Positions 1 through 36,421 of a DNA stretch of 36,421 nt are shown in pieces. Location: positions 1-36,421 of IMG/VR virus record IMGVR_UViG_3300047550_003227; one strand, 5' to 3'. The first letter of the stretch is position 1, and each line of letters starts with the position of its first letter. A program made the position numbers and the translations under genes. The notes under the pieces were generated by a model that made no database searches, had not been told where the DNA came from, and saw only the letters and a list, made by a program, of their open reading frames with translations. This DNA comes from a virus.

Positions 1-59
1 GGGGAACGATGCTTGCTGGCCTTCTTGGTTGATGTTGTAGCCTTCTTCTTTGTTGTCAT
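1..59 (-). CDS. Small terminase, N-terminal fragment at the contig edge
   Basis: These bases repeat the 5' end of the small terminase gene found complete at 35880-36287. The start codon is the reverse complement of bases 57-59, and the window edge cuts the gene after about 19 codons. This is the same locus seen twice because the assembly is circular, not a second gene. Confidence 0.9.
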   Translation of the reverse strand, partial: MTTKKKATTSTKKASKHRS

Positions 60-127
60 AACTGTTAACGCTTCATGATTTCATCGATCTTGTTTTCGAT
101 GCGGTCAAGCCTGGCCTCGATGCCCTC
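1..127. repeat. Exact 127-bp terminal direct repeat (copy at 36229-36355)
   Basis: Bases 1-127 are identical to 36229-36355. From base 128 (36356) the copies diverge, with 11 mismatches over the last 66 bases. The repeat shows that the sequence closes into a circle of 36,228 bp. An overlap of exactly 127 is a usual assembler k-mer length. It is more likely an assembly overlap on a circularly permuted or circular genome than a biological terminal repeat. Confidence 0.9.
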
Positions 128-310
128 CAGCTCTTTGTCAAAGGCCCGTGTGGTCACCAAGTGCCGCATCTCTTGACGTATCTCGTCGACCTCTTTTCGG
201 CTGGCAGAGTAGAAGGACTTGACCAGCCACCCCGCAATCAGCGCAATAATACTGCTTACCGTAACGTCCACATACTCTTTATCCATCGGGGTCACTTTCT
301 CGGGGATCAT
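65..310 (-). CDS. Small membrane protein with coiled-coil tail
   Basis: An 81-residue protein with one predicted membrane segment (about residues 15-33, from VDVTVSSIIALIAG), then a charged heptad-like helix to the C-terminus (EIRQEM...LDRIENKIDEI). It sits between the lysis-type genes and the small terminase and starts only 5 bp before terS on the circular map. A short membrane anchor plus coiled coil next to a holin-like gene would suit a lysis accessory or holin/antiholin role, but that is inference from position. A diverged allele of its 3' half is present at 36293-36421; the two differ by one Asp/Glu change in the part compared, so the gene is under purifying selection and is surely translated. 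Confidence 0.75.
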   Translation of the reverse strand: MIPEKVTPMDKEYVDVTVSSIIALIAGWLVKSFYSASRKEVDEIRQEMRHLVTTRAFDKELEGIEARLDRIENKIDEIMKR

Positions 311-333
311 TGGTTATTGCCTGTGTAGTTGGT

Positions 334-402
334 GGGCTGGCGGTTCCGCACTTCCCCGGCGTGAGGCTATACGCCCAGCGGGAGCCAGCCCCTATGCCGG
401 GG
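334..402 (-). promoter_or_regulatory. Possible H-type RNA pseudoknot between late genes
   Basis: The 103-bp gap between two small late genes can form two interleaved helices in the leftward transcript. CCCCGGC (reverse of 396-402) pairs with GCCGGGG (reverse of 354-360). GGGGCTGGC (reverse of 384-392) pairs with GCCAGCCC (reverse of 334-341). The order a-b-a'-b' is that of a pseudoknot. No U-run follows, so it is not a plain terminator. It could control translation of the 81-residue protein or RNA processing; neither is shown. Confidence 0.45.
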
Positions 403-413
403 ATTTGTGAAGA

Positions 414-596
414 CTACGCTTTGAGCTTGGCCAGCAGATCAGCGGCCTTCTGCTCATTGGCCGCGATCTGGAGACTGGCCTCCTCGAGCAGCTGCTCCGG
501 AGTTTTGCCCGTCCGCGCTGACTCTTTGAGTAGCTCGTTGATGATCAGCAGGATGACAGCCGGGAGAGTGTTAAGAGTGTCGATCAGGTTGTTCAT
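414..596 (-). CDS. Small helical protein of unknown function
   Basis: A 60-residue protein whose start overlaps the stop of the lipoprotein gene as ATGA, indicating translational coupling. The N-terminal third (IDTLNTLPAVILLIINELL) is hydrophobic or amphipathic. The rest is a charged, Ala/Glu/Gln-rich helix. I do not recognise the family. Position in the lysis-type segment, just after a lipoprotein and a holin-like gene, suggests a lysis or envelope accessory protein. Confidence 0.65.
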   Translation of the reverse strand: MNNLIDTLNTLPAVILLIINELLKESARTGKTPEQLLEEASLQIAANEQKAADLLAKLKA

Positions 597-1069
597 TTGC
601 CCTCCTTCACCAGCTTGACCGTTTTGACCAGTTCGCCAAGAGTGGCAATGGTTGCGCCCAGGTTGCCCACCAGTGCGTTGATCTGCGTCTTCTGGGTATC
701 AGGCAGGGCCAGCACTCGCGGATCGTTGGTGAGCGTGTTGATGACGTTGGTTGAGCTGGTCAGGATCGCCAGCAGCTTCTGCTGTCCGTCACCAGTAAGA
801 GCAAGCGTCCCGTCCGGCTGAACGTAGGTCTTGGCCTCCGTCACCAGCTGACCGATGAGCGTGTTCACCTGCCGCAGGACCGTGACGATAGCCACACCTG
901 TCTCGGCCGACATCTGGCCAGTCGAGGTATACTGATCGACCAGGATAAGGCCCGTTCCGACGTACCCGGCCACTCGGTCAGTAGTCGCCGCAAACTGCTT
1001 GCCTTTGTCGTTGCAGGCTGTCCCACTCAGACCGATGAGGACGACCAGTCCAAGGATGATGTTTCGCAC
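593..1069 (-). CDS. Predicted phage lipoprotein
   Basis: 158 residues, GTG start. The N-terminus has a short charged start, a hydrophobic core (IILGLVVLIGL) and a lipobox-like end at GTAC with Cys19, typical of a lipoprotein signal peptide (Gly at -3 is a little unusual). The mature part is Thr/Leu/Val-rich and helical with few aromatics. It follows the holin-like gene by one base and overlaps the next gene as ATGA, so it belongs to the same late operon. A spanin-like outer-membrane lipoprotein is one option, but it is longer than usual o-spanins; a surface-exclusion lipoprotein is another. Confidence 0.7.
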   Translation of the reverse strand: MRNIILGLVVLIGLSGTACNDKGKQFAATTDRVAGYVGTGLILVDQYTSTGQMSAETGVAIVTVLRQVNTLIGQLVTEAKTYVQPDGTLALTGDGQQKLLAILTSSTNVINTLTNDPRVLALPDTQKTQINALVGNLGATIATLGELVKTVKLVKEGK

Positions 1070-1070
1070 G

Positions 1071-1271
1071 TTACTTCACCTCCGGGATTGGCGACTTGGC
1101 CAGATAGGCCGCCGCCGCGATAATCGCCGAGGTTGCCGCCACGGTCAGGAGTTTGTTGATACCCTCACCCAGATTGAAATTCAGCGGATCAGCAATCATC
1201 AGCGTAACCGAGTTGGCGACGCCGCCGATGATGGCCGCCAGCAATCCCTTTGCCCAAACCATAATGTTCAT
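1071..1271 (-). CDS. Holin-like membrane protein
   Basis: 66 residues from MNIMVWAKGLL to a Lys terminus. The start is chosen because GGAGGG lies six bases upstream of this ATG; an upstream start would lie in a terminator. Two hydrophobic stretches (about residues 5-26 and 36-58, the second containing AATSAIIAAAAYLA) are joined by a polar segment, fitting a small two-helix holin that permeabilises the inner membrane. Small size and place at the head of a lysis-like cluster support this; no enzyme partner (endolysin) is recognisable nearby. A non-holin membrane protein cannot be excluded. Confidence 0.6.
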   Translation of the reverse strand: MNIMVWAKGLLAAIIGGVANSVTLMIADPLNFNLGEGINKLLTVAATSAIIAAAAYLAKSPIPEVK

Positions 1272-1285
1272 TCGACCCTCCAGAT

Positions 1286-1314
1286 AAAAAAAGTGGTGGC
1301 GCAAAGGCCACCAC
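1286..1314 (-). terminator. Intrinsic terminator ahead of the late lysis genes
   Basis: In the leftward transcript GTGGTGGC pairs perfectly with GCCACCAC around a six-base loop, followed by seven U. It lies between the DNA-binding protein gene (ends 1373) and the holin-like gene (starts 1271), whose Shine-Dalgarno follows the U-run directly. It should end the early operon unless read through. Confidence 0.85.
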
Positions 1315-1372
1315 CGACAGGAAAACAACAACAATTCCAACTTTGCACCGGAGTCATACTATCACGGCACAA

Positions 1373-2194
1373 TTATTTTTTTGGCGAGCTGTCATCCGCA
1401 CCTTCGCTCACACTGTAATAGACTCGAGCTGGCCCTCGAGCACCTGGGACGCGTTCATCCAGCTCCTGCCGCCTGACGCTGAGCGTGCCGGCCTCGACCA
1501 TTCGCGCCAACCAGACCCTGACCCGCTCGCGATCCTGACCAAGCGCCTGCGCAATCGTGTCCAGCTCCGTGAGTCCCTGCGTCTCGATGGCATAGACGAT
1601 CCGGTCGGCCACGGTCTGCTCGGGGATCTCCAGAGCGTATTGGATCTCCTCGAGAGCGTAGAGGATCGCCGGAGCGGTGACGGCCGCCACGCGGATCAGC
1701 TCTCGCCCGGCCTGTTGGTACCTGTGCCAGGCTTCGATCACGGCGGGATTGTCGGCAATGGCGGGTAGGGAAGTGGTGATGGGCGGGGTCTGCTTGTCGG
1801 CGATGAGTCGCTTGACGTCGCGCACCGAGAGGCTGTTTTCCGCCGCGGCCTCGAGCACCTCGAGGGGCTGATCGGCTGAAGACGCTACAACATAATGACT
1901 GAATTGCAGGTTGGGCGGACGTGCGCCGAATTCCTGAGCCAGGGTATAGACCGCTCGATACTCGTACACCCGCCGAGGATGCACGCCCACAGATGCGGCG
2001 AACTGCTCCACGCTCTTCTCGCCATAGTGAGTCACCACGCTGGCACAGATTGCCGCCTGTCGCCATCTCTGCTCTGTGGCAGCCGTTTCCGCATCCAGCC
2101 ACGCCTGAACGTGATCTTCCCACGCGCTCGAGGTAAAAACGGGCAGCTCGTTGAGCCGCCCATATCCACCCACAATCAATTGCTCGTCTGCCAT
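1373..2194 (-). CDS. DNA-binding protein with two HTH regions (ParB/KorB-like middle)
   Basis: 273 residues starting MADEQLIVGG; AGGAGAG lies six bases upstream of this ATG. Residues about 60-85 (SVEQFAASVGVHPRRVYEYR) form a helix-turn-helix. The following segment (LQFSHYVVASS, then SVRDVKRLIAD at about 122-132) resembles the region after the HTH in ParB/KorB-like proteins. A second, winged-helix-like segment lies at about 208-245 (ELDTIAQALGQDRERVRVWL). There is no ParA partner or CTPase motif that I can see. The gene is last in its operon before a terminator and lies directly beside a cluster of CCACNNGTGG palindromes, two of which are just upstream of its start. It is a good candidate for the protein binding them, as autoregulator or partition/replication factor; this is inference. 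Confidence 0.7.
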   Translation of the reverse strand: MADEQLIVGGYGRLNELPVFTSSAWEDHVQAWLDAETAATEQRWRQAAICASVVTHYGEKSVEQFAASVGVHPRRVYEYRAVYTLAQEFGARPPNLQFSHYVVASSADQPLEVLEAAAENSLSVRDVKRLIADKQTPPITTSLPAIADNPAVIEAWHRYQQAGRELIRVAAVTAPAILYALEEIQYALEIPEQTVADRIVYAIETQGLTELDTIAQALGQDRERVRVWLARMVEAGTLSVRRQELDERVPGARGPARVYYSVSEGADDSSPKK

Positions 2195-2195
2195 A

Positions 2196-2429
2196 TTACT
2201 CTCCTGTGGCAATTGCCATCTGTGGCAAATTGCTCCACGTGTGGGAGTCGACCCCTGCCACACGGATGATTGACTCGAGCAGTGCCACCAGTGCCAGGTT
2301 CTTGCCGTCTATGGCAAGCTGACGGCATTCGTAGAGCGCAGCGGGGATCTCCCACACGTGGCTGATCGGTTCAAATGGTTTCCTGCTGCTTAGTGAATTC
2401 TGCGATGACTTGTTGCTTGAAGTTGCCAT
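2196..2429 (-). CDS. Small protein of unknown function
   Basis: 77 residues, ATG start with GGAGGA about eleven bases upstream. Its first 59 bases overlap the end of the preceding gene in another frame, and it stops one base before the DNA-binding protein start. The N-terminus is Ser/Asn-rich and likely disordered; the middle is a helix (PAALYECRQLAIDGKNLALVALLESIIRVAG). Two CCACNNGTGG sites lie inside the gene. I do not recognise the family. Confidence 0.55.
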   Translation of the reverse strand: MATSSNKSSQNSLSSRKPFEPISHVWEIPAALYECRQLAIDGKNLALVALLESIIRVAGVDSHTWSNLPQMAIATGE

Positions 2430-2769
2430 AACTTTGCTTGTCCTCCGTGATCATATCAAATACGGTCTTGTGTACCCACTGAAAATAGATTGCTGGCCGT
2501 TTGGGACTCACTCCCACAGGATTTGACCAGCGCAGCCGAAACGCGTATGTGTTTTCACTAACCCGAACGTGGTCAACACTTAGCGCAATTCCCACAGGTG
2601 GCAATTGTACGCCTTGCGGCTCATTTGCCACCGGTGGCGGCTCTGCTGGCGGGGCTGTCTGTGGCTTGCCACCTGTGGAGATGTCCGGGATCTCATCCGG
2701 CCATTCCACTTCGAAGTCCGGCTCCGTGTCCACGTGTGTGATCGCCGCGGGTGACGTGACCATTGCCAC
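2371..2769 (-). CDS. Pro-rich linker protein of unknown function
   Basis: 132 residues from a GTG start; an ATG two codons later is an alternative, and neither has a good Shine-Dalgarno. Residues about 30-58 are Pro/Gly-rich and likely disordered, and the C-terminal half looks folded (DHVRVSENTYAFRLRWSNP... with Trp and aromatic residues). Four perfect CCACNNGTGG palindromes fall in this gene, mostly under the low-complexity linker, where they encode Ser-Thr-Gly-Gly or Pro-Pro-Val-Gly. This suggests the DNA motif rather than the protein is conserved there. It overlaps the next gene by 59 bases. Confidence 0.5.
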   Translation of the reverse strand: MAMVTSPAAITHVDTEPDFEVEWPDEIPDISTGGKPQTAPPAEPPPVANEPQGVQLPPVGIALSVDHVRVSENTYAFRLRWSNPVGVSPKRPAIYFQWVHKTVFDMITEDKQSYGNFKQQVIAEFTKQQETI

Positions 2770-2800
2770 GCGTGGCGAAGCGTGGAGAGCCTGTGCGGTT

Positions 2801-2819
2801 CCCCGGATCGGCTCCGGGG
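2801..2819 (-). other. Stable intergenic hairpin after the membrane protein gene
   Basis: CCCCGGA and TCCGGGG are perfectly complementary around a five-base loop, directly after the stop of the 218-residue membrane protein gene. No U-run follows on the leftward transcript. It may be an RNA stability or processing element rather than a terminator. Confidence 0.45.
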
Positions 2820-3476
2820 TCAGGCTTTTGGGGCAGTATTCCCGTTGCCATTGACCGGATTGCCACCTGTGGAGAAGTTGGTTGAGCCTGTGGCAAAGCC
2901 CATCCCGGCACGTGGCAGCATCGGGGCCGGAGGTGGAGCCACGTGTGGCATTGGCTGTGGATCGTTGCCACGCTCGATGGCTGAGACGCGCTTGCTTGCC
3001 ACGGCAAAGAAGATGATGGCAAGCGACATCTCAACAAAGGCCAGCAGAGCTGCCACAGTCGACACGCCGTCGGAGAATGTCTTTTCGAGGGCTGTGGCGT
3101 CTTTCACGCTGGCCCCCAAGCTACTGGCAATTCGACGAGTCGTGGCACCTGCTGCCGCGGCCATACCGGCCTCGTATTTGCGGATCTGCTGATCATTAAA
3201 CGCCGTAATGCCAATAGCTTTTGCGCCGTTATGCACCATATACGCCGCATTTGCTGCGACGCTTAAGCCAAGCAAAACCTTCATAATCGTCTCGCCCGGG
3301 ACAATCTTGGCGTAGAGATAAGCTGATGTCAGTCCGGCCACTGCCGCCGAAGCTGCTACCCAGACACCCAGCCGTGACCCGTAGATCTGAAATCCCGCGT
3401 AGCTGATTCCGCCGATCAGGATCAGGTGGATGGCCAAAAACATGATCCAATCAAAAGCACTCCGTTTTTCACTCAT
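2820..3476 (-). CDS. Multi-pass membrane protein
   Basis: 218 residues with about four predicted membrane helices: residues about 9-31, 36-56, 62-82 and 138-160 (VAALLAFVEMSLAIIFFAVA). The second to third loops are short, and a polar helical segment (about 90-135) precedes the fourth helix. The C-terminal 45 residues are Pro/Gly/Asn-rich and likely disordered. I do not recognise the family. It is expressed in the early/middle leftward operon, not with the lysis genes, so membrane-associated host takeover, exclusion or replication anchoring are possible. Two of the CCACNNGTGG sites lie under its disordered tail. Confidence 0.7.
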   Translation of the reverse strand: MSEKRSAFDWIMFLAIHLILIGGISYAGFQIYGSRLGVWVAASAAVAGLTSAYLYAKIVPGETIMKVLLGLSVAANAAYMVHNGAKAIGITAFNDQQIRKYEAGMAAAAGATTRRIASSLGASVKDATALEKTFSDGVSTVAALLAFVEMSLAIIFFAVASKRVSAIERGNDPQPMPHVAPPPAPMLPRAGMGFATGSTNFSTGGNPVNGNGNTAPKA

Positions 3477-3493
3477 AATTCCTCCGTTAAAAA

Positions 3494-3808
3494 TTAGACC
3501 TTACTCATTTTGCGCTGCTGTCTGCTGCGCTCTGTCTGTCGCCGTCGATTTTCAGCCGGGGTCACAGCATCCAAATGAAGCGGATTTTGACAGCGGGTGT
3601 TGTGGCAAAGATGGTCAACGTGGTAGCCAGGTGGAATTGGAGCCACAAAAAACTCATACGCCCAGCGATGAGCATTCACCCAGCCGCCATTGTGGGAAAT
3701 GCGCCCATAGCCCTTTTCGTCGCGCCGTCCTGTCCAATTCCAGCATCCTGATTGACGATCCAGCTCGACGCGCTGCGCAAAGTTGTCATATAGCTGTTTT
3801 CTCATCAT
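3494..3808 (-). CDS. HNH endonuclease
   Basis: 104 residues. The pattern CWNW (22-25), GYGRI, NAHRWAYE (about 45-52), HVDHLCHNTRCQNPLHLDAVTP (63 onward) and AENRRR is the standard phage HNH_3 arrangement. The catalytic core is in HVDH (residues 63-66), and Cys68, Cys73 and His78 are likely metal or structural residues. No separate DNA-binding domain is present beyond a basic C-terminal tail. The gene overlaps the dCTP deaminase stop as ATGA with GCGAGGA upstream. It may be a free-standing homing-type endonuclease or contribute to DNA processing. It is far from the terminase, so a packaging role is less likely. Confidence 0.9.
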   Translation of the reverse strand: MMRKQLYDNFAQRVELDRQSGCWNWTGRRDEKGYGRISHNGGWVNAHRWAYEFFVAPIPPGYHVDHLCHNTRCQNPLHLDAVTPAENRRRQTERSRQQRKMSKV

Positions 3809-4404
3809 ATCCTCGCCGTAACGATGCCCTTCTGATCCTGGTACTTGCCAGCCCTGTCAGCGTAGGTAGTGGCCGGGAGATCGCCCGCAGAAAACACAAC
3901 CTGCGCAATCCCCTCGTTCGCGTAGACCTTGAGCGGCAGATCGGTCAGATTGGCCATTTCGATGACCAGCTGACCACGCCACCCTGGCTCCAGAGGAGTG
4001 GTGTTGACCATCAGGCCGCAACGGGCGTATGTGCTTTTGCAGTAGCAGATCCCAAGGACTTTGTTGGGGATGTTGAACGTTTCCACGCTGACACCGAGCG
4101 CATAGGCCCGAGGGGGTAGCGTGTAGAACGTTCCCGCGCCCATTTCATCAGTCTCCAGTACTTCCAGCACATCAAGATCAAAGTATTTGGGATCAATAAC
4201 AACTTTATCAATCTTTTCAAATACCTGTAGCCCCGTATCCGCCAGCCGGATATCATACCCAAAGCTCGACAGGCCCGAGCTGATGGCCGGTGCGCCTGAC
4301 TCCGTTCGCCGGATCTGGTCAGTCTGAAACGGGGTGATCATTGGCGCGTCTAGGTGCCGTTCAGCGTGGCACAGTGCGCGAATCTGAAGGTCATTCAGTA
4401 TCAT
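3805..4404 (-). CDS. dcd: dCTP deaminase
   Basis: 199 residues, close to the usual 180-200. dCTP deaminase converts dCTP to dUTP and ammonia, feeding thymidylate synthesis. Visible motifs: SSFGYDIRL (about 46-54), KSTYARCG with Ser124 and Arg128 in the nucleotide-binding position, LEPGWRGQLVIEM (138-150) with the likely catalytic Glu149, and the GIAQVVF glycine-turn segment. The protein should be a homotrimer in the cytoplasm. It overlaps the neighbouring genes on both sides by four bases, and with the nearby DHFR forms a nucleotide-pool pair. No dUTPase or thymidylate synthase is seen, so the dUMP route must use the host or a bifunctional deaminase activity. Confidence 0.9.
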   Translation of the reverse strand: MILNDLQIRALCHAERHLDAPMITPFQTDQIRRTESGAPAISSGLSSFGYDIRLADTGLQVFEKIDKVVIDPKYFDLDVLEVLETDEMGAGTFYTLPPRAYALGVSVETFNIPNKVLGICYCKSTYARCGLMVNTTPLEPGWRGQLVIEMANLTDLPLKVYANEGIAQVVFSAGDLPATTYADRAGKYQDQKGIVTARI

Positions 4405-4772
4405 CGGGCCTCCTCCGGTATGCGTGACTCTTCAATATACCGGCTCTCCAGCTGGTCGGCGATTGCCTTGGCCGCTTCCGTCCCGCCAGCGATGCGGAGG
4501 CGATCCATTGCGACCTCGATCACGTCGACGTATTCATTTTGCACGAAGCGCAGCAGGGCCAGCTCGTAACGACCGAGCGCAGTCTGTGCCGAGGCTGCTG
4601 CCTGCTGGATGCGCTCATAGTGATCCTGGGCGGCTCGATGCGCTGGCGTGTTCGGCTCATACGTGGCCACGTCCTCCGCGAGAACGTTGCCTTCCCTGAC
4701 CAGTGCTTCGAAGAAAAGACGGGTAATCGCGAAATCTTCGACTGCTTTTACAAACTGTTGTGCTGTTGTCAT
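4401..4772 (-). CDS. Helical protein of unknown function
   Basis: 123 residues, predicted almost wholly helical and acidic (VKAVEDFAITRLFFEALVREG...; AAQDHYERIQQAAASAQTAL). No cysteines, membrane segments or catalytic motifs are evident. The start has GGAGGAACA upstream. The stop overlaps the dCTP deaminase start as ATGA, and it begins eight bases after the DHFR gene ends, so it is coupled to two nucleotide-metabolism genes. A small partner or regulator of one of them is possible but unsupported by motif. Confidence 0.65.
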   Translation of the reverse strand: MTTAQQFVKAVEDFAITRLFFEALVREGNVLAEDVATYEPNTPAHRAAQDHYERIQQAAASAQTALGRYELALLRFVQNEYVDVIEVAMDRLRIAGGTEAAKAIADQLESRYIEESRIPEEAR

Positions 4773-4780
4773 TGTTCCTC

Positions 4781-5638
4781 CTACAGATTTCTGACTCGTT
4801 TAAGATCTGTCCTGTAACAGGCCTTGCTGCAATAGTGGAATTTATTCTTGGCCAGACTGGCTGGCCGAGTGAACTCTACCCCGCATTTTTCGCACTTGCA
4901 AGAAATTCTTGTCTGCTCGGAAATTGTGGTCATACGATACTGAGCCGAACAAGACGACGTGCAAAAGATCTTCCGCCCGTGCTTGATGTTCGATTTGATG
5001 TCTGCAAGTGCCCTCTGAAACACCTTGCCGCACTGCTCACAAGTTGCCGTGGTCATTGTGCGGACTCGATGCTCGGCGAATTGCCGTAGACGCTTCTCGC
5101 GCCGCTTCGCTTCGATTGAGTCCTCGGTCATACGGTCATACTGCTCGAACGTGTATGAATGTTGATTGTTCTTGTCGGCCAGGTATGGCCCCGCCGACTG
5201 CCTCAGCTCCCATTCACGCCACGCGATCTCGGGGAATTTCGTCACCTTTCCGAGGGTCTGCGTTTTGATGCGGGTCAGATACATCCGATCGGCGAACATC
5301 AGGCCCATCAGATACACCTCCCAGCCGCCGATAAGAAATAGCTCGGACTCCCCGGCTTGCTCCGCATACTCGATCGCCGAGAAGATTGACCGGTGGTGAA
5401 TCACGTGATCAGGCAATTCACGAGCAAACTGATCAGTCGAGGACAAGACGATCATTTTCCGGTCTGGCAAGATGCGAGGCCGGGGGAGGCTTTCATAGGT
5501 GCGCCGCCCCATTACCACATGGTGACCGCTGGTCAGCTGCTTGAACCGTCGCAAGTCGGCCTGCTGGCGCCAGGGTATCCCGTTGTTTTGGCCGATTGTG
5601 CCCCGGTCATCGAGGGCGGCAATAATCGAAACGATCAT
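4781..5638 (-). CDS. Dihydrofolate reductase fused to two zinc-finger modules
   Basis: 285 residues from MIVSIIAALDD; GGAGGATCTT precedes this ATG, which overlaps the upstream stop as ATGA. Residues 1-about 168 are a canonical DHFR that reduces dihydrofolate with NADPH: IGQNNGIPW (15-23), active-site acid Asp28, VVMGRRTYESLP (42-52), IGG (103-105) and KFPE. After a charged helix (about 170-192) come two Cys4 modules: C200-x2-C203-x22-C226-x3-C230 and C249-x2-C252-x17-C270-x3-C274. The frame is open throughout, so this reads as one protein, although internal ATGs at about residues 170 and 195 could give a separate zinc-finger product. Phage DHFRs normally end after about 160-170 residues. The zinc fingers may tether the enzyme to nucleic acid or partners. 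Confidence 0.9.
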   Translation of the reverse strand: MIVSIIAALDDRGTIGQNNGIPWRQQADLRRFKQLTSGHHVVMGRRTYESLPRPRILPDRKMIVLSSTDQFARELPDHVIHHRSIFSAIEYAEQAGESELFLIGGWEVYLMGLMFADRMYLTRIKTQTLGKVTKFPEIAWREWELRQSAGPYLADKNNQHSYTFEQYDRMTEDSIEAKRREKRLRQFAEHRVRTMTTATCEQCGKVFQRALADIKSNIKHGRKIFCTSSCSAQYRMTTISEQTRISCKCEKCGVEFTRPASLAKNKFHYCSKACYRTDLKRVRNL

Positions 5639-5940
5639 AAGATCCTCCAATCCTTGCGCCATTTCTTGACCAGCTCCTGCGCCTCTCCGACTGTCTTGAC
5701 CACGTTGACTGCGCCACGCCAGTTGGCGTGCCATTCAAGCTCGTCGTCTGTCAGCCGCTGCTTGCTGGGAATCTGCTGCCAGTCCTTGACCTCGACAAGG
5801 TGATTATGGCCCAGCAGGCCCACCACGAGATCAGGGAAGCCTTGGCCCAGGGTATGCGTACAATGCACGGTGCATCCCATTGCGCGGAATGCTTCAACGA
5901 TCTCCGCCTGATTCCTGTCGACTTTCGCTGCTCTTCTCAC
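5635..5940 (-). CDS. PD-(D/E)XK nuclease of VRR-NUC/resolvase type
   Basis: 101 residues from a GTG start; GGAGGGC lies six bases upstream, whereas the ATG six codons earlier has no ribosome site. The fold signature is plain: Glu13 in the first helix, GFPDLVVG with Asp37, and VEVKD with Glu50 and Lys52. This is the minimal nuclease core of VRR-NUC and Hjc-like enzymes. It should be a metal-dependent nuclease acting on branched or broken DNA, perhaps a Holliday-junction resolvase serving recombination before packaging. Its 5' end overlaps the 108-residue gene by 47 bases and its 3' end overlaps DHFR by four. Confidence 0.8.
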   Translation of the reverse strand: MRRAAKVDRNQAEIVEAFRAMGCTVHCTHTLGQGFPDLVVGLLGHNHLVEVKDWQQIPSKQRLTDDELEWHANWRGAVNVVKTVGEAQELVKKWRKDWRIL

Positions 5941-6220
5941 AGTATGCCCTCCAGTCATTGTTTTGCTTGTCGAATTCCTGCCGGACTCGCTGCCCGTTCT
6001 GATCGCAGAAATACCACTCGTTGGTCTTGCCGATCTGCCTGACCTGGTAATCGTCGTGTTCGATGGTAATTGTGCCGGTGGTCACCCCGCCCTTGGTCGT
6101 CACGTTTTTCACGGTGCGGACAATTGCTGTCCGATGGCCAGTGAACAGATCGATCTGAATCGACTGCTGACTCCGAGTGGTCAGCAGGTTGATGTCGATG
6201 ATGCGGCGTAATCGAGCCAT
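5894..6220 (-). CDS. Small basic beta-rich protein of unknown function
   Basis: 108 residues from MARLRRIID; GGGGGTGG precedes the ATG, which overlaps the upstream stop region by one base. Residues 20-80 alternate hydrophobic and polar residues (IQIDLFTGHRTAIVRTVKN, TTGTITIEHDDYQVRQI), suggesting a small beta sheet. The C-terminus is hydrophilic and overlaps the nuclease gene by 47 bases. No family is recognised. Position between a helicase loader-like gene and a nuclease suggests a replication or recombination accessory protein. Confidence 0.65.
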   Translation of the reverse strand: MARLRRIIDINLLTTRSQQSIQIDLFTGHRTAIVRTVKNVTTKGGVTTGTITIEHDDYQVRQIGKTNEWYFCDQNGQRVRQEFDKQNNDWRAYCEKSSESRQESGGDR

Positions 6221-6840
6221 TACGCCACCCCCTTGTTCCGGCAGAATCCGCACCGGCAGCGGGGCGACTCGTTGGCCGAGGGTGGCACCCACTGGCCGCG
6301 ATCGTTTTTCTCCCAGTGCGACCGCACCAGATTTGGCCCCCGCTGGCTGATCGGCGTCGCATTGCAGTGGCAAGCGTAGACTGGGTAATACCAGTCATTT
6401 CCGGTCGGGCAGTAGGTGGCAATCGGCGCGTAGCCGGTGTCTTCGCAGTGATAGCAGGCCAGGGTGCCGTCAGCGCGTCGAGTGTTCCCATATTGCTGAC
6501 GTGCGCGATTGTCGCGATCCTCGACCAGCAGAGCCTTGTAGCCGTTGATAATCGCTGGCACCGGGAAGGGGCGCGACCAGTCGTGATCTTTGACCGCCCT
6601 GTCCCACGATGCCCCGAGAAACTGGTCAGGGATCTCGGCCAGCAGGTTGGCCCAGGTTGTGACGGCAAGCCGCAATTCCTCACCCGCGGAAAGCGGGAGG
6701 GAGCTCAAAGATCGGGTTTTCTGAATCAGAGCCGCCATCGCGGCCAGTCTGTCCGGTGAGCTGCTCGATGAGCTCGCGTGTCTCTCGTGCTGCCCGTTCG
6801 TTGTGCGATTCGCGGCGATTGTTGTGTTGATGCTGTCCAT
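6220..6840 (-). CDS. Putative helicase loader/inhibitor with zinc-binding C-terminus
   Basis: 206 residues; AAGGAGAG seven bases before the ATG supports this start, although it lies 160 bases inside the previous gene. Residues 1-45 are Ser-rich and likely disordered. Residues about 52-105 (ELRLAVTTWANLLAEIPDQFLGASWDRA, then FPVPAIINGYKAL) resemble the helical domain of phage helicase loaders of the G39P/lambda-P functional class. The C-terminal half has eight Cys (129, 132, 144, 157, 159, 195, 197, 200) able to bind one or two zinc ions. Following a replication initiator-like gene is the normal place for a loader. Assignment rests on pattern and position. Confidence 0.6.
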   Translation of the reverse strand: MDSINTTIAANRTTNGQHERHASSSSSSPDRLAAMAALIQKTRSLSSLPLSAGEELRLAVTTWANLLAEIPDQFLGASWDRAVKDHDWSRPFPVPAIINGYKALLVEDRDNRARQQYGNTRRADGTLACYHCEDTGYAPIATYCPTGNDWYYPVYACHCNATPISQRGPNLVRSHWEKNDRGQWVPPSANESPRCRCGFCRNKGVA

Positions 6841-7576
6841 TCGTTCTCTCCTTACTGTGCTGAGTTTCGGCCTTGTAATATGAGTCGATCAATCCTTTGA
6901 CGTTGCGCGGCGAGTACCGGTTATCCCGCCAGTCCTCGCAGCATTTCCGCCAGATGGTGAGGTGCTGAATCCCGGCATTGTCTACCAGCTCCTGCTGCCA
7001 GATCCCGAGTTGCGGAAAGTATTCCCGAGCAATCTGGCCAGCCGATCCACCAGCAGGGGGGAGGGGTCTTGCTGGTTTCGCGTCTGTCGGGATCACCGCG
7101 ACCGCTCCCCCTCTATGTGTAGTCTCTGGAGTAATCTCTGTTGTAGTCTCTGTTATTAATGCTTGCCCGATTCGGGCTATCTTGTTTGCCCCATTCGTGC
7201 ATTCCAGTATGTCACTTTCGGGCATACTGGTTTGACCGGTTGGTGCATCCTTGGTTGCCAATAGCAGAGCTTCCAGAGCTTCAAGGTCGATTTTGTAAAA
7301 GAGCTTTGCCGGGACTCCCCGCAGTTGTTCGTGCCAGACTGAGCCGTTGCCCAGCTCCTTGAGTCGCCGTCGAGCTGTTTCCTGCTCTTTGCGGGAAAGC
7401 ATCGTCTCTTCGAACCACTCATCCTGCGTCTTCCAGAACCATCCCTCAGGATCTTTGGCCCGTGGCGTCCAATAAAGAGCCTGACTCAGCATCAGACCAG
7501 CCGTAACAGAGCCGGTCAGCTCGGCCAGGCATCGGTGAAACGCTATGGGACGACTCAAAATCTTGAGTAGTTTCAT
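6680..7576 (-). CDS. Replication initiator-like protein (winged HTH plus DnaD-like C-terminus)
   Basis: 298 residues from MKLLKILSRPIAFHR; GAGGTGACA lies just before this ATG. Residues about 10-95 match the winged-helix N-terminus common in phage replisome organisers (ALYWTPRAKDPEGWFWKTQDEWF, SRKEQETARRRLKELG). Residues 110-185 are a linker. Residues about 205-240 (TIWRKCCEDWRDNRYSPRNVKGLIDSYYK) resemble the DnaD-like partner-binding helix. It likely binds the phage origin and recruits the loader and host helicase. The last 53 residues are Gln/Arg/Asn-rich and are encoded in DNA that also encodes the N-terminus of the next protein. Expression should depend on the attenuator-like leader at 7586-7696. 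Confidence 0.75.
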   Translation of the reverse strand: MKLLKILSRPIAFHRCLAELTGSVTAGLMLSQALYWTPRAKDPEGWFWKTQDEWFEETMLSRKEQETARRRLKELGNGSVWHEQLRGVPAKLFYKIDLEALEALLLATKDAPTGQTSMPESDILECTNGANKIARIGQALITETTTEITPETTHRGGAVAVIPTDAKPARPLPPAGGSAGQIAREYFPQLGIWQQELVDNAGIQHLTIWRKCCEDWRDNRYSPRNVKGLIDSYYKAETQHSKERTNGQHQHNNRRESHNERAARETRELIEQLTGQTGRDGGSDSENPIFELPPAFRG

Positions 7577-7585
7577 TGTCACCTC

Positions 7586-7696
7586 AAAAAACAAAAAGCC
7601 CTCAGTGAAAACGGGCAGGTGATAAGCGCGTGGAAGTTGACGACTTCCGGTGCCTGACCCGCCTTCACTGAAGGCTCATTACTGGTTGCGCTTATC
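7586..7696 (-). promoter_or_regulatory. Attenuator-like leader of the replication operon
   Basis: The leftward leader (about 157 nt from the predicted start near 7734) can fold in two exclusive ways. Terminator form: the reverse of 7653-7676 pairs with the reverse of 7597-7619, giving about 23 bp with one bulge and two G-U pairs, followed by UUUUUGUUUUUU (7586-7597). Anti-terminator form: GATAAGCGC (reverse of 7688-7696) pairs with GCGCTTATC (reverse of 7621-7629), enclosing hairpins at 7661-7675 and 7632-7648. The second form uses the 5' arm of the terminator. The Shine-Dalgarno of the replication gene follows the U-run directly. Confidence 0.75.
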
Positions 7697-7740
7697 TTTT
7701 GCGGCTGTCTAGCGGGGCGTCACTCCCGACCGCACTACTG

Positions 7741-7768
7741 ATTATAGGCAGATTAGATTATTTGTCAA
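7741..7768 (-). promoter_or_regulatory. Leftward promoter of the replication operon
   Basis: On the minus strand TTGACA (reverse of 7763-7768), a 16-bp spacer and a perfect TATAAT (reverse of 7741-7746). Predicted start near 7734. The bases TTGACAAATAAT at the -35 also occur in both rightward promoters at 8697 and 10846. Confidence 0.8.
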
Positions 7769-7775
7769 TTGGAAA

Positions 7776-7919
7776 CTATCGGCGCAGTCGAATATACCGG
7801 GTGGGCCGCTCCTCGGGCCGCTCCAGCTCGATCCGCGTGGGCCTGCCCTCCAGCTCCGCCAGGACTGGCCGCGCTGACAGCCGGTTGATCTCCATCATCA
7901 ACATCAAGATCCATTCCAT
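7776..7919 (-). CDS. 47-residue basic protein
   Basis: A short gene starting MEWILMLMMEINRLSARP and ending RYIRLRR; ATG is the reverse of 7917-7919 and TAG the reverse of 7776-7778. GAGGTGAT stands four bases before the ATG, nearly the same ribosome site as the replication gene. The N-terminal 12 residues are hydrophobic with four Met; the remainder is Arg/Glu-rich (12 Arg), probably one amphipathic helix. It lies between a terminator and the replication promoter, so it would be made only by read-through. The family is unknown. The good ribosome site is the main support. Confidence 0.55.
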   Translation of the reverse strand: MEWILMLMMEINRLSARPVLAELEGRPTRIELERPEERPTRYIRLRR

Positions 7920-7930
7920 CGCATCACCTC

Positions 7931-7957
7931 AAAAAAATGGGGGGCAACCCGCCCCCC
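7931..7957 (-). terminator. Strong intrinsic terminator
   Basis: The leftward RNA has GGGGGGC, a five-base loop and GCCCCCC, then A and seven U. It marks the 3' end of the structured RNA island upstream. As at 1286 and 7586, a ribosome site (GAGGTGAT) follows directly. Confidence 0.9.
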
Positions 7958-7986
7958 GTATCAAACACACCTTTTTCCCTTACAAC

Positions 7987-8403
7987 CCCTGACGCTTGTC
8001 AGGGAACTTGGCGTGGGCGAGGTACGAATCCACCATTCGCACCTCAGAACCGCTGCTCCTACGGCTGCCCACAGAATGGGACGAGACGGAATTGAACCGT
8101 CTACGGGTACGGCTTGGCCAGTTGCTCAATACCGCAGTCGCACCACGACTCGTCCCTAGTGGTAAGTGGGGGAGGTGCGAGCGTTGCCCTCCCCCTCTCG
8201 ACCGGCATCGCCCCGGTCGAGGATCCCGACGATTCGCCGCCGTTAGGCCAGCTCGACGAGGCGGGCAGCCCGTCGCCGTCGGTGTCTCATTTGCCCGTCC
8301 CAGGATCGCTGGAGTTGTGCAGGAGCCCCCTCTCTGCGTTGGTGCGCTCCTCTGCATCAGTTCTTAGCCGCGCGCACCTGCCGAAAAAGACCATACGGGC
8401 AAA
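7987..8403 (-). ncRNA. Candidate large structured non-coding RNA
   Basis: This 417-nt stretch has no convincing gene but carries back-to-back helices: 8290-8298 with 8395-8403 (9 bp) enclosing 8341-8347 with 8372-8378 (7 bp); 8254-8258 with 8271-8275; 8197-8205 with 8213-8221 (9 bp); 8168-8175 with 8188-8195 (8 bp); a cloverleaf at 8078-8156; a three-way junction at 8013-8072; and a 7-bp hairpin at 7987-8004. Non-Watson-Crick pairs in the cloverleaf and three-way junction are G-U on the leftward RNA but A-C on the other strand, so the leftward RNA is the likely product. It starts one base after the HTH regulator's stop and ends at the terminator 7931-7957, so it could be processed from that transcript. 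Open frames here are Arg/Ser-rich on both strands and look like chance. I match it to no known RNA family. Confidence 0.6.
8078..8156 (-). ncRNA. tRNA-like cloverleaf within the structured RNA
   Basis: On the leftward RNA: a 7-bp acceptor-like stem (GGGACGA with TCGTCCC), a 4-bp arm with a 5-base loop, a 7-bp arm with one bulge and a 20-base loop, and a 5-bp arm GACGG/CCGTC with the T-loop-like sequence TTCAATT. The T-like arm abuts the acceptor exactly as in tRNA, and a discriminator-like A follows. There are no linker bases between any of the four helices. U8, a normal D arm and an anticodon stem-loop are missing, so it is not a canonical tRNA. Confidence 0.55.
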
Positions 8404-8404
8404 A

Positions 8405-8623
8405 TCAAATATCGTTGGATGAAGCCTGCTCAACCTGGGGACGTGGGCCGGGGTTTGGCCGCTGAACCGCCTCCGCATCAGCGCGAGCAATAAACACCTG
8501 CTTGCGCTTGCCCCCGCCCAGTCGCTGCGCCGGGAGCCAGCCACGCCGCACCCAGCACAACACCGCCTGACGGGTCACCCCGTGCAATTCCGCCACTTCG
8601 GTTGTAGTCAGCAATTCATTCAT
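8405..8623 (-). CDS. Excisionase/MerR-type HTH regulator, probably leaderless
   Basis: 72 residues. Residues 1-55 are the HTH_17/excisionase-like winged helix: LLTTTEVAELHGVTRQAVLCWVRRGWLPAQRLGGG and KQVFIARADAEAV. The C-terminus is Pro/Gln-rich. The predicted start of transcription (about 8625) coincides with the ATG at 8623, and no Shine-Dalgarno exists, so the mRNA is probably leaderless as for lambda cI. It is divergent from the rightward early operon and flanks the shared -35 blocks, so it is the natural candidate for the switch regulator or repressor. No integrase is present, so an excisionase role proper is unlikely. Confidence 0.75.
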   Translation of the reverse strand: MNELLTTTEVAELHGVTRQAVLCWVRRGWLPAQRLGGGKRKQVFIARADAEAVQRPNPGPRPQVEQASSNDI

Positions 8624-8631
8624 CGAGGCGG

Positions 8632-8661
8632 AGCATAGCGCGACAAGGAAAGAATTGTCAA
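8632..8661 (-). promoter_or_regulatory. Leftward promoter of the HTH regulator
   Basis: TTGACA (reverse of 8656-8661), 18-bp spacer, TATGCT (reverse of 8632-8637). Only eight bases separate the -10 from the ATG, predicting a leaderless transcript. The sequence around the -35 (ATTTTCCTGTTGACAA) nearly matches that of both rightward promoters. Confidence 0.7.
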
Positions 8662-8696
8662 CAGGAAAATAATTTGAGTGGAGAGATATTTTCTTG

Positions 8697-8725
8697 TTGA
8701 CAAATAATTCCAGTGAGGATAGTAT
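8697..8725 (+). promoter_or_regulatory. Rightward early promoter
   Basis: TTGACA at 8697-8702, a 17-bp spacer and TAGTAT at 8720-8725; start near 8732. The 23 bases 8686-8708, covering the -35, recur exactly at 10835-10857. The promoter is back-to-back with the HTH regulator promoter. Confidence 0.8.
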
Positions 8726-8779
8726 CACACCATCGAAGCGGCAATGACGCCGCCGACATCGCAAACAAGGAGAATGACA

Positions 8780-9136
8780 ATGACACCAGAAATGCTTGCT
8801 AACGAAACAATGGCACACACAGCCGCCGAGGCTACTATTGAGCAGTTGCGCAGCTGCGAGGCGCTGCTTAAGGCTGGCGCGAAGTTTGAGATCGATCGTC
8901 GTCACGTGCCGCACATTCAGATTGATGGCCAGTGGCAGACCGATGAAACGACCGGCTCACAGGTAGTCGTTCGCCTGCGCTGCTCTCGCACGGGAGCGTG
9001 GGCGATTCGCACCATCGAGCAGCCGCTCACGGCCAAGCAGGCCAAGGTTGTGGCTAAAGAATTGATCGCGGAGTTTCGCGATCGCATCAAAAGCGTCAAG
9101 CTCACACGTTCAGTCGAGCGCACCAATCGCTACTAA
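8780..9136 (+). CDS. First rightward early protein, unknown function
   Basis: 118 residues. AAGGAG precedes two close ATGs; the one at 8780 has proper spacing (seven bases). The protein has a helical N-terminal third (AEATIEQLRSCEALLKAG), a likely beta segment (HIQIDGQWQTDE...SQVVVRLRCSRTGAWAIRTI) and a basic C-terminal helix (KQAKVVAKELIAEFRDRIKSVKL). No enzymatic motif is visible. As the first gene after the strong rightward promoter it should be expressed immediately after infection. Confidence 0.7.
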   Translation: MTPEMLANETMAHTAAEATIEQLRSCEALLKAGAKFEIDRRHVPHIQIDGQWQTDETTGSQVVVRLRCSRTGAWAIRTIEQPLTAKQAKVVAKELIAEFRDRIKSVKLTRSVERTNRY

Positions 9137-9146
9137 GGAGAACATC

Positions 9147-9572
9147 ATGCCTATTTTAAACCTTACCCAACACACCGCCAGTCCGGAGCAGATCGCAGCG
9201 GGAGTGATCGAGCCGACCGCCGAGGAGCGCGCGGAGATTGTCCAGCTCCTGACCTTCGACGAGCAGCCCGACCGCCACGAGATTCGCGATCGCGCGTATG
9301 AGTTGGCATCTATTGCGCGGCGCGTCTTTTCTCGCGTCTACGCTGCCATGACGCCGGATGAGAGCGAGCTAGACAGTCGCTACGGAACCGGATCTTGCGC
9401 CATGATCGGCGGCGCGCCATACCTGATGTCAGCTCTTGAGCAGGAGCTGGCTAGAGAGATCATCACGCCGCTGTATGCATTCTCGACCCGCGAGTCTGTC
9501 GAGCAGGTACAGCCGGACGGGAGCGTCCGCAAAACGGCGGTGTTCCGCCATCAGGGATTTATTCAAGCCTAA
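9147..9572 (+). CDS. Conserved phage protein of the NLTQH...GGAPYLM...LYAFS type
   Basis: 141 residues; AAGGAG upstream. The sequence has a pattern I recognise from small proteins of many phages but cannot name: an N-terminal beta strand then NLTQHTASPEQIAAGV, a helical middle, AMIGGAPYLMSALEQEL (about 93-109), PLYAFSTRESVEQ and a C-terminal VFRHQGF. The alternation of strand, Gly-rich turn and helix suggests a small Rossmann-like alpha/beta fold. Distant relation to small CRISPR-associated ring-nuclease folds came to mind, but no motif proves it. It lies in the early operon, where defence-countering genes are common. Confidence 0.7.
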   Translation: MPILNLTQHTASPEQIAAGVIEPTAEERAEIVQLLTFDEQPDRHEIRDRAYELASIARRVFSRVYAAMTPDESELDSRYGTGSCAMIGGAPYLMSALEQELAREIITPLYAFSTRESVEQVQPDGSVRKTAVFRHQGFIQA

Positions 9573-9582
9573 GGAGAATAAA

Positions 9583-9792
9583 ATGGCACCAACCAACGAC
9601 GAAATGATTGAAATGGCGCACGAATTTGGCGCAGAACCCTGCGGCGATCCCCGCTGCGAGAACGGCACAATCGTGGGTGACGAGTATGTCACCCGCGACG
9701 GCGACGTGGACAATTACACCTGGGATTGCTCGACCTGCAATCCCGCCCCTGCGGTCTATACGTGGGATGAGTTTACGGAGGTGCCGTTTTGA
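9583..9792 (+). CDS. Small acidic protein with a probable zinc ribbon
   Basis: 69 residues; AAGGAGAATAAA precedes the ATG. Cysteines are arranged as CGDPRC and, about 28 residues later, CSTC, enough for one zinc site of four Cys. The rest is acidic with aromatics (NYTWDCSTC, VYTWDEFTEV). It overlaps the next gene by four bases. The unusual acidity would suit DNA mimicry or a protein partner role; neither is proven. Confidence 0.65.
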   Translation: MAPTNDEMIEMAHEFGAEPCGDPRCENGTIVGDEYVTRDGDVDNYTWDCSTCNPAPAVYTWDEFTEVPF

Positions 9793-9980
9793 TTTTACAT
9801 TTTTTAATTGGTGAAGATGATTCTGTCCTTGTCGCTGCCGCGCAGATTACAGCAATCCGCGAAACTGGCAATGATTTAGTTGTTTACTTGATCTGTGGAA
9901 CGCAAATGCGCGTGCGCCTGAATGATTACAATCGTTCTGCTGTCACCCTGTGGCAGGTATACGTGGAGGGTCAAAAATGA
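9789..9980 (+). CDS. Small beta-rich protein with TTG start
   Basis: 63 residues. The TTG at 9789 overlaps the previous stop as TTGA and has a strong GGAGGTG five bases upstream; no ATG fits. The sequence reads as successive beta strands (LHFLIG, SVLVAAAQITAIRE, DLVVYLI, MRVRLNDY, VTLWQVYV), perhaps a small SH3- or Sm-like barrel. Its stop overlaps the next ATG as ATGA. The function is unknown. Confidence 0.6.
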   Translation: MILHFLIGEDDSVLVAAAQITAIRETGNDLVVYLICGTQMRVRLNDYNRSAVTLWQVYVEGQK

Positions 9981-10258
9981 CACCGTGGCCGTGGACAGTC
10001 AGCGAGTTCTCTTCCGAGATCAAGGGGCGCGGATATCCGATCAAACATTGCGGCAAATATGTCGGCTGGATGGTCGGTCACGACGATGCGCAGATGGCGG
10101 CCAAATTGCCACAGATCGTCCTGATGGCGCAGCGATTGCTGCACACTATTGACCACCTATCGCCAGAGCAGCAGGCATTGTTGCAGCCGCATTATATCGC
10201 CGCACTGCGCGAGATCATCCAGTCTATGCTGTCAGGGGAGGAGAAAGACAATGAGTAA
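9977..10258 (+). CDS. Small protein of unknown function
   Basis: 93 residues from MTPWPWTVSEFSSEI; GGAGGG lies seven bases before the ATG. The N-terminal half is rich in Gly/His/Trp (HCGKYVGWMVGHDDAQMAA). The C-terminal half is helical (LMAQRLLHTIDHLSPEQQALLQPHYIAALREIIQSML). It is coupled to both neighbours by overlaps. The short Trp-containing N-terminus resembles small phage proteins seen beside recombination genes; no function is assigned. Confidence 0.65.
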   Translation: MTPWPWTVSEFSSEIKGRGYPIKHCGKYVGWMVGHDDAQMAAKLPQIVLMAQRLLHTIDHLSPEQQALLQPHYIAALREIIQSMLSGEEKDNE

Positions 10259-10517
10259 GCGCATTCAGAAGCGTATTCAGGTAGGCGATCAAGGCTGGAT
10301 AATGGGATCTCACACGGCTCACCCTGTCACGGTCACTCAGGTGCCGTATAACACGGAAAGCGGTACAAAACTATACGTACGGTTTGAGTCTGGTTACGCG
10401 ATGCCATTCGATGCGCATCTATTCCTGAGAACCCGAAAGGAAGTCGAAGCCACGATGCGTGCACATATCCAGTACTGGCGGGAAGGTCTCAAGCGGTTCA
10501 AGGAGTCCGTCAAATGA
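10251..10517 (+). CDS. Small basic protein, possible SH3-like fold
   Basis: 88 residues; GGGGAGGAG precedes the ATG. Residues 1-60 look like a small barrel (IQVGDQGWIMGSHTAHPVTVTQVPY, TKLYVRFESGYAMPFDAHLFL). Residues 62-88 form a basic helix (RKEVEATMRAHIQYWREGLKRF). This combination is common in small nucleic-acid-binding phage proteins. It overlaps the previous gene by eight bases and the next by four. Confidence 0.65.
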   Translation: MSKRIQKRIQVGDQGWIMGSHTAHPVTVTQVPYNTESGTKLYVRFESGYAMPFDAHLFLRTRKEVEATMRAHIQYWREGLKRFKESVK

Positions 10518-10594
10518 CCCCCGCCGCACTCGCCGCGCTCGACGCGCTGGTCGAGGCTCTGGAGCGCAAAGCAAGGGAGGAGAACAATGGCTGA
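10514..10594 (+). CDS. 26-residue mini-gene, possibly a translational coupler
   Basis: ATG at 10514 overlaps the previous stop as ATGA and reads MTPAALAALDALVEALERK and seven more residues to TGA at 10592. It contains the Shine-Dalgarno and start of the next gene, so its translation would pass over them. It is an Ala/Leu amphipathic helix. Reality depends on coupling alone, since it has no ribosome site of its own. Confidence 0.4.
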   Translation: MTPAALAALDALVEALERKAREENNG

Positions 10595-10835
10595 ACCACT
10601 CTACTTCACCTATCGCTGCGGGTATCCGGCCTGCCACGCGATTCACACGGAGCCGGATCAGGCCGCAGCGTGTCACGGAGAGGAGGCGGAGAGCATCTAT
10701 CAGTGCGGCAGGTGCGAGCGACCGCACGAACGCCAGGGCGACGCGGAGGAATGCTGTCTGCGCAGCCGTGAGCCGCTCCCCGATCAGACGGAGCGAAGCA
10801 TCACCGCCGCCGCGATAAATCGCGGGACATGGTAA
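10587..10835 (+). CDS. Small Cys-rich protein, probable zinc binder
   Basis: 82 residues; GGGAGGAG before the ATG. Six Cys and several His occur: CGYPACHAIH near the start, CHGEE, then CGRCERPHERQGDAEECC. At least one zinc-ribbon site is likely (YQCGRCERPH pairs with the later ECC). This is the last gene before the second rightward promoter, whose shared block begins at its last base. No family is recognised. Confidence 0.65.
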   Translation: MAEPLYFTYRCGYPACHAIHTEPDQAAACHGEEAESIYQCGRCERPHERQGDAEECCLRSREPLPDQTERSITAAAINRGTW

Positions 10836-10857
10836 TATTTTCTTGTTGACAAATAAT
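10835..10857 (+). repeat. Second exact copy of the 23-bp promoter block (first at 8686-8708)
   Basis: The 23 bases match 8686-8708 exactly and contain the -35 TTGACA together with eleven upstream and six downstream bases. The inner TTGTTGACAA is a partial dyad (TTGT...ACAA). A near match is on the other strand at about 8655-8670. It probably includes an operator for a common regulator. Confidence 0.75.
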
Positions 10858-10874
10858 ACCATCTGATTTACTCT
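10846..10874 (+). promoter_or_regulatory. Second rightward early promoter
   Basis: TTGACA at 10846-10851, 17-bp spacer, weak -10 TACTCT at 10869-10874. It would drive the annealing protein gene at 10909. The -10 is poor, so its use may need an activator. Confidence 0.65.
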
Positions 10875-10908
10875 TCGCCCTGTCAGAACATCAACACGGA
10901 GGAACACA

Positions 10909-11715
10909 ATGGCAACACCACAGAACGCACTTGTTCACTCAGCATCATCACCCGGTGAGATTATGGAATCGGTCATCGTGCGCGGCGATCTCGCCAAGCT
11001 CCAGCCGGAGGAGCGCGCCAAGTACTACTCGACCGTCTGCCAGAGCATCGGCTTGAATCCGCTCACGAAGCCGTTCGAGTACATCACACTCAACGGCAAG
11101 CTGACCCTCTACGCTCGCAAAGACGCGACTGATCAGCTGCGCTCCCTGCGTGGCGTCTCGGTCGTCATCGTCAGCCGTGAGCGCGTCGAGGACGTGTATG
11201 TCGTCACCGCTCGCGCCACGACGACCGACGGGCGATCTGATGAGAGTATCGGCGCGGTGGCAATCGGCAACGCCAAGGGCGAGGCTCTGGCCAATGCGCT
11301 GATGAAGGCCGAAACCAAGGCCAAGCGTCGCGTCACGCTCTCTATCTGCGGACTCGGGATGCTCGACGAAACTGAGATTGAGACTATCCCAGGTGCGCAG
11401 CCTGGACCTCCAGCTCTGCCCACCGCGCCTGCTGCGTCACTGGCGATGATCGATAGTGACCAGTCAGAGGCACTCAGAATCATCGGAGAGGAGCTGGAGG
11501 AGTACAAGGTCACTCCCGCCAAGTTTCTCGAGGCCATCAACAAGCTGGCCAAAACCTCGTTGCCGGATCTTTCCGCTGAGAGCCTGAACACGTTGACCAG
11601 CGATCAGGCCGATATGCTGCTCGATCGCCTTGGCAAGCGTCTCGAGGAGTATCACGCTGAATCCGCCAAAGCTGCCGCCGCCATCCCCGCCGAGGACGAT
11701 GGCCCGGTATTCTAA
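10909..11715 (+). CDS. Putative RecT/Redbeta-like single-strand annealing protein
   Basis: 268 residues; GGAGGAACACA before the ATG. Residues about 30-165 match the pattern of phage RecT/Redbeta-type annealing proteins: YYSTVCQSIGLNPLTKPFEYITLNGKLTLYARKDATDQL, then GVYVV-like strands and KGEALANALMKAETKAKRRVTLSICGLGMLDE, corresponding to the conserved ...AKRRATL...GLG.DE region. Residues 170-190 are a Pro/Ala linker, and 190-260 are a helical C-terminal region that could bind a partner or SSB. Such proteins anneal complementary single strands during recombination. With the resolvase-like nuclease on the other strand it could provide a phage recombination pathway. No Exo/RecE partner nuclease is adjacent. 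Confidence 0.65.
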   Translation: MATPQNALVHSASSPGEIMESVIVRGDLAKLQPEERAKYYSTVCQSIGLNPLTKPFEYITLNGKLTLYARKDATDQLRSLRGVSVVIVSRERVEDVYVVTARATTTDGRSDESIGAVAIGNAKGEALANALMKAETKAKRRVTLSICGLGMLDETEIETIPGAQPGPPALPTAPAASLAMIDSDQSEALRIIGEELEEYKVTPAKFLEAINKLAKTSLPDLSAESLNTLTSDQADMLLDRLGKRLEEYHAESAKAAAAIPAEDDGPVF

Positions 11716-11727
11716 TTACCACAGCAC

Positions 11728-11749
11728 GCCGCCGGGGCAACTCGGCGGC
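11728..11749 (+). other. Stable intergenic hairpin
   Basis: GCCGCCG and CGGCGGC pair perfectly around an eight-base loop between two early genes. No U-run follows, so it is unlikely to terminate. Possible mRNA stabiliser or processing site. Confidence 0.45.
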
Positions 11750-11766
11750 ATCACAGAAAGGACACA

Positions 11767-12294
11767 ATGAGAACGCTATTCAAGATCTCAGAAGACCTGA
11801 CAGCATTGGCAGAATTATTGACCGACGTCGATGGCGATGTGTCGCTCGAAGAGCAGTCTGACGCGCTCGAAATCTGGTTCGATGAATTGGGTGAAGAGCG
11901 TGACCAGAAGATCGACAACTACTGCGCCTTGATCGCCGAGATTACTGCCCGTGCTGACGCTCGAGCGGCTGAGATGAAGCGGCTGAGTGCGTTGGTGGCA
12001 ACTGATAGGGTAGCAGCTGATCAACTCAAAGAGCGACTGCAAGTATTCTTCAGCGTCCAGGGTATCCAAAAGCTGAAGACCGATCGCTACAATTTGACCG
12101 TTGCCAAGAATGGCGGCAAGTCTCCACTGACCGTTCCAGACGCGTGGCGCAATGAGCCTGCCACGGCCCCCGAGCAGTATCATCGCCGGGTAGTACAGCT
12201 AGACGTCGATGCTATCCGCACAGATCTGGAGTCAGGTCAGGACGTGCCAGGATGCCGGATCGAAGAGCGCGGAACACATCTGCGCATCAAGTAA
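11767..12294 (+). CDS. Siphovirus Gp157-family protein
   Basis: 175 residues; GAAAGGACACA before the ATG. The layout is that of the Gp157 family (described with phage resistance in Streptococcus thermophilus phages): an N-terminal helix, KIDNYCALIAEITARADARAAEMKRLSALV forming a long coiled coil (about 47-90), then QVFFSVQGIQKLKTDRYNLTVAKNGGKSPL and a C-terminal tail ending GCRIEERGTHLRIK. These proteins are often encoded beside annealing proteins and nucleases in phage recombination modules, as here. The molecular role is unclear. Confidence 0.8.
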   Translation: MRTLFKISEDLTALAELLTDVDGDVSLEEQSDALEIWFDELGEERDQKIDNYCALIAEITARADARAAEMKRLSALVATDRVAADQLKERLQVFFSVQGIQKLKTDRYNLTVAKNGGKSPLTVPDAWRNEPATAPEQYHRRVVQLDVDAIRTDLESGQDVPGCRIEERGTHLRIK

Positions 12295-12311
12295 TAACCA
12301 CGTCACATAGA

Positions 12312-12334
12312 GCAGGGGAGCGATCCTCCCCTGC
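12312..12334 (+). other. Stable hairpin just before a ribosome binding site
   Basis: GCAGGGGAG pairs perfectly with CTCCCCTGC around a five-base loop, and the Shine-Dalgarno AGGAGG of the gene at 12346 begins at the next base. It could insulate or modulate that start, or protect the mRNA end. Confidence 0.5.
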
Positions 12335-12345
12335 AGGAGGTCACA

Positions 12346-12939
12346 ATGCACACATCACGCAATTGGAGATGCAACTGCGCTCGATGCGCCAGCGTTGGAA
12401 GGAATCGCCGCAACGGCCTGCTGCTCACTTTGCTGGTCGGCGGACTTGTGGCCATCGCCGCCATCGTCGGCAATGCGCAGATCCCCGTTCCTGAGCCGAT
12501 CCCGATCCAGTCGGCGACGGTCTGCCTGTACCATCCGGAGTCGCTTCAGACGACCGATCCGGCGCAACGCCAGGTCATCGTCCACGCTCGCCGATACGGC
12601 TGGCCGTCACCCGTCCCGGCCCTCGACTATATCCGCTCCGAGTGGCCTTCGGGCAATCCTGACCGGCAGGCCGAGGCCGTGAGCGCGGCGATTCAGTATT
12701 CGATCTACCTGTCGCCGGGACGCATTGCCGATGCGCAGCGGGTCGCCCTGGCCGACTACCTGCCGCACCTCGACCGCTCGACGATACCGGCAATCAGCCT
12801 GCACGAGGCCGTCCGGCAATACCTCTGGACGGGCAACACCATCCACCGCTCGACGCTGGTCTATTGGCTGCGCCGAGTCATCGAGTCGCGCAGTAATGCC
12901 GACTGTAACCCTTGGCATCCTTACCGGGAGGTTGAATAA
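12346..12939 (+). CDS. Membrane-anchored protein of unknown function
   Basis: 197 residues; AGGAGGTCACA before the ATG. A basic N-terminus with three Cys (NWRCNCARCASVGRNRRNG) precedes one membrane helix at about 24-42 (LLLTLLVGGLVAIAAIVG). The remaining 155 residues should face outside (positive-inside rule). The outer domain is helical (RQAEAVSAAIQYSIYLSP, HEAVRQYLWTGNTIHRSTLVYWLRR). Its stop overlaps the next gene as TAATG; that gene also encodes a membrane protein, so the pair may form a complex. Early expression suggests exclusion or host-envelope alteration. Confidence 0.65.
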   Translation: MHTSRNWRCNCARCASVGRNRRNGLLLTLLVGGLVAIAAIVGNAQIPVPEPIPIQSATVCLYHPESLQTTDPAQRQVIVHARRYGWPSPVPALDYIRSEWPSGNPDRQAEAVSAAIQYSIYLSPGRIADAQRVALADYLPHLDRSTIPAISLHEAVRQYLWTGNTIHRSTLVYWLRRVIESRSNADCNPWHPYREVE

Positions 12940-13238
12940 TGACGAGAGAGGAACGAGGAATCGCTAATGCGAAAGAGAAAGAGAAGGCAATCAACGCTGT
13001 CACCGTGATGGCCCTGCTGATGGCCCTATGGGCCGTGCAAATCGCGCTGAACGGCGGATACACCACCCAGCCGGAGCATCACGAGATGTGGCGCATGGTA
13101 TCCGCTGGCTGCGGCGGATGGGGAGTCGTCCTGCTGCTGGTGTCGCTCTTTTTTCGCGGCTCGACGCTATACACCATCGCCGCCATTGTCATCACAGCGA
13201 GCGGCTTCTATCTGGCCTCCGCGCCGTCATTGCCTTGA
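12939..13238 (+). CDS. Small three-helix membrane protein
   Basis: 99 residues with about three membrane helices: residues 18-38 (NAVTVMALLMALWAVQIAL), 53-72 (VSAGCGGWGVVLLLVSLFF) and 76-93 (LYTIAAIVITASGFYLA). The start overlaps the preceding membrane-protein gene by one base (TAATG). GGGAGG lies upstream in the end of that gene. There is no motif for transport or enzymology. The two membrane genes likely act together. Confidence 0.65.
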   Translation: MTREERGIANAKEKEKAINAVTVMALLMALWAVQIALNGGYTTQPEHHEMWRMVSAGCGGWGVVLLLVSLFFRGSTLYTIAAIVITASGFYLASAPSLP

Positions 13239-13251
13239 GGTGGTATCCTTG

Positions 13252-13494
13252 ATGGTTCGCAAAACTAAGAGGCCGCTGCGAGAATCACTTATCGCGGCGG
13301 CCATTTGTATTGACTGTCAGATTCGTGACACTGACGGCGGGACTCAACGTTGTGGGCGATGTCGCGCAGCCAATGCGCGCAAGCAACGAGAACGGCAGCT
13401 TCAGCGATCGACCAGCCCCAAGGCCCTGCTGGCCAAGACGCGCATCAGATCTTACACCACGCTGATGGAGCGTGGACTCCTCAAGCCTAAGTAG
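13252..13494 (+). CDS. Small zinc-ribbon protein
   Basis: 80 residues from MVRKTKRPLRESL; GAGGTGG eight bases before the ATG. CIDCQIRDTDGGTQRCGRC provides two CxxC pairs 12 residues apart, a compact zinc ribbon, followed by a very basic segment (RAANARKQRERQLQR). It is likely a nucleic-acid-binding protein, perhaps a transcription factor. Last gene of the rightward operon; it overlaps the converging virion gene by eight bases with no terminator between. Confidence 0.65.
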   Translation: MVRKTKRPLRESLIAAAICIDCQIRDTDGGTQRCGRCRAANARKQRERQLQRSTSPKALLAKTRIRSYTTLMERGLLKPK

Positions 13495-13927
13495 TCGCCG
13501 CGGTCACGCCCTGCTGCGCACAGATCGTTCCCAGCTCAAGCGTGTAGATCCCGCCGTTGCTGTCGATCACCTGGACATCATAGACATAATCCTGACCAGG
13601 TGTCAGCGTGAGGGTCTGGGTGGCCGATGCGATGAAAGCCAGCTCGATTGACCCGCCATTGGTGGTGCCATCGATGATCTGGCCTGCCGCGGTCGACGTG
13701 CTTGTGATCGAGATCTGGTACTTGGCCGCGGCATCCGTATCCGTGGCGACCGCCTTCACCGTCCAGTAGGCTTTGACGATAGTCGCCCCACTCGTCAGGC
13801 CGGTGTAGGTGCGATGAAGCTCGAATGTATCACCCGCCACCATGCGCCAGATATGCACGCCAATCTTGGTCAGCGGCGATAATGCAATCGTGCGCTTGTC
13901 GCCGTCGAGTGTTGCGTCGTGTGCCAA
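13487..13927 (-). CDS. Virion protein of baseplate/tail-accessory type
   Basis: 146 residues, the last gene of the virion operon. The sequence is Thr/Ala/Ser-rich and beta-predicted. It has the features of a common family of small phage structural proteins: an N-terminal GDTFELHRTYTG, a central AYWTVKAV strand and LTPGQDYVYDVQVIDSNGGIYTLELG, all likely strands of an Ig- or jelly-roll-like fold. Such genes usually lie beside tail tip or baseplate genes. It follows the tail tip gene by nine bases. Confidence 0.65.
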   Translation of the reverse strand: MAHDATLDGDKRTIALSPLTKIGVHIWRMVAGDTFELHRTYTGLTSGATIVKAYWTVKAVATDTDAAAKYQISITSTSTAAGQIIDGTTNGGSIELAFIASATQTLTLTPGQDYVYDVQVIDSNGGIYTLELGTICAQQGVTAATT

Positions 13928-13936
13928 AATACCCTC

Positions 13937-16900
13937 CTATAGAATTTCTGAAGCTGAAAAAAACGGGTCAGTCAGTCGGTGGTCAATTCCTTGAGGTGTA
14001 GACGAATCGCCAACTGTAAGCCGAGGCAGAGCATAAACTGTATCCCCAGCCGATCGAAACGATAACACGCTTGCCACCGCTGCAACGCGTCCAGCTGCGT
14101 ACAGATTGGCGATGCCATAAATGGGAGTAGGGGCTGATGTTGAAGTTGAATCAGCACCAGCAATAATTGCTTGAAATTCCAGCGCGGTTGATACGTAGTC
14201 GCCATAAATAGCGGTCATTGCAAACTGATATGTTCCACTGCGTCGAATCTTGATGTAGTTGCTTGTGCTGTCAACAATGGTTCCGCGATTAGTGTACGTT
14301 GAAGGCAGTAGCAGCTTGCGGAACGTATTAAAAGGCGCACGTTGAGCTTGCTTGATAGTGCCACCTGTTGCGCTGCCTGTTAGAGCAATCGCCGTTCCGC
14401 CACTAACACGAGTTTTGATTGTAAACGTCGTTGAGGAAGGAACGCTATTGACGTAAACAGTCACAGACACTCCGTTAAAGCTGGTCAACTGGCTGGCTGT
14501 AGTAGCAGTTGGAATTGTGCCAGTGAAAAACACGGCATCATCCACCGCTAGTCCGTGAGCCGCGCTGCAAGTAATCACTCCGGGCGATGCTGCGGTATAG
14601 CTGCTGACCGTGCCAAGTGTCGTGCCGGGATTGTACCCAATCCCCAGACAAGGGACGCGCCCATCGACAAGCACTTGCCAGTTATCGGTAGCATCGGCCA
14701 CGAACGTCACCGTCTCGCCAGCGATAAACAGCCGGCTCCACTCTGTTGCCGCCGTGCCTTTGTTGATCTTGACGCCCGACGCGCCCTTGATGATCAGCTC
14801 ATAATCCGCATCGCCGTCAAGGATTGAGATCTCAATACGGTCGCCAATAGCTGGAGTTGGCAGGATGAAATTGCGCGATGCCGTCATCCCTGCAATGGTC
14901 GCAAAGTACCGAGTATTGACCGCTGCTGTCACATCGCTTGTCGTTACGGTCACGTTGCTGTTGGTCAACCCCGCCCCGCTTGCGGATAGCGTTGTCCCGC
15001 TCATTGACAGGCCGGTGCCGAGTGAGATCTCTTGCGGATCTCCAGATCCGGAATCGCCACGTCCAAGCAGCCGCGACGCCGCAGAGACATTCTGCATCTT
15101 GGCGTAACTCACGACATCGTTATCGATCGTCCAAGTCGCGCCGCTGCCACTGACCGCAATGTCACCCTTGTCGCCGTCCGTTACACCTGCGCCACCGCCT
15201 TCCACCCACGACAACACGCCGCCGGTAGTTGAGGACAGCACGTAGCCATTGGATGCTGGATAGCTTGCTGGCCACTGGTACAGAGGACTGGTGACAGTGA
15301 TTGTGGTGGGCGTGCCCTCGATGCCTGTCGAGCTGATCGGCGTAATCCGGATCTGAGTGTTCAAGCGCAGTGCCGGTATCTCCGCCGCACCTCGGCCAAG
15401 GCCATCCGGCACAACGTCAATGACTGGCAGCCAGTCACTATCACCGGGACGCTTGATCTCAATTCGCGCTGTTTGGCCGCCCACGAAGTCGCCAAAGTTA
15501 AAATTGATTCGTCCGCTGTCAATCGTGGTGGCCGTGATCGTGGCCCCCGTCACAGCCGGTGGAGTGCCAGCAATCCATACTGTGCCCGTATTGAGGCCCA
15601 CCGTGCGCACGGTCGCTGCTGATGGAAACTGCTGCTCCGCGTACAGTCGAGCAACAATATTCACTCGATGGTCCTGCGTTACTCGCAGCTCCTCGACGCG
15701 GAACAGCTGATTCCGCTTGCCTGACATGTTGTCATGCTGCACACATACGATATCGCCTTCTTCGAGAAGGAGAGCATCACCCGTGGCCTGGAAGGAGCAG
15801 AAGAAATCACCGTCACGGTATTTGTATCGCGCCGCCTGAACCAGTCGATCTGCCTGGTGATAGTTATCGACACACGCACCAGAGATCTCGAGCTTGTTGA
15901 TCTTGTTCACCCTGTCTTGGTGATCGTAATCGTTCTCTCTAAGCTCTGTCTGCTGGAAGTCCTGGGTCGAGTCCGTGTAGGTGATGGAAAATTGATTGTA
16001 GGACGACTGACGGCTTCCCAGCGGCCACTTAAACGAGTCCTTGATGATGTTGGATTGACCGAGTGCGCCGAATGCCTGATCCGCAAACACCCCGTGCACG
16101 TGCACAGCCTGCTCTGTCGTCCCGTGCGAGTAGGTGAGAGCTTGACCGAGGGTCAACACGCCCAGCTTGGAGCGCAACATGACAATCGTGGGATTGCTCT
16201 TCGACCAGACCGCTTCAATATATCGATTCAACGTCGCATTGGCATTGATCCGCGCCGTCAACTCTCCTGCAGCCGCGCCGTTGCTCGAGGGGTTGCCGCT
16301 GGCGTCATATCCGCCCGCCGTGATCGTCACACCGTCCACCGTGACGATGATCGCCGTCCCGTTCTCTGCGCTGTCAATCGTCAGGTAATTCCACGCTTGC
16401 GTGGATGCCGACCCTTCGACGAACGTCGGTGAGTATGCCGTCGCGCCCTGCGTCGCGGTCAGCGTGAGAGCATTGCCCGCCGCTGAAAACGCGATAGCTT
16501 CCACGCTGTGCGTCTCGCTGGTATCTTGCCCAGCACCCACCAGCACATAAAGCTGATTGAGCTGCAGCTTTTGCCACGCCGTTACATCCTCGACCGCGAT
16601 CGTTGACGTGCCTGGACTTGTGGCATTGCGTAAATATGATGAGATTGCAGGCCGCTCAGACTTGATCTGCAACCGACCATCTGCGCCCGTTACCAGGTAT
16701 CCTCGGAAGGAGGGCAGCAGATGCTTGAAGAGAAAGTCGCTGACCTTGATCGGCTCTTTCAGATGCCAGTTGCTTGTGTATCGCTTGCGGTAGAACGTCT
16801 GTGGGACGATCCCTTCCGGCGGGTTCTCCGGATCATAGGCATTGTACTCTGCGCCGAGCTTCTGTGGCCTGTTGGCATCGATAGGGTTGAGCAGGTATTT

Positions 16901-18250
16901 GTAATAGACGCTATCCAACACGCCCGTTGAGCGGTAACGCTTCCAGTCTGTGCCCGCTGTACCTTGCGTTTGATCGTACCAGAACTCTTCACACCCTGAA
17001 TCGTCACGCAATGGCTCATTGCAGTATTCCGCAGTCTCGAAGCTGGTCATGTCGTCGATCCACGACTCCTCGTAATTCAGAGCACGATCTTCTGTGAGCA
17101 GATAGCGCACATGCTCCACGGGATTGTCTGACCAATCGACCGCATCAAACCCAGCTGCGCCTATCGTCGGAATCTTATTCCACAACACCAAACCCGCCAG
17201 CGTGGGCGCGGGATCGCCCGTATCTGGGTTGTTGCCCTCAATCGTTGCTTCGACATAAGCGCGATGGGAATAATACTCTGTGCCCAACAACTGGCTATCT
17301 GTCGCCTGATCGACGTTGTAACCATATTCGCCCAGATGCTCGTACTTGGTTTGGAACGTCGTGGCCCAGCCTGCCGTGGTATTGCGGACGTCGGCAAATT
17401 GCGTGATCGGCCCTTCACCGGCCACAAAATGCCCGTACAAATATTCACCCGTATCGGCATAGAGCACTGGCGTTAGATCAATCTGAGTGCGGCCAAGTCC
17501 TAAGGGTACGCTTTGACCGATCGGGACATTATCTGTTGATGTCCATTGCTTGGTTGCGCGACGTGACCCAAAAACTGCGCCAATGCCCGTTGATCGTGAA
17601 TTGACGCGAAACGAACCAATCACTGCGCGATAACGGAAACCCTGAAACGCCTTCTCATTGCCGTACTCAACGCACTGCGAAAAGCTTTTGTTACACGTTG
17701 CCGCCTGATTATATGTCTGCCCCTTCTGTGCAAGCGTCTGTCCAGCAAGGCATTCTGTACCTTTGAACTTGAGTGGACACTTGAGGTCAAATTTGCTGAA
17801 CGGAATTTCGTTCTCGATCGTGCCCAGATCTTGCTTGGCCGTGATTGTGATAGCCGCATTATCGACGTCGCCTGGCTTCTCACACCTTCCAACAAACAAC
17901 ACCACTGAGTCCGTCGAATATCTGCGGCTGATCGTGCGCACTAATACTCGATAGCCCTCGAGTGTGATCGTGTTCAACCAATCGCTGACAGTCCTGTCGA
18001 CATTGCTCAGAGTGATATTGACCGAGTTAAACTTTTCGGTCATATACCGGCTGATGTCGCTCCGGCTGATAGCCTGCTGCTCATACTCCCAGCCGTACCA
18101 GACCAATCCAGTTGACGCGAAACGACGCTCAGCATTGGCGGGAATCAGATCGGTTACTGATGGCGGATAAAACTCGAAGAGGTCGACCGGGGCCAAGTCT
18201 CGATCTGATGCACGAAGGATCTGATATAGTGTCGGTGATACTGTCTGCAT
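13937..18250 (-). CDS. Tail tip protein: gpL-like plus gpJ-like fusion
   Basis: 1437 residues, the largest gene. Residues 1-about 260 resemble lambda gpL/BR0599-type minor tail proteins ([32 protein letters not shown]). They include four Cys at 158, 167, 186 and 193; spacing x8, x18, x6 is very like that of the lambda gpL iron-sulfur cluster. The middle (about 500-960; [29 protein letters not shown] and [25 protein letters not shown]) resembles the gpJ central host-specificity hub. Then come fibronectin-like segments, a tail-fibre type segment ([18 protein letters not shown]) and a C-terminal beta domain that may bind the receptor. It is presumed to be a trimer at the tail tip. No separate gpK/gpI genes are present. 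Confidence 0.85.
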
Positions 18251-18262
18251 AATGTCACTCTA

Positions 18263-19273
18263 TCACACGGCTTGTTGAATAATCGTTGCCTGCCTCGACT
18301 GCGACCAGTAACGAGTGTGCGGCCCGCGAGTATAAGAGGCATATCGGCAATTCAACACGACCTCATCGGTATGCGGTACCGTCATTGAAAACTTGATGCC
18401 ACCGCTGGTCGAGTCATAATGCTGATCAAGCAGGGCCGCCTGTTCGGCCGATAATCCATCCCATTCAACCTCAAACATCCTGACAGGTGACGTCAATCGC
18501 GTGTTGCTGACGCTGACCTGACTGGCAAATCGTTGTGAATACTCGCGCCAATCCGTGACAGTCTCCTGGAAGCGTACCGGAATGGGAGCATTAGCCAATG
18601 GTGGCTGTGGCAAAGCAGACGGCGAAGGAAATATCCACGGTGCAGAGCATCCAGATCCAAACGATGGCCCCGGCGCGATCTCACCCGTTCCGACGCCCAC
18701 ACTCGGCCCAGTGATAATCTGGCTCATCACCTCCATGTCATAACAAGCCAAGGCAACACACGCTTCGATTGGATAGACAGGTGGCGTCAGTGATCGATAA
18801 ATCACGCGATCGCCGATGTGATAGCACAGTACGCCGCCCAGGTTGCGGATTGCGACCATTTGCCCATTGGATAGCCAGATCCCGTCTACCCAGTATTTCG
18901 GTGTCGATGACCCTTCGTAAATATAAACCGAGTTTGCCGGATGAGGTGGTGTGCCTGTCGACCAAGTTTCTGTGGTGATATAGATACAATGCGACCAGTT
19001 AACAAAATTCAGCACAGAATCAATAAAAGCCACGTCAGCAGAGCATAAACCCAGATACGCTCGACCGTTCGGCATACGCCCGCCCAGCTCAAATGTGATC
19101 TCCCAGTCTTCGTCTGCTAAAGTTGCGAAACCGTTCAGGGTAGTGGCTACAGCTGTCCCCATGGACATCGCGTTAGGCGCACAAGCATCTGCGCCCGTGT
19201 TTGCGTTCATCACAGTGGAGCCGCTGATCATCGTATTCTGATAGTTGATCCAGGTAGGATTATTGATCGCCAT
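18263..19273 (-). CDS. Minor tail protein A
   Basis: 336 residues from MAINNPTWINYQNTM; the ATG overlaps the previous stop as TAATG. Residues 1-about 215 look like a carbohydrate-binding or jelly-roll domain (WEITFELGGRMPNGRAYLGLCS; VYIYEGSSTPKYWVDGIWLSNGQMVAIRNLGG). A Pro/Gly linker follows. Residues about 255-336 (RMFEVEWDGLSAEQAALLDQHYDSTSGGIKF...) match the C-terminus of the upstream tail protein in layout. Tail tip-proximal position suggests a tip or fibre component, possibly recognising surface glycans. Confidence 0.75.
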   Translation of the reverse strand: MAINNPTWINYQNTMISGSTVMNANTGADACAPNAMSMGTAVATTLNGFATLADEDWEITFELGGRMPNGRAYLGLCSADVAFIDSVLNFVNWSHCIYITTETWSTGTPPHPANSVYIYEGSSTPKYWVDGIWLSNGQMVAIRNLGGVLCYHIGDRVIYRSLTPPVYPIEACVALACYDMEVMSQIITGPSVGVGTGEIAPGPSFGSGCSAPWIFPSPSALPQPPLANAPIPVRFQETVTDWREYSQRFASQVSVSNTRLTSPVRMFEVEWDGLSAEQAALLDQHYDSTSGGIKFSMTVPHTDEVVLNCRYASYTRGPHTRYWSQSRQATIIQQAV

Positions 19274-21027
19274 TATGCCAACGCCTCCAATATGACCGAC
19301 GCCCCATTGCTCCACGCCTTCTCTCGTGCCGGTAGGGTCATAGAAACGTACCGTACTCCCGTATAAGTGACCTGATCGCGACGATGGTAAAAGTTGAACG
19401 TGCTCGATCGGCCGCGCATCGCGTTGTAATGGTTGCGCAGTTGCGTGATCTCAGCAGCACTCAGGCCCTCATATTCGAGCACCCAGCGACGAGCTCCGCA
19501 GGGCTGCACGTTGACCGCCAAGCCACCATCTTCGAACTCGTACTGCGTAACACCGTAATCAATTGGCTGGTCCATTAAACGGGCGATATATGGCCCTGAG
19601 AATAGCGTGCCGTCAGGGTACGGGATAGAAAGTCCCGGATAGCCAAACTGCACCGTTACCGGGATACCCTGCGGCTCAATCGTGCGCGTCACTGCTGTGA
19701 TAGAAGGCTGGCCAAACGTGACATTGACGCCCAACCCGTTGAGTTGCACGATGCGCCCGCGGCCAACAACAGGCTCACCAAACGTCACGTTGACCGGCAG
19801 ACCTGTTGGCTGAATGACCGGCAAGCGGGGAGTGCCGAAAACAACGCTGACTGGTAAACCATTTAACTGCACAATTGGAATGCGCGGTTGACCAAACGTG
19901 ACCGCGACCGTGAATCCATTCAGATTGACGGTCTGCGCAGATCCACGAAGAGCAGGCTGGCCAAACTCGACCGTCACCGGCAATCCGTTTAGCTTCACGA
20001 CAGGATTGGTGCCCACAAGCGTAGGCTGGCCAAAGGTTGCCGTGACTGCCAGGCCGTTGGGGAGAATCGCTCGAGCATATGTTACCTCGAGCAGGAGCGG
20101 CAGGTCGTTTGTGTTCTCCGCTGACGCAAACGTCGCGTAACTGGCCGTGGTGGGAGAAGTGCCTGATGCGTCGCGACTGTGACGACCTACTAGAGGCAGA
20201 TATTGAGTTGCTCGGCTTTGGATATACGCGCGACCGGTTGCGCCAAAAGTCAACGTGCGGTAATCAATAGGCGTGATAGGTCCAATAGACGAAAACTGAA
20301 CGTTGATTAAACGATCCGACGTATTTTGAGATGTCGTGCTTGTCCAATCCGAATATTGTAAATCAGTACTGCTATTCGACATCGAAGCCGGGTATATCTC
20401 AAAGTTAAACCCACTAGTTTGAAACTGCGCGATTGGTGCAATCTTAAGCGTTGCCACTGTCACCACGTTGTTGACCGGCATGCTCGCCAAGTTAAACTTG
20501 GCAAACATCCGATGCACGGTAAACGCAGGGCTGGTGCCGTATTTGCTATTTTCAACGATCAGCTGTGAGTCCAGCGTGGCATAAAGCAGATCACCAGATC
20601 CATTTCGCGCGTCACTGTAAAGGTTCGCATCTGACCGAATTGTCCCATCAAAATTCTGAACAGACAGATTTGAATCGCCGGTGTAGACCGTGAGCTGGTC
20701 AAAACCGAATGACAGCTCCGGCACCCATCGATCTGCGACCAACTCATCCCACCAGTGCATCAACCACCAGAGCGGCTTCAGAGCGTTGTAAAGCTGCTGG
20801 CTATGCCGTGGGTAGGTGAAGAAGGTTGCGATTGACTGGCGGTCATCCTGGCGAAAATGCGCGGCATCTGGCGTAATCAATTCAAGGGGTAGGGGATGCT
20901 TGAACTTGAACACACGCCGAGCGAGTCGCCCAATGATCGGCGCATTGCAGACCCACAACAGCTTGGCTTGATGTCGTTCAAACCAAGCTGGGTCGAAGGC
21001 TTGCCAGTGTCGCGTTGGTTGCGTCAT
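19273..21027 (-). CDS. Minor tail protein B with seven tandem beta repeats
   Basis: 584 residues. N-terminal 110 residues: helical, Trp-rich (PLWWLMHWWDELVADRW). Residues about 110-318: beta-rich with a DNRF-like fold (VHRMFAKFNLASMPVNNVVTVATLKI) typical of wall/fibre proteins. Residues 321-466: seven repeats of about 20-23 residues, each with NGLPVTVEFGQP-like core. Residues about 490-584: a domain (YEGLSAAEITQLRNHYNAMRGRSSTFNFYHRR) shared with the downstream minor tail protein. It lies between a small virion protein and the tail tip. A side fibre or tip collar is likely. Confidence 0.75.
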   Translation of the reverse strand: MTQPTRHWQAFDPAWFERHQAKLLWVCNAPIIGRLARRVFKFKHPLPLELITPDAAHFRQDDRQSIATFFTYPRHSQQLYNALKPLWWLMHWWDELVADRWVPELSFGFDQLTVYTGDSNLSVQNFDGTIRSDANLYSDARNGSGDLLYATLDSQLIVENSKYGTSPAFTVHRMFAKFNLASMPVNNVVTVATLKIAPIAQFQTSGFNFEIYPASMSNSSTDLQYSDWTSTTSQNTSDRLINVQFSSIGPITPIDYRTLTFGATGRAYIQSRATQYLPLVGRHSRDASGTSPTTASYATFASAENTNDLPLLLEVTYARAILPNGLAVTATFGQPTLVGTNPVVKLNGLPVTVEFGQPALRGSAQTVNLNGFTVAVTFGQPRIPIVQLNGLPVSVVFGTPRLPVIQPTGLPVNVTFGEPVVGRGRIVQLNGLGVNVTFGQPSITAVTRTIEPQGIPVTVQFGYPGLSIPYPDGTLFSGPYIARLMDQPIDYGVTQYEFEDGGLAVNVQPCGARRWVLEYEGLSAAEITQLRNHYNAMRGRSSTFNFYHRRDQVTYTGVRYVSMTLPAREKAWSNGASVILEALA

Positions 21028-21446
21028 TAAACCAGCCGGAAGATTTTGTTGGTGCCGTTGTCGAAGCTCACTGTGATATCTCCGCCGTTGGGCGTGATCG
21101 GTAGACCGGTCGACGCGGAATCAATCACCGCGATCAGCGGCGAGTTGCTGGCCGTGCCGGTGTCTTTGTACAGCACAAGCTGCGTCACCTGCGCTCCGGT
21201 CACGGCTGTAAAAGTCACATCGGCCGCATCGAACGTGCCGCCAGTAACGGTTTTGCTCCCAAGCGTCTGCGGAGTGCCAACCACATTGGTTCCCAAGGCC
21301 GTGTAATACTGATCACCATTTGTGGCCGTGTTGCGGCTGTATCCAGCACCCACCAGCGCAATCTTGATCGTGTCGGTGTCAAAGTCGATTGATGGCGACT
21401 GGCTGAGCAAGCTCTGCTTTGCGAGTCCGTACATCTCTGATGCCAT
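21027..21446 (-). CDS. Small virion structural protein
   Basis: 139 residues, ATG with AGGAGA upstream. The pattern SIDFDTDTIKIALVGAGYSRNTATNGDQYYTAL, then TGGTFDAADVTFTAVTGAQVTQLVLYKDTG, ASNSPLIAVID and GGDITVSFDNGTNKIFRL is a common family of small phage structural proteins found in tail and head-fibre loci. Beta-rich. It starts one base after the tape measure gene stop and overlaps the next gene by one base. Confidence 0.75.
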   Translation of the reverse strand: MASEMYGLAKQSLLSQSPSIDFDTDTIKIALVGAGYSRNTATNGDQYYTALGTNVVGTPQTLGSKTVTGGTFDAADVTFTAVTGAQVTQLVLYKDTGTASNSPLIAVIDSASTGLPITPNGGDITVSFDNGTNKIFRLV

Positions 21447-21447
21447 A

Positions 21448-23649
21448 TTAAAATTCTCCTAAAAGATCTCTTCGAAGCACGGAACGCGCTTCACCATTTG
21501 ATCGATAATCCTGCACAAATTTGCTGACCATCACTCCAGGCTCAGTCTCAGCCCGGATTATAATCACCTGCGGCTCATTGCTGCGCCGTCCTCCCTGCTC
21601 GACCACGGCCGACCCTGCTTGGCGATCCTGGCCGAGGAATATCGTGCCATTCTGACCGCCACCACCGCCACCGATCGCCGCGAGTCCTACCGATGCCGCA
21701 GCCGCTACTCCAGCCACGACGCCATAGAACTTGGCCGCGGTGAAATGCTGCGCCGCTGCAACAAAGTCCATTCGTGCATTGGCCGCAAAACCTTCTGCCA
21801 ACTCAAAGATCGCTTTCACTGCGGCTTGTGCTGTAACTGCGCTGATGATTTGCGCGGCCAGTGCCTTAAATGCTTGGCCACCAATTCGTCCGGTCAAAAT
21901 AAAGTTGGCCAGGATCTGCTGTAGTCCATTAGCCACCGCGCCAAACGCGTCAACCATCATGGAAGAGAAATTGCCAAGCTGCTGAGAGACGCTGGTAATG
22001 GCCTCTGAGGCCGACGCGCTGATCTGTCCAAAGATACCTGCGCCCTGATCCGCTGCAGCTTGACCTTGTGCGCCAAAGATCGACAATGCCGACGACGGAT
22101 CAGCCGCAAGCGATTCCATCCGCTGCCGCTGCCCCTCGGCAAACATTGCCTGCAATGCTTGGTTGAGCCGCACCTGCTGATCATGCGTGGCTTGCGCCTC
22201 GGCCCGGATGCGCTCCTCAGCGGCCTGCACTCGCGCAACTCGATCCATCTCATAAGCTTCTTCTTGCGCTACTCGCTGCGACTGCAGATCAAGCAGCTTG
22301 CGATTGATGGCCGTGGCTTCCTGCTCGAGGTTGTCCAACTTGAGCTGTAGCACCGTGTCGCTGTAGGTGCCTTCTGTGTTTTGCGCAATGTCCAAGCGTA
22401 CACGCAGGATATTTTCTTGAATGCGCCGCTGCGCATCGATGACACGCGCTTCTTCATCCACCATTGCAGCAACACGCAACCGCTCCTGCTCGTCTCGCAG
22501 TCGCTGCTCTTGCGTTTGAATGTTTTTTAGATACTGCTCATAAAAACGATTATCAGGCAGTAGCTCACTGGCAATGGGTTTTGCCGCGGTTCTGTTTGGT
22601 GCTGCTGCTTTCTCTCGTGCCTTACGTCGCTCTTCTGCTACTCGTGCACCCAGATCAACCGCTGCGCCAGTGCCTCGATCGACAGCTTCAAGACGTGCAA
22701 TCGCGTCAGCCTCGATCTTGGCCTGCATTCGTTCTGCAGCTTCAGGATCAAAAGCTTCCACAAAGGCATCGCCAAGACTATCAAGCGAATTGATGAGGCC
22801 TGTCCCGATATCGTAAGCCAGCCCCTTAACCTTGATGCTCAAGATATCCAGCCGCTTACCAAACTCATCCGCCGCGGCAACATCCTCTCGAGACAGCTTT
22901 ACTCCAAACTCGTCGGCCTTGTTGATCAGGTTGGCATAGCTGCCATCCATCTCCTTCATGATCTTAAGAAGCTGAATACCCTGTTTGCCGAATAGTTCAG
23001 TTGCGAGTGCTGTCTTCTGTGAGCCATCTTCCATGCTGGCCAGACGCTCAATAGTCTGTCGAAATGCTTCGTCTACAGATCCGGTCAGGTCAATACCAAG
23101 GGCGCGAAACGTCGCCGACATTTCCTCATTGCCCTCTTGAGCAGACTGCATCTGTTTTTGGAAAATCACCGTGGTTGAGGTCAGTGATTCAAACGACTGA
23201 CCCACCAACGCAGCACCAGCGTTGAGACCCTGCAGCGTATCGATCTCGAGGTTGCTGACATCCGCCAGATCGTTGAGGGCTCCAGCATAGTTGGCCGTCG
23301 ATAGCGCAGCTGCGGCCATCGCGGCACCTGCCGCTACTGCTCCACCGGCAATCGCGGCCATACCTGCCGCGCTGCCCGTCAAACTCGGAATCATCCCTGC
23401 CGCAGCGTCACCCACCAGCCCGAATTGACCCACAAACCCGGCAAGCTGGCCCCGCGCTGCATCGCCAAAGGTGTTATTGAGCTGCTGACCAGTCGCGCGG
23501 ATGCGGTCACCCACTCGTGACAGTTGCGCGGACGTCTCCGCTGCCATTCCCTGGACGACGCCTTGGAATAGCTCGAGCTGCTGCCGAGCATCCATCGAGT
23601 TGACGTCGATCTTGAATAGCAGTCCTACTTGGTCACGGTCTAACGCCAT
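21448..23649 (-). CDS. Tail tape measure protein
   Basis: 733 residues. The N-terminus has a helix, then a long Ala/Gly-rich hydrophobic zone (about 75-125; GMAAIAGGAVAAGAAMAAAAL). The middle contains TNYAGALNDLADVSNLEIDTLQGL and ATELFGKQGIQLLK typical of tape measure proteins. Residues about 300-520 are long coiled coils, and the C-terminal third has hydrophobic segments and a Gly-rich run. At about 1.5 angstrom per residue a tail near 110 nm is predicted. No lysozyme or peptidase domain is visible. It follows the two tail chaperone frames as usual. Confidence 0.9.
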   Translation of the reverse strand: MALDRDQVGLLFKIDVNSMDARQQLELFQGVVQGMAAETSAQLSRVGDRIRATGQQLNNTFGDAARGQLAGFVGQFGLVGDAAAGMIPSLTGSAAGMAAIAGGAVAAGAAMAAAALSTANYAGALNDLADVSNLEIDTLQGLNAGAALVGQSFESLTSTTVIFQKQMQSAQEGNEEMSATFRALGIDLTGSVDEAFRQTIERLASMEDGSQKTALATELFGKQGIQLLKIMKEMDGSYANLINKADEFGVKLSREDVAAADEFGKRLDILSIKVKGLAYDIGTGLINSLDSLGDAFVEAFDPEAAERMQAKIEADAIARLEAVDRGTGAAVDLGARVAEERRKAREKAAAPNRTAAKPIASELLPDNRFYEQYLKNIQTQEQRLRDEQERLRVAAMVDEEARVIDAQRRIQENILRVRLDIAQNTEGTYSDTVLQLKLDNLEQEATAINRKLLDLQSQRVAQEEAYEMDRVARVQAAEERIRAEAQATHDQQVRLNQALQAMFAEGQRQRMESLAADPSSALSIFGAQGQAAADQGAGIFGQISASASEAITSVSQQLGNFSSMMVDAFGAVANGLQQILANFILTGRIGGQAFKALAAQIISAVTAQAAVKAIFELAEGFAANARMDFVAAAQHFTAAKFYGVVAGVAAAASVGLAAIGGGGGGQNGTIFLGQDRQAGSAVVEQGGRRSNEPQVIIIRAETEPGVMVSKFVQDYRSNGEARSVLRRDLLGEF

Positions 23650-23830
23650 CGAGTATTACCTGCCTCTCACCACCGTTACCCCACATTGCGGCCATCCGCT
23701 CATCTTCCCACTGCTGAAGCTTGACCGCCGCGCAGTTGTCAAAGTCGAACGCTACGCCAGCATCATCCAGCTGCAAGAGCTGGCTCGGCCTCGTCCCGAA
23801 CTTGCTGGCCGTCATCGCTATCGCCAACAA
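23633..23830 (-). CDS. Tail assembly chaperone, second frame (gpT-like)
   Basis: About 65 residues (SKFGTRPSQLLQLDDAGVAFDFDNCAAVKLQQWEDER), the pattern of the downstream tail-chaperone frame in siphoviruses. It lies in the +1 frame relative to the first frame, overlaps it by 68 bases and overlaps the tape measure start by 17. Two TTG starts could use GGGGGAGG (reverse of 23833-23840). Alternatively a +1 slip at GGG-GGA on that same G-run would give a 214-residue fusion of residues 1-147 of the first frame with this one. Confidence 0.75.
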   Translation of the reverse strand: MLAIAMTASKFGTRPSQLLQLDDAGVAFDFDNCAAVKLQQWEDERMAAMWGNGGERQVILDGVRP

Positions 23831-24278
23831 AGCCTCCCCCTGGTCGCTTCTGACGAAACCGGCGCAGCTTTTCCGGCTGCACCTCCCCTGTCTCAGTCTT
23901 TACCGGGACGCCAGGAGATCCCGCTTGCACCCAGCCGGTCAGGAAACGAAAATCCTCCGCTTCCAGTTCTGAGAGTAGCAGCACGTCCGGGTCATCGGAC
24001 TTGATTGCCACCTGTGGCTCTACGCACGAATAGACCACCGCCTCGGCCAAAAAGTTTAGCCCCTCGATCGTCTCCTCTGGCGAGAATTGCACGTTGGCAT
24101 TACTGCCGCCCTGCTGCGCCTCGAGCATAGCTCGAAGGAACGATTGCGGGATACGTCCAGCCGCCATCCACAGATCAAGCGGTGGACGCCTCATCGTAAA
24201 CACTGCGCCAGACGGTAGAGTGATCTGTCCGGTCAACTCTACTGTCTGGCGTTTCTGTCTGTACTCACTTGCTCTCAT
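23763..24278 (-). CDS. Tail assembly chaperone, first frame (gpG-like)
   Basis: 171 residues, ATG with GAGAGG upstream. It lies between the tail tube and the tape measure gene, where lambda G/GT homologues are found. The N-terminus (VELTGQITLPSGAVFTMRRPPLDLWMAAGRIPQSFL) and acidic helical middle fit tail chaperones, which bind the tape measure and recruit tail tube subunits. The C-terminal 24 residues are translated from DNA that also encodes the second frame and look like low-constraint sequence (DSDDGQQVRDEAEPALAAG). Confidence 0.8.
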   Translation of the reverse strand: MRASEYRQKRQTVELTGQITLPSGAVFTMRRPPLDLWMAAGRIPQSFLRAMLEAQQGGSNANVQFSPEETIEGLNFLAEAVVYSCVEPQVAIKSDDPDVLLLSELEAEDFRFLTGWVQAGSPGVPVKTETGEVQPEKLRRFRQKRPGGGFVGDSDDGQQVRDEAEPALAAG

Positions 24279-24300
24279 TGTAGCCTCTCAATGATTGCTG

Positions 24301-24918
24301 TTAGTTTGCCGCGCCCTGATGCCAGAAGTTGGCGATCTGGTCGCCTGTAGCGCGAGTCGTAATAGCCAGCCCGTTGAACTCAAATGGCGCTCTGGACTGA
24401 TCCTTACGCGTCACGGTGAAGTTGAATCCAGCTCGGTTGAAAGTCTTATAGAGCTGGACCACCCACCACTGGCTACTGCCGCTGATGTCCTGACCAATCA
24501 ACGCGACAGAGAACGTGCTGATGGTCGAGAGTCCACCAATAGTAAGCTCTTCGTAACCAGTCGACGTGTTGGTGTTGACGTTTTTTGTGCCGCCTACGGT
24601 CATCTTCTCGAGCAGTGACCAGTTGAACACCTGCAGGAACTCACCCTTCAAGGTCGCCCGTTCGGTGATGATTCGCGAGAGGTGCGGGGCGGTCAGCTCG
24701 TCGCTGCTGAAGTCTTGGATCTCCGGCACATACTCGAACGTTGTGCCGCCCACCGTCATTCCAAGATGGATGGCATTGGGATTTGCTGTATCATCCGGAG
24801 TGCCGTCAGTATGAAGTGTCATCCGCGAGCTTGCAGCCGGAACAGCCACATTTAGCCATACGTCAGCAGGCCCCAGGATGATCTCATTTGCATCGTAATT
24901 CTTTGCCGTTCCGGCCAT
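24301..24918 (-). CDS. Major tail tube protein
   Basis: 205 residues, beta-rich. It begins with NEIILGPADVWLNVAVP, and LHLGMTVGGTTFEYVPEIQDF, RATLKGEFLQVFNWSLLEKM and FNFTVTRKDQSRAPFEFNGLAI are typical of tail tube proteins of HK97-like siphoviruses (tube fold with a C-terminal strand of the type FEFNGLA). It lies directly upstream of the tail chaperones. Many hundred copies would stack as rings around the tape measure. No additional Ig domain is present. Confidence 0.85.
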   Translation of the reverse strand: MAGTAKNYDANEIILGPADVWLNVAVPAASSRMTLHTDGTPDDTANPNAIHLGMTVGGTTFEYVPEIQDFSSDELTAPHLSRIITERATLKGEFLQVFNWSLLEKMTVGGTKNVNTNTSTGYEELTIGGLSTISTFSVALIGQDISGSSQWWVVQLYKTFNRAGFNFTVTRKDQSRAPFEFNGLAITTRATGDQIANFWHQGAAN

Positions 24919-24921
24919 TGG

Positions 24922-25128
24922 TTATTTCTCCTTCTTCGTTGAGGTTGCCTTGATCAGATCCAGAAATGGAGTTGGATCAAGAGAGGGTCGATAATCTTTC
25001 TTCTCTTTGCGCGGGTCGAAGTAACCCAACTCTCGCGCGATTGTGCAATAAGTTTCCTCACCAAGTGCTTCGTGAGTCCACGGCAACGGGGGAAGATTCA
25101 TTGTCATAGCTTTTTCACGTGCTGTCAT
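24922..25128 (-). CDS. Small protein between tail completion and tube genes
   Basis: 68 residues; GGAGAGATAACA before the ATG. It contains PPLPWTHEALGEETYCTIARELGYFDPRKEKKDYRPSLDPTPFLDLIK, a small polar helical sequence with a basic Lys-rich C-terminus. A second Met at residue 10 is an alternative start. I do not recognise it. It lies three bases from the tail tube gene, so is presumably translated with the tail genes. Confidence 0.6.
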   Translation of the reverse strand: MTAREKAMTMNLPPLPWTHEALGEETYCTIARELGYFDPRKEKKDYRPSLDPTPFLDLIKATSTKKEK

Positions 25129-25130
25129 TG

Positions 25131-25628
25131 TTATCTCTCCAACATTTGTACCGCCAGAATTATCCGTGAATCCAGACGGTAAATTGTGTCATTCTGCCGA
25201 AGTATCCCAAACTGATGCTCCGTCACCTCCCACACTGGCTCTGTCACCGTCGAGGTAGTGACACCGCCCAGCAGGTCAGCCACGGTCATCGTGCGCAACA
25301 CTCGGTCAACTGCAAGCGTATATTTTAAGATGGTCCGCTGAAGCGTGTAAGCGTCGACGCCATCCACCGCGATGTCGATGTAGAACTCAATCCGGCCCCG
25401 GATATGCGAATCATCATCTGACTGCTCGAGCTGCTCGTTTGACGTCGAGACAAACAGAGCGGGGAAGTTCAAGACGATGGGCGTCGGCGTCCGGAAGTCC
25501 GTAAAATCACGCAAGGTTGCGTCAATTTCCGCAATAGCTGTGGCTGTCGACGCCTCAATGAATGCCTGGATGTTGTCCAGTATCCGAAGGCCAAACTCTG
25601 CTTGATATCTGGTCGTTGTGTATGCCAT
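25131..25628 (-). CDS. Putative tail completion/terminator protein
   Basis: 165 residues, alpha/beta. The pattern of an N-terminal helix (ILDNIQAFIEASTATAIAEIDATLRDF), a strand region (IRGRIEFYIDIAVDGVDAYTLQRTILKYTLAVDRVL) and a C-terminal strand (YRLDSRIILAVQM) fits gpU/gp17-like tail completion proteins that cap the tail tube at the head side. Gene order (connector, HK97 gp10-like, completion, tube) agrees. The start overlaps the previous gene stop by one base. Confidence 0.65.
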   Translation of the reverse strand: MAYTTTRYQAEFGLRILDNIQAFIEASTATAIAEIDATLRDFTDFRTPTPIVLNFPALFVSTSNEQLEQSDDDSHIRGRIEFYIDIAVDGVDAYTLQRTILKYTLAVDRVLRTMTVADLLGGVTTSTVTEPVWEVTEHQFGILRQNDTIYRLDSRIILAVQMLER

Positions 25629-26146
25629 TACTCAGCCCCCGGTGTCAGCCTGGCGCGTGATTGCGTCTGGAAACCCGCATCTCTGGCCCCACGCTCCGCA
25701 AAGCGATAGAGCCGGGAGACAATGCGGTCTATGTCGCGCTGCGTAGGCTGCAGGATCGGCCGTGCTGCCATTCTCGAGGTGCCCCGCTGGTGAAACCTCG
25801 CATAAGGCACCGCCGATCCAATGGTGAGCGATTCTGGCAAAGCATCGTACACTTGATCGCCGCCTTTCTGGCCAGCAAGCGAGAAGGACCGCCGGAGCCG
25901 CTCAGTCCTGACCAAGATTGGCTTGCCTGGATACCGTTTCGCCTTCCATTTGCCATATCGCTCTGATAGTGGCTGCCACGCTGCTCCGCCTCTGGCTCCC
26001 TGCGCGTCAAACTCCTCGAGGGTCGCCCGGAGAAAGTACATATGGATCTCTGGCCACGCCTCGCGAAAGTCACGCACAGTCTCATTGAGCGACTGAAACG
26101 CCCGTCGTGACTGCTCCACGCCATCAATGGTTACAGAGAAGTTCAT
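25628..26146 (-). CDS. Phage virion morphogenesis protein (head-tail connector)
   Basis: 172 residues from MNFSVTIDGVEQSRRAF; the ATG overlaps the previous stop as ATGA. The pattern is that of the Mu gpG-like virion morphogenesis family: an N-terminal strand, helix, WQPLSERYGKWKAKRYPGKPILVRTERLRRSFSL, AVPYARFHQRGT and RMAARPILQPTQRD (the conserved 'YA..HQ.G' and 'paRPfl' motifs). It is a minor head-tail joining protein between portal adaptor and tail. I chose the short start; upstream sequence is open but lies in the preceding gene. Confidence 0.8.
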   Translation of the reverse strand: MNFSVTIDGVEQSRRAFQSLNETVRDFREAWPEIHMYFLRATLEEFDAQGARGGAAWQPLSERYGKWKAKRYPGKPILVRTERLRRSFSLAGQKGGDQVYDALPESLTIGSAVPYARFHQRGTSRMAARPILQPTQRDIDRIVSRLYRFAERGARDAGFQTQSRARLTPGAE

Positions 26147-26814
26147 GCGAACATCGCCCTTCCTGCCTTGTAGCCATCCGCGATCATCTGCGCCCTCGGT
26201 GGTAGCGGCTGGTTGATGACGGCAATCCCATCGATAGCCACCGCTCGAGCAAACCCTTGATCTTTGCTGCGCCAGATATTGGCCACCGTCTCGAGGACGG
26301 CCTCTTGCACCTCTTCCGGCGTCTTGTCCCAGCCCCACTTGGCCGTCACGCCGACGCGAATTCCAGCAGGCCAACCGACATAATCAACCTGGTTGGAGAA
26401 CTCCGCGAAGAAGTAATCGCGCCGCTCGTTCAACGCCGCAAAGCTGCTGTAATCGTCGCCATATCGCCGCGACAAGAAGAACTCACCCGGCGTGTTCTGC
26501 TGGCTGTTCTTGTAGGGATTGACCTCCACCCAGTTCAGCACCGCAAAGCCGGTGGGCATCGTGACGGTCGGCGTCGGAGTCGAGAGGTACGGATCCACCT
26601 TGAGGTAATCCGTACCGTTGCCCCAGTAATAACGGATGCTGGCCGTCTGACCCGCCTGACCCTGCGCGAAATAACCATCCGGCAGTGAGCAGGCCGCGTC
26701 GAAAATCCTTGCCGCACGGGTCATGATCCGGATCAACAGATCCTCGTCAGCGTCCTGCGACTGGTAGACGTACGCCCTGACCTGATCGAGCGTCACATAA
26801 TCACTTGCGGCCAC
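26143..26814 (-). CDS. Head-tail connector (gp6-like adaptor)
   Basis: 223 residues. The N-terminus (YVTLDQVRAYVYQSQDADEDLLIRIMTRAARIFDAA) is the helical opening of gp6-like head-tail adaptors. A beta insertion follows (about 60-150), then GWPAGIRVGVTAKWGWDKTPEEVQEAVLETVANIW, the typical 'v.vty.aGy...P..v..A' end of this family. It forms the ring beneath the portal. It overlaps the following morphogenesis gene by four bases and the preceding small gene by 14. Confidence 0.8.
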   Translation of the reverse strand: MAASDYVTLDQVRAYVYQSQDADEDLLIRIMTRAARIFDAACSLPDGYFAQGQAGQTASIRYYWGNGTDYLKVDPYLSTPTPTVTMPTGFAVLNWVEVNPYKNSQQNTPGEFFLSRRYGDDYSSFAALNERRDYFFAEFSNQVDYVGWPAGIRVGVTAKWGWDKTPEEVQEAVLETVANIWRSKDQGFARAVAIDGIAVINQPLPPRAQMIADGYKAGRAMFA

Positions 26815-27007
26815 GTTGCCCCCTTGTCACTGCTGGTGTTACCGGATAAGCAATGCGCTTGTTCCACTTGCCAGCAAAGCCTTGCTCTTCACCTTCGTAC
26901 AACTCAGCAATGCCGCGCTCGATGAGCAGCTGGGCCACGCCTGGCGGTGGGTTGATCACGTCGCCAGGATTGGCAAGGCCCCAGGGTTTTAGGAGTTTAA
27001 TTTTCAT
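26801..27007 (-). CDS. Small head-tail region protein
   Basis: 68 residues from MKIKLLKPWGLANPGDVINPPPGVAQLLIERGIAE; GGAG lies nine bases upstream. This is a common small protein of head-tail modules: a beta strand, 'PGdv', and a helix ending in 'Li..GiAe'. It lies before the gp6-like adaptor gene. The structural role is unknown; it may be a decoration or assembly factor. Confidence 0.65.
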   Translation of the reverse strand: MKIKLLKPWGLANPGDVINPPPGVAQLLIERGIAELYEGEEQGFAGKWNKRIAYPVTPAVTRGQRGRK

Positions 27008-28187
27008 CGATCCTACACTCCTTCGGCTTGCCGTTCTCCGCCCAGTCATTCAAGTACTGGTGCTTAATCTGCCAGTCGTTGGTTGGCCAGGTTGAGACGA
27101 CCTGAAGGTGACCCAGCTTAATGTGATTGGCCTGGTAGATTGTTTTGTTATGCTCGCGCCACTTCTTCCAGAAGTAGATGTCAGCGTCGATCTTGTCATC
27201 ATCCCAATCGCCACTTGGCCCAGGTTGCGACCAGAGCCACGGCTTGGGGATGTCCTGCAATGCACGCAACTTGATCAACGTCATTCCGAAATGGCCCGTT
27301 TCAATAGGCGTCAGATCCGGCTCGAACTCGTCAAGCGTGGCCGATCGCTTGAGCTGCCCGAAAGCATCTTTCATTGTGAACAAGAACTGCTCATTGTTGC
27401 GCCGCACCTGGACCGGGACGATAGCATCCGCGTCGGGATACTGCGCCGCCAGGGTCAGCAGCTCGCGCACATCGTCAACCGTGAAGAGCGTGTCATAGTC
27501 AAGAGCAATGGCCCATTCGATGTTCTGCTCGATCAACACGTTGAGCGATCGCTGAATGCCTTGCTCCCAAAAAGCCCCGCCGAACTTATAGAGCGGAATA
27601 TTGAACTCGTGTGATCTGAGAGCCTGCCACGCGCAACCCCAGTGATCATTCCAGCCCAGCCGAGGAACACTCATCACCGCTGCTACTCGTGCTTTGACCT
27701 CGATCCGCCCATCGAGCTGCTGCATATTTGCAGGCTTCACGCCTTGCAGATTCAAGCTGATCGGCAAGGCCGCGCAGTCCTGAATCTCTGATTCCCACGT
27801 CGTCACATCTGTTAGGCCAACATAGCGCAGCATGTCGCGCAGCTTGGCTTCTGTATAGACGCTCTTGTGGTAATCGCTGTCATCCGTCTGGCCGCCCATC
27901 AGCCAGCCTTCGACCGGTGCCGATGGGTCACTCACTCGCGCTACAATCTTCTGCAAATCCGGAACGGCAATCCGCAGACGTCCGCCAGGTTTGAGAACGC
28001 GCATCCATTCTTTGAGAACGTCGACCGCCTCACGGTGGCCGAAATGCTCGAGGATATGAGACGCCCTCACCTCATCAACGGAGCCGTCAGCGTAGGCAGG
28101 AAGCGGGAAAACCTCCTGCCCAGTCTGACGGTCGAGAGTTGTGAAACCCGGAATCTTTTGCAAGCCTCCACCCAGGTTCAGTTTCAA
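26997..28187 (-). CDS. Methyltransferase-glycosyltransferase fusion
   Basis: 396 residues from a TTG start; AAGGAGGTC precedes it, overlapping the stop of the previous gene. Residues 1-about 160 are a class I SAM-dependent methyltransferase: LNLGGG (SAM loop), ASHILEHFGHREAVDVLKEWMRVLKPGGRLRIAVPDL (motifs IV-V). Residues about 165-385 look like a GT-A glycosyltransferase: AVMSVPRLG start, helices, then IEWAIALDYDTLF with a DxD-type Asp230-Asp232, and HFGMTLIKL. It lies between the capsid accessory gene and the connector genes, so it may modify a virion protein or the host surface. Not an assembly gene, thus probably a cargo gene (moron) but in the same operon. Confidence 0.75.
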   Translation of the reverse strand: MKLNLGGGLQKIPGFTTLDRQTGQEVFPLPAYADGSVDEVRASHILEHFGHREAVDVLKEWMRVLKPGGRLRIAVPDLQKIVARVSDPSAPVEGWLMGGQTDDSDYHKSVYTEAKLRDMLRYVGLTDVTTWESEIQDCAALPISLNLQGVKPANMQQLDGRIEVKARVAAVMSVPRLGWNDHWGCAWQALRSHEFNIPLYKFGGAFWEQGIQRSLNVLIEQNIEWAIALDYDTLFTVDDVRELLTLAAQYPDADAIVPVQVRRNNEQFLFTMKDAFGQLKRSATLDEFEPDLTPIETGHFGMTLIKLRALQDIPKPWLWSQPGPSGDWDDDKIDADIYFWKKWREHNKTIYQANHIKLGHLQVVSTWPTNDWQIKHQYLNDWAENGKPKECRIDEN

Positions 28188-28188
28188 G

Positions 28189-28629
28189 TTAGACCTCCTT
28201 GACGACGTTGCTGCCGTACTCGGATGTACCCGATGGAGCCTCATCGAGCTTGTCGAGGAAGCCGACGGCAGCAACGGGGATGTTGCTATTGGTCGAACCA
28301 GCCGGGACGGTCAGCTCAACCCGCATGTACCGCTTACGGTTGCCGTTGCTACGATCAGCGAAGAACCGCACCGACTGCGAAGCGGCCACCGCCGCCGCAC
28401 CAGTCGAGAGTGCGGTGATTTCGCTGAAGTTGGTGACAACGGTGTCATCGCTCTCAAAGATCTTGATGGAGCTTGGCGCAGTGCCAGCCCCGGCCATAGC
28501 GCCGAGGGTAACAAGGATCTCAGCGGACCCCGCGTCAAGGCAATCGAAGTTGGCCGTAGCCGTTGCCCCGTGAGTCACGGTAGCAGGCACCAGCAGGACA
28601 GTTGATTTAATGTTTTTCTGGTTGTTCAT
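28189..28629 (-). CDS. Putative capsid accessory/decoration protein
   Basis: 146 residues, beta-rich with many Ala/Thr/Val (VLLVPATVTHGATATANFDCLDAGSAEILVTLGAMAG; NRKRYMRVELTVPAG). It lies directly after the major capsid gene, 14 bases away, and ends two bases before the fusion gene. Size and position fit a cement or head-fibre protein; the sequence does not decide. Confidence 0.6.
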   Translation of the reverse strand: MNNQKNIKSTVLLVPATVTHGATATANFDCLDAGSAEILVTLGAMAGAGTAPSSIKIFESDDTVVTNFSEITALSTGAAAVAASQSVRFFADRSNGNRKRYMRVELTVPAGSTNSNIPVAAVGFLDKLDEAPSGTSEYGSNVVKEV

Positions 28630-28643
28630 TCTGGATCACCTCC

Positions 28644-29987
28644 TTAGCTGGCAGCCGTGATGAGTCCGACGATCGGCCCGGCAGCAGTCGTGTTGCCGAC
28701 GTCGTGAACGTTGATGTCAAATCGCTCCGTGCCGCGAATGGCAAGCTGGTCCTCAGCGAACTTGTACTCGCTCGAGAGAGCCAGCGAGAGCAGTCGACGA
28801 TCGCCGAACGTGGAGCCGAGCCGGAAGTTGCCCAACAACGCGCAGATCTGGCTATTGGCTTCCGTGGTCGGCATCACCTGCGACAGAACGACAGGATAGC
28901 CAAGGAATCGTGGCACGCCACCATTGGCAATATCCACCACCGTGTTGCCACCCGCCGCGGTCTGCAGCTTGTGGGCCACCGTGTCGAAGAAGGTCGCGCT
29001 CATGATCCACACGGCACCATTGCGAGCGTAGAGCGGGAGCTTGCCAAGGACGCCGTGGAAGTCGCTTAGCACGATCTCCGAGTAGGCGTTACCGGTGGCA
29101 ACCTGCAGGCCCTTGATGTTGCCAATAGTCGCGTCAACCGCGCGGAGTTTCGAGCGGACACCAGTGATCCCGCCGTAGGTGCTGGTTCCATCGCCGTTGA
29201 AGTAGCACTCGTCTTCCTTCTGGCTGAACGCGTAAGCGATCTCACCGGCAAGGTCATCGCCGATGCTGATCATGGCGTCCTCGTTGAGTTCGCTTGACCA
29301 CAGGGTCAGGGCAGCCAGCTTTTTGGCAACCAAGTTGATCTGATCCCAAGTCTTGTCGCTGTTGGTGATCGTGGCAGCCTCACCGACGAAGTAGGCCGTC
29401 AGACCACCCACACGGCGTGGAATCGTGAGCGTATCGGAGGACATCGGGACAACTCGCGCCACCTGACGGGCCACGCCGTAGGTCTCGCGCAGATCGATGA
29501 TATCGGTGCTGAACTCCGGTGGGACCAGGTATCCGCCGAGGTAGTTGGTGCCCTCTGACAGAGCCTTGGTCTGGATGCCGTTCTGATCGCACCACTGCTT
29601 GCTGGCCGGATCTCCGACAACGGCTCCCTTGAACCACTTGCCGAACCGATAAGCACGCTCATCAGCATTGCGACCGGCAACCGTGCCCTTAAAGTTCTTG
29701 ACCTTGCTCACCCGCGAAAACTCGATGGTCGGCGCGGGGATGGTGTTGTCCGCCTTGGTCGAAGGCGTGCCACTGTGACTATACGTGATCGCGTTTGACT
29801 TCATTGCCTCGATCTCCTCGAGCTGCTTGATCTCCACATCGAGAGCGGCGATCTGCTCGTTACGTCCCTTGATCTCCACCAGCATTTCCGCGGGAATCGT
29901 CGAGACGTCCTGATGCTTTTCAAATACCGCTTTCTGCTCACTCTTGAGCTTGTCAGCGGCCAAAATCTTCTCCTGAAGTTTGGTCAT
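28644..29987 (-). CDS. HK97-fold major capsid protein
   Basis: 447 residues, AGGAGA before the ATG. Residues 1-about 65 form a coiled-coil delta-domain (KILAADKLKSEQKAVFEKHQ...EQIAALDVEIKQLEEIEAM), which serves as scaffold and should be removed by the prohead protease within about residues 65-110. The rest is an HK97 fold: GTNYLGGYLVPPEFSTDIIDL (N-arm), TLTIPRRVGGLTAYFVGEAATIT (E-loop region), LWSSELNEDAMISIGDDLAGEIAYAFSQKEDECYFNGDGT (spine helix) and FLGYPVVLSQVMP. It is expressed after portal and protease in standard order. Confidence 0.95.
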   Translation of the reverse strand: MTKLQEKILAADKLKSEQKAVFEKHQDVSTIPAEMLVEIKGRNEQIAALDVEIKQLEEIEAMKSNAITYSHSGTPSTKADNTIPAPTIEFSRVSKVKNFKGTVAGRNADERAYRFGKWFKGAVVGDPASKQWCDQNGIQTKALSEGTNYLGGYLVPPEFSTDIIDLRETYGVARQVARVVPMSSDTLTIPRRVGGLTAYFVGEAATITNSDKTWDQINLVAKKLAALTLWSSELNEDAMISIGDDLAGEIAYAFSQKEDECYFNGDGTSTYGGITGVRSKLRAVDATIGNIKGLQVATGNAYSEIVLSDFHGVLGKLPLYARNGAVWIMSATFFDTVAHKLQTAAGGNTVVDIANGGVPRFLGYPVVLSQVMPTTEANSQICALLGNFRLGSTFGDRRLLSLALSSEYKFAEDQLAIRGTERFDINVHDVGNTTAAGPIVGLITAAS

Positions 29988-29998
29988 ATATCCATCTC

Positions 29999-30859
29999 CT
30001 AAGCTAACTGCAATTTGAGAAATTCCAAGTAGAGCCGCTTGGCTTCGTCCTCTGGCTTTGGCTTGCCATCTGGCTCACATCCCATTTCGTCTGCCATTTT
30101 GCGCAGCCTGCCACACGCCTTCTCGAGATCGTCGGCCATTGCCGCGCACATCTCGCCGTGCGTAGGATTTGCTTTGCGTCCCTGTGATTTGCGAAGATCA
30201 GAGATCTCTCTGATTCGCGTCTCCAATCCCTCAACCGCAGTCAGCACGGCTCGGGAATGATCGTCAAATGACAAGCCAGTAAGCGACTTGGCATCTGTGA
30301 TGATTGCTTTGTCGTTCGCCGGTACGGTAACCGGCGAATACTCGTATAATTTGAGCTTTTTCAGCAAGTACACCTTGTCGAGGCCCATTTCGTCATAATC
30401 AGCCATGGCTTTCATCTGCATCTCGAGGGGCACGCCATAACTAGCCATCTTCGTGGCCATGCCTGCTTTATCGGTTACCTCATACTCTTGCACCTGATAA
30501 CCAATCGACAGCCGCTTGACCACGCCATCACGAATAAGGGTCATGGCGTCCATGCCCTTCTGGGTGCGGCTGATCCTCGAGCGGGTCATCAGTCCATAGC
30601 CGTCTTCTTTGGCCTCGACCGGTACGCCGATAGGGGTCATCCAGTCGTGTTGCCAGCAGACAACGCCATCGCCCAGAAATCGCGGCAGATCACCAGCGAA
30701 CGCGCCCGGAAGGATCATGTCACCTGACTTATCAATGTTGAGAATGGCCGCGGCATAGCCGGTAAACTCGCCCGCATACTGGCCATTGTCTATCATCTCC
30801 GCCGCTTTCACTTCAAAGTTCAGCGTCTTGTGTTGAATGCTATCAAACCGCTTTTCCAT
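29999..30859 (-). CDS. HK97-family prohead protease
   Basis: 286 residues. A herpesvirus-like serine protease fold: FTGYAAAILNIDKSGDMILPGAF start, His71 in CWQHDW, and the nucleophile Ser118 in KRLSIGYQ. This enzyme cleaves the capsid delta-domain during maturation. Residues 200-286 are an extra helical tail (TRIREISDLRKSQGRKANPTHGEMCAAM), longer than the minimal family, perhaps an internal scaffold. The ATG overlaps the portal stop as TAATG. Confidence 0.9.
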   Translation of the reverse strand: MEKRFDSIQHKTLNFEVKAAEMIDNGQYAGEFTGYAAAILNIDKSGDMILPGAFAGDLPRFLGDGVVCWQHDWMTPIGVPVEAKEDGYGLMTRSRISRTQKGMDAMTLIRDGVVKRLSIGYQVQEYEVTDKAGMATKMASYGVPLEMQMKAMADYDEMGLDKVYLLKKLKLYEYSPVTVPANDKAIITDAKSLTGLSFDDHSRAVLTAVEGLETRIREISDLRKSQGRKANPTHGEMCAAMADDLEKACGRLRKMADEMGCEPDGKPKPEDEAKRLYLEFLKLQLA

Positions 30860-33303
30860 TATTCGCCCTCATCCAATTTGTCCATTCGCGCAACCTTTGC
30901 CTTGCTCCACGTGAAGCCCGGATCTCCGCCCCACAATGCCCACGCAATGCGCCCCGCTGACGGGTAGCCATCCTCACCCGGGGAGAAGCCTTGTCCTTGC
31001 TTGTCGACTTCGTGACGGCTGAAGAATGAATACATCCTGCGCACTGTACGCGGGGAAAGCTCCTTGCCGTTGCTGATGTCTCTGGCCCTTGCTACGCCCA
31101 CCGCAGTTCCGCCACGGTTGAACTCTTTGCGCCAAGCCAAGCCACGCTCCGCTTCCGCCTTCATTCCTGCTGTGGGTTTCAGGTCGATCTCCACGCCACG
31201 ATAGAGGGCCTTAAACTCGGTCGCTACTACGGGGATGTGTACGCATCGACACTGCGCCCCGCCAGCGCAATCCGGATTAGGGACGGCTGGGATCTCACCC
31301 AGCTGGCCGCCAATGCCGTCAGCATCGCCGCACGGCTGGCAGGTGTTGTTGTCGAGGACCGCGCTATAGACCAGATACTCGATGCTGTCGGCTTTCTCTT
31401 CGATCTCGGCATCACGTCCCTGAGATAGTGCCCAGTTGGTAGCCTCGCTTGCTGATCGCGTGATGTAGGCCGTTGATCCCGTGGCCATCGTCTCACGCAC
31501 GGTCGAGGCAACGGGCCGGTCCAACAAAGCGGCAGAAATCGCCGCGCCCGTGCCTCGAGCCTGGACATCGTTGGCGATCCTCGAGACGATCGCTCCCGCC
31601 ATCGTGCGAAAGATGTTCTGATCAGGGCGTGCTGACTGGTCACCAATATCAGTCACGCCCTGATTCCGGATCTCCTCAATTATCAATGACGCTCCACGGA
31701 GGAACAGAGCGGAGAGGAGCCCGAAGACCAAAGTCCTGTCACGGTCAGACGGTGAGACCGTCGCCGCGTAATACTCTGCAGGATCGAGATCAACAAGCGT
31801 GTCGATGATCTCGTCCAGGTACTTGCCACGCAGGGCCAGCAGTGCGCCTTCCATCGAAACCTTGCCCTGCTGATACGCGTCGTCAAGCTGCTTGAGCATC
31901 CTGGCCTCAAGCTCAGTCGGCTGGCGTCGAAGCGTAATGCCGTTCCAGTCGATACCCTTCAATGAGATGTGAGGATGCATGGCCTTTGCAGGGTTGCCCC
32001 CGGCATCCTCACTCACCGGTCCAGGCGGTAGCGTGCCTTGCGGTGAAACTGGCGGCTCTGGCGTCGTGAGAGCCATATCCGGCGTGATCGGCTTGAGGTT
32101 GGCTGGCATCACATAGTAGTCACCAGCGTCCACGGGATCATAACCAAACTGCTCGCGGCATTCGTTGAGAGTCGTCACTCCGCTGGTGAATGCGGCAATG
32201 GCCCGCGCTTCTTTCTCGCCTTGGTTCTCTTGAAGTGCGCGGATCTCTGAAGTATCGAACTCACACTCAACAGCGGTGATATCGCGCTCGAAGTCGATCA
32301 ACAATTGCCGAGTGATAACGCGCTGGAATGTCTCCCAAGTGGGGATCAGACACTCCTCGAAGGCTGACTTCTTCAGGTTGGCCAGGTTGTTATATGTCGA
32401 CGAATCAAGCCCAGCTGACAGCCCCGCCACGATCGCGGGGATACCCAGTGCGCCAGATATGCGCGACTCGGCAAGGTTGGTGATGCTGGCAAAGTCCATC
32501 TGCTTAGGGTCATAACCCATCGGCTGAATGCTGGCCTGGAAGTCGAGGATCAACGGTTCGCCGCGATTGTCTCCGCCGAACTTCCTTTTCCAAGTTTGCT
32601 TGATCTGCTCAGCCTTCTCGAAGGTCATCCCGATGGACTCGGTGGGACTCACCACCACGCCAGGAATTGCCATATTGCGACAGAGAGCCGCAACCCAGAG
32701 CGACACCTCGGTGTCCGTGAAAACTTGCAGCAGAGCGGCTTTGAGCGGGGCCAGACCGTATCGGGGATTCGCGGGGTTTAGCCCATTGCGAAAGTGGACG
32801 ACGTTCTCCACGGGGATGCGCTCAATGGTGCCATTGATGCGCCGCTCGTAGTAGTCGATGAATGCCGATCCGTTGTCCGGCCAGTGTGGTTTGATGCTCC
32901 AGTGCGGTTCATACCAGATCGAGGTGGGCACCCCAAAACCTCGAGCATTGCGCTCCTTGATCCAGTATGCATTGCCATCAAGATGGTAGCTGAGAAGGGT
33001 AGCCGCCCATAACGACTGCGTATCATATCCCACGTTGGGATTCTCGAGCAGTCGCTCCAAAGGATGGCCGTCAATCGTCTCGTCACCTTCGGCCCCCTCG
33101 CGGTATACCTCGAACTCCGCCTGGATAAAATTGCGTTGAATCCAGGCCAGTGTGTTGATGACCGCTGAGTTTGCGATGGGGTCGGTGTTCTCGTATGGGA
33201 AGGTACGGGGAGCCATCGACAAGAACGAGCCGCCTCGATGCGTCATATTCGACGGGTAACGAAAGGCGGTGGATGCGGCTTTAATTCTGTCTAGTATGCC
33301 CAT
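30859..33303 (-). CDS. Portal protein fused to MuF-like head morphogenesis domain
   Basis: 814 residues; ordinary HK97 portals are about 400-500. Residues 1-about 405 are an HK97-family portal: AVINTLAWIQRNFIQAEFEV, HPLERLLENPN, YHLDGNAYW, GLAPLKAALL, SRISGALGIPAIVAGL and the C-terminal wing. Residues 405-440 form a Pro/Gly linker. Residues about 455-695 are a MuF-like domain: helices, a YITRSASEATNWA segment, then Cys655-x2-Cys658 and CRCVHIP with the motif DNNTCQPCGDADG. Residues about 696-814 form a third domain ending PSAGRIAWALWGGDPG. The ring of 12 subunits forms the packaging channel; fused MuF domains would sit inside the head. Confidence 0.9.
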   Translation of the reverse strand: MGILDRIKAASTAFRYPSNMTHRGGSFLSMAPRTFPYENTDPIANSAVINTLAWIQRNFIQAEFEVYREGAEGDETIDGHPLERLLENPNVGYDTQSLWAATLLSYHLDGNAYWIKERNARGFGVPTSIWYEPHWSIKPHWPDNGSAFIDYYERRINGTIERIPVENVVHFRNGLNPANPRYGLAPLKAALLQVFTDTEVSLWVAALCRNMAIPGVVVSPTESIGMTFEKAEQIKQTWKRKFGGDNRGEPLILDFQASIQPMGYDPKQMDFASITNLAESRISGALGIPAIVAGLSAGLDSSTYNNLANLKKSAFEECLIPTWETFQRVITRQLLIDFERDITAVECEFDTSEIRALQENQGEKEARAIAAFTSGVTTLNECREQFGYDPVDAGDYYVMPANLKPITPDMALTTPEPPVSPQGTLPPGPVSEDAGGNPAKAMHPHISLKGIDWNGITLRRQPTELEARMLKQLDDAYQQGKVSMEGALLALRGKYLDEIIDTLVDLDPAEYYAATVSPSDRDRTLVFGLLSALFLRGASLIIEEIRNQGVTDIGDQSARPDQNIFRTMAGAIVSRIANDVQARGTGAAISAALLDRPVASTVRETMATGSTAYITRSASEATNWALSQGRDAEIEEKADSIEYLVYSAVLDNNTCQPCGDADGIGGQLGEIPAVPNPDCAGGAQCRCVHIPVVATEFKALYRGVEIDLKPTAGMKAEAERGLAWRKEFNRGGTAVGVARARDISNGKELSPRTVRRMYSFFSRHEVDKQGQGFSPGEDGYPSAGRIAWALWGGDPGFTWSKAKVARMDKLDEGE

Positions 33304-33324
33304 ACAAGTTTACCCTTACACAGA

Positions 33325-34449
33325 TCACAGAAAAAACTTTTGTGATGCGCTATCAAGTGCGTGTTGAATTCGCGCTTTTGCAATCTCAATATATTCCGCG
33401 TTTTGCTCGATGCCGATAAAGTCGAAGCCCTCGAGCGTCGCCCCTTTGCCGGTGCTACCTGACCCCATAAACGGGTCAAGCACAATGCCCCGCGGAGGCG
33501 TGACAAGGCGGCAAAGATAGCGCATCAGGTCGGTCGGCTTGACAGTGGGGTGAAAGTTCCCGGTGCGCTCACGGTGGTCATGGTCTGGGAACTTTCCCGT
33601 CTCGTCTGGTGACCCGGGACGGGCGCCCTGACGGCGAGCTGAAGCGCGAAGATCCAGGCCCTCATCCCTGTCGCGCTTGCTGGCTTTAGCTGTGTAGAAG
33701 AACCGTGCGGCGGAGCCGGAGCTTGGTGGCTGCCCGTCTGTCGTCACCCGCGCATAGTTCTTGCCGCTCATACAAGTATTCGGTAGCTCGGAGCGCACGC
33801 CGTTCCCGCCTCCACTTGTCGTCATCGGAAACAACCCTACCACCTCATCGCTGCCGTCGTGGATGAAGTTGGCTGGCCAGCGGCCTGCGGGATGGTCTTC
33901 AAATGTGACTTGTCTTCCGACTTTTGCCCTGCCAAGTTGATATACAGGTGGCGAAGTATTACGCGTGTAGGGCTTGAGACCAGAAGCACCACCGCCCTGT
34001 ACCCTGCACCCGTCCACATTTATCGCGCCCGTACCATACTGCTGCACATTGGCCGCTACCGTGCCGACAAGCGGCTTCCGTGCCACTATGATAGGCTCGT
34101 ATGCGGGTTTGAGCGCAGTGCCCCAGCCTTGCCAGTCGCCGGTAAGATTGTGACTTTTTGGAAATCCCGACCCATACACCCACATAATACAGTCGCGAAC
34201 CTCCCATCCAGCGTCTTCGATAGCACACGCCAGCCGGTGGTATGTGCGAGAGCCACCAAAGGCCAGCAGATGCGCCCCCGGCTTGGCTACCCGCAACGCT
34301 TCGCGCCAGAACGCCTCCCCCGGTACGCCGTGATCCCAATCCTTGCCCATAAACGACAAGCCATAAGGCGGATCAGTAACGATGGCGTCAACGCTCTCCG
34401 CCGGAAGCGTCGCCATCTCCTGCAAGCAATCTCCGTGTATTAGCCTCAT
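33325..34449 (-). CDS. DNA methyltransferase, N4/N6 type
   Basis: 374 residues. The catalytic motif IV is DPPY (26-29, in VDAIVTDPPYGLSF); the SAM-binding motif I is DPFMGSGSTG (325-334). The order IV-...-I is that of beta-class N6-adenine or N4-cytosine methyltransferases. A target-recognition insertion spans about 130-290. No restriction enzyme gene accompanies it, so it is an orphan enzyme that may protect phage DNA against host restriction. It lies between large terminase and portal; the start overlaps the previous gene as ATGA. Confidence 0.9.
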   Translation of the reverse strand: MRLIHGDCLQEMATLPAESVDAIVTDPPYGLSFMGKDWDHGVPGEAFWREALRVAKPGAHLLAFGGSRTYHRLACAIEDAGWEVRDCIMWVYGSGFPKSHNLTGDWQGWGTALKPAYEPIIVARKPLVGTVAANVQQYGTGAINVDGCRVQGGGASGLKPYTRNTSPPVYQLGRAKVGRQVTFEDHPAGRWPANFIHDGSDEVVGLFPMTTSGGGNGVRSELPNTCMSGKNYARVTTDGQPPSSGSAARFFYTAKASKRDRDEGLDLRASARRQGARPGSPDETGKFPDHDHRERTGNFHPTVKPTDLMRYLCRLVTPPRGIVLDPFMGSGSTGKGATLEGFDFIGIEQNAEYIEIAKARIQHALDSASQKFFL

Positions 34450-34640
34450 ATATGTTCTTTGTTTACGATGACAAATTCATACTCGATCGGCCAGCTTTCA
34501 ATCTCACGCTCAAGCTCGGCAATTCGCTGATCGCGCTGGGCGATCTGCGCTTCGAGGTAGTCAATCGCCATCCAGGGGTTGAGCTTCTTCATCAGCTTGT
34601 AACGCTTCTCAACTTCTTCTTCGATGCTGGCCATAATCAC
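34446..34640 (-). CDS. Small coiled-coil protein
   Basis: 64 residues from a GTG; an ATG two codons later (34634) is equally possible, and neither has a clear ribosome site. The sequence is a heptad coiled coil (DYLEAQIAQRDQRIAELEREIES) after EEEVEKRYKLMKKLNPW. It overlaps the methyltransferase start as ATGA. Lying between large terminase and methyltransferase, it may be a partner of either; unknown. Confidence 0.6.
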   Translation of the reverse strand: MIMASIEEEVEKRYKLMKKLNPWMAIDYLEAQIAQRDQRIAELEREIESWPIEYEFVIVNKEHI

Positions 34641-34669
34641 CCATCATCTTCGTGGCATCACGAAATTGA

Positions 34670-35899
34670 TCAATACGCCGTCCCCAGGTTGCCCCGCTGA
34701 ACACATTCCCACGCAATTGCTCGAGCAATCACCGTGTCATCGTGGCCGCCATCCGGCGCAGAGTAGCTGACCCGGCCCGTTGTGCTATTGATGCGGCTCT
34801 CGTATGACAGCAGCTCGACGCGCCCCACGGGATCGGGCAGGAACCGGCACTCTTCCCGCTCGAGGGCCAGAGCAAGCGACTGGATCAACGGTGGCTTGGT
34901 GCTGCCCGTCGTCTCAAAGCCCCTGACCGACATCCCTTCACGCTGAAGTGCTTCGAGGTTAGGCGATCCGATGCTGTTGGTTTCCACCATCACGCTCTGC
35001 ACTCCCCACCGCTCAACAATGGCTTTCAACCTGGCCCTCTGGAAAGCCCACTCGATCTTGTTGAAGCGGTCAAGCTCGACCTCCTGCCGGCACGTCGCGC
35101 AGATCACTGAGATCACAGTAAAGTCGTGCTTCTGCCCCCAGTCGACGCCAGCAAAGAGTCGATGCCCCATCCCTTCCGTTCGATGCTGGCCGCTATCAGC
35201 TTTTAGGCAAGCATCGATGTTCCTGAATACCGCGCCGGAGTTTTGCAAGAACTCCGCCAGATACTCTTGCCGGAAGATTTGCTCTGGTAACTCGCGTCTT
35301 GCTGCTTCAATCTCCGCTGGATCTATGTATGGATTTTCGCTGGTTGGCTTTTGCCATGCCTTCCAGTCGGATTGCTGATCGTCAACGCCACGGCTGAAGC
35401 AATCAAAGAAAAAGTCCACGCCTTTTGGAGTCGAGAGCATGAATGCATCGCTGCCCACATAATCGGTCATCGTGGGGCGAATCGCAGCTTGCCAAGAATC
35501 ATAGAGATTGGGCACCATTGCGGCCTCGTCGACAATCACCCGCGCATATTTGCGACCACGAACGCTGTCAGCCGCATCAAGCGACCAGCAATCAATCACG
35601 CCACCGGTGATCAGCTCGACACGATGTTCCTGCCTTGCAACTCGTGTTTGTAGCGGCTTGGTTGTCTGCACGATCTCTTTCCAGACTTCAGCAAGCATTT
35701 TATAGGTGGGACTGAACCAGCTAACCGGATAACCATCAAGCACCTTGTCGATTATCAGGTCAATGCCCAGCATCGTCTTGCCAAACCGACGCCCACAAGC
35801 AAGCACATTGAACCGCCGCGCCTCGTCGATGATCTGCTGTTGCGCAGGGTGAAGAGAGGGAAGTATCACCTCGATGGTCTTACTTGCGGCGGTCTTCAC
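34670..35899 (-). CDS. terL: Terminase large subunit
   Basis: 409 residues from a GTG start, 20 bases inside terS. The ATPase has a Walker A CGRRFGKT (35-42), Walker B VIVDEA with Asp124-Glu125 and a coupling motif LSTPKG. The RNase H-like nuclease has Asp253 (AGVDWG), Glu306 (MVETNS) and Asp387/Asp388 (GGHDDTV). It pumps DNA through the portal and cuts concatemers. The length is a little short for the class. Headful packaging is consistent with the circular map but cannot be shown. Confidence 0.95.
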   Translation of the reverse strand: MKTAASKTIEVILPSLHPAQQQIIDEARRFNVLACGRRFGKTMLGIDLIIDKVLDGYPVSWFSPTYKMLAEVWKEIVQTTKPLQTRVARQEHRVELITGGVIDCWSLDAADSVRGRKYARVIVDEAAMVPNLYDSWQAAIRPTMTDYVGSDAFMLSTPKGVDFFFDCFSRGVDDQQSDWKAWQKPTSENPYIDPAEIEAARRELPEQIFRQEYLAEFLQNSGAVFRNIDACLKADSGQHRTEGMGHRLFAGVDWGQKHDFTVISVICATCRQEVELDRFNKIEWAFQRARLKAIVERWGVQSVMVETNSIGSPNLEALQREGMSVRGFETTGSTKPPLIQSLALALEREECRFLPDPVGRVELLSYESRINSTTGRVSYSAPDGGHDDTVIARAIAWECVQRGNLGTAY

Positions 35900-36287
35900 G
35901 TCTGATCACAACCTCCACGCTCCCCGAATGACTCTGATCAGCTCGCTCGATATATCCACGCTCCTGGCCGATGGTCTTCAAGGTAAAGCATACCGCCCAG
36001 CCCTGCTTTTCACGTACGGCAGACAGCAAGGCATTCTCCGCCTCGTCCAGCATCGTCTGGCGTGAGTCGTCGAGGATCTGCTTCAGCTCGGGATTGGCGT
36101 TGACGTGCTGATGAATTGCATTGCGGGAGATGCCCATGGTCCGGGCAGCGTGTGAGATGTTGCCGTTGGATTCTTGGAGAGCCTGCTTGAGCTTCTCGTC
36201 GTCAACACGCTCATTGGATGGCCGCACCGGGGAACGATGCTTGCTGGCCTTCTTGGTTGATGTTGTAGCCTTCTTCTTTGTTGTCAT
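35880..36287 (-). CDS. terS: Terminase small subunit
   Basis: 135 residues. A basic N-terminal tail (MTTKKKATTSTKKASKHRSP) precedes a helix-turn-helix at about 43-62 (GNISHAARTMGISRNAIHQH) that should recognise the packaging site. Then come an oligomerisation helix (ELKQILDDSRQTMLDEAENALLSAV) and a C-terminal segment that contacts TerL. The gene is directly upstream of TerL with a 20-base overlap, as is typical. Its first 19 codons recur at the other end of the window. Confidence 0.9.
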   Translation of the reverse strand: MTTKKKATTSTKKASKHRSPVRPSNERVDDEKLKQALQESNGNISHAARTMGISRNAIHQHVNANPELKQILDDSRQTMLDEAENALLSAVREKQGWAVCFTLKTIGQERGYIERADQSHSGSVEVVIRREDRRK

Positions 36288-36292
36288 AACTG

Positions 36293-36421
36293 TTAACGCT
36301 TCATGATTTCATCGATCTTGTTTTCGATGCGGTCAAGCCTGGCCTCGATGCCCTCAAGCTCCTTATCAAAAGCTCTAGTAGTCACCAAGTGCCGCATCTC
36401 TTGGCGGATCTCCTCGACCTC
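36293..36421 (-). CDS. C-terminal part of the small membrane coiled-coil protein, variant allele
   Basis: About 42 codons and the stop of the gene seen complete at 65-310, cut by the window end. Relative to that copy there are 11 base differences, all in the 66 bases nearest the window end; ten are synonymous and one changes Asp to Glu. It is the same locus from a related phage genome, joined by assembly, not a gene duplication. Confidence 0.85.
   Translation of the reverse strand, partial: EVEEIRQEMRHLVTTRAFDKELEGIEARLDRIENKIDEIMKR

Follow-up and report, generated by a model that had tools for sequence, protein, structure and literature searches.

What does a phage encode in the ~470 nucleotides between the stop codon of an HTH gene and the terminator that follows it, where an earlier note had described back-to-back RNA helices, and what could the product do? 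The window, meaning the whole 36,421-base stretch analysed here, is a metagenomic tailed-phage record in which the portal, capsid, and terminase genes recognized by Pfam profiles are all on the leftward strand; it also codes for a dCTP deaminase, and its rightward block includes a Gp157/Gam-like gene. Relatives of the terminase and of the replication protein in named phages all share <60% identity with them. The order read from the sequence is HTH gene, RNA array, terminator, 47-aa gene, promoter, a second RNA (RNA2), and replication gene (Table 1). The 72-aa HTH protein matched Pfam HTH_17 (31.6 bits, cutoff 27) and PHROG excisionase and regulator profiles (3.6e-08), while homologues of the 47-aa protein, with the pattern xxPTRIELxRPxxRPTRxxRxxR, occupy the same position in the related loci L020, L021, L029, and L030. 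Elsewhere in the window, a 317-aa frame (4781–5734, minus) matches dihydrofolate reductase at residues 26–226 and HNH endonuclease profiles at 203–313, and is either a fusion or a joined frame; the frame at 1373–2263 (minus) weakly matches a Ren-like exclusion protein (phrog_142, E 0.0067).

Table 1. Position of the RNA modules, neighbouring genes, and signals, numbered from the first base of the window.
Feature	Position	Strand	Details
Source record			IMG/VR virus IMGVR_UViG_3300047550_003227, 36,421 bases; tailed phage from metagenome
Sigma-70-like promoter TTGACA-18-TATGCT	8632–8661	–	Consensus match only; also in L002
HTH_17/excisionase-like protein, 72 aa	8405–8623	–	Stop codon immediately before the RNA
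Module B	8290–8403	–	9-bp closing stem 8395–8403 / 8290–8298
Module B, inner parts		–	AUGGUCUUUUU follows 5' arm; hairpin CCAG-CGAUC-CUGG (8300–8312) precedes 3' arm
Module A	8160–8282	–	P1 with two inner hairpins (8226–8282; loop CCUAACGG)
Module A, rest		–	P4 hairpin 8197–8221; P5 hairpin 8168–8195; tail ACUUACCA 8160–8167
tRNA-like element	8077–8156	–	Acceptor stem of 7 bp, D-like stem, A as discriminator, CCA not encoded
Module C, three-way junction GUGGGC/GCCCAC	8013–8072	–	11-bp arm GAGGUGCGAAU/AUUCGUACCUC
Last hairpin CCCUGAC/GUCAGGG	7987–8004	–	100% paired, one both-side change
Intrinsic terminator GGGGGGC/GCCCCCC + 7 U	7931–7957	–	One both-side pair change, in L010
Conserved small protein, 47 aa	7776–7919	–	MEWILMLMMEINRL...PTRIELERPEERPTRYIRLRR; directly after terminator
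Sigma-70-like promoter TTGACA-16-TATAAT	7741–7768	–	Before RNA2; 12/12 consensus bases
RNA2, second structured RNA	7587–7737	–	Between promoter and replication gene, just upstream of the latter
RNA2, P0 and pseudoknot		–	P0 hairpin loop AGUGACGC; pseudoknot H1 7688–7696 with 7621–7629
RNA2, long stem and 3' part		–	H2+H3 7653–7676 with 7597–7619; H4 hairpin loop CGUCA; U run
O-like replication-initiation gene	6680–7594		Found by PHROG profile search

The leftward product of 7931–8403 is almost certainly a real, structured RNA. Read leftward, 7925–8420 folds at –227.5 kcal/mol (z –4.8), a value reached by none of 100 shuffles, and the rightward fold is weaker (–206.1 kcal/mol, z –4.0); the homologous stretches of L002 and L010 fold with z –5.0 and –3.7. 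In an alignment of these three sequences (window, L002, and L010), 15 helices comprising 102 pairs were drawn; 97.9% of their cells are paired, a value biased upward because the helices were taken from the window, and 11 pairs carry changes on both sides. When the partners were shifted by 1–3 columns, 41–53% of the cells remained paired and 0–1 both-side changes were counted; the covariation bears out the helices of the earlier note. With only three sequences, one of which had supplied the helices, more weight was given to the both-side count, which is less affected by this bias, than to the pairing percentage. Three of the 11 changes are in P4 of module A and three in the 11-bp arm of module C, which is 100% paired in all three sequences, with one each in B-P2, the GAUC hairpin, P5, the last hairpin, and the terminator. 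Helices, HTH stop (8405), and terminator (7957–7931, leftward) lie where they had been placed from the sequence, and the polarity also holds: read leftward, the drawn pairs include 9 G-U and 4 A-C across the three sequences, and the T arm of the tRNA-like element, the T run of the terminator, and the HTH gene all point in this direction.

Open frames of 102–125 aa exist on both strands of the region and could be taken for small hidden genes, a prospect that is close to negligible. The relatives differ by 1- and 2-nt indels that break the frames, substitutions fall evenly over codon positions, open-frame lengths are not kept, and neither Pfam nor PHROG gave a match in the region. Coding frames on both strands were ruled out by the indels and the even substitutions, in agreement with the earlier view that no credible gene is present.

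Whether the helices form one body is a separate matter. They had been taken for a single contiguous large RNA held by an outer stem; that stem, however, closes only module B (114 nt), and in relatives the modules are re-ordered, doubled, or missing. We therefore describe 7931–8403 as a putative non-coding RNA of separately folding modules, their boundaries defined by stems, that ends at the terminator.

Module B was recovered in 14 copies, 13 of them in relatives, with two each in L003, L005, and L017. Owing to the lengths of the linkers, MAFFT does not align the closing stems in register, and a swapped-arm test stands in for a covariance model of B. Own arms pair over 8–12 bp in 13 of the 14 copies, with six contiguous pairs in L013b, whereas arms swapped among copies mostly pair over 2–5 bp and reach at least 8 bp in 6/176. 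UCUUU is retained behind the 5' arm, with UUCUC in a single copy, and GAUC sits in the hairpin loop (NGAUC) of 12 copies on varied stems, two copies having a non-palindromic loop. A scan of viral contigs with GCGGWGATCCCGCRACC returned 26 stretches, among which a recognisable B element occurred only in phages already known. The retained palindrome could mean that the modules multimerise, for example through this loop, into a particle like those of GOLLD, ROOL, and OLE, as symmetric kissing loops of OLE and GOLLD use palindromes that include GAUC. Those loops switch between palindromes, e.g., GGCC and GAUC (PMC12286853), whereas that of B is near-constant with no such switching, some loops are not palindromic at all, and the total size is about half that of GOLLD; such self-assembly appears improbable.

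For module A, the register-free comparison of own and swapped arms of the closing stem separated poorly, so its support comes from the three-sequence count given above and from stems seen by eye in a fixed place, namely TCCGACGA/TCGTCGGA in L003, TCCGGCAG/CTGCCGGA in L006, and CCGGCAC/GTGCCGG in L017. The loop CUAAC within this closing stem is kept in the diverged copies of L003, L005, L006, L017, and L019.

Relatives were found via the replication protein, and L010 via a short module A pattern; the viral collections were searched by replication-protein relatives and four DNA patterns, a scope that distant members with other neighbours would escape. Searches with the HTH protein and with the 8744–9136 protein gave no relatives, and a DNA similarity search of phage and plasmid collections gave no match. 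L002 matches the window at 84–90% over the entire gap except for the tRNA-like cloverleaf, and L010 is more diverged. Read from sequence, the order is B-A-tRNA-like-C in the window, B-A-C in L002 and L010, B-A-B in L003, A-B-B in L005 and L017, A-B-tRNA-like in L006, and A-B-tRNA-like twice in L019. Related phages retain an array of this kind in the same position, with modules lost, gained, doubled, or re-ordered. RNA2 occurs in 14 other IMG/VR records, and the RNA family seems restricted in distribution.

The cloverleaf of the earlier note is present, with a T arm GACGG-UUCAAUU-CCGUC and a fold z of –3.6, but it is no integral part of the structure: it is a clean 81-nt insert in the window, absent from L002 and L010, the two closest relatives. 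Its middle ('anticodon') arm is a long interrupted hairpin, elongated and branched, and a decoding role is unlikely because there is no 7-nt anticodon loop. Against the Rfam tRNA clan, the block (8078–8156) scored best with tRNA-Sec at 20.3 bits, under the cutoff of 47. The blocks of L020, which is the same phage as L006, and of L024 pass the tRNA model RF00005 (32.1 and 37.1 bits, cutoff 29) and carry long insertions at the anticodon arm. By eye, L023 and L026 have two blocks each, with an Rfam match for one in L026 only (tRNA-Sec, 18.9 bits, sub-cutoff). ARAGORN called 0 tRNAs in the window and in the 22 phage loci scanned.

RNA2 is, on its covariation, the best-supported RNA of this window. 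Across 12 sequences, 92.8% of its cells are paired and 17 pairs (57 cells) changed on both sides, compared to at most 6 pairs and 9 cells in slid controls; both-side changes affect 7 of the 9 pseudoknot pairs, and the covariance model R1 scores 156.6 bits in the window. Two conserved loops, GUGACG and YGUCA, are mutually complementary, which suggests a loop-loop (kissing) contact. In L015 and L019, RNA2 precedes another gene, the replication gene lying 2.5–2.8 kb further on, and L006 and L008 have two copies each. In L020 the copies lie on the reverse strand at ~4494 and ~7099, the first of the pair of sites and the second being placed ahead of two different genes, the replication gene being one of them, showing that the leader can be duplicated within one genome. 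On the reverse strand of L024 (~2640–2690 and ~2820–2860), the P0 hairpin with loop GGUGACGC appears twice after a TATAAT-like box, one copy standing without the rest of RNA2 upstream of a tRNA-like block; P0 might be an element of its own, placed where transcripts begin. In a loose pattern scan for RNA2 in bacterial genomes, among the matches listed and filtered for flanking stems, the hits were read as chance. The RNA2 model found no match in 400 genomes from the phylum to which an Anaerolineae record belongs, a search that had no positive control and is uninformative on the host.

These features also bear on whether the hairpins act as DNA rather than RNA, as mobile cassettes or as hairpins that serve recombination or replication close to the replication gene. 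Shuffled modules, one clean insert, and the adjoining replication-initiation gene would suit such a role; however, the excess of G-U over A-C, the polarity of promoter and terminator, tRNA features readable only as RNA of this strand, and a covarying pseudoknot next door in RNA2 make it highly improbable.

What, then, could the array do? The promoter at 8632–8661 is the probable start of a leftward transcript of HTH gene and RNA. The HTH start codon (8623, minus) lies 8 nt past the –10 box, which would give an almost leaderless mRNA. Our leading reading, held tentatively and at a little under an even chance, is that the array is a trans-acting modular RNA derived from the 3' UTR of the HTH transcript. 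A single transcript would code for the HTH protein first and carry the RNA as its 3' untranslated part; during infection this part would bind factors of the host or the phage and act in trans, and would not serve as a protein template. What most likely counts in the tRNA-like block is its tRNA shape: RNase P or RNase Z could cleave there and release the modules, the block could lure proteins that bind or cut tRNAs, or both. The RNA would be cut at the block or shielded by it. Against a role of the tRNA shape stands the sub-cutoff score of the window block, and cleavage is not essential to the system in L002, L010, L003, L005, and L017, whose arrays have no tRNA-like block.

The position behind the HTH gene also fits a role in cis, in which the helices of a 3' UTR would guard the HTH mRNA against 3' nucleases or adjust how strongly it is expressed, with no partner needed. 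The RNA starts one base past the HTH stop and ends at the terminator, and the HTH gene is upstream of the array in the relatives read, as a cis-acting element would have it. Stabilisation, on the other hand, requires neither conserved loop letters (UCUUU, NGAUC, and CUAAC) under freely changing stems nor tRNA-like blocks, and we judge the cis role unlikely. Among the rivals it is nevertheless the most probable, followed by GAUC-loop assembly and then by the DNA role.

If the trans-acting reading were extended, the locus could represent a phage RNA locus of a new class, in which mobile RNA domains, among them tRNA mimics that lack the anticodon loop, are arrayed as cassettes. Phages would swap these in and out to act in trans against the host or against defences; tRNA-processing enzymes would release them, and GAUC kissing loops might join them. 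This larger proposal is speculative and rather unlikely as a whole. Large structured phage RNAs of unknown function are a standing puzzle, and here the parts are exchanged between phages, so that the modules could be studied one by one; mimics of tRNA whose anticodon arm is altered would directly test phage use of tRNA shape against tRNA-targeting defences.

Comparison with known systems places the parts differently. The tRNA-like blocks share with tRNA (RF00005) the acceptor stem and the UUCRA-type T loop, and those of L020 and L024 also score above its cutoff; the blocks differ in the elongated or branched anticodon arm without the 7-nt loop, the lack of an ARAGORN call, and the lack of an encoded CCA. 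Phages are reported to counter tRNA-cutting defences by tRNAs with anticodon-loop mutations (PMC10264068) or by specific added tRNAs (PMC11555353), and, as these cases are reported, not by loop loss. RNA2 resembles phage early RNA leaders and riboswitch-like pseudoknots in its succession of promoter, compact pseudoknot, U run, ribosome-binding site, and gene, and differs in that Rfam 15, searched up to E 10 across 7550–8800, holds no family that matches it. For the array, cmscan of the whole window with Rfam 15 at the gathering score gave 0 matches, in agreement with the earlier note, which had seen no match, and GOLLD, ROOL, and OLE were not among the Rfam matches with E up to 10 at 7550–8800. 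None of the outcomes that the earlier note had named as refuting it (a conserved protein frame, a lack of covariation, or a significant hit to a known family) was thus observed. The 7931–8403 RNA appears to be neither GOLLD nor ROOL, and no catalogued family matches it as a whole. It is shorter, ~470 nt, than the many GOLLD members that exceed 800 nt (PMC12286853), and its modules change order between phages. The likeness to GOLLD and ROOL drawn in the earlier note does not extend to size or to an Rfam match and holds for the setting of a folded phage RNA with a tRNA-like neighbour: like them, the array is phage-encoded, elaborately folded, and non-coding, here with the tRNA-like block inside it.
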